A DNA stretch of 64,000 bases from an uncultured Muribaculaceae bacterium (lineage in GTDB: Bacteria; Bacteroidota; Bacteroidia; Bacteroidales; Muribaculaceae), in assembly GCA_947625935.1 (NCBI GenBank), contig CANQQE010000004.1, forward strand, positions 1 to 64,000, given 5' to 3'. Every line of letters starts with the position of its first letter. Positions within the stretch are counted from its first letter, which is position 1. Position numbers and translations under genes: made by a program. The notes beneath the pieces were generated by a model that saw only the letters and a list, made by a program, of their open reading frames with translations, was not told the origin of the DNA and made no database searches. Of this stretch, positions 1 through 64,000 are shown piece by piece.

Positions 1-87
1 GAGTCCGGTACAATACCGAACTCTTTCTCAAATCGGATAGTTAGTAACCTGTCCAACTTTTGGGGGTCACTTCACTTTGGTTGTTAG
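1..87 (+). pseudogene. Possible C-terminal end of a transposase or IS edge (partial)
   Basis: An open frame enters from the left edge of the window and stops at 85-87; its last residues read NLSNFWGSLHFGC. The DNA around 46-72 (cctgtccaacttttggggg) resembles sequence at the ends of Bacteroidales insertion sequences, from memory only. Only 28 codons are visible, so neither the family nor its completeness can be judged. If it is an IS end, the element sits directly after the capsid-like gene and may have cut that operon. Confidence 0.25.
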
Positions 88-117
88 ACAGCCTCTTCGC
101 GTTTGCGGCTGAGCCGG

Positions 118-1605
118 TTACTGACCGATCACGCGCAGATGGGTCTGAGGATAGCGCAGCACAAGGCAGCTCGCCTCGGTGATTACGATCGCGTCCGTGT
201 TTCTAACCCCTGAGCGGCGAAGGTCGAGCTTCTCCGTACGGAACGGCACATGGCAATATTTCGTGATATACTCCGGGTCTATGACCATACCGTCATAGGC
301 GTGGCCGCATTCATCGAACACTTCGCTCGCCAGCACATAGAGCGTGCCGAACTTGGTGCCTATCTCGGTGAAATCGATTCCCCATTTCGTCACGCGGTCA
401 CTGGCGGTGGCGATGCGGGTCAGATCCATGCGGTTGAGCGCGTCGATGAGCATTGTGCCTCCGATCAGCAGCTTGCGTGTCGAACCGGCGTTCTGTGTGA
501 ACGCCTCGCGGGTAAGCTCAACAAGTTTATCCTTGCTGATCGCACCTTTGGTATAGGTGACTTGGCGGTCGGTCTGATCCCAGATGCCCCCCGTGAGCAA
601 CACCTCGTTGCGCTTCTCGGTGTCATAGATTCGCGATTTGACTCCAAACAGGAAGTTTTTCTCCATCCCCAAGCGCATATCTATGATGGCTACCTCCTCC
701 TGGTCCGAGAAATCCCAACCCACCTCTTTGTTGGCGATTTTCTGGAACGTCGATTGCTCCACCTGAGCCTTGAATATCTGGCAATAGTTTTGCGCTTTCT
801 TAGGCAACGCCTCAAACTGTGCCGTCTGCACGTCAAGTTCGGCGGCGGCGCGCCCCATTCTGATCAGTTTGGTGCCTTTGGCCAAGTCAGGCATATTCCG
901 TTTGCCGTTATTGTCATAGCAGTTCGCCGGCAGCACATACAGTGTGCCGTTGGCGGTGCGCTGCACCACATAGAGCACGAGCGAGCCTGACGGATTCCCC
1001 TTGGAATCGGTGCCTTTGACGTCAGGGACGAGAATGGTTTCCGACGGCTCGAAAATCTGGGGGTCGGTCACCTGCAGCTCCACAGGGGAGTCGCCCGACG
1101 GGCCGTCGCCCTCGTAGGCCGCCGACACGGTGCTGACCGTAGGCTTCGTGTCGACCGAGTAATAATCCACCACCATGCTGCCGCAGGCGCGGGAGCCGCC
1201 CCAGCGCGAAATCTGGTCGATAGGGGTCGACATCGGGCGTATCTTCACTATGCGGTCGTCAATCTCATTGCGGAGCAGTCCGGGCGACGACTCCTCGCTC
1301 AACGACGTGGTCAGCGGCCCGTCGACGACGTGCTTGCCACCCGCGGTTCCGGCTATGACCACTCCGCTCGCAGCCATTATATCCCCGTCACCTCCGAGAG
1401 CCATCCACAGAGCCACTGCCGACAGGGCCACCAACAGTGTCACAATCCCGTTATCGCTTTTCACCCACTCCGTCAACTGCATGATCATATCCCCCAGCGT
1501 CTTCCTGTTGAGGTCTCTGTAGCCTCTCCTTTCCATCTGTATCTTCGACTTTTTTAAATTGCTCACTGATTTTATCGCTTTGGCGATACCTTTTAATAAT
1601 CCCAT
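118..1605 (-). CDS. Phage major-capsid-like protein with an N-terminal membrane segment
   Basis: 495 residues. From about residue 104 the protein looks like a tailed-phage major capsid protein of the HK97-fold type seen in Bacteroidota phages (SU10/DUF5309-like). The N-arm EIDDRIVKIRPMSTPIDQIS (114-133) is followed by beta-rich blocks including VLLTGGIWDQ, TKFGTLYVLASEVF and YDGMVIDPEYI near the C-terminus, typical of capsid spine and A-domain strands. The first 50 residues are basic and amphipathic, and residues 54-71 (IVTLLVALSAVALWMALG) would score as a transmembrane helix, which is unusual for a capsid subunit. The gene follows an acidic scaffold-like gene by 43 bp in one transcript. No protease, terminase or tail gene follows before the window edge. 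The family call rests on pattern recognition; an alternative is a membrane protein that borrowed a capsid fold. Confidence 0.62.
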   Translation of the reverse strand: MGLLKGIAKAIKSVSNLKKSKIQMERRGYRDLNRKTLGDMIMQLTEWVKSDNGIVTLLVALSAVALWMALGGDGDIMAASGVVIAGTAGGKHVVDGPLTTSLSEESSPGLLRNEIDDRIVKIRPMSTPIDQISRWGGSRACGSMVVDYYSVDTKPTVSTVSAAYEGDGPSGDSPVELQVTDPQIFEPSETILVPDVKGTDSKGNPSGSLVLYVVQRTANGTLYVLPANCYDNNGKRNMPDLAKGTKLIRMGRAAAELDVQTAQFEALPKKAQNYCQIFKAQVEQSTFQKIANKEVGWDFSDQEEVAIIDMRLGMEKNFLFGVKSRIYDTEKRNEVLLTGGIWDQTDRQVTYTKGAISKDKLVELTREAFTQNAGSTRKLLIGGTMLIDALNRMDLTRIATASDRVTKWGIDFTEIGTKFGTLYVLASEVFDECGHAYDGMVIDPEYITKYCHVPFRTEKLDLRRSGVRNTDAIVITEASCLVLRYPQTHLRVIGQ

Positions 1606-1648
1606 AATTTTTAATTTGTTAAATATTGATTAGTTACACAATGCTACC

Positions 1649-2086
1649 TCAATCCCATATGCTTCGGCGCGGACGGTTCAGAATAGTCGGCCCGCTTTCG
1701 CGTTCCTCCCACACCCCCGGTTCAGCCATCAGTGCCTCAATGCGCTCATTACGTCCCCTAAGATAACCGCGGCGCTCAGCCTCAGCAACCAGTGCTTCAA
1801 CACTCGGGCCATCTCCGGGCTCATCGCCACCTTCGCCGCCGCGCGCCACATCTTGCGGTTCCGGCTGATTTCCATCGTCGCCCGGCCCCACAGGGTCCCG
1901 GAGGGTGGTTTCCCGCTCTGTCGCCGCTGCGTCATTGTCTGTTTCCGCTTCCCCCACCGCGGCTGCCCCTGTTTCCCCTTCGGCAGAGGCTCCGGCGGCG
2001 GCTGTTCCCGCCGCCCCGGTTTCCCCTGCCGGTTCATCCTCACACCCCGCGTGCGCAGGCCCATTGAATTTGATTTCATCATCCAT
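1649..2086 (-). CDS. Acidic low-complexity protein, scaffold-like, before the capsid gene
   Basis: 145 residues. Residues 15-95 are almost only Ala, Gly, Glu, Asp, Thr and Pro and strongly acidic. Residues 98-120 (VEALVAEAERRGYLRGRNER) are predicted helical, and the protein ends in a basic-aromatic tail, RPRRSIWD. An acidic, partly disordered protein with a short helical C-terminus directly upstream of a major capsid gene is the usual position and composition of a phage scaffold protein, so that role is inferred; no sequence motif proves it. It is the first gene after the leader element at 2119-2167 and is separated from the capsid-like gene by 43 bp. The ATG at 2084-2086 is the first in frame. 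Confidence 0.55.
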   Translation of the reverse strand: MDDEIKFNGPAHAGCEDEPAGETGAAGTAAAGASAEGETGAAAVGEAETDNDAAATERETTLRDPVGPGDDGNQPEPQDVARGGEGGDEPGDGPSVEALVAEAERRGYLRGRNERIEALMAEPGVWEERESGPTILNRPRRSIWD

Positions 2087-2118
2087 AAACTTAAAAAACT
2101 TTTTAGTTAGTGATTACA

Positions 2119-2167
2119 CCGCAAAATTATCCCCTCCCGTCCCCATCCTCTCTGCGTTTTTCTCCCT
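2119..2167 (-). promoter_or_regulatory. Leader/promoter element A of the capsid operon (shared with 10841-10889)
   Basis: On the minus strand the -7 box TAATTTTG (complement of 2122-2129) is followed by GCGG and lies 36 nt before the scaffold-like start codon. Upstream of the box there is no TTTG at the -33 position; instead there is a purine-rich stretch ending in a conserved AAAACGCAG. The 49-bp block aligns without gaps to 10841-10889 in front of the connector/portal operon, 38 of 49 positions identical by hand count. Confidence 0.6.
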
Positions 2168-2184
2168 GAATTTTTATAACTTTG
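2156..2184 (+). promoter_or_regulatory. Probable promoter of the small membrane protein gene at 2224
   Basis: TAACTTTG at 2177-2184 fits the Bacteroidota -7 consensus TAnnTTTG, about 40 nt before the start codon. A T-run at 2156-2161 may serve as a weak -33 box with 15-16 bp spacing. It overlaps the edge of leader element A, so the two promoters are divergent and could compete. Confidence 0.4.
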
Positions 2185-2223
2185 CGCTGATATGTCTGAC
2201 AATAAGCCTAAATCACATTTAAC

Positions 2224-2553
2224 ATGAATATGACAACTGAACGAAAAATGCTGTTGCTTACGTTGCTTGGTCTCGCAATCCCGTTCGGCAACATAATCGG
2301 CCCTTATTTTATCAACTGCAAGACTCAGGGCGAGTTGCGTTTCCGTAAAACTTTAACCATTGTCGGTACAATACTCGTCGTAGTTGCAATAGCAATACCT
2401 GCCATGGGTTTGATGTCGGCTTTCGGCTCATCCGAAGTAGAGACAGTCGACCCTGATTCAATCACAAAATCCATAAGATGGGGATTTATACTGCCTGTGG
2501 GAATCCTCGTCACTATCGCAGCTCTGTGGCGTCGCACCCGGTTGGCTAAGTAG
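2224..2553 (+). CDS. Small inner-membrane protein, unknown function
   Basis: 109 residues with three hydrophobic segments: about 9-30 (LLLTLLGLAIPFGNIIGPYF), 44-66 and 86-101. The pattern, a short helix pair with a basic tail (RRTRLAK), resembles the many DUF4870-like or DUF4190-like small membrane proteins of Bacteroidota, but I recognise no specific family. The ATG at 2224 is followed by a second at 2230; both are possible. A -7 box lies 40 nt upstream. It is the first of three small membrane-protein genes on this strand (2224-3491), each likely lost or gained easily. Confidence 0.6.
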   Translation: MNMTTERKMLLLTLLGLAIPFGNIIGPYFINCKTQGELRFRKTLTIVGTILVVVAIAIPAMGLMSAFGSSEVETVDPDSITKSIRWGFILPVGILVTIAALWRRTRLAK

Positions 2554-2579
2554 GAGACGTGTCAAATTTCAGACAACTT

Positions 2580-2606
2580 GTAGGGTCAGCCCATGGGCTG
2601 ACCGCC
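2580..2606. repeat. REP-like palindrome, copy 1
   Basis: The core GGTCAGCCCATGGGCTGACC (2584-2603) is a perfect 20-bp palindrome, flanked by GTAG on the left and GCC on the right. Two related elements lie at 7295-7321 and 10924-10950. It stands in the 252-bp gene-free stretch 2554-2805, where I see nothing else beyond a GC-rich tail (2605-2665). Confidence 0.6.
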
Positions 2607-2805
2607 AACCGGCTGGCAATCAACTCGCATGACCGTTGCACCATTGTGCGCCTCTACAACCCGAGGGGAGAATCTACGTATTGAATTGATTTAACCATAG
2701 AATGGAATGCTAACTCCCAATTTGCGTAGGTCTTATCGCTAACCTCAACAAATGTTAATTTGTGATGAATTTAAATCAGCTTCTTGAAACGGGTGTTATT
2801 TCTGT

Positions 2806-3081
2806 ATGAAACAGCCCGATTATCCCAATCCCGGATTTGCACGCTAATTTGGCTCGTTGGCTTTGATTGCCATTGTGGTGGTGCAGTTCATCCCTTTTTC
2901 TGTGATTGTGGCCGCTTTAGGCTACCTCCCGTTTCTGACCTGCGTAGGCTATCGCGTGTACTACAGCTTCCGTCAGCGTTGCTATGGCTACGGTTGGATT
3001 ATGATTCTCGCCGGCCTTATGATGATCGGTGTCTTCATCGCCTCCTATATATTCTACACTAAAATCAGCCAACCCTTATGA
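2806..3081 (+). pseudogene. Small membrane protein with an in-frame stop after codon 13
   Basis: ATG at 2806 opens MKQPDYPNPGFAR, then TAA at 2845-2847, and the same frame continues without interruption to 3081 as FGSLALIAIVVVQFIPFSVI and onwards. A short proline-rich, polar N-terminus followed by two hydrophobic segments around a YRVYYSFRQRCYGYG turn is the plan of CD225/dispanin-like small membrane proteins (inference). A single C-to-T change (CAA to TAA) would explain the stop. Translation could also restart at TTG 2857, giving a 74-residue product. Its stop overlaps the start of the next gene by 4 bp, so coupling survives. Not certain whether it is dead, a restart gene, or a base-call error. 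Confidence 0.5.
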
Positions 3082-3491
3082 ATCAATCAGATAAATTTGT
3101 CCCCCGGAGCGTGGTACGCGACATCTACATTGTCATTGCCCTATATGTAGGCCTCACGGTGCTGATGTTCACCGGATGGCTGTCGGCCCAGTGGCTCAAC
3201 CGAGTCTCGATAGCGTGTATGTGCGTGGGTGCGTTTATGATTCCTGTGATATCACGCAATCTTCGCAGTTTCCTGTCGCTTGTTTCCTCTCCGAGCAGTG
3301 TGTCTCGACGGGTTTTGCCATGGCTGTGGTGCGCCATCGGCTCATTGATGGTATTTGCCCTGCTTGTCGGCGGCCTCTCGCCTGATTCGACACTTATGTT
3401 GGTGGTCTGTTCTGTCGGGCTTGCCTTCAACCTCCTGCTCGGCATCCTCATCCCTGCCGGCTATTTCTCGCCACAAAAAGATATCGATTGA
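3078..3491 (+). CDS. Membrane protein with four predicted helices, unknown function
   Basis: 137 residues. Hydrophobic segments lie at about 14-34, 43-58, 84-102 and 107-128, with a basic N-terminus and a short hydrophilic end (FSPQKDID). No catalytic or binding motif is visible. The ATG at 3078 overlaps the stop of the preceding small membrane gene (ATGA type overlap), which suggests the two are translated together and may form a complex. It is followed after 23 bp by the end of the oppositely oriented GNAT gene. Function unknown. Confidence 0.6.
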   Translation: MNQSDKFVPRSVVRDIYIVIALYVGLTVLMFTGWLSAQWLNRVSIACMCVGAFMIPVISRNLRSFLSLVSSPSSVSRRVLPWLWCAIGSLMVFALLVGGLSPDSTLMLVVCSVGLAFNLLLGILIPAGYFSPQKDID

Positions 3492-3514
3492 AAAATTTTC
3501 AATCCGAAGGGCCA

Positions 3515-4066
3515 TTATTCATCTGTTTCTTCCAAGTCAAAAAATAAAAGTCGGGTGGGCTCTGAGTCGATATCTTTGCTCAATGGCAAGAAATTATTCT
3601 TGGTATAAAATGGCACAGCGTCAACATATGCGTCAACAGTTATGAACCGGCATCCGGTTTTATTATCTATGACGAAATAAGACTTTATGAAATCGAGCAT
3701 GAAAGTCCCTAATGACAATCCTTTTGCAGAGATGTCAACACCAAGCCTGCAAATTTTTGTGGCAGGATAACTTTTTATACGTTTTTCATTAATAAATCGC
3801 TTTTTTCGGAATCGGTTAAAATCCGCTCTACTATCAAAATCCGATAAAGATACCCTGTCGTTTGCAAGACTAAAAAATCCGACTACCTGCTTGGTGTCCC
3901 TACGTTCAATGACATAGCTTACTGCTAATCTTGTCCTATGATAATGTTGTGATTCGTTTAAGATAAAGTCATTCAGGTCATCGTCACCACAGTTGAAGAA
4001 TTTGACTGATTCATCTTTTCCAAGGCGACGTATTTGGTATGTTTCCGCAATTTGAGTTGGAGTCAT
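3515..4066 (-). CDS. GNAT acetyltransferase, probable toxin of a toxin-antitoxin pair
   Basis: 183 residues with the GNAT fold: N-terminal strand-helix (YQIRRLGKDESVKFFNCGDD), a central strand with ICRLGVDISAKGLSLGTFML (the acetyl-CoA-binding loop) at about 122-141, and a C-terminal VPFYTKNNFLPL block. The proteins that sit behind a tiny gene like this, including TacT-type toxins, acetylate the amino group of aminoacyl-tRNA and stop translation; that activity is inferred, not shown. The loop reads A-K-G-L-S-L-G rather than the textbook QxxGxG, as in many TacT relatives. It starts 5 bp after the stop of the small gene at 4072-4224, and both lie behind a palindrome at 4272-4292 that could be the operator. 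Confidence 0.7.
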   Translation of the reverse strand: MTPTQIAETYQIRRLGKDESVKFFNCGDDDLNDFILNESQHYHRTRLAVSYVIERRDTKQVVGFFSLANDRVSLSDFDSRADFNRFRKKRFINEKRIKSYPATKICRLGVDISAKGLSLGTFMLDFIKSYFVIDNKTGCRFITVDAYVDAVPFYTKNNFLPLSKDIDSEPTRLLFFDLEETDE

Positions 4067-4071
4067 ATGGG

Positions 4072-4224
4072 CTATTTCACTAACATAGACATCGCAGCCT
4101 GGTAGTTGGCTTTGCGACGGTTACGAACTTCTGGTGTCTCCTTTGGCGGGTTTTTCATGCGTTCTTCAAATCTGCGGGCATCCTCGCCAAACAATATCGG
4201 TGTTTCTTTTATTGGTCTTGCCAT
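4072..4224 (-). CDS. Small antitoxin-like protein preceding the GNAT gene
   Basis: 50 residues from ATG 4224: MARPIKETPILFGEDARRFE, then a basic helical half with EVRNRRKANYQAAMSML. A frame extends upstream to 4260, but the ARPIKETP start fits the conserved beginning of such short Bacteroidales proteins and leaves a leader with a -7 box (TATCTTTG, complement of 4247-4254). It is not an obvious ribbon-helix-helix protein as in TacA; the C-terminal half probably wraps the toxin. The antitoxin role comes from its position, size and 5-bp spacing to the GNAT gene. Confidence 0.6.
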   Translation of the reverse strand: MARPIKETPILFGEDARRFEERMKNPPKETPEVRNRRKANYQAAMSMLVK

Positions 4225-4246
4225 TGCTCTATAGGTTTGATTTATA

Positions 4247-4292
4247 CAAAGATAAAACAATTTATCTGTACTAATTGCATTCTATGCAATTA
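4247..4292 (-). promoter_or_regulatory. Promoter and palindromic operator of the GNAT toxin-antitoxin pair
   Basis: The -7 box TATCTTTG is the complement of 4247-4254. Upstream of it, 4272-4292 is a 21-bp inverted repeat with arms TAATTGCAT and ATGCAATTA around TCT. The palindrome covers the place where the -33 box should be, as expected for an operator bound by the antitoxin or the toxin-antitoxin complex (inference). Confidence 0.5.
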
Positions 4293-4318
4293 AAAAACAA
4301 ATTATTAGTTAGTTTCGT

Positions 4319-4765
4319 TTATTTAAACGTCACTGTGCGGTTATAGATGAAATTGGCCACGGTGTAACCGACGTTGCCCGCCAATGTCGCCACCGCGTAG
4401 CCGCTGAACGTCAATCCTCCGATCACCCACTGCATCGCCCCAAGCGGAGTGCGATAAGTCAACGCCCACACTATCACAAACTGCAGTGCGTAGCACAGCC
4501 CGAAGCCAACCAGAAACTTTACCGCCTCGCGCTTGAAATCTTTACGCGAATGGAAAACCCACGTCTTGTTCCAGATAAACGAGTTGACAAGCCCGCAACC
4601 GTAGCCTATGGCGTTTGCCCCCATCGGCTTGATGCCTAAAAACGACTTGGTCACATAGATTACGATCAGCGTTACCAACGTGTTCATCACCCCCACCAAG
4701 GCGTATTTCACGAACTGTATCACAGCCGTCCGTCTGTTGTTTGTCATGGTGTCTTCCCTCTCCAT
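4319..4765 (-). CDS. GtrA family membrane protein
   Basis: 148 residues, four transmembrane segments. GtrA/DPMS-type proteins move lipid-linked sugars or assist membrane glycosyltransferases in cell-surface polysaccharide synthesis. The typical opening FVKYALVGVMNTLVTLIVIY (about 14-33), the middle GCGLVNSFIWNKTWVFHSRK and the end VANFIYNRTVTFK are all present. The start at 4765 gives MEREDTM; ATG 4747 (MTNNRRT) is equally good and closer to relatives. It lies 59 bp after the TRIC-type gene, on the same strand, and no glycosyltransferase is next to it, so its partner is unknown. Confidence 0.85.
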   Translation of the reverse strand: MEREDTMTNNRRTAVIQFVKYALVGVMNTLVTLIVIYVTKSFLGIKPMGANAIGYGCGLVNSFIWNKTWVFHSRKDFKREAVKFLVGFGLCYALQFVIVWALTYRTPLGAMQWVIGGLTFSGYAVATLAGNVGYTVANFIYNRTVTFK

Positions 4766-4824
4766 TATCTCTGTTCCGTATTGCTTTTTAGTTACTTATT
4801 GTTCATAATTGTCAGTGTCGTTGT

Positions 4825-5433
4825 TCACCCTTTTAGCACCGGCAACGACCATCGGTAGTGCACCGCTAAAAGACGCAACGCTATCGCCGTCAGGCCGCAC
4901 GCCGCTTGTTGAAGTATGTCGCCGCCACCGCCGATCGCTATAAGCCAGTAGACGACGCCCCCGGCTATGCACGCCGTGGCATAGACCTCCTTGCGGAAAA
5001 ACAGCGGTTCCTCGTTGATGAGTATGTCGCGCACCACGCCCCCAAACGCGCCCGTGATCATTCCCATCACTATCGCAACCCACATCGGGTAGCCCGTGGC
5101 CAGGCTTTTTTGTATGCCGATGACCACAAACAACGCCAGTCCGATCGTGTCGAATATCAGCAACATACGGTCGTGGCGTACGAGCAGATGCCTGAACAGC
5201 ACCACTATCGCCAGAGCGGCCCCAGTGACGGCCAGATACCACCACGTCTGCATCCAGAACACAGGAATGTCGAGCAGCACGTCGCGCAGCGTTCCGCCCC
5301 CTATTGCCGTCACAAGACCGACGGTGTAGGCGCCGAACCAGTCAAATCGTTTCACCGATGCGAGCCTGATGCCGCTGATGGCGAACGCTATGGTGCCTAT
5401 TACCTCTATGAGAAACAGAAATGTGGCTTCCAT
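4825..5433 (-). CDS. TRIC-type cation channel / YicG family membrane protein
   Basis: 202 residues from ATG 5433 (MEATFLFLIEVIGTIAFAIS). The UPF0126/TRIC family has two repeated halves of three helices; both halves show the hallmark glycine-rich loop: VTAIGGGTLRDVL in the first and MGMITGAFGGVVRDIL in the second. Prokaryotic members form trimeric potassium-permeable channels, some linked to glycine; the substrate cannot be read from the sequence. An open frame extends upstream to 5502 but would run into nth, and the ATG at 5433 leaves a 13-bp gap after the nth stop and matches the family start. Confidence 0.85.
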   Translation of the reverse strand: MEATFLFLIEVIGTIAFAISGIRLASVKRFDWFGAYTVGLVTAIGGGTLRDVLLDIPVFWMQTWWYLAVTGAALAIVVLFRHLLVRHDRMLLIFDTIGLALFVVIGIQKSLATGYPMWVAIVMGMITGAFGGVVRDILINEEPLFFRKEVYATACIAGGVVYWLIAIGGGGDILQQAACGLTAIALRLLAVHYRWSLPVLKG

Positions 5434-5446
5434 CTTGGCGGCGATT

Positions 5447-6112
5447 CTATCGTTTTGGCTTGTTGGTGACTTTACCCCCGGTCTGGTAATAGCGGCACGC
5501 ATCTCTAACCCCGCAGTTGAGGCAGTCGGGGCGGCGGGCCTTGCAGATGTACCGCCCGTGCAATATCAGCCAGTGGTGAGCCTTAGGTATTATATCGGCC
5601 GGGATATGCCTCATCAACGCCTTCTCCGTCGCCAACGGCGTGGTGCAGCCTGTCGTCAGCCCTATGCGGTCCGACACCCTGAAAACATGGGTGTCCACCG
5701 CCATAGCGGCCTTGTCAAACACCACCGACAGCATCACGTTGGCAGTCTTGCGGCCTACTCCGGGGATTTTAACGAGCTGGTCAAGCTCGCCGGGGACCTC
5801 CCCCCCGAACTCATCGACAAGCATCCGTGCCGCGCCGGCGAGATTGCGGGCTTTGTTGTTGGGGTAGCTGCACGATTTGATATACTCGAAAATCTCCTCC
5901 TGTGTGGCGGCCGCCATGTCGGCGGCCGTAGGGTAGGCTTCAAAAAGGGCAGGTGTGATCATGTTGACGCGCTTGTCAGTGCACTGGGCCGATAATATGA
6001 CGGCCACAAGCAGTTGATAGGGCGACTCGTAGTGCAGTTCGGTCTGGGGTAGCGGGTTGTTTGATTCAAACCACTCGATGCACCGTGCGTAACGCTCTTT
6101 TACTGTCATCAT
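5447..6112 (-). CDS. nth: Endonuclease III (DNA glycosylase/AP lyase)
   Basis: 221 residues, the usual length. Removes oxidised pyrimidines and cleaves the abasic site in base-excision repair. The helix-hairpin-helix LVKIPGVGRKTANVM carries the catalytic Lys122, Asp140 stands in AVDTHVFRV, and the C-terminal iron-sulfur cluster has the exact C-x6-C-x2-C-x5-C spacing (Cys190, 197, 200, 206). All key residues are intact. Two adjacent ATG codons (6112 and 6109) are possible starts. It follows pheS by 39 bp and precedes the channel gene by 13 bp, so pheS-nth-channel are probably one transcript. Confidence 0.95.
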   Translation of the reverse strand: MMTVKERYARCIEWFESNNPLPQTELHYESPYQLLVAVILSAQCTDKRVNMITPALFEAYPTAADMAAATQEEIFEYIKSCSYPNNKARNLAGAARMLVDEFGGEVPGELDQLVKIPGVGRKTANVMLSVVFDKAAMAVDTHVFRVSDRIGLTTGCTTPLATEKALMRHIPADIIPKAHHWLILHGRYICKARRPDCLNCGVRDACRYYQTGGKVTNKPKR

Positions 6113-6151
6113 TCACGCCGTTTTCCCTGATGATACTTAGTTATCTTCGTG

Positions 6152-7171
6152 TCAGTGTGCGGCCTGAAACTCCTCAAGGAAACGCTGGTCGTTTTCCGAG
6201 AACATTCTCAAGTCCTTCACCTGATATTTCAGATTCGTGATGCGTTCCACTCCCATGCCCAGGGCGAAACCGCTGTAGACATTCGGGTCGATGCCGCAGG
6301 CTTCGAGCACATTGGGGTCAACCATGCCGCAGCCGAGTATCTCTACCCAACCCGTCCCTTTGCAGAACGAACATCCCTTCCCGCCGCACAGGTTGCAAGA
6401 GATGTCCATCTCAGCCGACGGCTCCGTAAAGGGGAAATAGCTGGGGCGCAGACGTATCTGAGTCTCCGGCCCGAACATCTCCTGGGCGAAATAGAGCAAC
6501 GTCTGTTTAAGGTCGGCGAACGACACATTCTTGTCGACATACAGGGCCTCTACCTGATGGAAGAAGCAGTGGGCGCGTGCCGAGATTGCCTCGTTGCGGT
6601 ACACGCGGCCGGGGCAGATGATGCGGATCGGCGGTTTCTGACGCTCCATCACGCGGCTCTGAACCGACGACGTGTGCGTGCGCAGCAGCACGTCAGGCTC
6701 CCTGTTGATGAAAAATGTGTCCTGCATATCGCGTGCCGGATGGTCGGGAGCGAAGTTGAGCGACGAGAAAACGTGCCAGTCATCCTCTATCTCCGGACCC
6801 TCGGCGATGGTGAAACCGAGACGGCGGAAGATGGCGATAATCTCCTCCCTCACGATCGACAGCGGATGCCGTGTGCCGAGCGCTATGGGCGAGGCGGTGC
6901 GTGTCAGGTCGAGCCCGTCGGTCGCGGCGTCGGTGGTCTCTGTCGACTCCCGGAGCGAGTTGATTTTCTCAGTGGCCATTGTCTTCAGCTCGTTAAGTGC
7001 TTGGCCTATCGCTTTTTTATCTTGTGGCGCGACTTCACGGAAATCGTTGAAAAGCAGTGAGACAGATCCCTTCTTGCTCAGATACTTTATGCGCAGTGCC
7101 TCCACGGCGGCTGCGTCGCTTGCCGTCAGCGCGGCGATTTCTTCCTTGAGTCGATTGATTTTATCTAACAT
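6152..7171 (-). CDS. pheS: Phenylalanyl-tRNA synthetase alpha subunit
   Basis: 339 residues from ATG 7171 (MLDKINRLKEEIAALTAS); longer frames upstream would run through the leader and are rejected. The N-terminal coiled coil (about 1-85) binds tRNA; the class II catalytic domain follows with RVYRNEAISARAHCFFHQVE (motif 2), TEPSAEMDISC and the motif 3 GMGVERI near 305. It forms the alpha2-beta2 enzyme with PheT, which is not in this window, as is usual when pheS and pheT are apart in Bacteroidales. A cysteine-rich loop CNLCGGKGCSFCKGTGWVE is normal for the bacterial subunit. A well-spaced promoter lies at 7233-7263. Confidence 0.95.
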   Translation of the reverse strand: MLDKINRLKEEIAALTASDAAAVEALRIKYLSKKGSVSLLFNDFREVAPQDKKAIGQALNELKTMATEKINSLRESTETTDAATDGLDLTRTASPIALGTRHPLSIVREEIIAIFRRLGFTIAEGPEIEDDWHVFSSLNFAPDHPARDMQDTFFINREPDVLLRTHTSSVQSRVMERQKPPIRIICPGRVYRNEAISARAHCFFHQVEALYVDKNVSFADLKQTLLYFAQEMFGPETQIRLRPSYFPFTEPSAEMDISCNLCGGKGCSFCKGTGWVEILGCGMVDPNVLEACGIDPNVYSGFALGMGVERITNLKYQVKDLRMFSENDQRFLEEFQAAH

Positions 7172-7232
7172 TGTTGTGATATATTGGTCTTGGACGTATT
7201 GACGCGGTAACTCTCTGAAAACTACCGCCACG

Positions 7233-7263
7233 CAAAATTACAAAAAATCCACCCATTCCCAAA
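7233..7263 (-). promoter_or_regulatory. Promoter of pheS
   Basis: On the minus strand the -33 box TTTG (complement of 7260-7263) and the -7 box TAATTTTG (complement of 7233-7240) are 19 bp apart, a very good match to the Bacteroidota sigma-ABfr consensus, about 62 nt before the pheS start codon. Confidence 0.65.
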
Positions 7264-7294
7264 ACATTATTCCACATCCATTCCATCCCTCCCC

Positions 7295-7321
7295 GGTAGA
7301 GCCTGCCCACGGGCAGGCCGC
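7295..7321. repeat. REP-like palindrome, copy 2
   Basis: Arms GCCTGCCC (7301-7308) and GGGCAGGC (7311-7318) around AC, with GGTAGA on the left and CGCC on the right, the same flanks as the copies at 2580 and 10924. It lies between vsr and the pheS promoter and could act as a terminator for vsr or as an mRNA stabiliser. Confidence 0.6.
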
Positions 7322-7350
7322 CCCAAGACGCGCCCCCTCGGAAAAAATCA

Positions 7351-7854
7351 TCACTCCCCCCATTCGAGTTCAGCCTCCGCCGCGAGCTCGGTGTCTGCCT
7401 CAGGGAAGCTGTACGGGCTTGGAGCCTTCGGCTCGGTCTCAAACGCCCGCAGTGTCGTTATCAGACGCTCAAGTGTCTCATCACGCCGCACTTTGGCCAG
7501 CTCGCATTCCCAGATAGTGATGACGTTCCACCCCATTTGCCGCAACCGTGCCGCGACATCCCGGTCGCGTTCCCGGTTACGCTCTATCTTCCTCAGCCAG
7601 AAATCGCGGTTGGTCTTGGGGAAACGGCGGTGGCACTCATGGCCGTGCCAGAAACAGCCGTTGATGAAGATAACCGTCCGCAGCCTCGACAACACTATGT
7701 CAGGCCGGCCCGGAAGCTCCTTCTTGTATAGACGATAGCGGTATCCGTGCTGCCACAGATACCGCCTCACCGTCACTTCGGGGCGGGTGTCGCGCGACCT
7801 TATGCTGCTCATGCAGTGGTGCCGCTGTTCGGGTGTCATCACGTCGGTCATCAT
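7351..7854 (-). CDS. vsr: Very short patch repair (Vsr) endonuclease
   Basis: 167 residues from ATG 7854 (MMTDVMTPEQRHHCMSSIRS); ATG 7851 and 7839 are alternatives. Vsr nicks 5' to the T of T:G mismatches made by deamination of 5-methylcytosine. Family signatures are all present: SSIRSRDTRPE, the catalytic/metal region ELPGRPDIVLSRLRTVIFI and the zinc/His segment GCFWHGHEC, followed by FWLRKIERNRERD and WNVITIWECEL. No cytosine methyltransferase is adjacent, so this is an orphan; its partner, if any, lies elsewhere. The start leaves 37 bp to the phage-like gene at 7892, so vsr may be transcribed with the portal operon. The C-terminal 25 residues are an acidic extension. Confidence 0.88.
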   Translation of the reverse strand: MMTDVMTPEQRHHCMSSIRSRDTRPEVTVRRYLWQHGYRYRLYKKELPGRPDIVLSRLRTVIFINGCFWHGHECHRRFPKTNRDFWLRKIERNRERDRDVAARLRQMGWNVITIWECELAKVRRDETLERLITTLRAFETEPKAPSPYSFPEADTELAAEAELEWGE

Positions 7855-7891
7855 TATCTTAACGTCGCAACCCGTCCCCTTGTTATCCCTG

Positions 7892-8320
7892 TCACCAAAA
7901 ATTAGGCACGATTCTTCCACCCGTCGAGCGTCCCGCCAAAGCCGCCTGCACCGATTCGATTACAGCTTCGGCCTCCTTGCCGTAGTCCGCGGCGGCATTG
8001 CTGTCATAGCCGATGTTTGCCATCTGAAGCACACGCAGCGCGCATCCCTGTTCGATAATGCTTCTCACAGACGCGTCGTCCCCGCCGACAGTCACATCCA
8101 CTATATCCCCCTCCCCCGATAGGTTGGCGGTCCCTCCGGCTTTCAGAGCCGTCTCACCTATTGCCGCTCTGATTAGCGGCTCCAACGCGTCACGCCGGTC
8201 CGTTGTGAGCAGCGGCACCTGTGCTCGTTTCTCCTTGTTGTAATAGCTTCTGAGTGCCGATAGGGCGAAAATCTGGCGCTCTATCGCTCTGATTGATAAA
8301 CTGATGGTTGTCATGGTCAT
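7892..8320 (-). CDS. Unknown small protein, last of the portal-operon genes
   Basis: 142 residues, starting MTMTTISLSIRAIERQIFAL; two further ATG codons follow within four codons. The N-terminal third is helical and basic, the middle (LSGEGDIVDVTVGGDDASV) is strand-like, and the protein ends in GRIVPNFW. No family is recognised. Its start overlaps the stop of the gene upstream by 4 bp (ATGA), so the two are translationally coupled. Its place behind connector and portal genes suggests a head or packaging accessory protein, by context only. The short end with an aromatic tail recalls the RPRRSIWD end of the scaffold-like protein, which may be chance. Confidence 0.55.
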   Translation of the reverse strand: MTMTTISLSIRAIERQIFALSALRSYYNKEKRAQVPLLTTDRRDALEPLIRAAIGETALKAGGTANLSGEGDIVDVTVGGDDASVRSIIEQGCALRVLQMANIGYDSNAAADYGKEAEAVIESVQAALAGRSTGGRIVPNFW

Positions 8321-8748
8321 TTTCTCGTTAAGGTTTCATTTTCGGTCGATTGCCGGCGTGGTCGGCGGCGGCGCAACTGTTCATAGAGCTTCTTCCCGTA
8401 GCCGGGAGTGATGAAATAGCGCGAAGCCCTTTCGTCGGCGAGCACGCGGTTGAGAGCGGCGGCTATTGTCGGCTCCTCTCCCGATGCGATCACGGCATTG
8501 ACCTTACCCTCTATCTCATCCCACATCAGCCGTTTCTCATGTCGGCGGGGCTTCATCCCGTTGCGCACTCTGTAAAGCGTCGTCAGTGCGTAATCATAGT
8601 CGAGATAATACCCCGGTGCGTCGCTTCCGACGGCGCGGGCCACTATCTCCCCCGCCGACGGGATTTCTCCCCGTTCAAATGCCATTTTCGTCTGTCGGCG
8701 GCATTCGCGTTTGAAATCCTGGTCTCTGATTTCCCTTAATTCTGCCAT
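8317..8748 (-). CDS. Unknown basic protein of the portal operon
   Basis: 143 residues, high in Arg and Glu, predicted mostly helical: MAELREIRDQDFKRECRRQT at the start, YYLDYDYALTTLYRVRNGM in the middle, a conserved-looking RYFITPGYGKKLYEQLRRRR and a basic tail. It could bind DNA; a small terminase subunit or a transcription factor of the phage genes are conceivable but unproven. It is coupled by a 4-bp overlap to the next gene. Between it and the portal gene (8749-8841) lies a TATATTTG box (complement of 8789-8796), so it may have its own promoter in addition to read-through from the portal gene. Confidence 0.55.
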   Translation of the reverse strand: MAELREIRDQDFKRECRRQTKMAFERGEIPSAGEIVARAVGSDAPGYYLDYDYALTTLYRVRNGMKPRRHEKRLMWDEIEGKVNAVIASGEEPTIAAALNRVLADERASRYFITPGYGKKLYEQLRRRRPRRQSTENETLTRK

Positions 8749-8788
8749 AATAATATCGTCAATAATGTTGTTTTACCAATTATATTTG

Positions 8789-8796
8789 CAAATATA
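8789..8796 (-). promoter_or_regulatory. Possible internal -7 box before the 143-residue gene
   Basis: TATATTTG on the minus strand fits TAnnTTTG and stands 41 nt before the ATG at 8748. No TTTG is found 19-20 bp upstream, so it is weak or needs an activator. Confidence 0.3.
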
Positions 8797-8841
8797 CAAT
8801 CATGGATGGGCCTTATCTTTGCCCATCATTCTGTTTGTTGG

Positions 8842-10242
8842 TTAATTGATAATATCAATATTCTCAATCATGATTCTGTCGCGCCATTCTATGAACCCCC
8901 CGAACGTATCCAACAAATCGGCGAGAGCCACGGTCGCGTTGTGCACCTGGTTCTCATACATCGAGTTCCCTTTGGCCCCCGATGTCCCGTGACCGCTGAG
9001 AGCCTCGCTCACGCCCGAGATGTCGCGAAACAGCTTCATCTCCAGATCAAGCAGGTCATAGGCCCCGATGTCACCGCCGCGGCTCACGAGTTGTTGCGGG
9101 GCGGGTTCGCCGTTTCTCGGGTCATATGGGATTATTCCGTCACACGCCGACCATTGCTTCCCCACATCTTCCCAGCTCATGTTGCTTATCTTCTGTCGGT
9201 AGGGAAACAGGAGCACACCCTTGGCTGAGGTGCTCATAACATGGTCGATTAATGTGATCAGGCGGTTCACATATTTCTGTTGGTCTATTATATCCTCCAC
9301 AAACGAGTGGATCTCCCCGTCGACAAGCGGGTAGAGCTTCACTATGAATGGATGTTGGCCCGATGCGAGCGGCGAGCAGCGTTCATGAAGCAGGTCACCC
9401 CGCGGCGAGATGTAGCGGCAGTGCCATTGTATATCCGTCGTTTTGCGCCATTTCAGTTGTGGGCGGCCAGCCGATTGCCGTTGGCGGTTTTCACGTCTCA
9501 GGCCCTCCGCGGCTTCTGTGCTGAGTCGGCTCATGGTTCCCGTCTCGGGGTCATGGCACTCCACTGTCTCGCAGCTTTCCATAGTCCACACCTCCACCAC
9601 GCGGCAACGTCCGGCGGTGGCCGTGAAAAAACCGTCGCTCGTCTCGCCCGATTTCATGTCGCGGTAGATTGCCCTGAGCCGGTCGGCTGTGGCTGCGTCG
9701 CCGTGCGAGAATCTCATCACCACTTCGGCGAGGCTCATGTCGTGCAGCATCCCTATTAGTTCCGTGTCCCATCCCCTGATGTCGTTGATGCTGTTGATAA
9801 AAAAGCGGCGGGGGCTGACGTTGTCCACCCACACCCCCTGGCCCATGGGTCGGTGTTCCTTGACTACTCGCTGTATCGCGCATCCCGAAATCAGAAACTC
9901 CTCAAGCGTGCGGCAGTCAAGCTCATTAAGCTGGTTCACGCTGTAGGCTTTCCTGACTCTGCTGTCGGCCTTGGCCCCTTGTTGGGCGCGCCTGTCCCTG
10001 TAACGGCCTATGACACATTTCACCATCTGTCTGATCAGATTGTTGGTCAGAGGTGTGCGCCCGCAGCGCGATGCAAGTTCCTCCTCGCTGATGGTGCGCC
10101 CGTCACTGTCATAGACTATGTCGTTCCATTGGCGGCCATAGGTGAAATTCTTGTAGCGCTCCCGGCGTTGGCGCAGGTCGGCGAGCTTCAGCCATGCCCG
10201 GTGGGCGGCCTCAAGCACCTCCCGTGTTCTTGTTATCTCCAT
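8842..10242 (-). CDS. Phage portal-like protein
   Basis: 466 residues. The N-terminus has the layout of podovirus-type portals: a helical arm, then RYKNFTYGRQWNDIVYDSDG (31-50), LTNNLIRQMVKCVIGRYRDR (66-85), a wing region with RGWDTELIGMLHDMSLAEVV, and a stem/crown part with PFIVKLYPLVDGEIHSFVED and DLEMKLFRDISGVSEALSG. In phages the portal is the dodecameric ring at one vertex through which DNA is packaged. The protein ends soon after the SGVSEALSG block (ENIDIIN); many podovirus portals are 100-250 residues longer, so the barrel/C-terminal region is short or missing. It starts 14 bp after the connector-like gene. No terminase gene is near. Confidence 0.75.
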   Translation of the reverse strand: MEITRTREVLEAAHRAWLKLADLRQRRERYKNFTYGRQWNDIVYDSDGRTISEEELASRCGRTPLTNNLIRQMVKCVIGRYRDRRAQQGAKADSRVRKAYSVNQLNELDCRTLEEFLISGCAIQRVVKEHRPMGQGVWVDNVSPRRFFINSINDIRGWDTELIGMLHDMSLAEVVMRFSHGDAATADRLRAIYRDMKSGETSDGFFTATAGRCRVVEVWTMESCETVECHDPETGTMSRLSTEAAEGLRRENRQRQSAGRPQLKWRKTTDIQWHCRYISPRGDLLHERCSPLASGQHPFIVKLYPLVDGEIHSFVEDIIDQQKYVNRLITLIDHVMSTSAKGVLLFPYRQKISNMSWEDVGKQWSACDGIIPYDPRNGEPAPQQLVSRGGDIGAYDLLDLEMKLFRDISGVSEALSGHGTSGAKGNSMYENQVHNATVALADLLDTFGGFIEWRDRIMIENIDIIN

Positions 10243-10256
10243 ATTCTCGATTTTGT

Positions 10257-10799
10257 TTAGTTTGTTAATGTGTCTGCGGGGATGGTCGCCAAGGCGCGTT
10301 CATCAAGCCGGTAGAAACCGTCGGCGGGCTCAAGCACGCATTTCAGCGAGACGATGCGCGAAGCGGTCGATACCGGAGTGTAGAGGTGCAGATACCCCTG
10401 GTGGGCGACCGCTACAGGCTCCTCGCTCCCTCCGCGGCTGTAAGGCGATCGTTGCAATGACGCTATGGGCGAATCTGGCCCGACTATGATAGCCGTCTGC
10501 CGCCACCCCTCGAGCTTCACTTCCACCACCCTTCGGCACTCCGCAGGGAGAGTGATGGTCGCGCTACCGTCATCCTGATGCTTCAGGGCAACGTCGCGCG
10601 CCATCTCGCTAACCTCCATCAGCGACAGGTCACCATTGTCGAGCAGATTCAGATACCACTCCCTCATTTCCATAATCTGCAGTCGGTCAAGGTCGACGCC
10701 GTCAGTGCGCGACAGCTCGCAATCGCTCCTCAGCGGCTCGAAATAACGCTTCAGCTTCCACACCCCCAGCATCTCCTCGGTTGAAAGATTCAGTAACAT
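10257..10799 (-). CDS. Head-tail connector / adaptor-like protein
   Basis: 180 residues. The N-terminal half is helical (MLGVWKLKRYFEPLRSDCEL, then REWYLNLLDNGDLSLMEVSE); the C-terminal half is strand-rich, with ITLPAECRRVVEVKLEGWRQ and a RIVSLKCVLEPADGFYRLDE end. A helical N-terminus followed by a beta domain with the 'LP-x-x-CRRV' turn is how head-completion adaptors next to podovirus portals look. It is first in the operon, directly upstream of the portal gene with 14 bp between them, which is a common phage order. The assignment is by context and pattern, not by a decisive motif. Leader element B (10841-10889) precedes it. Confidence 0.55.
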   Translation of the reverse strand: MLLNLSTEEMLGVWKLKRYFEPLRSDCELSRTDGVDLDRLQIMEMREWYLNLLDNGDLSLMEVSEMARDVALKHQDDGSATITLPAECRRVVEVKLEGWRQTAIIVGPDSPIASLQRSPYSRGGSEEPVAVAHQGYLHLYTPVSTASRIVSLKCVLEPADGFYRLDERALATIPADTLTN

Positions 10800-10840
10800 C
10801 CTGATTATAATTTGGTTTATAAATTAGACAATGCAATCAC

Positions 10841-10889
10841 CCGCAAAATTACCCCCGCCCGCCACCACATCCCCTGCGTTTTCCTCCCC
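10841..10889 (-). promoter_or_regulatory. Leader/promoter element B of the portal operon (shared with 2119-2167)
   Basis: The minus strand carries the -7 box TAATTTTG (complement of 10844-10851) followed by GCGG, 44 nt before the connector start codon. Upstream are a G/A-rich stretch and AAAACGCAG, at exactly the same distances as in element A. 38 of 49 positions agree without gaps. The usual -33 TTTG is absent in both, suggesting a dedicated activator. Confidence 0.6.
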
Positions 10890-10923
10890 TCATCTCTATT
10901 AATAAATTGTTGCGAATCACCCA

Positions 10924-10950
10924 GGTAGGGCTTGCCCATGGGCAAGCCGC
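10924..10950. repeat. REP-like palindrome, copy 3
   Basis: GGCTTGCCCATGGGCAAGCC (10929-10948) is a perfect 20-bp palindrome with GGTAG on the left and GC on the right, like copy 1 with the outer arm bases changed in a compensating way. Confidence 0.6.
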
Positions 10951-10984
10951 TCTCGCCGTCATTGTTAAACTTTCACACAAAACG

Positions 10985-11027
10985 CAGCGGTGGGCCGTCC
11001 CTCTTAGTTTTGGGCGGCCCACCGCTG
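10985..11027 (-). terminator. Hairpin terminator behind the GHL10 gene
   Basis: Arms CAGCGGTGGGCCG (10985-10997) and CGGCCCACCGCTG (11015-11027) pair perfectly over 13 bp with a 17-nt loop. On the minus strand it is followed by CGTTTTGTG. It ends 24 bp after the GHL10 stop codon. Confidence 0.6.
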
Positions 11028-11051
11028 ATAACTTTTTGGGGTGACGCCAGA

Positions 11052-13679
11052 CTACTTGATGCGTACTTTGTCGGCGCGCTGACCCTTGCGGCGTATCACG
11101 ATTTGGCCCGACGATGGGCGATTGATTCTGATACCCTGCAGGTTAAACCACTCGCACTCGGTGTCGTTGGGATCGATTTCTATTTCCTCCACTCCCGAAT
11201 TGTCACCGCGGTAGTAAGCCGACACCACGGGCGACCATGCCGAATAGTTGTTGCCGTCGGCGGTGCGGTAGTTGCCGCGGACCCTCATGTAGTAGAGCTT
11301 CCCTTTCTCAAGTGTCTTGCCCATTTCCCCCGCTTTGTTGCGGCTATGCCAGTTTGGAACCTGCGACGTTTCCTGGATGAATCGGTTGCCTATATTCTCC
11401 TTCTCGTCGAGTTGGAAAGTCACCTGATAGTACCCCGGGACGATGCCCGCACGGATATAATCGTCGGCATAAAACTCACCACCGTCTGTGGGATAGCTGA
11501 TTGAGACAGGGCCGGGGACCTCCTCCTTGGTCGTGAACATGACGGCGGGCGATGTCATCGCCTCCCCGTTTTTCTCATACGACAGGCGGCAGTAATATGT
11601 GGTCAGTCCGGCTAAATGCCCCGCCGGTGTCTGCCAGGAACCGCCATTAGCTTCCTCACTGAAAGCGAGCGTCGAGAATGTCTCCTTGGTCGACATCTCA
11701 ACGTTGACTTTGCGGTCAGCTATGCTCCACTCTATCAACGGAGTGAGCTCAACGTCGGTTGCACCGTCGGTCAGCGACGTGATGAGCATTCTCGTCATCG
11801 AGAACCCGCGGCTCTCCGAGATGCCGTCGTTGGCTGAGATGCCGCATGAGCGCACTCGCCAGTAATAGGTCTTGTCGGTATCGAGTCCGGGCATACGGGT
11901 CGTCGAGCAGTCGGTGCCGTTGCAAGGCAGCGTGTACAGTAGCGAATTGCGGCTGAACTCAGGGTCTGTCGCCACCTCGACGATATAGGATGTGGCTTTG
12001 TCCACAGCGGCCCAGTTGAACTCAAACGGAAACTCCACGGCGGCTCCGGCGGCCGGGAATGTCAATGCCGGTGCTGCCAGTGACTCTGTCGGCCTCCCTG
12101 CGAACGCCGGTGAGTATTCATAGCCGTAGCGGTCAAGCACACACACTGCGTATTCATATCCTGTCAACCTGTTGTCAGGGATGGTAAATTCCGTGTTATA
12201 GCTCGTGCCGAGCAGATATTCCGCCTCGCATTGGAAGTTCTCGGCCGGGAGGTCGGCCGGGATTGCGTAGACCGTGTAGCGAACGTTGTCATGACCCGTC
12301 CAGCTAAGTTTGTTCCCCGAGCGGCTGACTTCCGTCACAACCCCCGGGTTCTCACCAGGCTTCCACGTCATTGTCGGTATGATGGCCGGTGTGTTGAACA
12401 CAGTCTTTTTCAGATGGTGGCCGAATTTTGGCGACAATGAATAGATATATTTCGTCGAATAGAATATCGACCCCGGGTTTCCGTCAAGCGAGCTGCTGCG
12501 GTTGAGGCGCACCTGATTGGCATATTCCTCATATGTCTCGTTGTTGGGGCCCGATGCCATATCCATGTTGCTGTTGGCCTTCAGGTATTCCTGGCTGCTC
12601 ATTTCGGGCGATTTGCTGTTGAGGTGCAGGGTCGATATCGAATGGCTGACGTAAAGGTGACGGCCGAACTTCTCGGCGACTTCTCCCCACCACGGGGTGA
12701 CCTTGGCGTAGTCGGTCGACGCGCCGATAGTCCAATAGACTTGTGGTGAAATGAAGTCTAAGTTCTGGCGTGAGATCCATGCCAAGGGATCTGAAAAGAT
12801 GCTGCTGTATTGCCAGTCTGAGCCTGACGGGCAGGGGCGCATCCCGTATTTGTTGGCTACGGTGGCCTGTGTGGCAGCTATGCCGGCGGGGGAGACCCCG
12901 AAACGCACCCACGGCTTCGTCTCCTGGATGGTGCGGTACACGTCGGCTATCATTATGTTGACATTTTCCCGTCGCCAGTCGGCTTGGCTGAGTGTGCCGC
13001 CATCGGCCTTGTAGGCGTTGTAGAGGTCTGCGTCCGATGAGTTGGGCGTGCCGCCGAGATAGAAATAGTCGTCAAAAAGCACACCGTCGACATCATAGTT
13101 GTTCAGAATCTCTTTGATTACGTCGCAGATACGTTGTCTCACTTCCGGCAATCCGGGGTTGAGTATCGACGAGTTGTCATGCTCCATTATCCATTCCGGG
13201 TGCGTGTTGCGGTAATCGTTGGGGCCGTCCCACGGAGTCGCCGAGATGCTCGACTCGTAGCGGTAAGGGTTGAGCCATGCGTGGCATTCCAGTCCGCGTT
13301 TGTGGCACTCCGCCACTACCCATTCCAGCGGATCCCATCCGGGGTCCATGCCTCGGGTGGCTACTAAGTCGGTCGACCATGGCTCGTAGCTCGACTTATA
13401 CATTGCGTCGCAGCGTGAGCGAACCTGGAAGTTGATGGCGTTGAAGTTATTGATGGCCAATGAGTCAAGAAGGGTGGTCATGGCTTTCTTTTGGCGGTTG
13501 ATTTGCGTCTCGTCGCCTGTGGCGGTTATCACGCTCGGCGGCCAGTCAAGACGCCACACGGTCGCTACCCACGATGAGCGCATTTCTCGCTTCACTGGCG
13601 AGTCGGCGGCTTTGATTATCGGTGCGACGATTAGGGTCAGCAATAACAGTATGCTGCATTTCAGATATTTGCTGTGCAT
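11052..13679 (-). CDS. Secreted GHL10/DUF187 glycoside hydrolase-like protein
   Basis: 875 residues. A signal peptide (about 1-24, LLLLTLIVAPIIKAADS) precedes a TIM-barrel domain of the GHL10 (YngK, DUF187) family, residues about 30-400: REMRSSWVATVWRLDWPP, FQVRSRCDAMYKSSYEPWS, CHAWLNPYRYES and VDGVLFDDYFYLGG with the acidic candidate catalytic residues. Fibronectin-III-like repeats follow (about 410-800), and the protein ends in a Bacteroidales tail, EWFNLQGIRINRP, then a basic strand. Related proteins cleave or bind polysaccharide in the periplasm or outside; the substrate is unknown. The gene stands alone, with a promoter at 13755-13785 and a hairpin terminator behind it. Confidence 0.85.
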   Translation of the reverse strand: MHSKYLKCSILLLLTLIVAPIIKAADSPVKREMRSSWVATVWRLDWPPSVITATGDETQINRQKKAMTTLLDSLAINNFNAINFQVRSRCDAMYKSSYEPWSTDLVATRGMDPGWDPLEWVVAECHKRGLECHAWLNPYRYESSISATPWDGPNDYRNTHPEWIMEHDNSSILNPGLPEVRQRICDVIKEILNNYDVDGVLFDDYFYLGGTPNSSDADLYNAYKADGGTLSQADWRRENVNIMIADVYRTIQETKPWVRFGVSPAGIAATQATVANKYGMRPCPSGSDWQYSSIFSDPLAWISRQNLDFISPQVYWTIGASTDYAKVTPWWGEVAEKFGRHLYVSHSISTLHLNSKSPEMSSQEYLKANSNMDMASGPNNETYEEYANQVRLNRSSSLDGNPGSIFYSTKYIYSLSPKFGHHLKKTVFNTPAIIPTMTWKPGENPGVVTEVSRSGNKLSWTGHDNVRYTVYAIPADLPAENFQCEAEYLLGTSYNTEFTIPDNRLTGYEYAVCVLDRYGYEYSPAFAGRPTESLAAPALTFPAAGAAVEFPFEFNWAAVDKATSYIVEVATDPEFSRNSLLYTLPCNGTDCSTTRMPGLDTDKTYYWRVRSCGISANDGISESRGFSMTRMLITSLTDGATDVELTPLIEWSIADRKVNVEMSTKETFSTLAFSEEANGGSWQTPAGHLAGLTTYYCRLSYEKNGEAMTSPAVMFTTKEEVPGPVSISYPTDGGEFYADDYIRAGIVPGYYQVTFQLDEKENIGNRFIQETSQVPNWHSRNKAGEMGKTLEKGKLYYMRVRGNYRTADGNNYSAWSPVVSAYYRGDNSGVEEIEIDPNDTECEWFNLQGIRINRPSSGQIVIRRKGQRADKVRIK

Positions 13680-13754
13680 AATTGGTATATAGATATTGTT
13701 ATAGTTAGTCTATGTTAGGTATCGGGGAGATACTCCCGGTCTGTTTCTACGCCG

Positions 13755-13785
13755 CAAAGTTATGGATTAATTTCGTTGCCGACAA
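13755..13785 (-). promoter_or_regulatory. Promoter of the GHL10 gene
   Basis: -7 box TAACTTTG (complement of 13755-13762) and a -33 TTG (complement of 13783-13785) with 20 bp between, 76 nt before the start codon at 13679. Confidence 0.55.
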
Positions 13786-13861
13786 TACCGGGCGACTGGC
13801 TCTATTGTTGATAAAGTTTAAATTTATGTCACTGTATCAAAAATAAAGTTAACCAATGCGG

Positions 13862-14311
13862 TCAATCCAGCGGTTGGCCTGTCAGAGGGTGTCGCCACTG
13901 TGGGTCGAGTGCTTTGAGCGGTGTCGTGACAAATTCGCGCTCAAGCATCCGCGGATGCGGTAGCGTCAGTGTCGGTGGGTCATTGACTATTTTATCTCCC
14001 AAGGCTATCAGGTCTATATCTATGCGGCGGTCGATATATGCGCCCGATAAGTCGCGGTGGGGCGAGGCGTCGATTGAGCGTTCCACTGTTTTCAGCTTTT
14101 GAAGCAGGGTGTGGGCTGAACCATTCCATTCCGCGGCGATGACGATGTTGAGAAACGGGTGGGCCGACACGAAACCCCAGGGCTCGGTCTCGATTGCGGG
14201 TGAAATGCGGGCCCTGCAATCCAAAGCCGATTCAATTAAAGCGACCGCCAGCTCGATTTGAGCGAGGCGGTCACCTATGTTTGAACCTATGCCTATGTAG
14301 GCTGTTGACAA
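13862..14311 (-). CDS. folK: HPPK, 2-amino-4-hydroxy-6-hydroxymethyldihydropteridine pyrophosphokinase
   Basis: 149 residues. Transfers pyrophosphate from ATP to the pterin in folate synthesis. The family blocks are present in order: YIGIGSNIGDR at the N-terminus, ETEPWGFVSAHPFLNIVIAA, the catalytic metal-binding RRIDIDLIALGD (two Asp) and LPHPRMLEREFVTTPLKALD. Length is normal for a single-domain enzyme. It stands 38 bp behind infB on the same strand and may be read from that operon; other folate genes are not in the window. Confidence 0.93.
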   Translation of the reverse strand: MSTAYIGIGSNIGDRLAQIELAVALIESALDCRARISPAIETEPWGFVSAHPFLNIVIAAEWNGSAHTLLQKLKTVERSIDASPHRDLSGAYIDRRIDIDLIALGDKIVNDPPTLTLPHPRMLEREFVTTPLKALDPQWRHPLTGQPLD

Positions 14312-14349
14312 TTTCAGGGACGGTTAGAGGGTTATTTCCTCACTCTGTG

Positions 14350-17319
14350 TCACAGGGTGCGGTTGACTTCGATTTCCTCGAATCCTTCGATGATGTCGCC
14401 CACCTGGATATCGTTGTAGCCTGCTATGTTCAAGCCGCATTCGTAGCCTGTCAGCACCTCCTTGACGTCATCCTTGAAGCGTTTCAGCGAACCGAGGTCT
14501 CCGGTGTAGCGCACTATTCCGTCGCGGATCAGGCGCACTTTGCAGCCGCGCTTGATTTTACCTTCGCGCACTTGCGCTCCGGCGATGGTGCCAACCTTCG
14601 AGATGTGGTAGGTCTGGAGTACTTCGGCCGTACCGGTAATCTCCTCCTTGATTTCAGGCGCGAGCATACCCGCCATGGCGTCCTTAACCTCCTCGATGGC
14701 CTGGTAGATGACCGAGTAGAGACGTATCTCGACCCCTTCACGCTCTGCCTCGCGGCGAGCTGCTTGCGAGGGTCGCACCTGGAAGCCGATGATGATGGCG
14801 TCTGATGCGGCGGCGAGGGTGACATCGCTCTCCGAGATGGCGCCAACGGCCTTGTGAAGCACATTGACCTGGATTTCGGGAGTCGACAGCTTGATCAGGG
14901 CGTCGCTTAACGCCTCAATTGATCCGTCAACGTCTCCCTTGACGATGATGTTAAGCTCCTGGAAGTTGCCTATGGCCTTGCGACGGCCTATATCGTCGAG
15001 AGTCAGAATCTTCTTGGTGCGCAAGCCCAATTCGCGTTGAAGCTGCTCGCGCTTGTTGGCGATTTCGCGGGCCTCTTGGTCTGAGTCCATCACGTTGAAG
15101 GTGTCGCCGGCTGTTGGCGCGCCGTTCAATCCCAAGATAAGGACAGGCGTTGCAGGGCCGGCCTCAGTGATGCGCTGGTTGCGCTCGTTGAACATCGCCT
15201 TGATTTTGCCGTAATGCGTTCCGGCGAGAATGGTGTCGCCCATTTTGAGCGTACCGTTCTGCACCAGCACGGTGGCGATGTAGCCGCGGCCCTTGTCGAG
15301 CGACGACTCGATGATCGAGCCGGTGGCCTTGCGCGACGGGTTGGCCTTCAGGTCAAGCATCTCCGCTTCGAGAAGCACTTTCTCCATCAGCTCTTTCACT
15401 CCTATACCTTTTTTGGCCGAGATATCCTGCGACTGGTATTTACCGCCCCAGTCCTCGACAAGGTAATTCATGTTGGCAAGCTCCTCCTTGATTTTTTCGG
15501 GATTGGCGGCGGGCTTGTCTATCTTGTTGATGGCGAATACAATGGGGACGCCGGCTGCCGATGCGTGGTTGATGGCTTCCACCGTCTGCGGCATAACGTT
15601 GTCGTCGGCGGCGACGATGATGATACACAGGTCGGTAACCTTCGCGCCGCGGGCACGCATCGCCGTGAAGGCTTCGTGACCCGGGGTGTCTAAGAACGTG
15701 ATGCGTCGACCGTCGTCGAGCTTGACGTTGTAGGCGCCTATGTGCTGGGTGATGCCGCCGGCCTCTCCCGCTATGACGTTGGCGTTGCGGATGTAGTCGA
15801 GCAACGAGGTTTTACCATGGTCGACATGGCCCATGACCGTCACGATCGGTGGACGAGTCATCAGGTCTTCCTCGCGGTCCTCCTCCGAAGCGATAGCCTC
15901 CACTACCTCTGCCGAAACATATTCGGTGGAGAAACCGAACTCATCGGCTACGATGTTGATGGTCTCAGCGTCTAAACGCTGGTTGATCGACACCATAACT
16001 CCCAGATTCATGCAGGTGGCTATGACGTTGTTGATGGGCACGTCCATCATTATTGCAAGGTCATTGGCGGTCACAAATTCCGTGAGCTTCAAAACCTTGC
16101 TTTCTGCCGCTTCAAGCTCTGCCGCCTCACGCTCTCGCGATGCGAAGCTCTCGCGTTTCTCCTTGCGCCATTTCGCGCCTTTCTTCTGCCCTTTGTCCTT
16201 GCTGGTAAGGCGGGCGAGTGTTTCCTTTATCTGTTTCTGTACATCCTCGTCGTTGACCTCGGTATGTACCGGGCGGCGGTTGCGGTCTCCCTTTGACGAG
16301 TTGCCGCGGTCGCGACGCGATGACTTGTTGTCGTTATTATTGTTATTGCTGCGGTTCTGGCCTCCGCCCGAAGCGGGCTGGTTGCCGGCCTTTTCGATAT
16401 CGACCTTCTCCTTGCCCCCGATGCGGCGACGTTTTTTGCGGTCGCCGTTGTTAGCGCCTTGGCCGTTTGCTCCGGCTTTGGCTATCCGCTCGTTGCGACG
16501 CTCCTCCTTGCTTTTTTTCTTGGGACGAGTCGATTGGTTGATGGCCGATAAGTCGATTTTCCCGACAACGTTGATCGATAATCCGGTCGAGGGGACTCCA
16601 ACCTTGAAAATTTCGTCGGTTTTGGAAGCCTCGGCTGTTGCATCGGGTTTTTCCTCCTTCGGGCTCTCTGCCTTGGGTTCTGGCTTGTTTTCGGCGGCTT
16701 TTGCGGGCTTGGATTTCACCGGCTCGGGTTTGGCTGCGGGAGTCTCCCTTTTAGGCGTCTCCTTGATGGCAGCTTTCTCCTCCTTCTTGGGCTGCTCCTT
16801 GGGCTGCTCGGGCACGGGATTGGATGCCGGTGCGGCTGCTGCCGGTGTGGTTTGTTCTTTCACCGCAGGCTCGACTTTTACTGCGGCTTCCGGCGCAGGC
16901 TTGTTTTCGGATGCCGCCGGTTTCACTTCGGGAGCTGCCTCAGGCTGCTCTTTGGCTGCGGGAGCCGCCTTTTCAGCCTTGTTGACTATTGGATTGCCGT
17001 GACGGTCAAGCTCAATTTTCCCAATAATTTTTGGCTTGTTGGTTTCGCTTGGCAATTTTATTTCGACGGTGGGGCGGGGGCCTTCCTTGGCGGCGGGCTT
17101 CACGCGGTCCTTCTGGCGTTCGGTGGTGAATTGGTTCGACTTGTTTTTCAAGTCCTTGTCACCCTTGAACTCTTTCACAAGAAGCTCAAGAACGTCATCC
17201 TCAATACGGGCATTGGGGCCTTCGTCGATAGTGATGTCTTTTTTGCGCAGAAAGTCTATAACCGTCGGGAGTGCGACGTTTAGGTCTTTTGCTACTTTAC
17301 TGATTTTCGTTTTCGCCAT
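14350..17319 (-). CDS. infB: Translation initiation factor IF-2
   Basis: 989 residues. GTPase that places initiator tRNA on the ribosome. Residues 1-55 are an IF2-N fold; about 55-370 is a long Lys/Glu/Pro/Ala-rich linker, typical of Bacteroidota IF-2; then the second IF2-N region and the G domain with [14 protein letters not shown] (G1), DTPGHEAF (G3) and NKIDKP (G4), near 490-620. Domains II, III and IV (initiator tRNA binding, ending [11 protein letters not shown]) are complete. It follows nusA by 66 bp in the rimP-nusA-infB order. The start at 17319 ([15 protein letters not shown]) is the conserved one. Confidence 0.97.
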
Positions 17320-17385
17320 ATAATATTATCGGGGTTTTGCTTTCGTTAATTAGAGCGTGAGGTAGGGGAGGGGGGCCGGGCAACG

Positions 17386-18708
17386 TTACGCCTGCGGTTC
17401 CTCCTCGCTTTCGGGCTGATTGTCCTCGGTCGGCTCTGCGCTTGGCTCGTCATCCTCAAACTCAGCTTTCAGCACGCGGATGACGTTGTCGGCTGTCGAT
17501 TCCTCAAGGTCGGCTTTCTCGATAAGTTCCTCTCGGCTGAGTTTCAACACACCCTTGGCGGTCATCGCGCCGGTGGTTTCCTTGATGGTGTCGATTACCC
17601 ATGCGTCGATTTCATCCTTGAACTCATCCAGGAAGATGTCCTCCTCGTCGGCTTCCTCTGTGTCGCGGTAGACGTCGATGACATAGCCCGTGAGCATCGA
17701 GGCGAGCTTGATGTTCAGACCACCCTTGCCGATTGCCAGCGAGACCTCCTCGGGACGCAGGAACACCTCAGCCTTCTTCTCATCCTGGTCGAGACGTATC
17801 GACGAGATTTTAGCGGGACTGAGAGCGCGTTGGATAAACAGTTGGGGGTTAGCGGTGTAATTGATGACGTCGATATTCTCGTTGCGCAGCTCGCGGACTA
17901 TACCGTGAATACGGGAGCCTTTAACGCCGACACACGCGCCCACCGGGTCGATGCGGTCATCGTAGCTCTCCACAGCGATTTTGGCGCGCTCTCCCGGGAT
18001 GCGGGCAACCGCGCGTATGTTTATCAGTCCGTCATGTATCTCAGGTACCTCAAGCTCAAACAGGCGGCGCAGGAAGTTCTCGTTGGTGCGCGACACTGTG
18101 ATTTTGGGGTTGTTGTTCTTGTTGTCTACGTTGGCTATCACGGCGCGGACCGTCTCACCCTTGCGGAAGAAGTCGCCGGGGATAGACTCGTTTTTGGGCA
18201 AAAGCAACTCATTCTTGTCATCGTCGAGAAGCAGGGTCTCTTTTGACCAGGTCTGGTAAACCTCGCCCGACACAAGCTCTCCTTCAAGCTCCTTGAATTT
18301 GGCGTAGATAGCCTCTTTCTGAAGGTCGAGGATTTTTGACTGGAGTGTCTGGCGCAGATTGAGGATGGCGCGGCGGCCAAAGTCGGCGAAGATGATCTCC
18401 TTGGTGTGTTCCTCCCCAAGCTCCGCGTCTGGGTCGTTGTCGGCGCGTGCGTCGCTGATGCTGATTTCGAGGTTGGGGTTTGTAACTTCACCGTCGGGAA
18501 CCACGGTGAGGTTTTGGAATATCTGCACATCCCCTTTGTCGGGGTTCATGATGACATCAAGGTTCTCGTCGGTGCCAAACATCTTGGCCAGCACGTTGCG
18601 GAACGATTCCTCAAGCACGCTGATCATTGTGGTTTTATCGATGTTTTTAAGCTCTTTGAACTCGGCGAACCGCTCCACCATGTTGGGAGCTTCCTCTTTC
18701 TTTGCCAT
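17386..18708 (-). CDS. nusA: Transcription termination/antitermination factor NusA
   Basis: 440 residues. Binds RNA polymerase and nascent RNA, controlling pausing, termination and antitermination. An N-terminal domain (about 1-130), the S1 domain around GELVSGEVYQ, and two KH domains with PVGACVGVKGSRIHGIVREL and AIGKGGLNIKLASMLTG are all visible. The C-terminus lacks the long acidic repeats of E. coli NusA and ends in a short acidic, disordered stretch (SEEEPQA). Located between rimP (19 bp upstream) and infB, as in most bacteria; it probably regulates its own operon through the leader. Confidence 0.96.
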   Translation of the reverse strand: MAKKEEAPNMVERFAEFKELKNIDKTTMISVLEESFRNVLAKMFGTDENLDVIMNPDKGDVQIFQNLTVVPDGEVTNPNLEISISDARADNDPDAELGEEHTKEIIFADFGRRAILNLRQTLQSKILDLQKEAIYAKFKELEGELVSGEVYQTWSKETLLLDDDKNELLLPKNESIPGDFFRKGETVRAVIANVDNKNNNPKITVSRTNENFLRRLFELEVPEIHDGLINIRAVARIPGERAKIAVESYDDRIDPVGACVGVKGSRIHGIVRELRNENIDVINYTANPQLFIQRALSPAKISSIRLDQDEKKAEVFLRPEEVSLAIGKGGLNIKLASMLTGYVIDVYRDTEEADEEDIFLDEFKDEIDAWVIDTIKETTGAMTAKGVLKLSREELIEKADLEESTADNVIRVLKAEFEDDEPSAEPTEDNQPESEEEPQA

Positions 18709-18727
18709 AAGGGGTTATATTTTTTCT

Positions 18728-19195
18728 TTATTTGAATTTTATTGAATATTTCACTGATTTGCAGTCGGCCATCCTGAAAGTCTCCGCCTTCATGACCGTG
18801 ACGGGGCGTTTGGCTCCTTCGGGTCGTTCCTTGACCGGGATTTCGACCGTGAACTCATCTTCGCCGACCGAGGTCAACGTGCCGCTCAGCTTGCGGCCGT
18901 CGCGAGTAAGTATCTCAACCTCGTTGCCGATGTTTTTTAGGTATTGGCCCCTGACCTTGAAGGGAGCCGTCAGGCCGGCCGATCCAACCTCAAGGTCATA
19001 GTCCTCCTTGTCGCGGTCAAATGCGGCCTCGATCTTGCGGGTGATGGCGGCGCAGGTGTCGATGTCGATACCCGTCTCGCTGTCAAGCTCCACAACTATG
19101 TTGTTGCCGGGCTCCACGCGGATTTCAACTGGGAACATATCAGTCCCGGCTATGGCGGCGTTGACGGTCTCGGCTAATAACTGCTTGTCAATCAT
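18728..19195 (-). CDS. rimP: Ribosome maturation factor RimP
   Basis: 155 residues. Needed for assembly of the 30S subunit. The N-terminal alpha-beta domain with PVEIRVEPGNNIVVELDSE, the central CAAITRKIEAAFDRD and DYDLEVGSAGLTAPFK, and an SH3-like C-terminal domain (VEILTRDGRKLSGTLTSV) are as in the family. It is the first gene of rimP-nusA-infB, and its 5' leader of about 230 nt contains the tandem repeats at 19198-19400. Confidence 0.94.
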   Translation of the reverse strand: MIDKQLLAETVNAAIAGTDMFPVEIRVEPGNNIVVELDSETGIDIDTCAAITRKIEAAFDRDKEDYDLEVGSAGLTAPFKVRGQYLKNIGNEVEILTRDGRKLSGTLTSVGEDEFTVEIPVKERPEGAKRPVTVMKAETFRMADCKSVKYSIKFK

Positions 19196-19197
19196 AT

Positions 19198-19400
19198 TGC
19201 TTAAAATAACAAAAGAGAGCTACTTAAAATAACAATTGGGTTACTTGAAAGTAACAAAATAGAGCTACTTGAAGTAACAGAATGCGGTTACTTAAATAAC
19301 GAAATATAGTTACTTGAAGTAACAAAATGCGGTTACCTAAATAACGATATAGCGTCACTTTAAGTAACAAAAATAGTTACTTAAAATAACAAAATAGAGG
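19198..19400 (-). repeat. Nine tandem 21-24-bp hairpin units in the rimP leader
   Basis: Nine degenerate units start at about 19198, 19220, 19241, 19265, 19288, 19310, 19333, 19355 and 19377. Each has a core like TTACTTgAAGTAAC followed by an A-rich part (AAAATAGAG or GAATGCGG). On the minus strand the core reads GTTACTTCAAGTAAC, a near-palindrome that can form a 5-bp stem with a 5-nt loop. Units alternate between a full core and a shortened one (TTACTTAAATAAC). The array fills the space between the rimP start codon and the promoter at 19433-19464, so it is transcribed. Between 19465 and 19557 I see nothing but AT-rich sequence. Confidence 0.8.
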
Positions 19401-19432
19401 AAGCTGCCGCCTCCTCCTTATTTTTACGATAA

Positions 19433-19464
19433 CAAAAGTACAAAATTCCCCATACCTACGCAAA
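19433..19464 (-). promoter_or_regulatory. Promoter of rimP-nusA-infB
   Basis: -33 box TTTG (complement of 19461-19464) and -7 box TACTTTTG (complement of 19433-19440) with exactly 20 bp between them, a strong Bacteroidota promoter. Transcription would begin near 19427 and run through all nine repeat units. Confidence 0.65.
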
Positions 19465-19557
19465 TTTTAAGCCCCTCATCATCCATTGTCATCCCTAAAT
19501 TAATATATTTTAACCAATAAATCACCCAAATTGTCATTTATTTAGTTAAATTTGTTG

Positions 19558-19821
19558 CTATACCTTGATTATGGATTTCCCGAAAAAAGTGGAAAGCATG
19601 GTGAGAGTTGAGATTGTGAAGTTATGCTGTCCGCTAAGCCATTTGGTAATTTCACTCGGACGGCGCCCCAAAGCATCGGCAAACTGTTTCTTTGACGATC
19701 CGCGTTCTGTCATTAGGTCATATATGCGGTCAGATATTGCAAAGGTGAGCCTTGCGCTCTCTCTATCTTCTGCGGGAATTTCTGAAAACAATTGTGGAAG
19801 TAAATCTAACCTCTCTTTCAT
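19558..19821 (-). CDS. XRE-family HTH antitoxin (HigA-like)
   Basis: 87 residues. A helix-turn-helix of the XRE type lies in the C-terminal half: SSKKQFADALGRRPSEITKW, then LSGQHNFTISTLTMLSTFFG. The N-terminal half (LLPQLFSEIPAEDRESARLT) is the toxin-facing part. It overlaps the stop of the toxin gene upstream by 4 bp, so toxin comes first, as in higBA. It would repress the operon from the region upstream of 20210. Likely chromosomal stress-response or defence module. Confidence 0.8.
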   Translation of the reverse strand: MKERLDLLPQLFSEIPAEDRESARLTFAISDRIYDLMTERGSSKKQFADALGRRPSEITKWLSGQHNFTISTLTMLSTFFGKSIIKV

Positions 19822-20210
19822 AGCTTAAACGTTTTATCAGTGTCAATTATATTCTCAGTAATAACTACCGAGCCGTCCTTAACACCCGATTTGAGGAGTT
19901 CCTCAAATTTTTGCAAGGTCACGACATAACCTTGGAGCACATTGTCCTCCTCGTATGTCCGTGTTGTCTTCACACCTCCGTTACCGAGAATTATTATCTT
20001 ATCCGATAACCTAAGGGCATATAAACGCAGTTTTGAACGTAAAGTAGGGAGTGCCACCACCGAACCGCACAGCTTTCCTTCGTTGCGGAAATAACGCTCA
20101 AATGCTCCGCGTTCGATTATTTGTTCCACATAGCGTATAATGGCGCGATAATCGGCATTTAACATGGAATCCTCTTTGAATTTCGCAACAAATTTATCAA
20201 GCTCATTCAT
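19818..20210 (-). CDS. RelE/HigB-superfamily toxin-like protein
   Basis: 130 residues. The second half, LRLYALRLSDKIIILGNGGV followed by KTTRTYEEDNVLQGYVVTLQ, is the strand-rich core seen in HigB/Gp49-like toxins that stand before an XRE antitoxin; the N-terminal 40 residues are helical. RelE-type toxins cleave mRNA on the ribosome; catalytic residues cannot be assigned with certainty here. The 4-bp overlap with the HTH gene and the leader with a -7 box (TATCTTTG, complement of 20318-20325) about 100 nt upstream support a two-gene operon. Confidence 0.7.
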   Translation of the reverse strand: MNELDKFVAKFKEDSMLNADYRAIIRYVEQIIERGAFERYFRNEGKLCGSVVALPTLRSKLRLYALRLSDKIIILGNGGVKTTRTYEEDNVLQGYVVTLQKFEELLKSGVKDGSVVITENIIDTDKTFKL

Positions 20211-20317
20211 TTCATCTCCGAGGAATTGAATGGTATAGACAGTGCATTTATCACTGTTATTGAGGAGTATAAGTTCAACTTAGCTCACGGGTGGGTCTTG
20301 CTTTTGATATTATAACG

Positions 20318-20325
20318 CAAAGATA
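20318..20325 (-). promoter_or_regulatory. -7 box before the HigBA-like pair
   Basis: TATCTTTG on the minus strand fits TAnnTTTG; it lies in the 276-bp space between the toxin start (20210) and the DUF4954 gene. No clear -33 box is found at 19-20 bp. Confidence 0.35.
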
Positions 20326-20486
20326 AAACAAGAGTTTCACTTAAAAATGAAATGATGCGTTTTTTTGCGTTGGGACTGGGTCGGAGGAGTGAAATGTCGG
20401 GAATTGTCACTATATTCGCGGAAAGAGGATGTTGCAACGCCCTCTGACGTAGAGATAAAAACATATAGGAACTGTTATTGAATATT

Positions 20487-22460
20487 ATGAGACACTTATC
20501 TTCTGATGAAATAGCGGCATTGACCGCCAACGGCTGTCAGGCCACCGACTGGTCTGACGTGACGGTGACCGAGTCGTTTGACTCCGCCCGTTACCGCAAC
20601 GTGAAATTCTCAGGCGAGATTTCGCTCGGGGCAACCTGCGGTGAGTTCACCCTTGAAGGGGGAATCAAGGTGTTGCCCGGCATATACAACGCAACCCTCC
20701 ACAACGTGAGCGTCGGCGACAACGTCTATATCAGCGACATCGCCAACTATATCGCCAACTACAACATCGCCGACGGGGTTTTCATCGAGAATCTGAACCG
20801 CATGGTAACAAAGCCCGGCGCTACTTTCGGCATAGGCTCTGAAGTCTCGGTGCTTAATGAGACAGGTGGCCGCGAGGTGCCCATTTACGAGCATATGTCG
20901 GCACAGACTGCCTACATGATTGCCATGTACCGCCACAATCCGAAGCTCACCGCCCGCATGGCTGAAATGGCTCAGGCCGAAGCCGACAAGGCGCGCAGCG
21001 ACCGCGGCTCGGTCGGGAATAATGCTGTAATTATCAACTCAGGTGTTCTTACCGATGTCAATGTGGGTGCCTATGCGCGTATCGAGGGTGCCACATCTCT
21101 CACCAACGGAACTATTTCCTCGTCAAAGATTGACCCTGTCAAAGTGGGAGCAAACGTTATGGCCGAAGATTTCATAATGACCGCAGGCGCGCGGGTCGAG
21201 GACGGCGTAGTGCTGCGTCATGTGTTTGTGGGGCAGGGCACACACCTTACCCACCTTTTCTCGGCTCACGATTCGTTGTTCTTTGCCAACTGCTCTTGCG
21301 AGAACGGCGAGGCTTGCGCCATCTTTGCCGGCCCCTATACCGTGACGATGCACAAGTCAAGCCTCCTCATAGCCGGTATGTTCTCTTTCCTTAACGCAGG
21401 GTCAGGCTCTAATCAGAGTAATCATATGTACAAGCTCGGCCCAATCCATCAGGGCATAGTCGAGAGAGGGTCAAAAACGACCAGTGACTCCTACATCCTG
21501 TGGCCCGCCAAGATTGGTGCCTTCTCGCTCGTGATGGGACGCCATGTAGGCCACCCCGACACTTCGCGTCTGCCGTTCTCATATCTCATAGAGAACAAGG
21601 GCGGCACATACCTTGTGCCCGGTGTTAACCTAAAGAGCGTCGGCTCTATCCGCGACGCTCAGAAGTGGCCCAAACGCGACCGTCGCAAGGATCCCCGCCT
21701 GCTCGACCTCATAAACTTCAATCTGCTCAGTCCCTACACCATCTCGAAGATGATGGACGGACGCAAGCTGCTCGATTCAATCGCCGAAGTGGCCGGCGCG
21801 ACCGCCGACCATTACGCCTACCAGGGTATGACGATTGAAAACCGCGCGCTGCATAAAGGGAAAGACTACTACTCGATGGCCATCGACAAGTTCATGGGCA
21901 ACTCTGTCATCAAACGCCTTGAAGGCAGCGTGATTACCGATGACGCCGATATCGCCGTCCGTCTGAAACCCACCGATTTCCGCGGGGCGGGCGAATGGGT
22001 TGACATCAGCGGTATGATTGCCCCTAAAAGCGAGATTTCCGCACTGATTCGCGACATAATCGAGCAGCGGGTCACGACCCTCGAACAGGTCGAGGAGCGT
22101 TTCCGCTCACTCCATGCCGCTTACTACGACATGGAATGGACATGGGTCGTGGAGCATTTCAAGGAATGGTATGGCAAGGAGGTCAGCGAGCTCACCGCAG
22201 CCGATGTCAAGACCATCGTCGACCGTTGGAGAGCGAGTGTCGTCGGGCTCGACAAGATGCTCTATGATGACGCCCGCAAAGAGTTCTCGCTTGTCAGCAA
22301 GGTGGGATTTGGTGTCGATGGTACCGAGGCGCGTCAGGAAAGCGACTTCGAGCAAGTGCGCGGAGCGTTTGACCGTGACCCCTTCGTCTGCATGGTACTC
22401 GACCATATCGACAAAAAGACACGTCTTGGCGACGAGCTGATCAGCCGCCTCCCCCTCTGA
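20487..22460 (+). CDS. DUF4954 family protein (left-handed beta-helix)
   Basis: 657 residues from ATG 20487 (MRHLSSDEIAALTANGCQAT); a TTG three codons earlier is less likely. The first 400 residues are built of hexapeptide-like beta-helix turns (for example VSVGDNVYISDIANYIANYN and VGAYARIEGATSLTNGTISS), as in nucleotidyl- or acyltransferases of the LbH fold. The remainder is helical, with WPKRDRRKDPRLLDLINFN. DUF4954 proteins are conserved across Bacteroidales and resemble UDP-sugar pyrophosphorylase-associated proteins, but no function is established. The gene stands alone, in the opposite direction to the toxin pair. Confidence 0.85.
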   Translation: MRHLSSDEIAALTANGCQATDWSDVTVTESFDSARYRNVKFSGEISLGATCGEFTLEGGIKVLPGIYNATLHNVSVGDNVYISDIANYIANYNIADGVFIENLNRMVTKPGATFGIGSEVSVLNETGGREVPIYEHMSAQTAYMIAMYRHNPKLTARMAEMAQAEADKARSDRGSVGNNAVIINSGVLTDVNVGAYARIEGATSLTNGTISSSKIDPVKVGANVMAEDFIMTAGARVEDGVVLRHVFVGQGTHLTHLFSAHDSLFFANCSCENGEACAIFAGPYTVTMHKSSLLIAGMFSFLNAGSGSNQSNHMYKLGPIHQGIVERGSKTTSDSYILWPAKIGAFSLVMGRHVGHPDTSRLPFSYLIENKGGTYLVPGVNLKSVGSIRDAQKWPKRDRRKDPRLLDLINFNLLSPYTISKMMDGRKLLDSIAEVAGATADHYAYQGMTIENRALHKGKDYYSMAIDKFMGNSVIKRLEGSVITDDADIAVRLKPTDFRGAGEWVDISGMIAPKSEISALIRDIIEQRVTTLEQVEERFRSLHAAYYDMEWTWVVEHFKEWYGKEVSELTAADVKTIVDRWRASVVGLDKMLYDDARKEFSLVSKVGFGVDGTEARQESDFEQVRGAFDRDPFVCMVLDHIDKKTRLGDELISRLPL

Positions 22461-22635
22461 CGTTCCTTCCCATACTCCTAATTCGACGCCACTTCTGCCA
22501 CCACCATTAATCGATACACAAATTTCATCGAACGAAATCTGTTGACTAATATTAACACGGGGGGTGGATTGGGTAGTTTTTCTCTATCTTCGCAAAAATA
22601 ATCATATAATCACCAACGCTTTATTTCACTGCATT

Positions 22636-22856
22636 ATGAAAAAACTATTCAGCAATACTACAATGGCGAGGCCGGAGACGGCTATAGGCTTCTCACTGAG
22701 CAAGTGGAGTATGGACAGAAAACCGGTGAAAAACTTGCAAAGCCAATTATCGTCTATGAAGATATCGTGGATTGTCACGGAGTCTACATCGATGGCACTC
22801 TCTATATGCAGGCTAACTCCGATGCTGGATTCGATACCGACGACTGGGGTGAGTGA
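22636..22856 (+). pseudogene. Small protein gene with a one-base frameshift in an A-run
   Basis: From ATG 22636 the frame reads MKKLFSNTTMARPE and continues with poor coding character. The frame displaced by one base after the run of six A (22639-22644) reads TIQQYYNGEAGDGYRLLTEQ and on to IVYEDIVDCHGVYIDGTLYM, ending DDWGE at the TGA 22854-22856, which looks like a real protein. One additional A would restore MKKTIQQYYNGEAGDG as a 73-residue product. So this is a broken gene, a sequencing error in a homopolymer, or a slippage-controlled gene. Upstream, 22569-22592 holds a weak promoter-like TTG and TATCTTCG. Confidence 0.5.
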
Positions 22857-22903
22857 ATCCTCGGTTTTGCGGCTTTTTCTCTGACTGCGTGAAGTCCGTA
22901 GCG

Positions 22904-23689
22904 TTATCTGAACCTCCATGTGATTATGCCCGACTGGTCGCCGTCGGAGTCGGTGCGCACCGAGAAGCGCGACCGCCGCGATGCGTTGACACAGCGTTGG
23001 CGCACGGTAGAGTTTGCGGCGGCGGGTCCGCTGCCTCCCTCGTAGGTTGCCGATACTACCTGACCTTTAGCATTGACTTTGACGCGTATGCGTATTTCGC
23101 CTGAAAGCTGTGCGCTGGGCTTGTCAAACGACTCGATGGTGCGACCGGCCAGATTGTGTCCGGGCGAGCCTGACGCAGCTCCTGTGGTCGAGTTCCCGTT
23201 GGGCGATCCGGCTTTACCTTGCCCCGAACCCTTCCCTGAGAACGTCATCTGTTTTTTGATTTTGTCGGCGGCCTCCTTCTCTCGGCGTGCTTTTTCACGT
23301 GCGGCAATCTCCTCTTTGGTGGGCCCGGTCTTCTCGGGCTTTGGTTTCTCCTTGACCTTCATCGGTGATTCCTGTTTCGATGTTACCGCGGGTGCCGGTT
23401 CAGCGGACTCGCCGGCATTCACCATGTCATCGGCCTCCGGGGCGGCTTCGGTCGAAGTCTCGTCGGGTGCGGCCTCCTCGGGCGAGTTGACCGTAAGGGA
23501 TGGGTCGTCGCCGAGCATCACATACTCGCCGCCGAGCAATATTCCGTCGTCCTCGGGTTGGGGTAGCGGCAGCGGTTCGCCTCCGGGCGGGAATTTCAGG
23601 CAAGCGAAGAAGCACACAACGATAATACCTGCATAAATCAGCAGGGTCAGCAATGCGGCAATGACGGAGTCGCGGCGTGAACGGTTCAT
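22904..23689 (-). CDS. TonB/TolA-like energy-transducing protein
   Basis: 261 residues. One N-terminal transmembrane helix (about 10-30, ALLTLLIYAGIIVVCFFAC), a long Pro/Glu/Lys-rich periplasmic linker (about 35-165, with EKPKPEKTGPTKEEIAAREK) and a C-terminal strand-helix-strand domain including LSGEIRIRVKVNAKGQVVSA. This is the plan of TonB or TolA proteins that pass proton-motive force energy to outer-membrane receptors. It is the last gene of exbB-exbD-tonB, 27 bp after exbD. Whether it serves uptake (TonB) or envelope integrity (TolA) cannot be told from the sequence. Confidence 0.8.
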   Translation of the reverse strand: MNRSRRDSVIAALLTLLIYAGIIVVCFFACLKFPPGGEPLPLPQPEDDGILLGGEYVMLGDDPSLTVNSPEEAAPDETSTEAAPEADDMVNAGESAEPAPAVTSKQESPMKVKEKPKPEKTGPTKEEIAAREKARREKEAADKIKKQMTFSGKGSGQGKAGSPNGNSTTGAASGSPGHNLAGRTIESFDKPSAQLSGEIRIRVKVNAKGQVVSATYEGGSGPAAANSTVRQRCVNASRRSRFSVRTDSDGDQSGIITWRFR

Positions 23690-23716
23690 CTGTGGGGACG
23701 GAGGCTGTTTTTGAGG

Positions 23717-24136
23717 TTATTGTTTCGGTTGTGTCGGTTTCGTTGCCAACACCATTTTGAGATTGTTGGCCGCACCGAGGTTAAGCACCTTGACGATGTC
23801 GCCGTAAGGCACATTCTCGTCGGCATATATTGCTATGAACCCGTCGGGGTTTTGCTGCAGGGTGAGTTGTAGGAATGTGAGAAGCGAGTTTTCCTCCATA
23901 GGTTGGGGCTGTTCGTCGCCGAACGACGCATAGAGTTTGCGCTCGCTGTCGATATAGACTCTGGTGCTCGGCTTGATGGCCGTCTGCTCCGAACTTTGGG
24001 GAAGATTGACCTGCAGAGCCGTCGGGAACACGAATGTCGAAGTCACCATGAAAAATATGAGCAACAGGAAGATGACATCGGTCATCGACGCCATCGAGAA
24101 TGTCGCCATCATGTCGTGTTGTCGCTTGAATGCCAT
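23717..24136 (-). CDS. exbD: ExbD/TolR family biopolymer transport protein
   Basis: 139 residues. One N-terminal membrane segment with the conserved acidic residue: MASMTDVIFLLLIFFMVTST (about 16-35), then a periplasmic domain with INLP-like VNLPQSSEQTAIKPSTRVYI and YGDIVKVLNLGAANNLK. The Asp in the membrane segment takes part in proton flow through the ExbB/ExbD motor. It lies between the exbB-like and TonB-like genes (18 and 27 bp gaps), so the three form one motor unit. tolR-type function is the alternative. Confidence 0.88.
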   Translation of the reverse strand: MAFKRQHDMMATFSMASMTDVIFLLLIFFMVTSTFVFPTALQVNLPQSSEQTAIKPSTRVYIDSERKLYASFGDEQPQPMEENSLLTFLQLTLQQNPDGFIAIYADENVPYGDIVKVLNLGAANNLKMVLATKPTQPKQ

Positions 24137-24154
24137 GATGTTGATGAACTTTAG

Positions 24155-24883
24155 TTATTCGGCCGGCTCGTTGAGCAGATCCATGAATTCCATTGTTTTC
24201 GCCTCAAGCAGGTTCATGACCGAATTTATGCGCGCCACCAAATAGTTGTAGGCGAACAATGCGATGACACCCACGACGAGACCGGCCACTGTGGTCACCA
24301 ATGCGGTATAGATTCCCTCGGAGAAAGCTGCGATTCCGGCAGTGTTTCCTGCGCTTGCGATGCCGTAAAACGCTTGTACCATACCGATTACAGTCCCTAA
24401 GAATCCTAACATCGGCGCGCCGGCGGCTGTGGTGGCCAACCATGGAAGCCCTTTGCCGAGCGAGGCTATTTCTATGTTGCCCGTATTCTCGATCGCTACC
24501 AGAACATCGTTCATCGGGCGGCCTATACGCGAGATTCCTTTATTAATCAATCGGGCGTAGGGTGAACCGTTACTACGGCACAGGTTTTGTGCGCTTTCGA
24601 TTTCGCCTTCATGTATATAGTCCTTGATGCGGCGCATGAAAGTGTCGTCGTGGCGGGCGGCGCGGTTGATGACTATGGCACGTTCGATGAATATGTATAT
24701 GCACACTATCGACAGCAGCACTATAGGAATCATCAGAAATCCCCCCTTGGTGCAGAGGTCCCATACCGACAGTTCCTGGATAGGGGCGGCGGTCGTCTGG
24801 CTGATGGTTTCGGCCATAGTGGCCACCGAGTCGGTTAAGGCTGCCGGAGCGGCCTGTAGCATAATTGACGAGAGTATTGACAT
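24155..24883 (-). CDS. exbB: ExbB/TolQ family proton channel protein
   Basis: 242 residues with three membrane segments (about 51-71, 153-175 and 193-214). The signature PWLATTAAGAPMLGFLGTVI is followed by GMVQAFYGIASAGNT and GIYTALVTTVAGLVVGVIAL, the conserved parts of the pore. An extra N-terminal part (LSVWDLCTKGGFLMIPIVLL) is normal for Bacteroidota members. It is the first gene of exbB-exbD-tonB-like and follows pdxJ by 52 bp in the same direction, an order seen in many Bacteroidales. Confidence 0.9.
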   Translation of the reverse strand: MSILSSIMLQAAPAALTDSVATMAETISQTTAAPIQELSVWDLCTKGGFLMIPIVLLSIVCIYIFIERAIVINRAARHDDTFMRRIKDYIHEGEIESAQNLCRSNGSPYARLINKGISRIGRPMNDVLVAIENTGNIEIASLGKGLPWLATTAAGAPMLGFLGTVIGMVQAFYGIASAGNTAGIAAFSEGIYTALVTTVAGLVVGVIALFAYNYLVARINSVMNLLEAKTMEFMDLLNEPAE

Positions 24884-24935
24884 TTGACTGGGTTATTTGT
24901 TCGGTAAGTTTTGTTTACTGTGGTTTTTAATTGTC

Positions 24936-25649
24936 CTATGAAAGGCAAGCCTTGTAGCGTGCTATTGTTTCTTTAAGTCCGAGATACAGAGCGTCGCATA
25001 TGAGGGCGTGCCCTATCGAGACCTCGTTAAGATACGGGATTCGTTCGCTGAAAAACTTGAGGTTCTCAAGGCTTAGGTCGTGTCCGGCGTTTACTCCGAG
25101 TCCGGCCTTGTGGGCGGCTCGGCTCGCCTCGACAAACGGAGCCACGGCCCGTTCGGGGTCTTGCGGGTAGAGGTCGGCGTAGGGCTTGGTGTAAAGTTCC
25201 ACACGGTCGGCTCCCGTCTTTGCCGCCAGGCGTATGTTGTCGGTATCGGTTCCCACGAAAATCGACGAGCGTATTCCGGCCTCGCGCAGACGGTCGACAA
25301 TAGAAGTCAGAAATTCCATGTTTGGCTCCACCTCCCATCCGGCCGATGATGTCAGGTCGCCCGGAGCGTCAGGGACTAATGTGACCTGCTCTGGCTTGAC
25401 TTTTAGCACCAGATCCATGAACTCGGGTGATGGGTATCCCTCGATGTTAAACTCCGTTTTGACCAGAGGGCGCAGTTTGTAGACATCGTCGCGGCGTATA
25501 TGGCGTTCGTCGGGCCTGGGATGTACGGTGATTCCCTGTGCGCCGAAGCTCTCGCAATCGACCGCCACCTGTTCCACATCGGGGTGGTTCTCACCGCGCG
25601 AGTTGCGCAAAGTGGCGATTTTGTTAATGTTTACACTCAGATTCGTCAT
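24936..25649 (-). CDS. pdxJ: Pyridoxine 5'-phosphate synthase
   Basis: 237 residues, normal length. Condenses 1-deoxy-xylulose 5-phosphate and 3-amino-2-oxopropyl phosphate to pyridoxine 5'-phosphate, the last step of DXP-dependent vitamin B6 synthesis. Hallmarks are [20 protein letters not shown] at the N-terminus, [20 protein letters not shown] with the catalytic Glu/His, [20 protein letters not shown], and [18 protein letters not shown] at the C-terminus. It heads the minus-strand group pdxJ-exbB-exbD-tonB and is divergent from the nadK pair, with 188 bp between. Confidence 0.94.
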
Positions 25650-25837
25650 CTAAATTGTTCCTTTTGTGACGGTTCAATAACCGATATATATAATCTTTTT
25701 ACCTGTCAAATTGTTGAATATATAGTGGGAATTACAAAATAATTTGTAAATTTGTGATAACAACTTGAGCTGTATTAGCTGCAAAAGTAGTCAGAAATTA
25801 TAAAAAACAGAAACAATTGAGAGCAAAAGATGAGATA

Positions 25838-26155
25838 ATGACAGGTTTTGCCACGCTTCCCGATACAACCGACCTGCTGGTTACCTGCTCTCCGGCCGAT
25901 TATTCAGCTTCGGCCATAGCGAGGGCTGTCGAGGACTGTGACGCGCATCTGCTTAACCTCAGCGTGCATCCTCGCCGCGACGAGTCGGGATGGCTACAGG
26001 TTTCCCTGACGGTGAACCGTCTCGACGGGATGTCGATAGCCCGCTCGCTTGAGCGTTACGGCTTCCGCGTGGACGGCGTGAGCAGTCCGGCCGGAGCTGT
26101 CGACAAGTCATTGCGCGACCGAGCTCTTGAGGTTATCCATTATCTGGAAGTCTGA
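25838..26155 (+). CDS. ACT-like stub of the CBS-domain protein found before nadK
   Basis: 105 residues from ATG 25838 (MTGFATLPDTTDLLVTCSPA); TTG 25817 is an alternative. It reads like the C-terminal ACT-like domain of the roughly 220-residue CBS-domain protein that precedes nadK in other Bacteroidales: a YSASAIARAVEDCDAHLLNL helix-strand and SIARSLERYGFRVDGVSS. The two CBS domains are absent, and no remains of them are visible upstream (25650-25837 holds only an AT-rich leader with TAAATTTG at 25747-25754). So the gene is a shortened but intact-looking version. It is 45 bp from the nadK start and likely in one transcript. Confidence 0.65.
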   Translation: MTGFATLPDTTDLLVTCSPADYSASAIARAVEDCDAHLLNLSVHPRRDESGWLQVSLTVNRLDGMSIARSLERYGFRVDGVSSPAGAVDKSLRDRALEVIHYLEV

Positions 26156-26200
26156 CCGTTGATTAACCGCATCGTCACTTGTCCCCACCCCGATATTGAA

Positions 26201-27070
26201 ATGAGAATAGCTATCTATGGCAATCAATACCAAAACGAACATCTCGCCGAAGTGGCGTCTTTTCTTGACGAGTTGAGCCGCCGCAACGTCTGGATTGAGA
26301 TGGATTCATCGTTCTATAATTATCTGTGCCGCGTGCTTCCCTCGCCGCCTCCCGTGCAGGACACAATCGCCGGCGGACGGTTCTCGGCGGCATTGGCGTT
26401 GAGCATAGGCGGCGACGGAACCTTTCTGCGTACCGCAGAGTGGGTCGCCGACAAGGGGATACCGATTCTCGGCATAAATACCGGTCGTCTGGGCTATCTT
26501 GCCGCGGTGCCAATAAGCGAGGCTGTATCCATGGTTGAGGATGTCATGGCCGAGCGATGCCAGATTGAGGAGCGAGCGTTGCTGCGGATAGAGGTGATAG
26601 GCCATGAGATTATGCAATGGCCCTATGCGCTCAACGAGGTGGCGGTGTTAAAGGAGGAAACGGCGTCGATGATTACAGTCAAGGCCCACATAGCAGGCAA
26701 TGAACTCGCCACTTATCTTGCCGACGGTCTGATAGTGTCGACCCCGACCGGCAGTACCGGCTACAACCTTTCGGTAGGCGGCCCCATCGTGGAGCCAACG
26801 GCACCCAACTGGGTTATTTCACCCATTGCCGCCCATTCCCTCACCATGAGACCGCTTGTGGTCTCGTCGGAGGCGGTTGTCGATTTGGTCACCACTTCCC
26901 GGGCGCAATCTTATCGCGTGAGCCTCGACGGCAGGTCGGTCACGCTCCCGGCAGGGACCGCTATAAGGTTGAGCCGCGCTCCATTTACCACCCGCGTTGT
27001 GCAGCGGCAGGGACACACATTCGCTTCCACCCTTCGCCATAAGCTGCTCTGGGGGATGGATTCGCGTTGA
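26201..27070 (+). CDS. nadK: NAD kinase
   Basis: 289 residues from ATG 26201 (MRIAIYGNQYQNEHLAEVAS); the frame is open to TTG 26159 but the family start is here. Makes NADP from NAD with ATP or polyphosphate. The phosphate-binding LSIGGDGTFLR, the NAD-binding ILGINTGRLGYLAAV and PTGSTGYNLSVGGPIVEPTA are intact, as is the C-terminal VSLDGRSVTLP block. Follows the ACT-like stub; no overlap with the kinase-like gene, which faces it with 26 bp between the ends. Confidence 0.95.
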   Translation: MRIAIYGNQYQNEHLAEVASFLDELSRRNVWIEMDSSFYNYLCRVLPSPPPVQDTIAGGRFSAALALSIGGDGTFLRTAEWVADKGIPILGINTGRLGYLAAVPISEAVSMVEDVMAERCQIEERALLRIEVIGHEIMQWPYALNEVAVLKEETASMITVKAHIAGNELATYLADGLIVSTPTGSTGYNLSVGGPIVEPTAPNWVISPIAAHSLTMRPLVVSSEAVVDLVTTSRAQSYRVSLDGRSVTLPAGTAIRLSRAPFTTRVVQRQGHTFASTLRHKLLWGMDSR

Positions 27071-27096
27071 TTCAATATGGGATTTTTTGCGGCGTG

Positions 27097-27969
27097 TCAG
27101 CGGCCGGTGCTGTGGCGCAACATCTCGGATGCCGCGTTTGATTCGGGCAGAGGGTGTCGCGTCGGCGCAAAGACCATCGTGAGCAGTATGGCTATAAACG
27201 CCGCTGCGATAATCCATATGAAGATGTAATTGCGCAGATGGGAGATTTTGCCGCTGCGAATCAGATCGGCCATTTCGGAAGCCGACTGAAAACGTTTTGC
27301 CGGGTCGGGATTGGTGCATTTTTTAATCACCCAGTCATAGCGTTGTCCCAGTTTCAGTTCGCGTAATATCATGCCGAAGGCGTAGATGTCGCTGCGAGCG
27401 TCTACCCCATGTCCCGCTTTTGCTTCAGGGGAGGTGTATTCGTCATATCCGCGGTTTTTCACATATGAGGCGAAGGCATCGTTGTCGTCTATGGCTATGT
27501 CGATCAGCCAGGGATGGTTGCCGAAGGGTGACACCCTGATGTTTTCGGGTCTCAGATCTCCGTGGCACATTCCATGGTTATGTATGTGTTCCAGAGCATA
27601 TACAATGCCGCGGGCCACAGCCTTGCGGTCGACTAATGAGCGGTCTTGTGACAGATACTGGTTTAGCTGTCCGCCTTCGCCCCAGTCGAGCACCACGCAC
27701 GGGCCTATAGGGCTGTCGTCCTCGATGGCCACTACCGGGGGCAATCCAGGGTGGTCGACGACCTCGCTTAAAAGTTCATACTCGCGGTTGAGCCAGTCGA
27801 GATACTCCGGGTCATCGACAAATTCGGGCCTTAGCCCTTTGAGCAGATACCAGCGGCCACCTCGTCGGGCTTTGGCTCTGCGCCGCGGACCGCGTGGCGA
27901 TAACTCCTGCACATCGGTGAACGGCAGTGACGACGCTCGTTTGTATTCTATTTCCAGAGTCTCTCTCAT
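27097..27969 (-). CDS. Membrane-anchored protein kinase-like protein with altered motifs
   Basis: 290 residues. A Hanks-type kinase fold: the ATP-anchoring Lys44 (YLLKGL), the C-helix Glu near 62-65, the catalytic loop HGDLRPENI (136-144; HRD became HGD, Asp138 and Asn143 kept), and ARSDIYAFGMIL in the C-lobe. The glycine-rich loop is not recognisable, and the DFG motif reads DIA (Asp157 kept). It may be active with a changed activation loop, or a pseudokinase. One membrane helix lies near the C-terminus (about 248-267, IFIWIIAAAFIAILLTMVFA), leaving a short tail outside. It follows polA by 18 bp on the same strand, which suggests joint transcription. Confidence 0.75.
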   Translation of the reverse strand: MRETLEIEYKRASSLPFTDVQELSPRGPRRRAKARRGGRWYLLKGLRPEFVDDPEYLDWLNREYELLSEVVDHPGLPPVVAIEDDSPIGPCVVLDWGEGGQLNQYLSQDRSLVDRKAVARGIVYALEHIHNHGMCHGDLRPENIRVSPFGNHPWLIDIAIDDNDAFASYVKNRGYDEYTSPEAKAGHGVDARSDIYAFGMILRELKLGQRYDWVIKKCTNPDPAKRFQSASEMADLIRSGKISHLRNYIFIWIIAAAFIAILLTMVFAPTRHPLPESNAASEMLRHSTGR

Positions 27970-27987
27970 AAGTCTCGTCTGTTGCTA

Positions 27988-30735
27988 TTAATGGGCTTCA
28001 AGCCAGTTCTGTCCGACACCCGATGACACTTCAAGCGGCACGCGTCCGCGGTAGGCTCCGACCATACCCTCGGTTATGATTTCTTGCAGGCGCGGTAACT
28101 CCTCGGGCACTACGTTGAATATCAACTCGTCGTGCACTTGCATAATCATCCTTGATTTAAGTCCCTCACGTTCCATAGCGGCGTATATGTCTACCATGGC
28201 GCGCTTGATTATGTCGGCTGCGCTTCCCTGAAGGGGCGCGTTGATGGCGTTACGCTCGGCATACCCCCTGACCACTGCGTTGCGCGAGTTGATTTCGGGG
28301 AGGAAGCGTTTGCGTCCCATTATTGTGGTCACATAGCCGTCGGAGCGGGCTTGTTCGATGGAACGTTCCATGTACTCTTTCACTCCGGGATAAGATTCGA
28401 AGTAGCCGTTTATCAGGGCTTTTGCCTCGGCGCGGGGGATTCCTAACCTTTCGGCCAGACCAAAAGCGGAAATGCCGTAGATTATGCCGAAATTAGCGGT
28501 TTTCGCACTGCGGCGTTGGTCGTCGGTGACACTTTCAAGCGGTTCCTTGTATATTTTGGCGGCTGTGGCCTGATGGATGTCGACACCGGCGCGGAACGCT
28601 TCGATCATCGAGTGGTCACCGCTGAGGTCTGCCATCAGCCTGAGTTCGATTTGCGAGTAGTCGGCAGACAGGAACAGGTCGCCCGGGTCGGCGATGAACG
28701 CGCGGCGGATTTCGCGGCCGTCGTCGCTTCTGACGGGGATGTTCTGCAGGTTGGGATTGGCCGATGACAACCGACCGGTTGCTGTCACTGTCTGGTTGTA
28801 GGAGGTGTGTATTTTGCCTGTTACCGGGTTAATCAGAGCGGGCAGGGCGTTTATGTAGGTAGCCAGCAGTTTGCGCAGCCGGCGTATTTTCAGAATCAGT
28901 TCCACTATGGGGTGAGCGTGTGCGTATTTCTCAAGCACCTCCTCGGTGGTGGAGTAAGCTCCCTTCTTTGTGCGTTTCGCCTTCGAATCGAGTTTGAGCT
29001 GTCCGAAAAGTACCTCTCCGACCTGTGAGGGAGAACTGAGATTGAACTCATATCCCGCCAGCTCGTAGACTTGGCTTTCCATCCCTTGCAGACGTTCGGT
29101 CAGCGCTAATGATAGGTCGTTAAGCTCTTTGACATCGATTCTCACACCCGTCCATTCCATTTCGGCGAGTACCGGGATGAGCGGCAGTTCGATGTCGCGC
29201 AACAGTTCTGAGAAGCCTCCTTCGTCGAGCTCGGGGATGAGCGCATCCCTTAACCGTAGCGTAACGTCGGCCTCCTCACACAGGCGGCTGACGCGTTGGT
29301 CGGCGGCGATTGCCCCGGCAGCGCGCTTGTCGAGCGACGCGTCATCGTAGGACAGTGTGCGGTAGTTGAGCACGGCTGAGGCCACCATCGGCAGGGTGTG
29401 GCGCATTTCAGGCTGAAGCAGGTAGTGGGCTACCGAGGTGTCAAAAAATTTTGAGGGACGCGGCAATCCCTCGTTTTTGAGCAATATGTAGTCGCGCTTC
29501 ATGTCGTGGCTTGCGATTGTAGTGTCGGCCGACAGCAGCGGTGCTATCACGGCTTTGACCTCGTCGCGCGCCGTCGATTCGGCGGGGAGCGTTATGTAGA
29601 CGGCTTCGTCGGTGGCTACCGAGAACGCTATCGCCTCGATACGCGATGCCATTGTGTCGGCACCTGTCGCCGATATAGCCATGCCGACAGCCTCAGATGA
29701 GGCGGCCCGGCTTATAAATTCGCCGATTTCAGACAATTCGGTCAGAGCGCGGTAGTTGGCGTTGAGGGCCATTGTCTGTGCCGACACGGTGGCATCGGCA
29801 GTGGCGTCGAAGTCAAAGAGCGACGGCTCCCCGGCCGGTTGCGTCGCCTTTGGCTCTGTGTTGACCGATAGCCGCTTGGCAAGAGTCTTGAACTCTAAGT
29901 CATTGAATATCTTGAGAAGGCTGTCGATATTCTCGGGACGTCGGCGCAGGTCGTTGAAATCGACCTCCATCGGGATGTCGGTCTTTATCGTGGCGAGAAA
30001 TTTGGAGAAGCGTATTTTTTCGGCGTTTTCGGTTATGCGGCGTTGGATAGCGCCTTTAAGTTTGTCGGTATTGTCAAGAAGATTTTCGATGGATCCCCAC
30101 TCCTTTATGAGTTTCGATGCCGTTTTTTCCCCCACGCCCGGACAGCCGGGAATGTTGTCGACTGCGTCACCCTCAAGGGCGAGAAGGTCGATTACCTGCG
30201 AGGGACGGTCTATGCCGTAACGCTCGCAAACCTCCTTGGGACCTCTCACTTCAAATCCCTGTTGTTTCAGTGCGGGCCGATACATCAGCACTTTATCGGT
30301 CACGAGCTGGCCGTAATCTTTGTCGGGGGTCATCATATAGGTTACAAACCCCTCGGCCTCGGCCAATCGCGACAGCGTGCCGATAACGTCGTCGGCCTCA
30401 TAGCGCGCCATCTCGATAACGGGTATGTTGTAGGCTGCAAGTATCTGTTTTATATAGGGTATAGCGACTGTTATCCCTTCGGGCTGTGCGTCGCGGTTGG
30501 CCTTGTACTCTGGGTAAGCCTCATGGCGGAACGTCTCACCCCCCTTAGGGTCGAAACAAACCGCAATATGGGTGGGGCACTCCTTGCGCAGCAGATCGTC
30601 GAGCGTGTTGCAGAAACCATAGATAGCCGACGTGTCGATTCCCTTGGTCGTGAAACGCGGCGACCTCATCAATGCGTAATATGCTCTGTAGATTAGAGCG
30701 TAAGCGTCTAAAAGAAAAAGTTTTTTTTCGTCCAT
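27988..30735 (-). CDS. polA: DNA polymerase I, with a degenerate proofreading site
   Basis: 915 residues. The 5'-3' exonuclease (about 1-290) is intact: RYEADDVIGT, MTPDKDYGQL and GDAVDNIPGCPGVGEKTASK. The polymerase domain (about 520-915) has motif A DYSQIELRLM, motif B RRSAKTANFGIIYG and motif C QVHDELIF. In the middle domain (about 325-500) the two acidic residues that bind metal for 3'-5' proofreading, normally D-x-E, are replaced: the corresponding stretch reads GMAISATGADTMASR (Ser355, Thr357). Asp415 and Asp490 of the other motifs remain. Proofreading is therefore probably lost, as in several other PolA lineages. A strong promoter lies at 30774-30804. Confidence 0.95.
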   Translation of the reverse strand: MDEKKLFLLDAYALIYRAYYALMRSPRFTTKGIDTSAIYGFCNTLDDLLRKECPTHIAVCFDPKGGETFRHEAYPEYKANRDAQPEGITVAIPYIKQILAAYNIPVIEMARYEADDVIGTLSRLAEAEGFVTYMMTPDKDYGQLVTDKVLMYRPALKQQGFEVRGPKEVCERYGIDRPSQVIDLLALEGDAVDNIPGCPGVGEKTASKLIKEWGSIENLLDNTDKLKGAIQRRITENAEKIRFSKFLATIKTDIPMEVDFNDLRRRPENIDSLLKIFNDLEFKTLAKRLSVNTEPKATQPAGEPSLFDFDATADATVSAQTMALNANYRALTELSEIGEFISRAASSEAVGMAISATGADTMASRIEAIAFSVATDEAVYITLPAESTARDEVKAVIAPLLSADTTIASHDMKRDYILLKNEGLPRPSKFFDTSVAHYLLQPEMRHTLPMVASAVLNYRTLSYDDASLDKRAAGAIAADQRVSRLCEEADVTLRLRDALIPELDEGGFSELLRDIELPLIPVLAEMEWTGVRIDVKELNDLSLALTERLQGMESQVYELAGYEFNLSSPSQVGEVLFGQLKLDSKAKRTKKGAYSTTEEVLEKYAHAHPIVELILKIRRLRKLLATYINALPALINPVTGKIHTSYNQTVTATGRLSSANPNLQNIPVRSDDGREIRRAFIADPGDLFLSADYSQIELRLMADLSGDHSMIEAFRAGVDIHQATAAKIYKEPLESVTDDQRRSAKTANFGIIYGISAFGLAERLGIPRAEAKALINGYFESYPGVKEYMERSIEQARSDGYVTTIMGRKRFLPEINSRNAVVRGYAERNAINAPLQGSAADIIKRAMVDIYAAMEREGLKSRMIMQVHDELIFNVVPEELPRLQEIITEGMVGAYRGRVPLEVSSGVGQNWLEAH

Positions 30736-30773
30736 TTATGGTCAATCGGCTCGATTTTGCCGCCGATCGGCGA

Positions 30774-30804
30774 TAAAGTTACAACCAAACCCTCGGTTTT
30801 CAAA
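30774..30804 (-). promoter_or_regulatory. Promoter of polA
   Basis: -33 box TTTG (complement of 30801-30804), 19 bp, and -7 box TAACTTTA (complement of 30774-30781), about 39 nt before the polA start. It lies in the 370-bp space shared with the efflux operon, which otherwise shows only AT-rich sequence and the efflux promoter at 31036-31062. Confidence 0.6.
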
Positions 30805-31035
30805 CTCCTTATTCATTTTTTCACAGTATCGCACCCTCTTTGTAACACCAACTGTTAAGTTTTGTCAGAGCGTCTGTGTGAACCCCGTTAACCCCCACAT
30901 GATTGCCATGATGGCACGGGAATTGTGTAAAACAGCGTTAATGATGCAAATTTGGCTAATGGGATTCTGTTTTGGGGAAGAAAAAGAGTGAAAAATGCCA
31001 ATGGTGATGACATTTTTTATAACTTTAGTAGTCTA

Positions 31036-31062
31036 TTGATAATGTGAAAATTACTACCTTTG
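31036..31062 (+). promoter_or_regulatory. Probable promoter of the efflux operon
   Basis: -7 box TACCTTTG at 31055-31062 and TTG at 31036-31038 with 16 bp between, 43 nt before the start codon at 31106. The spacing is shorter than usual; no operator-like palindrome is evident. Confidence 0.45.
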
Positions 31063-31105
31063 CGCCAGATTTCCGAAGTATATTTATTTTTAAGGTAAGG
31101 AAAAT

Positions 31106-32275
31106 ATGACAAAATTAATTTTTCCCTCAATGAAGACAACTAATCTTTTGCTCGCCACCGGCCTCGCGGCATTAATGGTATCTTGCTCCGGCGGCGACCA
31201 ACAGCAGCAGGCTCCGGCCCCCGACATCGCGACGATGACCATCGCCTATGGCACATCGGAGCTTAACAACACCTTCCCTGCCACAATCAAGGGTAAGACC
31301 GATATCGACATCCGTCCGCAGGTGACAGGTTTCATAACAAAGGTGCATGTTGACGAGGGACAGCATGTCAGAAAGGGACAACCTCTTTTCACCATCGACC
31401 AGGTGCAGTTCCAGGCAGCCGTCGAATCAGCCCAGGCTGCGGTAAACGTGGCTCAGACAGCCGTAGAAACCGCTAAACTCACAGCCGACAACAAACGCAA
31501 GCTCCTCGACAAAAATATCATAAGTGAATATGAGTGGCAGATGGCCGACAACGACCTTCGCCAAGCCCGCGCCAACCTCGCATCGGCTCAGGCAAGTCTC
31601 GTCACCGCCCGCAAAAATCTGTCGTACACCGTGGTGACTTCGCCCAGCGATGGTGTGGTAGGCACTATCCCCAACCGCGAGGGTTCTCTCGCCTCGCCGA
31701 CGTCGGCAATACCTTTGACGACAGTCAGCGACAACTCGCAGGTCTACGCCTATTTCTCGCTCAACGAGAAAGATGTGCTCGCGTTGACCGACAACGGCTC
31801 TCGCTCTCTCGCCGAGACTGTGAAGAATATGCCTGAGGTTTCGCTCAAACTCGCCAACGGCGGTATGTACCCGCTCAAAGGTAAAGTGGCTACTGTGTCG
31901 GGAGTGCTCGACAACGCTACCGGCTCGGCATCGGTTCGCGCTCTGTTCGACAACCCCAACGGGATGTTGCGCAGCGGCAGCACGGGTGCGATTCTCATTC
32001 CCCAGCGTTCAGACAGCGCAATCGTTATTCCCCAAAAAGCGACTTACGAGTTGCAGGACCGCCGGTTTGTCTATGTGGTCAACGACAGCAACAAAGTCGT
32101 ATCGGCCCCAATCACCGTATCGTCTCTTAACGATGGAAAGACGTTCGTCGTGACGTCAGGTCTCAAACCCGGCGACCGCATAGCTGTCGAGGGTGTCGGC
32201 ACAACTGTCCGCGACGGAGTTGTGATTAACCCTGTTGACGCCGCCAAAAAAGCTGAACAGCCTAAACAAAACTAA
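31106..32275 (+). CDS. RND efflux periplasmic adaptor lipoprotein (AcrA-like)
   Basis: 389 residues (ATG 31106, or 31130 for MKTTNLLLATGLAALMVSCS). A lipobox LMVSC around residue 27 makes it a lipoprotein. The order is that of membrane-fusion proteins: barrel/lipoyl half FPATIKGKTDIDIRPQVTGF, coiled-coil hairpin (about 110-190), second lipoyl half YTVVTSPSDGVVGTIPNREG, beta-barrel and C-terminal membrane-proximal domain. It links the RND pump to the outer-membrane channel. First gene of adaptor-pump-channel (24 and 26 bp gaps). Confidence 0.93.
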   Translation: MTKLIFPSMKTTNLLLATGLAALMVSCSGGDQQQQAPAPDIATMTIAYGTSELNNTFPATIKGKTDIDIRPQVTGFITKVHVDEGQHVRKGQPLFTIDQVQFQAAVESAQAAVNVAQTAVETAKLTADNKRKLLDKNIISEYEWQMADNDLRQARANLASAQASLVTARKNLSYTVVTSPSDGVVGTIPNREGSLASPTSAIPLTTVSDNSQVYAYFSLNEKDVLALTDNGSRSLAETVKNMPEVSLKLANGGMYPLKGKVATVSGVLDNATGSASVRALFDNPNGMLRSGSTGAILIPQRSDSAIVIPQKATYELQDRRFVYVVNDSNKVVSAPITVSSLNDGKTFVVTSGLKPGDRIAVEGVGTTVRDGVVINPVDAAKKAEQPKQN

Positions 32276-32299
32276 CAACCCCATCATCACATAATCAAG

Positions 32300-35200
32300 A
32301 TGAAACTTGACACTTTTATTAACCGCCCTGTACTGTCGACGGTTATATCAATCTTTATTGTCCTGCTGGGTATTCTGGGACTTTTCTCGCTCCCTATCAC
32401 CCAGTATCCCGATATCGCGCCACCTACAATCCAAGTGTCGACGACCTATACCGGCGCTAACGCGCAGGCTGTGCTTAATTCGGTTATCGCTCCTCTTGAG
32501 GAGTCAATCAACGGTGCCGAGGGCATGACCTATATGGAATCGACCGCAACCAACACCGGCTCGGCCGACATCAATATCTATTTCGAGCAGGGTTTCGACC
32601 CCGATATGGCGGCTGTCGATGTGCAAAACCGCGTGGCCAAGGCCCAGAACCTTCTCCCCGCCGAGGTTACACAGGTGGGTGTCATCACCAAAAAACGCCA
32701 GACCTCAATGCTTGTGGGTGTGGCTCTCTATGCGACCAACGGCGAATATGACGAGACATTCCTCGACAATTACATGAAAATCAACGTCATCCCTGAACTT
32801 CAGCGCGTCAAGGGCGTTGGTGACGTGATGTCGTTCGGTGCCGACTATTCGATGCGTATATGGCTGAAACCCGATGTGATGGGCCAGTATGGCCTGATGC
32901 CGTCGGACATCACGGCGGCTCTTGCCGAGCAGAATGTCGAGGCTGCCCCCGGTGCTTTCGGCGAACAGGGCGACCAGTCGTTCCAATACACATTGAAGTA
33001 TAAAGGCCGTCTGGAAACTCCCGAGGAGTTTGGCGACATAGTTGTCCGCGCCACTGAGGACGGCGAGGTGCTTTATCTCAAGGATGTCGCCGAGATTGAG
33101 CTTGGCAAGGTGACTTACGGATTCCACGACTCGCTCAACGGTTATCCCGCTACGATGGCTATCGTGTTCCAGACCGCCGGCTCTAACGCTACGCAGATTA
33201 TCAACGACTGTGTGGCTCTTGTCGACAAGATGAGCAAAGACCTCCCCGACGGAATGGAGTTCGCAATCCCGATGAACAACAACGACTTCCTCTATGCTTC
33301 GATTCATGAGGTGATCAAGACCCTCATCGAGGCGTTTGTGCTTGTGTTCTTCGTGGTGTATATTTTCTTGCAGGATTTCCGCTCTACCCTTATCCCTGCC
33401 ATCGCCATCCCTGTCGCCTTGATCGGTACGTTCTTCATGCTGAAGATGATCGGGTTCTCAATCAACCTCATCACCCTCTCGGCTCTGGTGCTCGCTATCG
33501 CGATTGTGGTCGACGATGCGATTGTGGTCGTCGAGGCAGTCCACGCCAAGCTCGATGTGGGCTATCAGAATGCCCGCAAAGCATCAATCGACGCCATGGG
33601 CGAGATAGCGGGCGCGCTCGTCTCGATCACGCTTGTCATGATGCTGGTGTTTATCCCGGTGTCGTTCATGCCCGGCACATCGGGTGTGTTCTACCGCCAG
33701 TTTGGTCTGACGATGGCCATCGCCATCTTCTTCTCGGCTGTCAACGCGTTGACCCTCTCACCGGCTCTGTGCGCCGTGCTGCTTAAAGCCCACGACAGTG
33801 AATCAAGCCTTAAAGAGCGTATGGGCGAAGCCTACTCGGCTGCGGGCGAAGTCATGAAGAAACGTTATAAGAAAGCGTTCCGCCTTGACATACGCCCCGC
33901 GATCACCCTCATTTTCCTCGTGGCCACCATCACTTTCATGGTGCTGGGGTGGTACAGCTTCGAGTCGCCCTGGAAATGCGCCATCGCTGTTGCCACAGCC
34001 ATCGTGACAATCATGGGCATTTTCACACCTCGTTTCCACAAAGGATTCAACGAGGGCTACGAGAAAATCCTCACCCGTTACAAGAAATTTGTCGGATTCT
34101 TCATCAACCACAAGATCACATCGTTCGCTATCGTGGCTGTGGCCATCGCGGCTCTCGTGTTGCTTATGAGGGCGCGGCCTACCGCACTTGTGCCCAACGA
34201 GGACACAGGTATGCTCTTTGTGATGCTCGATATGCCTCCCGGCACATCTCAGGAACGCACCGGGGAAGTGCTTGACCAGGTAGACAGGCTGATCCAGCAG
34301 ATTCCCGCTGTGAAGTACAGCCAGAAGATTGCAGGTTACAGCTTCCTTGCCGGACAGGGTGCGACTTACGGTACGTTCATCGTCAAGCTCCAGAACTGGG
34401 AAGACCGCGAGGAGAATGTCGATGAGGTGCTGAAACAGATTTACGCCAAAGTAACGCCCCAGATCAAGGATGGCCGCGTGGTTGCGTTCGCTCCCCCTAT
34501 GATTTCGGGTTACTCGATGACCAACGGTTTTGAGCTGAAGATGCAGGATTGCACCGGCGGTGACATCAACAACTTCTTCGGCATCGTGCAGCAGTTCCTC
34601 GGAAAACTCAACGCGCAGCCCGAGATTTCAGTGGCTTACTCGACATTCAACCCCACCTTCCCCCAGTATATGGTCGACATCGACGCCGCTAAGGCCAAAC
34701 AGGCCGGCATCAGCCCGCAGACGATTCTGTCGACGCTTCAGGGCTACTACGGTGGTATGTATGTGTCCAACTTCAACCGTTTCGGTAAGATTTACCGCGT
34801 GATGATGCAGGCTTCTCCCGAAGCCCGCGTCTCGCCCGAGACTCTTGCCGCCATCAAGGTGCGCAACGGTTCCGAGATGGCTTCGTTGAGCAATTTCGTG
34901 ACGCTCCAGCGCGTTTACGGCCCCGACCTGCTCAACCGTTTCAATATGTTCCAGTCTATCGCCGTGACAGGTTCGCCCTCACCGGGTTACTCGTCGGGCG
35001 ACGCACTGAAAGCTATCGAACGTGTCGCCGCAGAGACGCTTCCGTCGGGATTTACTTATGAATATGCCGGTATGACTCGTGAGGAAAGCTCATCGTCGGG
35101 CAGCGCGACCGCCATAATCTTCGGTCTCTGTCTGCTTTTCGTTTATCTCTTGCTGTCGGCACAGTATGAGAGCTACATCCTCCCGTTCGCCGTTATTTTC

Positions 35201-35665
35201 TCGATTCCTTTCGGTCTTATGGGAACATTCATATTCGCGTCGATATTTGACATCACCAACAATATCTACCTTCAGATCGCCCTGATCATGCTTATCGGTC
35301 TGTTGGCCAAGAACGCCATCCTGATCGTTGAGTTCGCGCTCGAACGCCGCCACACCGGTATGTCGATAGTCAATGCGGCCATTGCCGGTGCCGGTGCCCG
35401 TCTGCGCCCGATTCTGATGACCTCGCTCGCCTTGATTATCGGTCTGTTGCCCATGATGCTCGCCAGCGGTGTGGGCGCCAACGGTAACCGCGCGCTCGGT
35501 AGCGGCTCTATCGGCGGTATGTTGATAGGTATGGTGCTTCAGGTGCTCTTTGTGCCCGCACTGTTTGTTATCTTCCAGAAGATTCAGGAAAAGATTACCC
35601 CCATCAAGTGGAAGGATACCGACAACAGCGGAATTGAGGCTGAGATTGAGCAATACTCTCATTAA
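32300..35665 (+). CDS. RND multidrug efflux pump (AcrB-like)
   Basis: 1121 residues, slightly longer than AcrB. Twelve membrane helices in two halves; the proton relay Asp pair sits in LAIAIVVDDAIVVVEAVHAK, and KNAILIVEFALE of the second half is typical. Periplasmic porter parts include YGLMPSDITAALAEQNVEAA and NGFELKMQDCTGGDINNFFG. It captures substrates in the periplasm and drives them out with protons. Substrate range cannot be told from the sequence. The insertion near 500-560 (RPAITLIFLVATITFMVLGW with extra helices) lengthens the protein relative to AcrB, as in other Bacteroidales pumps. Confidence 0.95.
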   Translation: MKLDTFINRPVLSTVISIFIVLLGILGLFSLPITQYPDIAPPTIQVSTTYTGANAQAVLNSVIAPLEESINGAEGMTYMESTATNTGSADINIYFEQGFDPDMAAVDVQNRVAKAQNLLPAEVTQVGVITKKRQTSMLVGVALYATNGEYDETFLDNYMKINVIPELQRVKGVGDVMSFGADYSMRIWLKPDVMGQYGLMPSDITAALAEQNVEAAPGAFGEQGDQSFQYTLKYKGRLETPEEFGDIVVRATEDGEVLYLKDVAEIELGKVTYGFHDSLNGYPATMAIVFQTAGSNATQIINDCVALVDKMSKDLPDGMEFAIPMNNNDFLYASIHEVIKTLIEAFVLVFFVVYIFLQDFRSTLIPAIAIPVALIGTFFMLKMIGFSINLITLSALVLAIAIVVDDAIVVVEAVHAKLDVGYQNARKASIDAMGEIAGALVSITLVMMLVFIPVSFMPGTSGVFYRQFGLTMAIAIFFSAVNALTLSPALCAVLLKAHDSESSLKERMGEAYSAAGEVMKKRYKKAFRLDIRPAITLIFLVATITFMVLGWYSFESPWKCAIAVATAIVTIMGIFTPRFHKGFNEGYEKILTRYKKFVGFFINHKITSFAIVAVAIAALVLLMRARPTALVPNEDTGMLFVMLDMPPGTSQERTGEVLDQVDRLIQQIPAVKYSQKIAGYSFLAGQGATYGTFIVKLQNWEDREENVDEVLKQIYAKVTPQIKDGRVVAFAPPMISGYSMTNGFELKMQDCTGGDINNFFGIVQQFLGKLNAQPEISVAYSTFNPTFPQYMVDIDAAKAKQAGISPQTILSTLQGYYGGMYVSNFNRFGKIYRVMMQASPEARVSPETLAAIKVRNGSEMASLSNFVTLQRVYGPDLLNRFNMFQSIAVTGSPSPGYSSGDALKAIERVAAETLPSGFTYEYAGMTREESSSSGSATAIIFGLCLLFVYLLLSAQYESYILPFAVIFSIPFGLMGTFIFASIFDITNNIYLQIALIMLIGLLAKNAILIVEFALERRHTGMSIVNAAIAGAGARLRPILMTSLALIIGLLPMMLASGVGANGNRALGSGSIGGMLIGMVLQVLFVPALFVIFQKIQEKITPIKWKDTDNSGIEAEIEQYSH

Positions 35666-35691
35666 TCATTCATTCAGATACTGACTTAACG

Positions 35692-37071
35692 ATGAAAATT
35701 AAATATATGGCAAGAGTTGCGGCGGTGGCCTTGGGCGTGATCATGCTCGGCAGTTGCAACATCTATAAAAAATTCGAGATGCCACAGGATTCCGCCCTGA
35801 CTGAGGAATATGTCAAGGCGCGTCAGGCACAGCCCGATTCGACGGCGTTCGGCAATCTGCGCTGGGAACAGGTGTTCACCGATCCGGTGCTTGTCGATCT
35901 GATAAACCGGGCTTTGGTCAACAACACCAACCTGCGCAATGCCAAACTCAATGTCGATATAGCGCACGCGCAGCTCAAAGGGGCTAAACTCAGCTTCTTC
36001 CCGTCGCTGGCGCTCGCTCCCAACGGCGCGGGCTCGTCCTATTCCGGCGGTAAGTTCTCATGGACTTACCAGCTTCCGGCGGCTGTATCGTGGGAGGTGG
36101 ACATCTTCGGCAAACTGCTCAACACCAAGCGCGGCGCACAGGCGGCCTTGTTGCAGAGCGAGGCTTACCATCAGGCTGCGAGGTCGCAGATTATCGCTGC
36201 AGTGGCCAACACCTACTACACTTTGGCCAATCTTGAGGCTCAGTTGAAACTCAGCCGCGAGACCGCTAAACTGTGGGCCGAGAGCGTCGAGACAATGAAA
36301 AACCTCAAACTTGCGGGTCGCCTCAACGAGTCGGCTGTTGTGCAAAGCCAGGCCAACTACTACAGTATTCTCGCCTCGATCACCGACATAGAGGTGGCTA
36401 TTGATCAGGTCAACAACACGATGTCGCTGCTGGTCAACACACCCCCTCAGAAGTGGGTGGTGAGTCCCGAGGCAACCCTTGTAGCTCCGTCTATGCTCCG
36501 CGAAGCCATTCCGATGCGCGAGCTTGCCGCCCGTCCCGATGTGAGGGCGGCCGAGCAGACTCTCGCCGCTGCCTATTACGCTACAAATCAGGCGCGCGCC
36601 AACTTCTACCCCGGGCTCAACATCACGGCCAACGGCGGATTCACCAATCTCATCGGCGGATTCATAACCAATCCCGGTGACTGGTTTGTGCAACTCGCCG
36701 GCTCGCTTACCATACCCATCTTCTCGCGCGGTGCCAACATCGCCAAACTCGAAGCCACCAAAGCACAGCAGCAGCAGGCTATGAACAACTTCGAGTACAC
36801 TCTGATGGCGGCTTCGGCTGAGGTCAGCGACGCTATGACTGTCTATGAAAAGAGCGCCGAAAAAGAGACTTATCTCGCCCAACAGGTAGAAAATCTTGAA
36901 AAATCGGTTGAATATACCCAAGAATTATTAACTTTGGGGACTTCGACTTATCTCGAGGTACTGACAGCCCAGCAAGGTCTTCTCGGAGCGCAGATTTCCC
37001 AGCTCTCAACTCAGTTGTCAAGATCTCAGGCTGTAATCAACTTGTATCAGTCGCTCGGCGGCGGGCGTTAA
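35692..37071 (+). CDS. Efflux outer-membrane factor (TolC/NodT-like lipoprotein)
   Basis: 459 residues. Signal peptide with a lipobox (VIMLGSC, about residues 16-22) then the two-repeat outer-membrane-factor fold of long helices and strands: LRWEQVFTDPVLVDLINRAL, VSWEVDIFGKLLNTKRGAQA in the first repeat and NPGDWFVQLAGSLTIPIFSR in the second. It is the trimeric outlet of the adaptor and pump encoded upstream. A mutilated second copy of its codons about 324-393 lies at 38171-38377. Confidence 0.93.
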   Translation: MKIKYMARVAAVALGVIMLGSCNIYKKFEMPQDSALTEEYVKARQAQPDSTAFGNLRWEQVFTDPVLVDLINRALVNNTNLRNAKLNVDIAHAQLKGAKLSFFPSLALAPNGAGSSYSGGKFSWTYQLPAAVSWEVDIFGKLLNTKRGAQAALLQSEAYHQAARSQIIAAVANTYYTLANLEAQLKLSRETAKLWAESVETMKNLKLAGRLNESAVVQSQANYYSILASITDIEVAIDQVNNTMSLLVNTPPQKWVVSPEATLVAPSMLREAIPMRELAARPDVRAAEQTLAAAYYATNQARANFYPGLNITANGGFTNLIGGFITNPGDWFVQLAGSLTIPIFSRGANIAKLEATKAQQQQAMNNFEYTLMAASAEVSDAMTVYEKSAEKETYLAQQVENLEKSVEYTQELLTLGTSTYLEVLTAQQGLLGAQISQLSTQLSRSQAVINLYQSLGGGR

Positions 37072-37107
37072 CCCCTGCGTCGATTACCTAACAAAAAACA
37101 GAAAACC

Positions 37108-37890
37108 ATGATCAGTCCGTTAGCCCACATCGACCCATCTGCCAAAATCGGCAAAGATGTGACAATTCATCCTTTCGCTTTCATCGACGCCAATGTCGAA
37201 ATCGGCGATAATTGCGAAATAATGTCTTATACAAGCATTATCGGCGGTACCCGTATGGGGAAAAACAACAAGGTCTATCAGGGTTCCATCATCGGGGCCG
37301 ACCCTCAGGACTTCCGTTGGAAAGGTGAGGAAACCTTCTGCTTAATCGGTGATAACAACGTCATCCGCGAGCACGTCATAATCAACCGTAGCATCCGCGA
37401 GGGTCAAGGCACGCGCATTGGTAACGATTCGTTCATCATGGCTGAAAGTCACATCGGTCACGACAGTTGGATTCAGGGCAAGAATGTGATTGGCAATGGC
37501 GCTATGATAGCCGGCGACACGGTCGTGGGGCGTTGTTCGATTTTGTCGTCTAACGCCATGCTCCACGAGGGCTGCAAAATCGGCGACTGGGTGCTGATCA
37601 AGGGCGGTTGCCGCATAGGCTCCAACGTCCCCCCTTACGTCATCATCGCCCATAACCCTGCGGTCTACTATGGCATCAACGCATACGTAATGCGCCGTCA
37701 CGGCTTCACTGAGGAGCAGATTGATGATGTGGCCAAAAGTTACCGTCACGTCTACCAGTGTGGCACGTCGGTGTTTAACGCATTGAGGCGCATCGAGGCC
37801 GATGTCCAGCCCTCCGACGTGCGCGACAACATCACGAGCTTCATCCGCGACAACAACATGAAGATCGTGGCAGTTCCCACCGATCTGTAA
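37108..37890 (+). CDS. LpxA-like UDP-GlcNAc acyltransferase (paralogue type)
   Basis: 260 residues, left-handed beta-helix of hexapeptide repeats (ISPLAHIDPSAKIGKDVTIH and onwards). In LpxA, a His in an AHIAHD-like turn is the catalytic base; here the turn reads ESHIGHDSWI, keeping the His. The C-terminal helical cap with NAYVMRRHGFTEEQIDDVAK is present. Bacteroidota usually carry another LpxA fused or next to lpxC/fabZ, so this lone copy may be a second acyltransferase of lipid A or a related sugar (inference). It stands 36 bp behind the efflux operon and ends at the terminator 37929-37962. Confidence 0.8.
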   Translation: MISPLAHIDPSAKIGKDVTIHPFAFIDANVEIGDNCEIMSYTSIIGGTRMGKNNKVYQGSIIGADPQDFRWKGEETFCLIGDNNVIREHVIINRSIREGQGTRIGNDSFIMAESHIGHDSWIQGKNVIGNGAMIAGDTVVGRCSILSSNAMLHEGCKIGDWVLIKGGCRIGSNVPPYVIIAHNPAVYYGINAYVMRRHGFTEEQIDDVAKSYRHVYQCGTSVFNALRRIEADVQPSDVRDNITSFIRDNNMKIVAVPTDL

Positions 37891-37928
37891 CCTCCATAGA
37901 GCTACCGTAATACTACCCACACATACTG

Positions 37929-37962
37929 AGAGTGGAGCGCCGCCGGCGCTCCACTCTTTTTT
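37929..37962 (+). terminator. Rho-independent terminator behind lpxA-like
   Basis: Perfect 13-bp stem AGAGTGGAGCGCC / GGCGCTCCACTCT with loop GCC, followed by five T. It closes the efflux-lpxA transcript. Confidence 0.85.
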
Positions 37963-38031
37963 GTCGGTATAATTTGTGTGGATCTGTCAGTAGTTCAGCC
38001 CGAAAGTCCACAACGGCACAAACTGGCCAAG

Positions 38032-38118
38032 TTTTCCCTTTAAAGGGGAAAGTTTTGGCTTGATTTTTCCCTTTTGAGGTGACGTTTTTGCTGAAATATT
38101 TCCCCTTAAAGGGGATTT
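38032..38118. repeat. Repeated TTTCCC-TTAAA-GGGGAAA palindromes
   Basis: Two near-perfect palindromes, TTTTCCCTTTAAAGGGGAAA (38032-38051) and ATTTCCCCTTAAAGGGGAT (about 38098-38116), and a partial one at 38065-38078, lie about 65 bp apart in the space behind the terminator. Function unknown. Confidence 0.45.
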
Positions 38119-38152
38119 TTGTGGAATTTCAGCTCTTTTTGCTCTCTATTCC
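38116..38152. repeat. 37-bp direct repeat, left copy
   Basis: TTTTTGTGGAATTTCAGCTC and the next 17 bp are repeated at 43496-43532 with one mismatch. The right copy is the 3' end of the TIGR02757 gene; the left copy is a stray fragment of those last codons. The two copies bracket the 5.4-kb block of secreted-protein genes. Confidence 0.75.
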
Positions 38153-38170
38153 GTTCGTCCTGCCGGCGTT

Positions 38171-38377
38171 TTCATCACTAACCCCTGGCGACTGGTTCAT
38201 GCAGCTTGCCGGATTGCTTACCATCCTCCATCTTCTCCTGTGGCGCCAACATCGCCAAGCTCGAGGCCACCAGAGCACAACAGGCTACGAACGACATCGG
38301 GTACACGCAGATAGCGGCTTCGGCTGAAGTCAGCGACGTTATGACAGTCTATGAAAAGATCACCGAAAAAGAGACTT
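38171..38377 (+). pseudogene. Fragment of a second efflux outer-membrane factor gene
   Basis: Corresponds to 36661-36870 of the intact TolC-like gene (for example GACTGGTT, GCCAACATCGCCAA, GCGGCTTCGGCTGA and GTCTATGAAAAGA are in the same order). It has one inserted base near 38233 and a 6-bp deletion near 38280, so no frame is open throughout. Substitutions are many, so the copy is older than a recent duplication or derives from a different paralogue. Its ends are not marked by any insertion-sequence signature. Confidence 0.75.
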
Positions 38378-38410
38378 GTCGATGGATGAGGCGAAAATTT
38401 GTTCTCTTTC

Positions 38411-38443
38411 TATTGCCGTGGATATAAAAGTTTTATATATTTG
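38411..38443 (+). promoter_or_regulatory. Promoter of the secreted-protein block
   Basis: TTG at 38413-38415, 20 bp, then TATATTTG at 38436-38443, a good Bacteroidota promoter 35 nt before the start codon at 38478. Confidence 0.55.
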
Positions 38444-38477
38444 CGTTATTATAAATTAAACTAAATTATATTGCATT

Positions 38478-40469
38478 ATGATTAAATTTTTAAGAAGCGG
38501 GATGTTGTTGACATTCTTCTTATTTATCGGGACTGTGACTTGCAATGCCGCCACCATATCGGCCGGCTATGGGTTCACGACAGATAGTTATCTTGACAAG
38601 TTTAAATCCCTACCAGTTGTTAGGCCGATAAATGGCGGTACGGTATTCAAAGTGACGTATGACAATACGATTTCAAAGGAGGTACAAGGAGCTTTTGAGT
38701 ATGCGTGTAAAATAATGTCGGAAAATCTGCCCCCAAGTCTTCCGATAACTGTAAGGGTTGAAACAGGCTATCTACCGTCAAAGAGAGGGAAACGAGCCTT
38801 TTCCAAGGTCGCAGTCCCGTTATACGAGGACTTTGGAGAAGGCGGATATGGCTATTCTACCGATCCGATGCGCATAAAGTCTGTGATTCTACTGGAGTAT
38901 GACCTTTCAAACAATCAACGATTCATCGACAGCATACCGAACCTGTCATTCTTTGACAACCCATCACTACCTGACATTACAATTACATATAATCGAAATT
39001 CATTAAATGACTGTTCGTTCTCAATCGATGAAAAACTTGAAAACAAATATGATTTTGTCACTATTGCCCTCAGGGATTTAGCACGGGGATTAGGTTTTCG
39101 TTGCGGCCTTTATCGAGATACAGACACCACGGATGGACTCTCATTAGGTCGTAAGCCAACGCTCTACGAATCAGACATTTGGTCAAGACTCACGGAAAAT
39201 GGACAATCTCCATATGAAAATGCGACAAAAGGGAGTCTCTCAACATATGTAGGCAATTTATATGCACCGGAAAAATGGGTCGACGGTGTCTCATTAAATT
39301 ATTTTTATCCCGACTCAATGAATCCGCTTACAGAACTTCTGCAATATGAATTTGGCAAAGGTTGTTTAATCCGCAACATATCCGATAGCAATCTTGGATA
39401 TATCTTTTCCACCCATTTGGGGTGGTTTGCAAGCGGTACTTCAGGCTCAGGCTCATCCACCCATTACGATGGGACGACTTCAAATGTAATGCCCTACAAA
39501 GGGAATATTACAATCGGGCGCGCCAAAGGGGCAAGCGACATTCAAAATGATGGTGCGACAACGTTAACGGCGTCCAATAGTACACCGAAGCATTATTCAA
39601 TAGATATCAGGGAATTTTGCAAGCCCTACCATTTATATAATGACGGAGATAGTGGCAGCGGCGAGGGTTGGCGAATATCGGCATTGAAAAAAGATGGAAC
39701 ATGGGATTGCATAGGCTATGATTTAGGAGATAATGACAATTTGAACATCTCTTACGAGGATATCCAGTTCCATTATCCAGACAGTGTTTATTACCGCACC
39801 TGTGACGGACATCTGAGGATAAGAGCGTCGCTTTGTGTTCCCCGCCATCCGACATATTCATATTCAGCTCATTATTTTGCGATGGACTATACCCCTCAAG
39901 CGGTGGATTTATCCTACGACGGCATTAATGACTTTGGGATTTCCTTAGCTTCCTTCGACAACAATCTTGTCGATGTGAAAATTTGCATAAAAAATTTGGA
40001 GGGAATAACCCGTTTGGTTGTTGAGCAATTGGATGAGGGACGTCGTGTCCCGGCGCGGTTTGATGTTGACGATTTCAAAAAAGGTTATTTCTACGCTACA
40101 GTCGACAAAACCGGATGGACCGAGTTTTCAATTATTTCTTACAATAATAACGGAGCCACGCGCAGTAAAACCATACGAATCAAACCAGCAATCTCTCTCA
40201 GGCCCGATCCCGACCCCGATCCCGGTATAGTAGTCACTCAAAACGAGATACGGATTGAATCGGTTTGCAGTGAGGCTTCTGAACCAAGAACCTTATCGGG
40301 GAATTATGCCATCCATCAAATCGGCGCAATCCGCTCAACCGAGCTGCAAAACGGGACTGTGGACTTTTATAATCCTCAAATAGACATTTCCCATTTAACC
40401 GCAGGATTATATGTGTTCGTCCTCGATATCGGGGGCTACAGGTTCACGCGCAAATTCAGCAAAATCTAA
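38478..40469 (+). CDS. Secreted metalloprotease-like protein lacking the zinc motif
   Basis: 663 residues. Signal peptide (about 1-24), then a domain laid out like secreted bacterial metalloproteases of the HExxHxxGF type: a motif position YDFVTIALRDLARGLGF (191-207), a KWVDGVSLNYFYPDSMNPLT loop corresponding to the later 'SLSH...LM' block, and an end in THLGW. In active enzymes the first motif is H-E-x-x-H-x-x-G; here the two His and the Glu are Arg199, Asp200 and Arg203, with Gly206 kept, so no zinc can bind. The middle and C-terminal parts are beta-rich, ending in a type IX-like tail (DISHLTAGLYVFVLDIGGYR). Function may be binding rather than cleavage. Its promoter is at 38411-38443. Confidence 0.7.
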   Translation: MIKFLRSGMLLTFFLFIGTVTCNAATISAGYGFTTDSYLDKFKSLPVVRPINGGTVFKVTYDNTISKEVQGAFEYACKIMSENLPPSLPITVRVETGYLPSKRGKRAFSKVAVPLYEDFGEGGYGYSTDPMRIKSVILLEYDLSNNQRFIDSIPNLSFFDNPSLPDITITYNRNSLNDCSFSIDEKLENKYDFVTIALRDLARGLGFRCGLYRDTDTTDGLSLGRKPTLYESDIWSRLTENGQSPYENATKGSLSTYVGNLYAPEKWVDGVSLNYFYPDSMNPLTELLQYEFGKGCLIRNISDSNLGYIFSTHLGWFASGTSGSGSSTHYDGTTSNVMPYKGNITIGRAKGASDIQNDGATTLTASNSTPKHYSIDIREFCKPYHLYNDGDSGSGEGWRISALKKDGTWDCIGYDLGDNDNLNISYEDIQFHYPDSVYYRTCDGHLRIRASLCVPRHPTYSYSAHYFAMDYTPQAVDLSYDGINDFGISLASFDNNLVDVKICIKNLEGITRLVVEQLDEGRRVPARFDVDDFKKGYFYATVDKTGWTEFSIISYNNNGATRSKTIRIKPAISLRPDPDPDPGIVVTQNEIRIESVCSEASEPRTLSGNYAIHQIGAIRSTELQNGTVDFYNPQIDISHLTAGLYVFVLDIGGYRFTRKFSKI

Positions 40470-40500
40470 CGGGGCTATTCACTTAAATACTCTAAATTCA

Positions 40501-41622
40501 ATGATTAACAGGATGAGAACAATTGTGTTTTTTTCGATACTGGTCGGGATGTGTGTCACACATTCGTTGAAAGGGGAAAATCCCTGCCTATCCAGCGAGA
40601 TCAGACTTGCAGACGGACGTATTGTGGACTCTGATTATATATTCACTATACCAGATAATCCGACATTCACTAAACTCAGCGGAACAGACTGCTGGCGCAT
40701 ATCTTTCTCGATATACTCCAGTAGCAATAGCTATAAGGAGCCAAGGAATAAACTCGTCAAGGTGATGGAGCGAATCTGCCCCAGCGGTGAATATGAGTTC
40801 ACGATAACGACCTCCGACACCAAGACAATTCCATGGTATCGTACTTATAGAAAAAAAGATGAAAACGGCAGGATTATCGAATATTATAGCGATGGAATAC
40901 TTACCCCTGAAGGGGACACATTGACCAAAGGCTGCATCAAATTTGAGGATAGAAGCGGCAAGACTCTATATGAGGTTGATCTGCTGTTCAATCTCCGTCC
41001 CGGGAAGCCACTTCTCGAAAATGTTTCATACGAATATTCAATTCGTGAAATTACAGATAATAACCTTTATCTGTGGGGGGACTGGAACCTGAAAATCAAA
41101 AGTGAACGAGCTGCGAGTGCAGTCGTTTGTTATAGTGCGCCAGGTTATTGTTTTAGTTATCCCGGATTTGAAAAACTAATGTTTAGGTGTACTGTAGATA
41201 ATTTAAATGAAACAGGGTTCACTCCATTTTTAATCGATAGGATAAACTGGGGAACATATATGATTGGCATGACGCGTAATGATTATGGCTGGGCGCGGGC
41301 TAAGAGTAATGTGATTTGTTCCACTGACTATATCACCGACCCGTATATTCTGGATAAGATTAACGAACTCAAAGAGAACGCGGGGATAGAGGGGGTCAAT
41401 CTCAACGCGAACTGGTCGGTAACCCGCGACGGCGACGCACTCTCAGTCACTGCGGGAATGCTCGTCGGAGCGCGAGCCGAAATCTACGACGCATGGGGGC
41501 GGCGGAACAGTTGCGCCATCGACGGAGACCGCATCGACATCTCGGGTTTAGACCCCGGAGTGTATCTGTTGTGCATCACCACCCGCGATAACCGGCGCAA
41601 GACCATCAAGTTCATTAAATGA
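40501..41622 (+). CDS. Secreted protein with a type IX-like C-terminal tail, unknown
   Basis: 373 residues from ATG 40501 (MINRMRTIVFFSILVGMCVT), which begins a signal peptide; an upstream frame start at 40411 would overlap the preceding gene and lack one. The mature part is beta-rich and unrecognised, with a YEFTITTSDTKTIPWYRTYR strand pair. The end DISGLDPGVYLLCITTRDNR, then KTIKFIK, is a type IX secretion sorting domain, so the protein probably goes to the cell surface. It lies between two metalloprotease-like genes, 31 and 60 bp apart, in one likely transcript; a joint complex is possible. Confidence 0.65.
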   Translation: MINRMRTIVFFSILVGMCVTHSLKGENPCLSSEIRLADGRIVDSDYIFTIPDNPTFTKLSGTDCWRISFSIYSSSNSYKEPRNKLVKVMERICPSGEYEFTITTSDTKTIPWYRTYRKKDENGRIIEYYSDGILTPEGDTLTKGCIKFEDRSGKTLYEVDLLFNLRPGKPLLENVSYEYSIREITDNNLYLWGDWNLKIKSERAASAVVCYSAPGYCFSYPGFEKLMFRCTVDNLNETGFTPFLIDRINWGTYMIGMTRNDYGWARAKSNVICSTDYITDPYILDKINELKENAGIEGVNLNANWSVTRDGDALSVTAGMLVGARAEIYDAWGRRNSCAIDGDRIDISGLDPGVYLLCITTRDNRRKTIKFIK

Positions 41623-41682
41623 GCCTGCAAGCGAAAATAGATTTATCAATTTTGAGTCAAAAAATCAATTATCCAAAAAAAT

Positions 41683-43431
41683 ATGAAACGTTTCAATATT
41701 TTATTCGTCATCATGACGATTTGCCTATCCTTGTCAGGACAAGAACGGAAAGCGATAAGATTTACAGACCGATTCGCTGACAGGCCGTCGCAGACTGCCC
41801 CGGTATGCGCAGGGAAACCTAATGAGAATATCAATCCTTATGCCGGCGAAATCCACTATGATACCGATGGGCTACTGCCCGACTCTATCAGAATATGCCT
41901 GGATGTGGCAATCGACGCATGGGTAAAAGCCATGAGATTCAAGCAGCCGCCTTATCTGAGAATCTGCTACGACGACCTCAACAGCGATGTGGACGTAATA
42001 ACCGATGTCTATCCCCATAGTAGTGATCCATCCTCAGATATATATTTACCAGCAGCACTATATAGAAATATACATAATATAACTACTTTTAATGATGATC
42101 AAATATATGATGCCATAATAACGCTAAATAAGAACAAGAACTGGAACTGCGCCCACAATGAATCGGCGCCACACGGCAACAGCGTCAATGCGACCACCGC
42201 CTTAATGAGAGCCATAGGTGTGGCTCTTGGTTTCGGAACCTCAGTCTCTGAATATAAGGGGAGCATTAATTTTCAGTTTGGTGGAAAAATGTCGGTTTTT
42301 GATACAAAAATTTTCGATTCTAATGGCAAAAGACTTGAGCGGATTTCTAATCTTGATGAACTCGCTAATTTCGTACAGCCCACAGGGGGGCGCAAAATCT
42401 ATGTGGCCAAGGCTGATAATTCCCACATCCTATACTCGCCTGCGGTTTTTGAACCCAACAGGTCACTCGTCTATCTCAACAACCCGAACTCTCTCATGCA
42501 CTATGATTTAGGCAGGGGTGATATGTTCCAGAAGATAGACGATACGACTATCGATGTGCTGAAATCTATCGGCTGGGAAACCGACTTCGCGACACCTCTC
42601 AGAATCGAATCGACCGACGTGGATGCCGACGCGACGGCTTCGGCTTACGAAAGTCACAGTTTCAGATTGATCAACAATATCGGCGGCAACATAACCGACG
42701 GCAACTGGAGATATGAACTTCTTGACAAAGATGCCAACTACCGCGAGATTCGGACTATGTCGGGCACCGGTATTTTCACAATTCCGGCGATTGATAACCC
42801 CAATAATTATAAAGTGGATATAAATGGGAATATAAAAGGGCGAATATCTTTCACCGGCAAACTTAACGGGGAAACTGTGTCGGCGCGCTATCTGCTTTCT
42901 ATCGGGTTGCCTCCTACCATAAAGAAAATTCGCAAAAATGGGAAATTGATGGATGAAACGGGACGTTATTTCACTGGATTTTTCACTGTGGAATATCTCG
43001 GTTGCGACTGGTTCACCGTCAGCCTGGAAATCGACGGAGACAGTGGAATGCGCACGCGATATATCCTTGAACCGTTCCTGGGCCATGTCGCGATAGACCG
43101 CATTCCGGCCAAGCGCGACTCGTGGATTCACATATCCATGTCAAACTCTTATGGCGTAGCAAAAAGCACTATAGACTGTAAACTTCGGTGGAATGATTTA
43201 GACCCGTTAGAACCCCTTTTCCCGGGAGTAGATCCAATTCCCGGAATTATTGAAGATGGAACATATCAATCCAATATGCCAATTCAAGTCGAGGCTTACG
43301 ACATCAACGGCAATAAAGTTGCTGACGGGGACGAGCAATCGACCATTGAAAGGCTAACCCCCGGGTTGTATTTTCTGAGATATATGGAATCGGGCCAATG
43401 CGTGAAGCAGATCAAGTATCTGAAAAAATAA
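41683..43431 (+). CDS. Second secreted metalloprotease-like protein lacking the zinc motif
   Basis: 582 residues. Signal peptide (about 1-20), an N-terminal part, and a protease-like region where TTALMRAIGVALGFG (171-185) matches the TT-x-L-HE-x-x-H-x-LGFG frame of secreted metalloproteases, with His, Glu and His replaced by Arg176, Ala177 and Val180. The later LVYLNNPNSLMHYDLGRGDM and DVLKSIGW blocks also fit the family. So this and the 663-residue protein are independent members that both lost the same catalytic residues. Immunoglobulin-like regions and a type IX-like tail (STIERLTPGLYFLRYM) follow. A terminator stands directly behind. Confidence 0.7.
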   Translation: MKRFNILFVIMTICLSLSGQERKAIRFTDRFADRPSQTAPVCAGKPNENINPYAGEIHYDTDGLLPDSIRICLDVAIDAWVKAMRFKQPPYLRICYDDLNSDVDVITDVYPHSSDPSSDIYLPAALYRNIHNITTFNDDQIYDAIITLNKNKNWNCAHNESAPHGNSVNATTALMRAIGVALGFGTSVSEYKGSINFQFGGKMSVFDTKIFDSNGKRLERISNLDELANFVQPTGGRKIYVAKADNSHILYSPAVFEPNRSLVYLNNPNSLMHYDLGRGDMFQKIDDTTIDVLKSIGWETDFATPLRIESTDVDADATASAYESHSFRLINNIGGNITDGNWRYELLDKDANYREIRTMSGTGIFTIPAIDNPNNYKVDINGNIKGRISFTGKLNGETVSARYLLSIGLPPTIKKIRKNGKLMDETGRYFTGFFTVEYLGCDWFTVSLEIDGDSGMRTRYILEPFLGHVAIDRIPAKRDSWIHISMSNSYGVAKSTIDCKLRWNDLDPLEPLFPGVDPIPGIIEDGTYQSNMPIQVEAYDINGNKVADGDEQSTIERLTPGLYFLRYMESGQCVKQIKYLKK

Positions 43432-43456
43432 TTTTGTTTCATCGGGAATAAATAGT

Positions 43457-43500
43457 GAAACGGTTTGGGCGGTTGCCGCTCAAGCCGTTTCTGCGTTTTT
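43457..43500 (+). terminator. Terminator of the secreted-protein block
   Basis: 16-bp stem GAAACGGTTTGGGCGG / CCGCTCAAGCCGTTTC (two G-U pairs) with loop TTG (43457-43491), followed by TGCGTTTTT. The T-run also belongs to the right copy of the direct repeat. Confidence 0.75.
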
Positions 43501-43532
43501 GTGGAATTTCAGCTCTTTTTGCCCTCTATTCC
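43496..43532. repeat. 37-bp direct repeat, right copy
   Basis: Covers the last codons and stop (TGA, complement of 43509-43511) of the TIGR02757 gene; same as 38116-38152 except for one base. Confidence 0.75.
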
Positions 43533-44291
43533 TAATCCGAACAGGGCATAATCATAGAAAGTGGGGTCGTCGGGACGGAAGCGACGCAGCGCGGCGGTCA
43601 GCTCCTCGACGGCCCGGCGGTCATCCTGTCGGCGCGTGAGCAGCCCCAAGTCGCGCGACGTGTTGCCGACGTGCACGTCGAGCGGTATGAACAGTTGGCT
43701 TGGCTTGAGGACTTTCCATATCCCTATATCGACTATGCCGTCATCCCTGACGAGCCATCTTAACGCCATGTTTACCCGCTTTAGCGCGGTTGTCTTCAGA
43801 TTCTGCGGCAGGCAGCGGCTGTCGGCCATCCCGCCGTTGGCCTCGCGGATAATCTCGTTCATCCCCTCGACAAGTTTCCAGGCGGGCATTTCATGGCCGG
43901 CTATGCCTATATGCCGTGCCAACCCTTCGAGCGAGCCGTACCGCTTGAATATCAAGCGGAAGCCTCTCAGATAATGGCGCAGGTTATCGACGAAAAATGT
44001 GCGGTGTATGTTCTCGTCGGGCAGATCCTCATATGCCTGATCCATCACGAACTGATAGGGGCGTCCCTCCATCAGTCTGAGCATCTTGGCGCAGTCGGCG
44101 CATATCATCTTGCGGTTGCCCCAAGCTATTGTTGCCGACAGCAACGCCGCCAGCTCTATATCCTGCCGGGTGTCATATTGACGCGGAAACTGCACAGGGT
44201 CAGCCTCGATGAATTGGGGCGAATTGATGCGTGCCCCCTCGCGGTCGAGCATTTCGCGTATGTCGCGCTCGCTCAGTTCAATGCTGTTCAT
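43509..44291 (-). CDS. TIGR02757 family protein (DUF2400)
   Basis: 260 residues from ATG 44291 (MNSIELSERDIREMLDREGA); the frame is open to 44309 but starts there with TTG. Helical protein of a widely conserved Bacteroidota family with an ALLSATIAWGNRKMICADCA block and DVHVGNTSRDLGLLTRRQDD, a helix-hairpin-helix-like pattern related to DNA glycosylases. The function is not known. It is the last gene of the minus-strand operon starting with the MBOAT gene, 24 bp behind the beta-barrel gene. Confidence 0.85.
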   Translation of the reverse strand: MNSIELSERDIREMLDREGARINSPQFIEADPVQFPRQYDTRQDIELAALLSATIAWGNRKMICADCAKMLRLMEGRPYQFVMDQAYEDLPDENIHRTFFVDNLRHYLRGFRLIFKRYGSLEGLARHIGIAGHEMPAWKLVEGMNEIIREANGGMADSRCLPQNLKTTALKRVNMALRWLVRDDGIVDIGIWKVLKPSQLFIPLDVHVGNTSRDLGLLTRRQDDRRAVEELTAALRRFRPDDPTFYDYALFGLGIEGKKS

Positions 44292-44315
44292 GACCGCGAA
44301 TTTAAGCAATCCCCC

Positions 44316-44903
44316 TCAAAAATGGTATCCCATCCCCACGAGTATCCTGACATTTTTAGCATACCCTTCGGTGGGAATGGAGAGTTGGGGGTGCACCCAC
44401 AGATTCTCGACGTTGAATTTCAGACCGCATCGTACGCGGCGTTCAGCTTCGCGGTATTCTGGACGGTTGGTCAGTGCGGCTGTAACCGCTATCTGTTGCG
44501 TGCATTTAAATTCAACGCCGGCGTTATAGCAGGTCGTATAGCCCATCCCCGAGTCGTGGTGGGGCACTATCTCAGCCTCGATTGCGAGCCATTTAAGCGG
44601 GGTGACACAGCCGCCTATGGCAATACCCTCGTTAGAGTAACTGTTGTTGTAGGTCATACCGAAATATGGCTCCGCTTTGACCTTGAACATTCCAATAGTG
44701 CGTTCATATCCGGCGTAGATTCTGAAATACTGGTAGCCCATTTTCTCTGAGTAAACACTCTGTTCGAATTTAGCGGTCCAGCAGTTCCGGTAACGGTAGT
44801 TTATGTTTACATAACGCGAGTCGCGTAATCCAAGTCCTATTTGTGAGTGTGCCGCTAATGAAGTTGTGATTATTGCGGCCGCCAGCAATATTTTTTTTAT
44901 CAT
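44316..44903 (-). CDS. Small outer-membrane beta-barrel-like protein
   Basis: 195 residues. A signal peptide (about 1-20, IKKILLAAAIITTSLAAHSQ) and alternating beta-strand pattern (YVNINYRYRNCWTAKFEQSV, YQYFRIYAGYERTIG, AIGGCVTPLKWLAIEAEIVP) with a final strand VRILVGMGYHF that ends in Phe, as in outer-membrane proteins. Probably an eight-stranded barrel. It overlaps the end of the SGNH gene upstream by 4 bp and is followed by the TIGR02757 gene, so it belongs to the acyl-transfer operon and may help surface display (inference). Confidence 0.65.
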   Translation of the reverse strand: MIKKILLAAAIITTSLAAHSQIGLGLRDSRYVNINYRYRNCWTAKFEQSVYSEKMGYQYFRIYAGYERTIGMFKVKAEPYFGMTYNNSYSNEGIAIGGCVTPLKWLAIEAEIVPHHDSGMGYTTCYNAGVEFKCTQQIAVTAALTNRPEYREAERRVRCGLKFNVENLWVHPQLSIPTEGYAKNVRILVGMGYHF

Positions 44904-45487
44904 AAGATGTGATGATTTAATTCGGTTGTCAGTATCTCGTAGCCGGCCGGATTGAGATGAAGCCCGTCGTAGCTCAGGTTGAGATTTAGTTTACCTTTGT
45001 CATTAAGGAATTTGTGGTAGACGTCAAGCCACACTATGCGGCCTTCTCCGGCGGCTTCAATCTGTTTGGCGATAGCGGCGTTAAGCGTCATGATTATGCC
45101 GCAGCTTCTGTCATCGTCGCTTTTGAAATCGCGTGGAAGCACTGAGATGGCGTATATTCTTTTTGCACCGAAATCCAACAGTGCGTCAACATATTCGGCG
45201 GCATATCGGTCGGCCACTTCCTGCGAGGTTATTTTACGATAGTCGTTGGTGCCGCTCAACACTATGACGACGTCACCTTTCAAGCGGCCGGCATAATCTT
45301 GCAGATAGCTTAATCCCGATCCCCCCAAACCATAGTTGTGAGTGATGAGCATCGGAAAGCTATCTTGCAAATCCCAACGCGCTACGAGTGAGTCGCCGAT
45401 GAAAGAGTATGTGTCCTCGTCAGAATCGCATGATGCCATGAAGACCGCTGTGACGATTGAGACGCACCATATTATAAATTTATTCAT
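44900..45487 (-). CDS. SGNH-family hydrolase/esterase
   Basis: 195 residues. Blocks of the SGNH family in order: FIGDSLVARWDL (block I, Ser nucleophile), GLGGSGLSYL (block II Gly), LSGTNDY (block III Asn) and YDGLHLNPAGYEI (block V Asp-His pair). A signal peptide-like N-terminus with MASCD suggests a lipoprotein on the periplasmic side. SGNH enzymes deacylate sugars, thioesters or lipids; with an MBOAT acyltransferase upstream, a role in acyl decoration of an envelope glycan is likely (inference). Confidence 0.85.
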   Translation of the reverse strand: MNKFIIWCVSIVTAVFMASCDSDEDTYSFIGDSLVARWDLQDSFPMLITHNYGLGGSGLSYLQDYAGRLKGDVVIVLSGTNDYRKITSQEVADRYAAEYVDALLDFGAKRIYAISVLPRDFKSDDDRSCGIIMTLNAAIAKQIEAAGEGRIVWLDVYHKFLNDKGKLNLNLSYDGLHLNPAGYEILTTELNHHIL

Positions 45488-45515
45488 GAATATGATGATT
45501 TGTTTAAGTATTGTA

Positions 45516-46430
45516 TTAATCTGATAATAACCGTTTCAACTCCGATGCCTTCTGTTGTGAGTATATAATCGCACCGTTTGCGTTGAGATGTGCGTTGTCA
45601 TAGAACAGTTCGGGGTGTTGCATGAAATAGGGGTCTGTCGAGTTGTCTATTACTGTTATTCCCCGAGCCTCGCAAAGTCCTTTGACACGTATTCCCGTTT
45701 TCGATTCACCTTGACGGTTGTAATAGAGCGGCGGATAGATAAGTATGAGTTTGACTCCTCGTTCCTGACAACGGTCGATGATTTTGTTGAGGGTTTTGAG
45801 ACGTGCGTCGCGTGGTTCCTCCTCCTCCTCGGTCACGTCTATCAGTTTTGGCGGCATCGGTGGCACTGGTTTGGCTATAAAACCGTTTATGCCTTTCTCG
45901 TTGGGAGATATGAAATGGTAAAGCAATATCCTCCACCAGATAGTGTTATAGCGGTAAAATGTTGATTTCATCAGCAGTTTGGCGTGATCGCCCGATGTAT
46001 TGAGGCATGAGTCGATTATCTCATATCCCATTTCGTAATATGGTGAAAGTATGGAATAGCGGTCGCCAATCCCCTCGGAAGTGAAAAGGTCATTTCTCAT
46101 TCCCATTACTATAGCTTTTGGTGTGTGGTGATTGAGCAGGCAGTCGAGCATTGAATGGAAAAAGTCCAGACCCTGTCCGTTTGAAGCTGAATTATACACG
46201 CTCATGTCTAAGCTGTCAGAGAGAACCGATGGCATCAGACTATTGAGTACAACGCTATTGCCGAGGATTATGACATCTTCGTTTATATCTTTTATCGTGT
46301 AGTCTATTGAAGCGCAGTCGCCCGGTAGGCGATGAGTACTCAGATACTTGCGCATACCTGTCCCGGCGAGAAAATCCAAAATTACAATCACTGCGAGAGT
46401 CCCGACTATGAATATTGTTAACTTCTTCAT
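45516..46430 (-). CDS. Membrane-anchored SGNH-like protein partner of MBOAT
   Basis: 304 residues. One N-terminal membrane anchor (about 5-24, IFIVGTLAVIVILDFLAG), then a periplasmic domain with a modified block I VIILGNSVVLNSLM (GNS instead of GDS, the Ser kept) and a block V-like DNAHLNANGAI with an Asp-x-x-His pair. Such proteins stand next to MBOAT acyltransferases (AlgJ/AlgX, PatB, DltD types) and pass the acyl group to the glycan. The gene begins 5 bp after the MBOAT stop, so the two are translated together. Confidence 0.75.
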   Translation of the reverse strand: MKKLTIFIVGTLAVIVILDFLAGTGMRKYLSTHRLPGDCASIDYTIKDINEDVIILGNSVVLNSLMPSVLSDSLDMSVYNSASNGQGLDFFHSMLDCLLNHHTPKAIVMGMRNDLFTSEGIGDRYSILSPYYEMGYEIIDSCLNTSGDHAKLLMKSTFYRYNTIWWRILLYHFISPNEKGINGFIAKPVPPMPPKLIDVTEEEEEPRDARLKTLNKIIDRCQERGVKLILIYPPLYYNRQGESKTGIRVKGLCEARGITVIDNSTDPYFMQHPELFYDNAHLNANGAIIYSQQKASELKRLLSD

Positions 46431-46435
46431 TGTGG

Positions 46436-47851
46436 TTAGAATTGGAAATAGATGAACTGACCTCCGTTAAACTGCCCGCAAAGCAGTATGGCTATTATCA
46501 GCGTAGCAGTGTAGGCTATGTCGCGGGCCATTGACTTGCCCGTTATAATAGGAATGCTCCATTTATACTCGACCCACATCTCGCGGAGCATCAGGATTCC
46601 GATTAGCAGCAGGCCGAGCAATATCGACGGCACGCCTTCACCTTTGTAGAGCATACCGGGTTCAGAGAACATCTTTTTGAAAGCCAGCAACGCGTCGCTC
46701 AACGAGTTGGCGCGGAAAAACACCCACCCCGCCATGACCAGGAGGAAAACGAAGCAAATGTTGATGACTTTTGTGAGGCGTGATTCTTTGAAATTCAGCC
46801 ATTTTATACGCCGCTTCACATTGTTCATTACCAATAGTGCACCGTGGGCCCCTCCCCATACTACGAATGTCCAGTTTGCGCCGTGCCACAGACCACTGAT
46901 CAGCATTGTCCCGATAGTATTGGCTGCGTGGCGCTTTTTGGAGCATCTATTGCCGCCAAGCGGTATATAGACATAGTCGGTGAACCACGATGTGAGCGAG
47001 ACGTGCCATCTGCGCCAGAAATCTTTAAAAGAAGTGGCAAGATAAGGCTGTTTGAAGTTCTGCATCAGAGTGAAGCCCATGCATCTGGCGGCACCTATTG
47101 CTATCAGCGAGTAGCCTCCGAAATCGCAAAATATCTGGAATGTGAAGAAAAACGATGCCAGTAGCACACTCATCCCATTGTGAAAGGGGAGATTGTTATA
47201 CACGGCATCTACATAGCCCGAAACATTGTCGGCTATACATAATTTCATGAAATAGCCAAACATCATCAGTTTCAGGCCCTCTATGGTCTCCAAAGCGTTA
47301 AATCGGTGGCGATAGTCAAACTGCGGCAACAGGTTTGACGAACGTTCTATAGGTCCGGCCACGAGTTGTGGGAAAAACGACACGAACAGTGCATAACGAG
47401 CGAGGTTGTGTGTGGGTTGCACAGTGCCGCGGCTGACATCAATGATATAACCTATGGCCTGAAATGTATAAAAAGAGATGCCTACCGGCAATAGGAGTGC
47501 GAAGTGTGGCACTTCAAGACGAAGTCCTGCAATAGAGAGCAGATTGAACACCGATTCAGTTACGAAGTTGAAGTACTTGAATATGAACAGTATGCCTATA
47601 TTGACTGCGATACACCCGCCGAGCCACAGTTTGCGGCGACGTTTGTCGCTTTCTTTGTCAATCATCAGAGAGGCTCCCCATGTGGTAACCGTTGAGAACA
47701 TAATCAGCAAGGCATACACAGGTTCCCAGTTCATATAGAAATAATAGCTGGCTACGAGCAGCATACCATTACGGAAACGGGCGGGTAATGCCCAATAAAG
47801 TATGCATACAATCGGAAAGAATAGCAAAAACTTTAATGAATTGAATAGCAT
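46436..47851 (-). CDS. MBOAT family acyltransferase
   Basis: 471 residues, ten or eleven membrane helices. Membrane-bound O-acyltransferase core: FKDFWRRWHVSLTSWFTDYV, YIPLGGNRCSKKRH, and the catalytic His in ISGLWHGANWTFVVWGGAHG. Members of the AlgI/PatA/DltB type move acetyl or other acyl groups across the inner membrane to polysaccharide, peptidoglycan or teichoic acid. The neighbours (two SGNH proteins and a barrel) fit an envelope O-acylation system; the acceptor is unknown. It is the first gene of the operon; the 126 bp upstream (47852-47977) hold AT-rich sequence with several TAnnTTTG-like sites. Confidence 0.9.
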   Translation of the reverse strand: MLFNSLKFLLFFPIVCILYWALPARFRNGMLLVASYYFYMNWEPVYALLIMFSTVTTWGASLMIDKESDKRRRKLWLGGCIAVNIGILFIFKYFNFVTESVFNLLSIAGLRLEVPHFALLLPVGISFYTFQAIGYIIDVSRGTVQPTHNLARYALFVSFFPQLVAGPIERSSNLLPQFDYRHRFNALETIEGLKLMMFGYFMKLCIADNVSGYVDAVYNNLPFHNGMSVLLASFFFTFQIFCDFGGYSLIAIGAARCMGFTLMQNFKQPYLATSFKDFWRRWHVSLTSWFTDYVYIPLGGNRCSKKRHAANTIGTMLISGLWHGANWTFVVWGGAHGALLVMNNVKRRIKWLNFKESRLTKVINICFVFLLVMAGWVFFRANSLSDALLAFKKMFSEPGMLYKGEGVPSILLGLLLIGILMLREMWVEYKWSIPIITGKSMARDIAYTATLIIAILLCGQFNGGQFIYFQF

Positions 47852-48045
47852 TTATGTGGGTTTGATGAGACCGCTAAGCGGCAAAGTAACTAAATCAAAC
47901 CTCAAAATTAACAAATATTGACCTATTCACCCCCCCATTGTGTTAAATAAAGTTAACATGAATGTGGTGATGTTGTTTGAACAATAATTGCTATTTTTGC
48001 ATTTACCTTAAACTAACGTTTTCAACTATCAATGAAGGCACAATT

Positions 48046-48333
48046 ATGGACTTGACAGCATCTATCATCGGCTACTCGGCTTCCCTATGCTTGATATTCG
48101 GCTACTTGCCTCAAGCGATTCACACTATCAGGGCGCGTGACACCGACGGCATATCGCTTCCCGGCTTCACGATGCTCACCCTTGGCAGTGTCGGTTTTTT
48201 CATTCAGGGAGTGCTTCTCGGCAATCCTCCGTTATGGATTTCCAATCTCATAACGGCTGTGTCGAGTTTCATAGTTTTCTACATCAAGCTCCGCAACGAT
48301 TACCGCAAGCGGCATCCGCGTTCAAATCCTTGA
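48046..48333 (+). CDS. SemiSWEET-type sugar transporter (PQ-loop)
   Basis: 95 residues from ATG 48046 (MDLTASIIGYSASLCLIFGY); a longer frame from 47977 is not supported by a family start. Three membrane helices with the PQ motif FGYLPQAIHTIRARDTDGIS in the first; pairs form a channel for sugars. TATTTTTG at 47992-47999 is a good -7 box 46 nt before the start. The last codons overlap the end of the ABC ATPase gene on the other strand by 12 bp. Confidence 0.85.
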   Translation: MDLTASIIGYSASLCLIFGYLPQAIHTIRARDTDGISLPGFTMLTLGSVGFFIQGVLLGNPPLWISNLITAVSSFIVFYIKLRNDYRKRHPRSNP

Positions 48334-49755
48334 CAGGGTTTTGGTGTGGGTCACGCACTCCGGCACTTCCGGACGGTAGTGTGTGACATAAATCAGAGCC
48401 ATCGCCCGGTCGCTGCGAGAGGCGATGTGGTTTATGATTGCTCTGACGGCGCGTTTGCGGGCTGAATCAAGGCCGTGCAACGGCTCGTCAAGAATGAGCA
48501 GTTCGGGTTGTTTGATGAATGTGCGCGCTATCAGCACCATGCGCTGCTGGCCGCTCGACAGTGTGTTGAAACGCCTGTCGGCGAGAGTTTCAAGGTGAAA
48601 CAGCCTGAGCCATTGCCGGGCAAGATTGAGCTGGTGGGGCAGCGTTTTTACATACAGTCCCACCGTGTCGTTGAGTCCCTGGGCTACAATGGTCTCCACG
48701 TTGCCGCCGCCGTTGAAATAGAGGTGCATCTCAGGCGAGATATAACCGATGCGACGCTTGATGTCCCAGATTGTCTCGCCGCTTCCGCGCCTGCGGTCAA
48801 AGATGGTGATGGAGTTGGAATAGCCTTGCGGGTTGTCGGCGTGTATGAGACTCAGCAATGTTGACTTTCCCGATCCGTTGGGGCCGGCCAATGCCCAACG
48901 CTCTCCTTTCCTTATTTCCCAGTTTACATCCTTGAGTATGACGCGTCGGCCATATTTCACCTCGCACCCTTCGAGCCTGAGCACCACTTCGGCCGGTCTG
49001 TCGGTCAAATCGGGTGCGGGAGGAATCGCCTCGGTGTCGATGGCGTAATCCATCAGTATGGCCATGCGGTGGCGCAGCGTCCCGGCATTGCCATCGTTGG
49101 TGACGGGAGGGTTGATTTTGCCTTGCTCGACTGTTATCAGGGTGTCGGTGGCATCAGGCAGGTCGCCCGGGTTGCACAACAACAGTATTATATTGACTCC
49201 TTGGGATATAAGCTCTTTAAGAGCTTCGTCGAGTATGGCCCTCGATGCTTCATCGAGACCTATGTAGGGATTGTCGAGAATAAGCAGGTCGGGCGACCGG
49301 GTCAATGCGTTTATAATAAGAAGTTTCCTTAGTTCGCCGCTCGACAGATAGTTGATGCGTTTGCTGTCGATGTCGTTTAGCTTGAGGCGCATGGTTAGCC
49401 GTCGCCACGCCGGGGTGTTGACTGCATCGCCGAGCGCCTCGGCCACAGTGGGTATGTCATCGTTCATTGACGACTCGAAACGCTGTTGGTAGTAACCGGC
49501 GCCAACGCCGGTCAACGAGTGGATATCGGAAAATTGCAGCAGTCTGACGGAAAGTTTGCCATGAGGAGAAGTTATGAGGTTGGTGCGGAAGTTCCACCCC
49601 GATGTGATTATGTTGGCGAGGGTGGTCTTTCCTGAACCGTTAGGCCCCCCGATCACTGTAAGACCTTCGGGTATGGTTGCGTGGTGGGGATTGTCGAGCG
49701 ACACCCCCTTGAAATAGAGGCGGTCGCTTTTAAGTTCAATCAGAGGTTTCGGCAT
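48322..49755 (-). CDS. Double ATP-binding protein of ABC type (ModF/PhrA-like)
   Basis: 477 residues with two nucleotide-binding domains in one chain. First: GGPNGSGKTTLANII (Walker A, about 36-50), LSSGELRKLLIINAL (signature) and LLILDNPYIGLDE (Walker B, with Asn in place of the catalytic Glu). Second: GPNGSGKSTLLSLI, LSSGQQRMVLIARTF and LLILDEPLHGLD (canonical). Such soluble doubles (ModF of molybdenum metabolism) have no membrane part encoded next to them. The asymmetry, one degenerate and one normal site, is common in ABC pairs. It stands 10 bp behind menA in the same direction. Confidence 0.85.
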   Translation of the reverse strand: MPKPLIELKSDRLYFKGVSLDNPHHATIPEGLTVIGGPNGSGKTTLANIITSGWNFRTNLITSPHGKLSVRLLQFSDIHSLTGVGAGYYQQRFESSMNDDIPTVAEALGDAVNTPAWRRLTMRLKLNDIDSKRINYLSSGELRKLLIINALTRSPDLLILDNPYIGLDEASRAILDEALKELISQGVNIILLLCNPGDLPDATDTLITVEQGKINPPVTNDGNAGTLRHRMAILMDYAIDTEAIPPAPDLTDRPAEVVLRLEGCEVKYGRRVILKDVNWEIRKGERWALAGPNGSGKSTLLSLIHADNPQGYSNSITIFDRRRGSGETIWDIKRRIGYISPEMHLYFNGGGNVETIVAQGLNDTVGLYVKTLPHQLNLARQWLRLFHLETLADRRFNTLSSGQQRMVLIARTFIKQPELLILDEPLHGLDSARKRAVRAIINHIASRSDRAMALIYVTHYRPEVPECVTHTKTLSRI

Positions 49756-49765
49756 AATGTGGCGG

Positions 49766-50644
49766 TCAGATTATTGATATCGCAGTGATTAGAGTCCCGA
49801 TGGCGTAGAGGGCCATGGCGATTGCCGTCATTCCCAGCAGGGGGTTGAGCCTGTGGCCGTCGAGGAGGCTCATACGCCACCAGATTGCGGTGTGCGCCAC
49901 CAGATACAGCACCGGGACGATCCAGCTAACCGGCGGGAGCAGCATCCACAGCGGAAGCATCAACGCCACGGCTATGAAACCGTTGAACAGGTAGAGCGTG
50001 GCCAGCACCCTGCGTCCGAGTATGACGGCGAGGGTGCGCTTGCCGACCGCTCGGTCGGCCTCGCAGTCGCGGTAATTGTTGACGATTATCACATTAGCAC
50101 CCATCAACCCCACTGAGAATGAGGCGAACAGTGCGGTGAGGTCCCAATGCAGCGTCTGCACATAAAAGGTGAGATTAACCGGGATTATGCCGAAAAACAG
50201 TAAGACGGCAACTTCACCCAGTCCATGGTGCGACAGCGGGTAGGGGCCGGTGCTGTAGGCCAGTGCGCCGAGCGCGATAAACACCCCGACCTGATAAAGC
50301 CACCACTCTCCCTGCGGCACTATGCAGCAGCCGGTGACACAGGCGAGCGCGAGGGTTATGAATGTGGCCGTTTTCATAGCCTTGGGGCTGATGTCGCCCT
50401 CGGTCACCCCTCGCCGCGGGCCTTCGCGGCCCGGAGCGTCGAGTCCGGCCTTGTAGTCGTAGTACTCGTTGGCGAAGTTTGACGCTATCTGCGCCAGAAT
50501 GGCGAAGATGAGGCATAATGTGACGGGAACGGCCTTGAACTCTCCGCACATCATCGCCAGAGCCGCACCCATGACCACTCCGGCGACCGATACCGGCAGT
50601 GTGCGCAGTCTCATCGCCTCTATCCAGATTCCTGTTTTGCTCAT
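49766..50644 (-). CDS. menA: 1,4-dihydroxy-2-naphthoate prenyltransferase
   Basis: 292 residues from ATG 50644 (MSKTGIWIEAMRLRTLPVSV); frames extending further upstream lie inside the neighbouring gene and are shadows. UbiA-family enzyme that adds the prenyl tail in menaquinone synthesis, in the inner membrane. The two metal-binding Asp motifs are FANEYYDYKAGLDAPGREGP and NNYRDCEADRAVGKRT. The start overlaps the stop of the upstream ATPase gene by 4 bp, so translation is coupled. Other men genes are not in the window. Confidence 0.92.
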   Translation of the reverse strand: MSKTGIWIEAMRLRTLPVSVAGVVMGAALAMMCGEFKAVPVTLCLIFAILAQIASNFANEYYDYKAGLDAPGREGPRRGVTEGDISPKAMKTATFITLALACVTGCCIVPQGEWWLYQVGVFIALGALAYSTGPYPLSHHGLGEVAVLLFFGIIPVNLTFYVQTLHWDLTALFASFSVGLMGANVIIVNNYRDCEADRAVGKRTLAVILGRRVLATLYLFNGFIAVALMLPLWMLLPPVSWIVPVLYLVAHTAIWWRMSLLDGHRLNPLLGMTAIAMALYAIGTLITAISII

Positions 50645-52251
50645 TGCTGTTTTGGTGTTGCGTTGTCGGCCGCGTCTGCGATACCGTCTATCCCGAACAC
50701 TCGGGTAATCGCGCGGCGTATGCGGTCGGCGTTCGCGCCGCCCGACTTTAGAATTGAAATAACGGTTTTTACATATTCGTCGCGGCTTCCTTTGATGCCG
50801 CAGAGCGAGGCAACGTTGCTGCCCTGAATCATAGTCTTCTGGTTGTAGACTTTCAGTATGGCCCGGTAGTCGTTGTTCTCGACGTAGCTGTGGAACTCCC
50901 GGCACAGGTTCTCGTACATTCCCCGCGGGTTAATCTCCTGCACCAAGCCGGTGATGTGCTCCTCAAGCAGGTTGATGTTACGGAAACGCCCGTCTATGCG
51001 GTATTCGACCGTCTGTTTGACCTTATGGCGGGTGTGCAGCAACGCCTGTTGTCTGACGTCGGCCTTGAACATGGCTATGATGGATTTTTTGACTTTGTCA
51101 AACACCACTTTCTCATTGCGTTTGCGATGGTTGGCGACAGCTTTCACCACATCTTCAAGCATCAGCAGGTTTTCAATCTCGGCCACTTCGGGGACGAGTA
51201 TGTTTTTGCGCCGCAGATATGCCACCTCTTTCTCGTCGCGGCGGTCGCGGTCGACGATTCCATGGCTGTCGAGGTGGTGGAAACTTTTCATGTCGTTGAA
51301 CGTGCGTGTGGTTTCTATAACCTTGTTACAGCTTCCGAGAGCTTTGACGGTGTATCCCTTGAATACGAGCGGGTAAAGTTTGGAGTCGATCGAGTGGGTG
51401 TCGTCACCCTCTATGAACAACACAGGTTTGCGTCCACCGATGATGGCGAGATAAACTTCATCGGGCAGACCGGTGTTGGGGGGAAGCAGGTCATAGTCCC
51501 ATCTGACGGCCGATGCGTCGTAATCTCTGACCCATATCACGAGATTGTCGGTGCGGCTTCCCGCAAATTCAAGGTCGTGGGTGGTGTAAATGAATGTGCA
51601 GTCGGGTCGCAGTCCTTCGAGGCGGTCCCACAGAGCCTTGCTGACCGACGGGTGCAGGAACAGCCCCGGTGTATCGACGAAAATCACAGCGTTCTCCATG
51701 GCCAGCAATGCCGCTCCGATGTAATAGAGCACAGCGCGTTCGCCGTCAGACAGTCGCAACGATGAGTAAGCACGCGAATCGGAGCTGCGACTGAACAGCA
51801 TACGCCCGCCTTCAAGCAAAATGCGGTTATCGGGAAAAATTTCCTGCCACAGTTCGATAAGTGTGTCGAGACGGGTTGGTTGTAGTGCAGCGGTGCTGTC
51901 AGTGGCCGACATTATTTTGTAGGACAACAGGTTGACGAGTTCTTCGCATAGCAGCACACCCATCAGGCGGTCAAACTGGTTTGACGCATCGTTTCGGACT
52001 ATTGTGGCTCGTTCCACCGCTTCGGTGTAGAGCGAGTCGATAGATCCGGGCAGTGGTGAGCCCGGGGCGTCCTTACCATAGAGAGCATGGAGAGCCGACA
52101 CTCGGAACGCACGCCCTTCCATCTCCTTCACAAGAGCCTCGGTGAAACGGCTTTTGCCAGCGCCATTGGCTCCTATGACGGTTATCTGCCGGGTGCTGCC
52201 GCCGATGATGTCGCGGGTACCGTCAAGTTTTGGTGGCAGTGTTATATCCAT
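50641..52251 (-). CDS. AAA-family ATPase with OLD/DUF4435-like C-terminal part
   Basis: 536 residues. N-terminal ABC/RecF-like ATPase: TVIGANGAGKSRFTEAL (Walker A, about 24-40), LRLSDGERAVLYYIGAALLA (signature-like) and NAVIFVDTPGLFLHP, then IYTTHDLEFAG. The second half has PVLFIEGDDTHSIDSKLYPL and HGIVDRDRRDEKEVAYL, which resemble a TOPRIM metal site as in OLD nucleases and DUF4435 proteins. OLD-type proteins act in phage defence or DNA repair; with menA behind it (4-bp overlap), a housekeeping or regulatory role is also possible. The catalytic residues of TOPRIM are suggested, not proven. Confidence 0.7.
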   Translation of the reverse strand: MDITLPPKLDGTRDIIGGSTRQITVIGANGAGKSRFTEALVKEMEGRAFRVSALHALYGKDAPGSPLPGSIDSLYTEAVERATIVRNDASNQFDRLMGVLLCEELVNLLSYKIMSATDSTAALQPTRLDTLIELWQEIFPDNRILLEGGRMLFSRSSDSRAYSSLRLSDGERAVLYYIGAALLAMENAVIFVDTPGLFLHPSVSKALWDRLEGLRPDCTFIYTTHDLEFAGSRTDNLVIWVRDYDASAVRWDYDLLPPNTGLPDEVYLAIIGGRKPVLFIEGDDTHSIDSKLYPLVFKGYTVKALGSCNKVIETTRTFNDMKSFHHLDSHGIVDRDRRDEKEVAYLRRKNILVPEVAEIENLLMLEDVVKAVANHRKRNEKVVFDKVKKSIIAMFKADVRQQALLHTRHKVKQTVEYRIDGRFRNINLLEEHITGLVQEINPRGMYENLCREFHSYVENNDYRAILKVYNQKTMIQGSNVASLCGIKGSRDEYVKTVISILKSGGANADRIRRAITRVFGIDGIADAADNATPKQQ

Positions 52252-52289
52252 CGTTGTCTACATCTGTCGGTTTGTTCCTGCGGAGGGAA

Positions 52290-53651
<1,362 letters not shown>

Positions 53652-53717
53652 AATCTTCTATTGGTTTATTCGGTTGTGGAGTTGAAACGGTTGAGTCAAT
53701 GAGAGTCGGAAATTGGT

Positions 53718-55202
53718 TTATTTCTCGTCGTCCCCATTGGTATAACCGTCATCTCCTACTTCGGGTTCACTCATCAGCTTGATGGCGCGGTCCTGAATGC
53801 GGTCTTTGATTGCCCGCCAGAACCCTGAACGCGGCGGTTTCGGAGCTTCTTCATCCTCTTCATCGCCGTCATTGTCAAAACCGTCGTCTTCGTCGTTGTA
53901 GCGGCGTTGTTTCTTCTCTTTCTTGGCTTTTTTGGGCTTGCGACGATTATCGCCGAAATCTTCGCCAATGCGCGATTCGCTGTCGTCATCTTCATCGTCG
54001 AAGTCGTCGAGATCGGCGGCCTGATGGGTTACCGGGCGTTCCATGCACTCCGCGGGGACTCCCTTGACGGCGTCGGCCAGTATGGAGATTACATCGACGG
54101 CATCGTTGGGCTGAATGCGGCCATCGGCGATGCGTATCAGTCCCGAGGGTGAGCCGATGCGCACTTTCATGTTGCTTTGAGCCGCGAGCAGGTTGCTGAA
54201 ACCTTTTAGCTTCGCGCCACCGCCCACGAGCACTATGCCGCCGGGGAGGTCGGCGGGTTTAAGCTCGGCGTAGTTGATTTGTTCGAGTATGTTGCTGACA
54301 ATCTCACCCGCGCGTGCTGCGACATAGTTGTTTATTTCAGTGTAGTCGAGATTGTCGGGGTTTTTGCGGCGTTGCGACTGATCTTGGATGTCGGCGTTGC
54401 CGGCCACCTTTTTAGTCTCCTCGGCCCGTTCCTCGGTGAAGTTGAGGGTCATCAGGTCGCGTGTGATATTGCGCGAACCCATCGGCAGGGTAGCGGCGTA
54501 GACCAGCGCGCCGTTTTTGTAGATGACCGCGCTGACGGTTTCCGCCCCGAAATCGACGAGCATACAGCCGAGACGTTTTTCCTCGTCGGTGAGCACGAGA
54601 TTGGCCTCGGCGAGCGGTCGCACGATGTAGCCGTTTATGTCAAGCCCGAGACGCTCGTTGATCACGCGGTTGATGTTGCGTTTCACGGGCGTGCGGCAGG
54701 TTATGAGGTTGAACGTGGCTTTGATGTTGCGTCCCAGCAACCCGACGGGGTTGGTCTTGTAGCTCATGTTGTTGATCAAGCATTCGCGGGTCACCACGTC
54801 GATCACTTCTTTGTCGGCGGGCGTGTTGCTCTCGCGGGCCTCGCGTTTTAGCTGCTCAAAGTAGGCGTCGGTTATTTCGATGTCGTCGGGATACTGGCGC
54901 GATACCTCGCAGGTCGAGGCAATCAGTGAACGTCCCCCAATCGATGTGTAGACGCCTCGGATTTTACGAGGCGACACGTTGGGCGAGCTTTCCAGTTTGC
55001 GGCAGATGCGCTGGAGCGACCCGGTCACTTTGTCGACATTCTGAATCACGCCGTAGCGCACGCTGTCGCCCAGCTCGTCGCCAGTGAGTTTTTCTTCCTC
55101 CACAGCGAGCACTGTCAGGGTGTTGGAGTTGTCGAAAGAGCCGACCGCCCCCTTTATCTTGGAGCTGCCTATCTCAATGGCCACTATATATTTTTGTTCC
55201 AT
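53718..55202 (-). CDS. ftsA: Cell division protein FtsA
   Basis: 494 residues. Actin-like protein that anchors FtsZ to the membrane. The ATPase core is typical: IEIGSSKIKGAVGSFDNSNT (phosphate loop), MLVDFGAETVSAVIY and GGIVLVGGGAKLKGFSNLL. After residue 400 an acidic and basic low-complexity tail (RKPKKAKKEKKQRR, DNDGDEEDEEAPKPP) leads to a membrane-targeting amphipathic helix FWRAIKDRIQDRAIKLMSE near the end, with twelve more residues beyond it. The long charged tail is normal for Bacteroidota. It lies 66 bp before ftsZ. Confidence 0.96.
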   Translation of the reverse strand: MEQKYIVAIEIGSSKIKGAVGSFDNSNTLTVLAVEEEKLTGDELGDSVRYGVIQNVDKVTGSLQRICRKLESSPNVSPRKIRGVYTSIGGRSLIASTCEVSRQYPDDIEITDAYFEQLKREARESNTPADKEVIDVVTRECLINNMSYKTNPVGLLGRNIKATFNLITCRTPVKRNINRVINERLGLDINGYIVRPLAEANLVLTDEEKRLGCMLVDFGAETVSAVIYKNGALVYAATLPMGSRNITRDLMTLNFTEERAEETKKVAGNADIQDQSQRRKNPDNLDYTEINNYVAARAGEIVSNILEQINYAELKPADLPGGIVLVGGGAKLKGFSNLLAAQSNMKVRIGSPSGLIRIADGRIQPNDAVDVISILADAVKGVPAECMERPVTHQAADLDDFDDEDDDSESRIGEDFGDNRRKPKKAKKEKKQRRYNDEDDGFDNDGDEEDEEAPKPPRSGFWRAIKDRIQDRAIKLMSEPEVGDDGYTNGDDEK

Positions 55203-55225
55203 ATATCGTATATTAGATTTGTTTT

Positions 55226-56080
55226 CTATGATAGTTTGTTGGTGCGTTTGACGGCGGTGCTGTCGGCCATCATGGTGCCTTCGTCATCGCCCTCCTCGTC
55301 AATGATTTCCTCTCCGGCGAGACCGTCGTCAGCAAGCTGCTTGTTTCGCCTGGTCGCCACGACCTGTCCGCGCCATTTGACCGAGAGAGTGTCGTAGGTT
55401 GTCCACCCTTTGACGGGCAACACCTTTCGATACATGGTCAGCATTCTGTCGAGCTTGTCGTCGAGCATGGTAGTGTCGCCTATGTTGATGACATGGCCGC
55501 GTATCGACGGCACAAGTATCACATCTCCCCCGCGGGTCACCTTGACAGTTGTTACGAGCGAGTTCCACAACGAATCGCCGTGGAGGGCGTTGAGCAGCGG
55601 CAACAGCGACACTGCATTAAATGAAGGGTTCCCCTCGTTGACGATTACAGGGACATCCATGCGGTATCTTAGTGACGCTTTCATCTTTTTCCCGGCCTTG
55701 TTGACGTAGTAGGATGTGCCGTCGGGGTTAAATACCCTGGCAACAGGACGCATCGGAATGACACGCAGCAGCACCGTCCCGTCGCTCAGACGCGTGCATA
55801 CGCTTTCCTCGATGTCGTCGATGAGGTCGAGTTTGCGTTCAATAGCGTCGGTGTCGATGTCGCGGAGTTTCATCGACGGGGCTTTGGCACAGAGTCCGTT
55901 GAGCTCCTGGTCGATGCCGTCGCGGGTGACGAAGCGGCATGAAGCTGAGTCGACGATGTCAATAACCATCCCCGAGCACCGCGCATCGGCGCGCATGGTG
56001 TCGGCGAGTGAGATCGCCACCACGACATATGCCAGCAGTCCCACTGATAACAAGGCTCTTATCAACGTGCGTTTCTTCAT
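55226..56080 (-). CDS. ftsQ: Cell division protein FtsQ
   Basis: 284 residues. One N-terminal membrane helix (about 8-26, RALLSVGLLAYVVVAISLA), then a POTRA domain and a beta domain in the periplasm, with VRFVTR-like start VDSASCRFVTRDGIDQELNG. The sequence is only weakly conserved in the family; position between murC and ftsA, the layout and length make the call. It recruits FtsL/FtsB and later division proteins. The C-terminus (after about 250) is an acidic, disordered extension, EEIIDEEGDDEGTMM. Confidence 0.88.
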   Translation of the reverse strand: MKKRTLIRALLSVGLLAYVVVAISLADTMRADARCSGMVIDIVDSASCRFVTRDGIDQELNGLCAKAPSMKLRDIDTDAIERKLDLIDDIEESVCTRLSDGTVLLRVIPMRPVARVFNPDGTSYYVNKAGKKMKASLRYRMDVPVIVNEGNPSFNAVSLLPLLNALHGDSLWNSLVTTVKVTRGGDVILVPSIRGHVINIGDTTMLDDKLDRMLTMYRKVLPVKGWTTYDTLSVKWRGQVVATRRNKQLADDGLAGEEIIDEEGDDEGTMMADSTAVKRTNKLS

Positions 56081-56106
56081 TTTCGACGCTTTAAGGGTTC
56101 TTTTTG

Positions 56107-57498
56107 TTAATGAGTCGATTTATAGTTTTCAACGATTGCCGGAAGCTGGTCGCAGATGTCGCCGGCTCCCACCGTCATCAGAATGTCAAAGTTAATGTTT
56201 TTAATCGTTTCGGTCAAATCTTCTTTGTTAATCATCATTTTATCATCGGTTTTTATGCCGTCGAGGATGATTTTGGAGGTGACGCCGGGGATAGGTTCCT
56301 CGCGGGCGGGGTAGATGTCGAGCAACACCACGCGGTCGGCCTGCGACAGGGCTTCGGCAAACTCCGGGGCGAAGTCGCGGGTGCGGCTGTAGAGATGGGG
56401 CTGGAAAGCTACCGTCAGATGCCGTCCGGGGTAGAGGGCCTTAACCGAGGCGATGCTGGCGCGCAGTTCGTCGGGGTGGTGGGCGTAGTCGTCGATTATG
56501 GCCTTGCCGTGCTCTCCGGGTTCTTTGAGCCAGAATTCAAACCGCCGTTTAGGCCCCATGAACGATGCTATCGCGCGCCGGGCGGCTTTGCGATCAAGGT
56601 CGCCGGTGAGGTAGACCGCGGCAATGGCGGCAATGGCGTTCTCGATGTTTATCTCCACAGGCACGCCAAGTTCTATGCCGTCGATTGAAGTGCCGTCGGG
56701 CAACGCGATGTCAAATGTTATTGTTCCGTGGCCGCGCTTGATGCCGCTGGCGTGGAAATCACCCTTGTCGCGGCTGTAGGTATAAGTCTTGACGCCGTTG
56801 GCGGGCCGCGGGCGCAGTTTCAGTCCCTCATGCACTAATAACGCTCCGTCGGGGCGTATTAGTTCGGTGAAATGCGCGAAACTTTCAAGATATGCCTCCT
56901 CGGTGCCGTAAATGTCGAGGTGGTCGGGGTCGGTTGCGGTGATGACGGCTATATATGGGGTGAGCTGATGGAACGAGCGGTCATATTCGTCGGCTTCGAT
57001 TACAGAGTAGGGCGACGTTTCGCTCAGGAGCAGATTGCTGTTGTAGTTGCGCAGTATGCCTCCGAGGAACGCGTTGCATCCGGCGGGAGAGCTGTGCAGT
57101 ATGTGGGCGGCCATCGACGATGTTGTGGTTTTGCCGTGGGTCCCGGCGAAACACAGCCCCTTGCTGTCGCGGGTGATCAGACCGAGCACTGCGGCGCGTT
57201 TCATGACGGTGAAACCTCCGTTGCGGAAGTATTGGAATCCGGGATGTTCGTCGGGGACGGCGGGGGTATAGACCACCAATGTCTTTTCAGGGTCGCGGAA
57301 GTATGCGGGTATTGATTCGGCCGACTCGTCAAATGTGATGTCGACCCCCTCGTTGCAGAGGGCGCGGGTCAGGTCGGTGGGTGTGCGGTCATATCCCGCC
57401 ACTTTCCATCCGCGCGACAGGTAATATCGTTCAAGCGCGGCCATGCCTATGCCTCCAGCGCCTACAAAATATGCTCTGTCAAAGTTTTTATGGCTCAT
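56107..57498 (-). CDS. murC: UDP-N-acetylmuramate--L-alanine ligase
   Basis: 463 residues. Adds L-Ala to UDP-MurNAc. N-terminal Rossmann motif FVGAGGIGMAALERYYLS, ATP-binding GTHGKTTT at 119-126, and VIEADEYDRSFHQLTPYIAV, DPDHLDIYGT, DDYAHHPDELRASIASV and the C-terminal HLTVAFQPHLYSRT are all in place. It lies 26 bp before ftsQ and 11 bp behind murG in the usual order. Confidence 0.96.
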   Translation of the reverse strand: MSHKNFDRAYFVGAGGIGMAALERYYLSRGWKVAGYDRTPTDLTRALCNEGVDITFDESAESIPAYFRDPEKTLVVYTPAVPDEHPGFQYFRNGGFTVMKRAAVLGLITRDSKGLCFAGTHGKTTTSSMAAHILHSSPAGCNAFLGGILRNYNSNLLLSETSPYSVIEADEYDRSFHQLTPYIAVITATDPDHLDIYGTEEAYLESFAHFTELIRPDGALLVHEGLKLRPRPANGVKTYTYSRDKGDFHASGIKRGHGTITFDIALPDGTSIDGIELGVPVEINIENAIAAIAAVYLTGDLDRKAARRAIASFMGPKRRFEFWLKEPGEHGKAIIDDYAHHPDELRASIASVKALYPGRHLTVAFQPHLYSRTRDFAPEFAEALSQADRVVLLDIYPAREEPIPGVTSKIILDGIKTDDKMMINKEDLTETIKNINFDILMTVGAGDICDQLPAIVENYKSTH

Positions 57499-57509
57499 TT
57501 TTAGAAAAT

Positions 57510-58655
57510 TCAGTTTCGTTGTTTATTGTCAATCAGTTTGATGGCCTCGGCGGCTATTTTGTCGGCCGAGCCTTTTAGCGCCATTCGGGCCACGTTGCTT
57601 GCCAACGTCTGACGGCGGTCTGATGATTGCAGCAGGGCAGTCACTTCGTCGGCCAGATGTTCGCGGCAGTCTGCGTCGAGTATCATCACCGCGGCATCTT
57701 TCACGGCTAAAGCCTCGGCGTTCTTGCGTTGATGGTCTTCGGCCACGTTGGGCGACGGAACGAGTATGGCCGGTTTTCCGAGCAGTTGCAGCTCAGAGAT
57801 AGTGCAGGCTCCGGCGCGGGCCACCACAAGGTCTGCGGCCCGGTAGGCAAGATCCATCCGGTCGATAAATTTCACCTCCTTCACATCGGGATATCGGTCG
57901 GCGGCGTCGGTTGTCGTCCAGTTTTTACCGGTCTGCCACAGCACTGATGCTCCGGCGGCGGTGATGGCATCGAGCGCGCCGTTGACGCTCTCGTTGATGG
58001 TGCGCGCGCCGAGGCTTCCTCCCGTGACGAGCAGCAGGGGCTTTCCGGGGGGGAATCCGAGTTCCTGTTTGGCCTGTTGAGGGGTGAGGGTCAGCTCTGC
58101 GATGGTCTCGCGGATAGGGTTGCCGGTCATCACTATGCGGTCGGCAGGGAAAAATTTTTCCATACCCTCATAGGCCACGCAGATTTTCCCCGCTCCTTTG
58201 GCAAGCAGTTTGTTGGTTACCCCGGCATATGAGTTCTGTTCCTGCACTAAATTGGGTATCCCTTTTTTCTGTGCCACTTTCATCACCGCGCCGCTTGCGT
58301 AGCCTCCGACACCTATGGTGATGTCGGGCTTGAACCGGTCGATTACACGGCGGCAGATTGCCATGCTTTTCCGCAGGTCAAGCAGCACGCCGATGTTGCG
58401 CCACAGCCGGCGGCGGTCGAAACCCCTCACGGGCAGGCCCGCGATGTCGTAGCCGGCGGCGGGGACTTTCTCCATCTCCATCCTCCCTTTAGCCCCGACA
58501 AACAGTATCGCGGCGTCGGGATGGTTCTTTCTGATGGCTGCGGCTATGGCCATGGCCGGGTAGATATGCCCCCCGGTGCCTCCTCCCGATATGATTACGC
58601 GGGGCGACTTGTTGTCGTCGGGAGTCGAAATTTGTGATATATCGTTGATTACCAT
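57510..58655 (-). CDS. murG: UDP-GlcNAc--lipid I transferase MurG
   Basis: 381 residues, about 20 longer than E. coli MurG owing to a short N-terminal extension (MVINDISQISTPDDNKSPRV). It makes lipid II at the inner face of the membrane. The two Rossmann domains show ISGGGTGGHIYPAMAIA at 22-38 and VTGGSLGARTINESVNG, with DLVVARAGACTISEL and NVAEDHQRKNAEALAV as sugar-nucleotide binding parts. Between ftsW (32 bp) and murC (11 bp). Confidence 0.96.
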   Translation of the reverse strand: MVINDISQISTPDDNKSPRVIISGGGTGGHIYPAMAIAAAIRKNHPDAAILFVGAKGRMEMEKVPAAGYDIAGLPVRGFDRRRLWRNIGVLLDLRKSMAICRRVIDRFKPDITIGVGGYASGAVMKVAQKKGIPNLVQEQNSYAGVTNKLLAKGAGKICVAYEGMEKFFPADRIVMTGNPIRETIAELTLTPQQAKQELGFPPGKPLLLVTGGSLGARTINESVNGALDAITAAGASVLWQTGKNWTTTDAADRYPDVKEVKFIDRMDLAYRAADLVVARAGACTISELQLLGKPAILVPSPNVAEDHQRKNAEALAVKDAAVMILDADCREHLADEVTALLQSSDRRQTLASNVARMALKGSADKIAAEAIKLIDNKQRN

Positions 58656-58687
58656 TGCTATGCGTCTTGTTTTGAATCAGGTTACTG

Positions 58688-60022
58688 TCAGAGTTGCGTG
58701 GGGTTGTCGGCGCGGAGGCTTTCGGGTAGAGCCTCTTTTTCACGTCTGATGTCTTCTTTCTTGCCATTGCGCACGGCAAACCGGCTCACACTCAGCATGA
58801 TTCCGAACGCCAAGGCTGTAACCATCATTGATGAGCCACCCTTGGAAATCATCGGTAGCGGTTGCCCTGACACGGGGAACACCCCGGTGACAATCGCCAT
58901 GTGGAACAGTGCCTGAAAAGCTATCATCACGGCCATCCCGAGAACGAGCAGAGCGGGGAAGACGCGTGAGCAGCGGGTGGCTATGTTGCCGGCACGGGCA
59001 AGCAGACTCAGATATGCTACGAGCAGAAACATTCCGCCAACGAAACCCCAGTCCTCGACCACAATCGAATAGATGTAGTCGCTGAAAGCCAGAGGCAGTC
59101 GCGATGTCTCGCGTGAATTGCCCGGCAGCACCCCTATGAGACCGCCGTGGGCCTGCGCCATGTAACCGTAGACTTCCTGGCGGTTTTTGGTGGTGATGGG
59201 CTGGTCATAGAGGGGTATGCTGTCGCCCATGTATCGGTTGATGCGCTCCTGCCATGTGCCAAGGCGGTTCTGGGTTTTCTCGTCATCTTTCTTGACGGTT
59301 ACGGTCGCCACCTGCTCGGTAGTTTGTTGTTCCTGTTCCGACTTGTCTTTGTCGCGCATCTTGTAGAGAAGTCCGCCGCCTGCGGCCATACCGTAGAATA
59401 TGCACACAATGAGGAACTTCTTGAGCTGAATGCCGGCAATCAGCATCATCGACAGACTGATCGCCATAAGAAGTGTGGTGTTGGTGAGACCCTGCGAGAA
59501 CAGCAGGCCGCCGCAGAAAATCACTATCGCCGCCGATACCACGACCCCGCGGTTAGTGACACCCCGCGGCATCTGGCTCAACGACATGACGAGTGCGACA
59601 CCGAGCACCGCCGACATTTTTATCATCTCCGACGGTTGCATCTGGAACCCGAATATCGTCAGGCTGCGCCGGGCGCCGTTGATGATTTCTCCGTTGACCA
59701 AGACGTAGGCCATCATGGCGACGCTCACTGTGATGAACAGAGGAATCGCGCTTTTGAAATATCGGTAGTGTATGCGCGACACCACCAGCACTATGGCCGT
59801 GTCGATGGCCAAGTGTATGCACTGGCGTATGATGGGGCCGAAAATGTTGTTGGCGGTAACTTCGCGCGACGATGCGCTATAAATCTCCAGTACCGAGACG
59901 ATGCAGAGAAATATGTAGACGGCCCAAATGTATTTGTCGGGCTTCCCCTCGGGGACGGTGACGGCCTGTGGCGGGGAGGCGGGGCTTGGCTGGGTTTGCC
60001 GGTCGTTGAGAGTGATGTTCAT
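58688..60022 (-). CDS. ftsW: Lipid II polymerase FtsW (SEDS family)
   Basis: 444 residues, about ten membrane helices. Glycosyltransferase that polymerises lipid II for septal wall with its partner PBP3. Characteristic ends are SGQPLPMISKGGSSMMVTAL (normally LPFISYGG) and RSLTIFGFQMQPSEMIKMSA. A cytoplasmic insertion with TTEQVATVTVKKDDEKTQNR (about 235-255) is longer than in E. coli. It is followed by a disordered C-terminus (REKEALPESLRADNPTQL). Between murD (9 bp) and murG. Confidence 0.94.
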   Translation of the reverse strand: MNITLNDRQTQPSPASPPQAVTVPEGKPDKYIWAVYIFLCIVSVLEIYSASSREVTANNIFGPIIRQCIHLAIDTAIVLVVSRIHYRYFKSAIPLFITVSVAMMAYVLVNGEIINGARRSLTIFGFQMQPSEMIKMSAVLGVALVMSLSQMPRGVTNRGVVVSAAIVIFCGGLLFSQGLTNTTLLMAISLSMMLIAGIQLKKFLIVCIFYGMAAGGGLLYKMRDKDKSEQEQQTTEQVATVTVKKDDEKTQNRLGTWQERINRYMGDSIPLYDQPITTKNRQEVYGYMAQAHGGLIGVLPGNSRETSRLPLAFSDYIYSIVVEDWGFVGGMFLLVAYLSLLARAGNIATRCSRVFPALLVLGMAVMIAFQALFHMAIVTGVFPVSGQPLPMISKGGSSMMVTALAFGIMLSVSRFAVRNGKKEDIRREKEALPESLRADNPTQL

Positions 60023-60031
60023 CGTCAGGCG

Positions 60032-61384
60032 TTATTTTTTGAGGGAGCGCACGGCGTTCTTGAACTGCTCGCCGCGGTCCTCGTAGCTTTTAAACAGGTC
60101 AAAGCTGGCGCAACATGGCGACAGCAGCACGGTGTCGCCTGCGGTCGCGCAACCGGCGCAAGCGTCGATGGCTTCCTGAAGCGAGTGAGTGTCGCGTATC
60201 ACAGGCACTTTGCCGGTGAAGTAGTCGATGATTTTCGCGTTATCTTTGCCCATGGCGACTATGGCCTTGACCTTGGCGGTGACAAGCGGAAGTATCTCGG
60301 AGTAATCGTTGCCTTTGTCTTTGCCGCCGAGAATCAGCACGACCCCTTCGGGCGGCATACTCTCGAGGGCATACCAGCATGAGTTGACGTTGGTGGCCTT
60401 TGAGTCGTTGATGTAGCGCACGCCATCGACAGTATCGACATATTCCAGTCGGTGTTCCACCCCGGCGAAGTCGCTCAGGGCCTGGCGTATGTCGTCTTTC
60501 TTTATGTCGAGCAGCGATGCCGACAGGCCGGCGGCCATAGAGTTGTAGAGGTTGTGCAGCCCGTTGAGGGCGAGGTCGGCGCGCGGCATATCGAGATGGT
60601 GCCCGGGGGTGTTGATGACCAGCTCGTCTTCAGCGTCGAGATAGGCTCTGGTGCCCTCCTCGCAATGTTCGGCGAAGGGGTACATGGCCGCTTCTGTGCT
60701 CAGTTGACGGAGCTGTGCCTGTATGACGGGGTCGTCTTGCCAGAATATGAATGCGTCATCGGCGGTGAGGTTGTTGATGATGCGGAACTTGGCGTTGATA
60801 TAGTTTTGCATCTTATAGTCGTAGCGGTCGAGGTGATCGGGCGTGATATTCATCAACACGGCTATGTTGGCCTTGAAATCATACATATTCTCAAGCTGGA
60901 AGCTGCTCAGTTCGATGACATACACGTCGTGGTGCTCGCGGGCCACCTGCAGGGCGAGGCTTTTGCCGACATTGCCTGCCAGCCCGACGTTAAGCCCGGC
61001 GTTTTTAAGTATGTGGTAGGTCAGCAACGTGGTTGTGGTCTTGCCGTTGCTGCCGGTGATACACACCATTTTTGCGTCGGTGTAACGGCCTGCCAGCTCG
61101 ATTTCCGATATGACGGGGATGTTCTTTGCGGCTATGCGTTGCATGATGGGTGCCGTGGGGGGAATGCCCGGACTTTTCACCACTTCGTCGGCGTCGAGAA
61201 TGAGGCTTTCGGTGTGGCCGCCTTCCTCCCATGCTATACCTTCGCTGTCGAGTTGTCGGCGGTAGCGTTCGGGAATGGTTCCGTAGTCAGAGAGGAACAC
61301 ATCCATCCCTTTCTCTTTGCCGAGTATGGCGGCACCAACGCCGCTCTCGCCTCCGCCCAAAACAACAAGTCGTTTCTGTTTCAT
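60032..61384 (-). CDS. murD: UDP-MurNAc-L-Ala--D-Glu ligase
   Basis: 450 residues, normal length. Adds D-glutamate. N-terminal VVLGGGESGVGAAIL, ATP loop GSNGKTTTT at 111-119, then LSSFQLENMYDFKANIAVLM, NITPDHLDRYDY, ALNGLHNLYNSMAA and VNSCWYALESMPPEGVVLIL GG-containing end. It lies 25 bp after mraY and 9 bp before ftsW. Confidence 0.96.
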   Translation of the reverse strand: MKQKRLVVLGGGESGVGAAILGKEKGMDVFLSDYGTIPERYRRQLDSEGIAWEEGGHTESLILDADEVVKSPGIPPTAPIMQRIAAKNIPVISEIELAGRYTDAKMVCITGSNGKTTTTLLTYHILKNAGLNVGLAGNVGKSLALQVAREHHDVYVIELSSFQLENMYDFKANIAVLMNITPDHLDRYDYKMQNYINAKFRIINNLTADDAFIFWQDDPVIQAQLRQLSTEAAMYPFAEHCEEGTRAYLDAEDELVINTPGHHLDMPRADLALNGLHNLYNSMAAGLSASLLDIKKDDIRQALSDFAGVEHRLEYVDTVDGVRYINDSKATNVNSCWYALESMPPEGVVLILGGKDKGNDYSEILPLVTAKVKAIVAMGKDNAKIIDYFTGKVPVIRDTHSLQEAIDACAGCATAGDTVLLSPCCASFDLFKSYEDRGEQFKNAVRSLKK

Positions 61385-61409
61385 TGCTTTATCGTTGTTA
61401 TAGTCTTAA

Positions 61410-62675
61410 TTATCTGATTTTTAAAGTCACAAATGTTATCACGGCGAGGAAAATGCCGATAATCCAGAATCTCACCACGATTTTGGACTCGGGGATTGCC
61501 TGCAGAGGCCGCTGTATAAGCGCGTCTATGCCGCTGTTGCCGGCTTTCTGGAAATGGTGGTGGAGGGGGGTCATCTTGAACACGCGCCGCCCCTGTCCGT
61601 AACGCCGTTTGGTGGCTTTGAAATAGGCCACCTGAAGCATTACCGAGAGGTCTTCGACAAAGTAGATGGCGCAAAGAATCGGGATGAGTAGTTCTTTGTG
61701 TATCAATATGGCGAAGACTGCTATGATGCCGCCTATCGTGAGGCTGCCGGTGTCGCCCATGAATACCTGTGCGGGATAGGCGTTATACCACAGAAAGCCT
61801 ATGAGCGCGCCGATGAATGCGGCCATGTAGACCACAAGCTCCGCGCTGTGGGGTATGTACATGATGTTGAGATAGGCGGAATAGATTATGTTGCCGCCGA
61901 GATAGGCCATGATGGCGAGAGCGACACCTATTATGGCCGAGGTGCCGGTGGCGAGACCGTCAAGTCCGTCGGTGAGGTTGGCTCCGTTAGAGGTGGCCGT
62001 TATCACGAATATCGTCACGATGACAAACAGAATCCATCCTCCGGTCTGCGCGTTGTCGCCGAGCCATTCGGTGAGATAGGCGTAGTCGAAGTTGTTGTTT
62101 TTTACAAAGGGGATGGTGGTCTGGGTCGACTTGATGTCGTCACTCTCATAAATCACGTCGACGACCTCGTTGTTTTCGATGCTCTGCACCTCCTGATTCT
62201 GGCGTATCACGATGTCGGGGCTGAGGTACATTGTCAGGCCGACAATCAATCCGAGACCCACCTGACCGACGATTTTGAATTTGCCTTTGAGCCCCTCTTT
62301 GTTTTTGCGGGCGACCTTTATGTAATCGTCGAGGAAGCCGAGCGTGCCGAGCCAGCAGGTGGCCACGATCATCAGCAGCATATAGACGTTGGAGAGGTTG
62401 CCTATGAGAAGGCAGGGGATGAGGATTGATATGATTATGATGATGCCGCCCATAGTCGGGGTGCCGGTTTTTTTCATCTGTCCCTCGAGACCGAGGTCGC
62501 GGATTATCTCGCCCACCTGCATCATCTGTAGCCGGTCGATAATGCGGCGTCCGATGAAGATGGCTATGAAAATCGACAGCACCAGTGCGGCTCCGGAGCG
62601 GAATGTGATATAGCTCATCAGTCGCGCTCCCGGAAAGTCGGTCTGTTGCAGCAGTTCAAAGAGATAGTATAACAT
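61410..62675 (-). CDS. mraY: Phospho-N-acetylmuramoyl-pentapeptide transferase
   Basis: 421 residues. Makes lipid I by moving phospho-MurNAc-pentapeptide to undecaprenyl phosphate. About ten membrane helices; KTGTPTMGGIIIIISILIP, LGFLDDYIKVARKNKEGLKG, NLTDGLDGLATGTSAIIGV and FMGDTGSLTIGGIIAVFAIL are the catalytic and substrate-binding parts. Longer than the E. coli protein by about 60 residues because of a periplasmic insertion (SIENNEVVDVIYESDDIKST and next residues), normal for Bacteroidota. It lies 27 bp after murE and 25 bp before murD. Confidence 0.96.
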   Translation of the reverse strand: MLYYLFELLQQTDFPGARLMSYITFRSGAALVLSIFIAIFIGRRIIDRLQMMQVGEIIRDLGLEGQMKKTGTPTMGGIIIIISILIPCLLIGNLSNVYMLLMIVATCWLGTLGFLDDYIKVARKNKEGLKGKFKIVGQVGLGLIVGLTMYLSPDIVIRQNQEVQSIENNEVVDVIYESDDIKSTQTTIPFVKNNNFDYAYLTEWLGDNAQTGGWILFVIVTIFVITATSNGANLTDGLDGLATGTSAIIGVALAIMAYLGGNIIYSAYLNIMYIPHSAELVVYMAAFIGALIGFLWYNAYPAQVFMGDTGSLTIGGIIAVFAILIHKELLIPILCAIYFVEDLSVMLQVAYFKATKRRYGQGRRVFKMTPLHHHFQKAGNSGIDALIQRPLQAIPESKIVVRFWIIGIFLAVITFVTLKIR

Positions 62676-62702
62676 AATTGCCCTATTGGATAAATAACAT
62701 CG

Positions 62703-64000
62703 TTAACACTCGGTTTTGAATATCTCGTTGACGACCTCGCGGTCGTCGAAATGGTGTTTCACCCCTTCTATCTCCTGATAGTCTTCGTGGCCTTTTCCGG
62801 CTATGAGAATCACGTCGCCGGGTTTGGCGAGAGCGCACGCCGTGCGTATGGCCTCGCGTCGGTCTATCTGCGTGAGGGTCTTTCGGCGGTCGGTTACTTC
62901 GAGGCCGGCCTCCATGTCGGCCAGAATGTCGGCGGGATTTTCAAACCGCGGGTTGTCGGATGTGAGAATAAGGCGGTCGCTGAGTCGCGCGGCCTCGCGC
63001 GCCATAATCGGGCGTTTGCCTTTGTCGCGGTTTCCGCCGGCACCGACAACGGTGATTATCTCGCCGCCGTTTCCTATTATGTCGCGTATGGCGGTAAGCA
63101 CGTTGACCACTGCATCGGGAGTGTGGGCATAGTCGACAATGGCGGTGTAGCCTTTGGGGGAATGAAAGGCTTGGAAGCGTCCGGCGACCGGGACGAGCAT
63201 ACTCATGGCGCGCAGCACGTCGTTCTGTTCCCACCCCATGAGGATGGACGCTCCGTAGACGGCTGTCAGGTTGTAGGCGTTGAATCGGCCTGTGAAACGG
63301 GTTTCGACTTCGTTGCCGTTGAAGCTCATGAGAGTGCCGTCGATGCGGCTTTCGATAATGCGTCCCATGAAATCGGCCATCTCGCGGAGGGAATAGGTGT
63401 GGCGGTGGGCGCGGGTGTTCTGTAGCATCACCTCACCGACTTTGTCGTCAATGTTGGTCAGTGCGAACGCCGATGCCGGCAGCTCGTCGAAGAACGCTTT
63501 TTTCGCTTCGAGATAGGCTTCAAAAGTCTTGTGGTAGTCGAGGTGGTCGCGGGTGAGATTGGAGAATATGCCGCCGGCGAAGTGCAGCCCGGCTATTCGG
63601 TGCTGATGGGCGGCGTGGGAGCTGACTTCCATTGCTGCGAATGTGCATCCGGCTTCAACCATGCGTGCCAGCAGCGCGTTGATTGTCAGAGGGTCGGGAG
63701 TGGTCTGACGGGCTTCGACGGCTTCCCGGTCGATGTAGTTGACCACGGTCGACAGCAGCCCTGCTTTTTCCCCCATCATCTGGGCCATTTCGTAGAGCAA
63801 TGTCGCTGTTGTCGTCTTGCCGTTGGTTCCGGTGACACCAACAAGGCTGAGGCGGCGCGAGGGGTTGCCCCACCATTCCGATGCGAGGCATCCGAGGGCG
63901 ACGGCTGAATTGCTGACGCGTATGTAGGTGGTGTCAGGGTTGAGGTGCGCCGGCAGCTCCTCGCAAATCACGGCGGCTGTCGCCGGGTCGAGTGTGGGAA
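62703..64000 (-). CDS. murE: UDP-MurNAc-L-Ala-D-Glu--meso-DAP ligase (partial, start outside window)
   Basis: The visible 432 codons run into the right edge of the window without a start, with only part of the N-terminal domain missing (about 50-70 residues from comparison with the family). The ATP loop [19 protein letters not shown], the [20 protein letters not shown] and [15 protein letters not shown] blocks, and [15 protein letters not shown] are present. The [12 protein letters not shown] stretch contains DNPR, the signature for meso-diaminopimelate, so the wall is of the DAP type. Mg-bound lysine and C-terminal [10 protein letters not shown] are intact. It begins the visible part of the dcw operon. 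Confidence 0.95.

What the first reader, a model, noticed from the sequence alone, without database searches (positions are those of the whole stretch)
118..10799. Split set of phage head genes interleaved with housekeeping genes
Seen: capsid-like (118-1605) and scaffold-like (1649-2086) genes in one operon; connector-like (10257-10799), portal-like (8842-10242) and two unknown genes (7892-8748) in another, separated by pheS, nth, gtrA, a channel and a toxin pair. No terminase, integrase, tail, lysis or repressor gene is visible, and all reading frames are open. Inference: a phage-derived particle kept by the host (gene-transfer-agent-like or a DNA-free capsid) rather than a dying prophage, since decay usually breaks frames. 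The split also recalls gene transfer agents whose genes are dispersed.
Basis: partly seen in the sequence, partly recalled or inferred. Interest (0 to 1): 0.85.

Follow-up and report, generated by a model that had tools for sequence, protein, structure and literature searches.

The report
Conserved phage-particle genes in gut Bacteroidales
A family of gut bacteria carries, scattered among ordinary genes and kept by selection, most of the parts of a small virus particle with its DNA-packing motor, which looks more like a machine for passing on the cell's own DNA than like a virus.

Summary
Confirmed, and the interpretation largely holds, with corrections. The window carries an SU10-type capsid gene, a scaffold remnant, a P22-type portal, a connector, a probable small terminase and one unknown gene, all open. 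Each of four markers hits 137-141 of 150 family genomes (29 of 30 genera); 123 have all four. Ten genomes of six other Bacteroidales families, apparently including Barnesiella, carry a dispersed sister set. Six of the eight gene families map to one Bacteroides phage, BS-TP4. dN/dS is at most 0.45. Best reading: a podovirus-type particle taken over from phage and kept as a gene-transfer-agent-like DNA packager. Packaging and transfer are inferred; no lysis or receptor-binding gene was identified. Against: within the family, gene trees follow a species marker weakly; two near-complete genomes lack terminase and nozzle; a compact provirus (IMG/VR) nests with the outer families in the capsid tree, so a single ancient takeover is not established. 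The literature searches turned up no description of such a system in this group.

The parts
118..1605 (-). Major capsid protein, 495 aa, SU10 type; hydrophobic N-terminal helix at about residues 53-71
   Evidence: Pfam PF17236 E 5e-51, phrog_26635 E 6.5e-84; BS-TP4 gp11; hydrophobicity scan
1649..2086 (-). Shortened scaffold protein, 145 aa: acidic N-terminus, C-terminal GYLRGRNE...RRSIWD motif resembling the end of the 250-aa scaffolds of the outer families
   Evidence: scaffold-family profile hit E 5e-4; same place directly before the capsid gene in relatives; sequences; match to BS-TP4 gp10 alone is weak, E 0.028
7892..8320 (-). Unknown 142-aa protein; travels with 8317-8748, beside the portal or the terminase
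   Evidence: own family beside 8317-8748 relatives in 10 other fetched portal loci and beside the terminase in G013; no outside match
8317..8748 (-). Probable small terminase subunit, 143 aa
   Evidence: homologous to phage gp9 (E 1e-11 among 19 phage proteins), which lies upstream of the large terminase in BS-TP4 and overlaps it in prophage L106; phrog_27246 weak in own protein (E 0.013), strong in the prophage copy. Assigned by position; no structure or activity was obtained
8842..10242 (-). Portal protein, 466 aa, C-terminus shorter than in phages
   Evidence: phrog_156 E 2e-37, PF16510 E 4e-16; lengths 430-524 in 39 family rows, 620-709 in 10 outer-family rows, 506-680 in 12 phage-side rows
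10257..10799 (-). Head-tail connector, 180 aa
   Evidence: BS-TP4 gp13, E 1.5e-8 among 19 phage proteins; beside the portal in relatives
40..70 (-). Near the end of a repeat element, probably an insertion sequence, just beyond the capsid gene's 3' end
   Evidence: same 31 bases at three places in the genome, with different neighbours on one side and a contig end 39-40 bases away on the other

Best explanation
These genes are part of a tailed-phage particle with a short tail (podovirus type) that ancestors of Muribaculaceae, and of six other families of the order, took over from phages related to BS-TP4 and kept. SHOWN: most sampled family genomes keep capsid, portal, large terminase with intact ATPase and nuclease residues and a nozzle-like protein, and the loci read also show a scaffold remnant and connector; nearly all pairs measured are under purifying selection; the genes sit in two or more chromosomal places, and near relatives share the flanking genes. 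INFERRED: scaffold and capsid build a prohead on the portal; the terminase, with the gp9-like protein, packs host DNA; connector and nozzle close the head and form a short tail; particles leave a subpopulation of cells by lysis and deliver host DNA to relatives. Because the genes lie apart, a particle that packs a short stretch cannot carry its own full gene set, which is the gene-transfer-agent way of life. In the window genome a rearrangement, possibly driven by the repeat element beside the capsid gene, split the usual block.
For: Capsid, portal, terminase and nozzle hit in 138, 141, 137 and 137 of 150 family genomes, each in 29 of 30 genera; 123 of 150 have all four, 118 if the capsid must be at least 45% identical. 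Own terminase and nozzle at G000:C50:2681-4549 and 153-2663. Six families fit one phage, BS-TP4. Terminase residues over 62 rows, phage rows included: Walker A K and T 62, Walker B E 62, nuclease D, D and E 62, HDD in all 61 rows with letters there. Nozzle model pLDDT 86.6, pTM 0.82; best PDB matches two SU10 virion/tail chains, then a P22 tail-complex chain. dN/dS at most 0.45 in every defined pair. Terminase tree: 52 dispersed-set rows apart from 18 phage-side rows (SH-aLRT 84), family clade 99, outer clade 100. 11 of 13 distinct locus pairs with capsids at least 90% identical share two or more flanking genes (after removing six same-record pairs and three repeats). All four genes occur in 10 of 10 outer genomes with a capsid above 50% identity, never all together.
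Against: No particle, packaged DNA or transfer has been seen. No lysis, receptor-binding or regulator gene was identified, though none was searched for genome-wide. Inside Muribaculaceae the rank correlation with SecDF is weak (capsid 0.11, 451 of 2000 permutations as high; portal 0.18, 277; terminase 0.31, 54; connector 0.34, 39), and the window's capsid and terminase stand apart from genus mates G037 and G012 (in the smaller terminase tree it joins G037), so exchange between lineages is likely. A compact provirus in IMG/VR, L319, has a capsid 69% identical to that of outer genome G208 and nests in the outer clade of the capsid tree, and with G283's compact set is sister to the dispersed clade in the terminase tree. 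Seven genomes with a capsid hit of at least 45% have no terminase hit; six of them, among them G005, G053 and G104 at 99% completeness, were searched again with the window genome's terminase and still had none; G005 and G104 lack the nozzle too. G048, G084 and G147 (62-87% complete) lack all four. In-frame stops were reported in 3 capsid, 6 portal, 8 terminase and 2 nozzle matches on the partly cut lists; of four looked at, three lie at the very edge of the match, and G077's terminase ends early. Nozzle TM-scores are low (0.35 at best) and a microtubule-doublet chain ranks fourth. The portal lacks roughly 120-135 C-terminal residues of the phage form. Many synonymous distances are saturated.
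Confidence: 0.62

Rival explanations
1. A host-kept particle that does not transfer genes: a killing particle of the PBSX kind, which packs host DNA but is used against competitors.
For: The same parts would be needed; the nozzle evolves fastest (dN/dS 0.13-0.31, identity 39-66% in 8 pairs, measured on partial or whole frames), as expected of a part that meets rivals' surfaces. PBSX from passages of PMC7667829.
Against: No toxin or receptor-binding gene was noticed with the set; of eight proteins held against PADLOC one had a weak hit (E 0.004).
Confidence: 0.14
2. Phage or satellite origin without lasting domestication: related phages keep entering and their parts stay, so that family-wide presence reflects repeated infection or several separate takeovers.
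For: Compact relatives exist: prophage-type loci L105, L106, L107, L109, L111 and L112, G283's compact set L099, and provirus L319, whose capsid is 69% identical to an outer-family one and nests among them. Gene trees fit the species marker weakly within the family.
Against: All Muribaculaceae dispersed-set rows form one clade without phage rows in the trees made; near relatives share flanks; a fumarase-type gene lies by the capsid locus in five of six outer families; a single capsid match in 126 of the 138 genomes with a hit.
Confidence: 0.12
3. A DNA-free protein shell: capsid and portal kept as a compartment, the terminase being irrelevant.
For: G005 and G104 have capsid and portal hits while terminase and nozzle are not found.
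Against: In 125 of 150 genomes a capsid of at least 45% identity and a terminase hit occur together; the terminase keeps its catalytic residues and is under purifying selection. A shell needs no portal, connector or nozzle.
Confidence: 0.07
4. A slowly decaying relic with no present function.
For: In-frame stops are reported in some matches, G077's terminase ends early, G119, G120, G122 and G144 have capsid matches in pieces, and some genomes lack parts.
Against: dN/dS far below 1 in several genera and invariant catalytic residues.
Confidence: 0.05

Closest known systems
Bacteroides phage BS-TP4 (PQ571277) and its kin BF1-TP2, BKO1-TP3
   Same: Capsid 37-39%, portal 35-37%, terminase 39-40% identity to the window genome's proteins; connector, gp9 and gp26 by profile, scaffold gp10 only weakly.
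   Different: The phage is compact, with an annotated endolysin and very large proteins gp3 and gp14; the host set is dispersed, with a shortened portal and scaffold, and the rest was not found in what was searched.
Provirus IMGVR_UViG_2681813420_000001 (L319; 15.8 of 27.5 kb read)
   Same: Terminase, gp9-like, scaffold, capsid, gp12-like, connector and tail-like genes of these families; capsid 49% to the window's, 69% to outer genome G208's.
   Different: Compact. No portal or nozzle was found in the stretch read; an adjacent gene has a tail-fibre match.
FpGTA of Faecalibacterium (PMC12946183: abstract, passages and section 9 read)
   Same: Podovirus-like, two operons far apart, with terminase, portal, scaffold and capsid; particles and about 9-kb packaged DNA shown by its authors.
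   Different: Found in Faecalibacterium, a different phylum; its second operon has lysis and receptor-binding genes, none identified here. Sequence relation not tested.
RcGTA, BaGTA and BhGTA (PMC9662315: passages, including part of the abstract)
   Same: Host-encoded, virus-derived, vertically transmitted; the passages hold them to be three independent exaptations.
   Different: Other hosts; relation to this set not tested.
PBSX of Bacillus subtilis (passages of PMC7667829)
   Same: Defective-phage particle that packs random host DNA.
   Different: Acts like a bacteriocin rather than a transfer agent according to those passages.

Membership tests
Gene transfer agent (features partly from passages of PMC9662315, partly recalled) | Encoded in the cell's chromosome by genes from a tailed phage | tested here: met
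Gene transfer agent | Vertical inheritance with the host | tested here: inconclusive
   Family clade, many genus clades and shared flanks agree; order within the family follows SecDF weakly, and a compact provirus nests in the outer capsid clade
Gene transfer agent | Kept under purifying selection | tested here: met
   with saturated synonymous distances in many pairs
Gene transfer agent | Packaging motor: portal plus large terminase with catalytic residues | tested here: met
   Residues kept in 61-62 of 62 rows; activity itself not tested
Gene transfer agent | No integration or replication genes of its own | not tested
   No systematic search; the window's neighbours that were searched are not such genes
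Gene transfer agent | Packs mostly host DNA, less than its own gene set | not testable with these tools
   Needs purified particles
Gene transfer agent | Delivers DNA to recipient cells | not testable with these tools
   Needs a transfer assay
Gene transfer agent | Release by lysis | not tested
   No lysis gene was looked for genome-wide
Prophage | Compact, complete set found in few strains | tested here: not met
   Dispersed and family-wide; integrase not specifically searched
Encapsulin-type compartment (definition recalled) | Capsid-fold shell without portal or terminase | tested here: not met
   Portal in the usual block and terminase in the genome

The most novel reading that the evidence does not exclude
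A gene transfer agent older than the split of Muribaculaceae from six other families of the order (Barnesiella apparently among them), exapted from a BS-TP4-related podovirus independently of all described agents, with its genes scattered along transcription-unit lines and working today in a common bacterial family of animal guts.
Probability: 0.48. Interest if true: 0.93.

Novelty: new variant of a known kind. Interest (0 to 1): 0.85.

Why it matters
If true, a family that is abundant in animal guts (recalled) carries its own built-in route for passing chromosomal DNA between cells, which would bear on how these bacteria share genes and on how bacterial DNA in gut virus fractions should be read. 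A 2020 mouse-gut study (PMC7667829, passages seen) reports 46 contigs with patterns of possible generalised transduction or GTA-carried DNA, and Bacteroidetes as the largest group among transduction-pattern contigs (83); the passages seen name no agent for these. The set also shows a phage taken apart over a chromosome, with compact prophage, dispersed outer-family and rearranged family forms all available for comparison.

Tried and rejected
DNA-free capsid for this genome: weakened when the terminase was found. Strain-specific prophage: rejected. Host genes inserted into an operon: replaced by rearrangement, since the order of the two halves is swapped against relatives. Nozzle by sequence against PDB chains: nothing useful; capsid a weak match to the VP1 phage capsid (E 2e-6); portal none. 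Virus contigs: capsid 2 loci, L319 and L318, the latter a 10-kb contig holding a Muribaculaceae-type block and its mirror image, probably an assembly artefact; terminase 16 loci at 37-45%. A tail-like gene of 302-1260 aa in outer families had no match among the 19 BS-TP4 proteins tested.

Literature: 'gene transfer agent' with Bacteroidales 13 papers, with Muribaculaceae 0, with Barnesiella 0; 'gene transfer agents' with Bacteroidota 9; domesticated, prophage, Bacteroidetes, major capsid protein and gene transfer agents together 1, on Rhodobacteraceae, seen as a listing only; transductomics with gene transfer agent 8; Muribaculaceae with virus-like particles, bacterial DNA and transduction 0; Bacteroides temperate phages from sewage 0; 'domesticated prophage' with Bacteroidales and capsid 0. 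Opened: PMC12946183 (abstract, passages, section 9), PMC7667829 (passages), PMC9662315 (passages). The other listed papers were not opened, and bioRxiv and most subscription journals are not held, so I say only that no description turned up.

Rows dropped: capsid fragments G133 and G078, divergent prophage capsids G030, G002p, G139p and G090p, and G118 from the capsid tree; G089 gave no SecDF match; G012, G052, G013 and G029 had no portal row in the 29-genome comparison and G029 no portal stretch fetched; the trees used chosen subsets (33 and 26 rows). G127, labelled genus g3, carries a capsid identical to g6 genome G116's and is probably contaminated.
Full report
What is there. The window is the first 64 kb of contig C4 (160 kb) of a 3.69-Mb, 150-contig assembly. 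On the minus strand it holds, in reading order, connector (10799-10257), portal (10242-8842), a 143-aa gene (8748-8317), a 142-aa gene (8320-7892), a Vsr endonuclease, PheS, an Nth-type glycosylase, a PF03458 membrane protein, GtrA and a GNAT gene, and further on a 145-aa acidic gene (2086-1649) and the capsid gene (1605-118). Capsid and portal are certain from library profiles. The other four have no library family below E 0.01; their names come from relatives.

It is family-wide. The capsid gene has a hit in 138 of 150 sampled family genomes and 29 of 30 genera, the portal in 141 of 150. Six of the 138 capsid hits are weak or prophage-like, leaving 132 at 45% identity or more. Some portal, terminase and nozzle hits are also prophage copies or partial, so those counts are upper limits. 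In a sample of 198 genomes of the order, 14 have a capsid hit, three of them in this family; ten of the other eleven, from six family codes, are 51-56% identical; the eleventh is 35% and looks like a prophage. One of the ten has a contig of the same length as Barnesiella sp. An55's; the named collection also listed a Coprobacter record and many Muribaculaceae records.

The missing motor. A large terminase was found next to the head block of G022, and its relatives occur in 137 of 150 family genomes. The window's genome has one, G000:C50:2681-4549, on a different contig, with a gene of 836 aa directly before it. Relatives of that gene occur in 137 of 150 and lie within about 1 kb of the terminase in 14 of 21 terminase stretches read. 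Its predicted structure (pLDDT 86.6, pTM 0.82) has as best PDB matches two SU10 chains (virion, tail), a P22 tail-complex chain, then a microtubule-doublet chain, and further down Pa223, Carin 1, HRP29 and, at rank 42, T7 tail entries; TM-scores are low, 0.35 at best. I read it as a tail nozzle. 123 of 150 genomes have a hit for all four markers, 118 with the stricter capsid rule; G048, G084 and G147 have none.

Phage source. Profiles of the families were held against 19 chosen proteins of Bacteroides phage BS-TP4 (of 42 annotated features in the 50 kb fetched): capsid gp11 (E 5e-114), portal gp4 (6.5e-145), terminase gp7 (2e-212), connector gp13 (1.5e-8), 8317-8748 family gp9 (1e-11), 836-aa family gp26 (2e-15), acidic protein gp10 only weakly (0.028); the 7892-8320 family matched nothing. 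The acidic protein resembles the end of the 250-aa scaffolds of the outer families and is found in the window by their profile (E 5e-4), so it is best seen as a shortened scaffold. In the phage collection three Bacteroides phages alone matched the portal, and the same three were the best for capsid and terminase. A closer relative exists among virus contigs: L319, from a 27.5-kb IMG/VR contig of which I hold 15.8 kb, has terminase, gp9-like, scaffold, capsid, gp12-like, connector and tail-like genes in one compact run.

Dispersal. In 18 of 22 family genomes whose loci were read the order is scaffold, capsid, connector, portal on one strand (G092 has two other genes inside); the window's genome, G024, G130 and G017 have it split. 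The gp9-like and 142-aa genes follow the portal in 11 of these 22 (window included), and follow the terminase in G013. In the ten outer genomes capsid, portal, terminase and nozzle are never all together; the nozzle lies beside the portal in several. Compact sets also exist in the same genomes' neighbourhood, such as G283 contig C32 beside G283's dispersed set. In the window's genome the sequence next to the capsid gene is the end of a repeat present three times, always at a contig end, which makes an insertion element a possible cause of the local split.

Selection and descent. Nei-Gojobori dN/dS: capsid 0.02-0.24 (15 of 16 pairs defined), portal 0.03-0.16 (9 of 12), connector 0.10-0.45 (13 of 14), terminase 0.04-0.18 (10 of 12), nozzle 0.13-0.31 (7 of 8, several on partial frames), SecDF 0.03-0.17 (4 of 4); many synonymous distances exceed 1. 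In the capsid and terminase trees many genera hold together, the family forms one clade, and BS-TP4-like phages stand outside. The outer families form one clade of the terminase tree; in the capsid tree the compact set of G283 (long branch) and provirus L319 fall among them. In the 33-row terminase tree L319 and G283's compact set are sister to the 20 dispersed-set rows, whose clade has support 80. Distances agree with SecDF over 25-29 genomes (rank r 0.27 capsid with 16 of 2000 permutations as high; 0.59 portal, 0.66 terminase and 0.77 connector with none), but within the family only weakly (0.11, 0.18, 0.31, 0.34). The window's capsid and terminase stand apart from genus mates G037 and G012 in the larger trees. 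I take this as old residence in Muribaculaceae with exchange among relatives; strict vertical descent, and one takeover for all seven families, are not shown. Flanks: 20 of 22 locus pairs with capsids at least 90% identical share two or more neighbours; without six same-record pairs and three repeats this is 11 of 13. The share falls with distance, as listed with repeats: 15 of 41 at 80-90%, 16 of 121 at 70-80%, 19 of 2300 at 50-60%.

Catalysis and breakage. Over 62 terminase rows (dispersed-set and phage), the Walker A lysine and threonine, Walker B glutamate and three nuclease acids do not vary, and the HDD triad is kept in all 61 rows with letters there. In-frame stops were reported for 3 capsid, 6 portal, 8 terminase and 2 nozzle matches on lists that are partly cut. 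Of four that I looked at, those of G012, G141 (terminase) and G058 (portal) lie at the very edge of the match; G077's terminase ends early and is probably the row without the HDD triad.

Mechanism and limits. The parts suffice on paper to build a prohead, fill it and close it with a short tail. Lysis, receptor-binding and regulatory genes were not identified (and not searched genome-wide), and nothing here shows expression, particles, packaging or transfer. Seven genomes with a capsid lack a terminase hit; six were searched again with another query and still lacked it, so the set can lose its motor. The closest proven system is FpGTA of Faecalibacterium: podovirus-like particles from two distant operons with about 9 kb of host DNA (PMC12946183, section 9). 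The literature searches named in Tried and rejected turned up no description of such a system in this group.

Noticed in passing
window 118-1605, residues 53-71; relatives: Many of these capsid proteins begin with a hydrophobic, membrane-like helix: 25 of 44 family rows, 10 of 10 outer rows and 6 of 11 phage-side rows, by a simple hydrophobicity threshold. Unusual for a capsid protein as far as I recall; it may mean assembly at the membrane.
   Followed up: partly
loci L095, L096, L097, L100, L102: A gene of the fumarase cluster (Pfam tested on the L095 copy) lies by the capsid locus in five of six outer families, a sign of a fixed chromosomal place.
   Followed up: partly
loci L077, L083, L084, L086, L088, L097: An ion channel gene (PF07885 in the L077 copy) lies near the capsid block in several genera and one outer family; whether it belongs to the system is unknown.
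   Followed up: no
L102:11778-15254, L100:5030-8374, L097:3963-7745: Large tail-like gene beside the connector in outer families, weak matches to tail and virion families in the L102 copy; no counterpart was seen in the Muribaculaceae stretches read.
   Followed up: partly
nozzle family, own copy G000:C50:153-2663: The nozzle changes faster than the other parts: 39-66% identity in 8 within-genus pairs in which capsid and terminase keep 77-97%.
   Followed up: partly
L318 (IMGVR_UViG_3300035327_000422): A 10-kb contig in the virus collection holds a Muribaculaceae-type capsid-connector-portal-gp9-like-142aa block followed by its mirror image; probably an assembly or amplification artefact. Whether the sample was a virus fraction is not known.
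   Followed up: partly
G127 (loci L011, L033): Genome labelled g3 carries a capsid identical to that of a g6 genome, probably contamination of the assembly.
   Followed up: no
BS-TP4 record PQ571277, 20340-22436: The phage's large terminase is annotated as a tail spike protein in the public record.
   Followed up: yes
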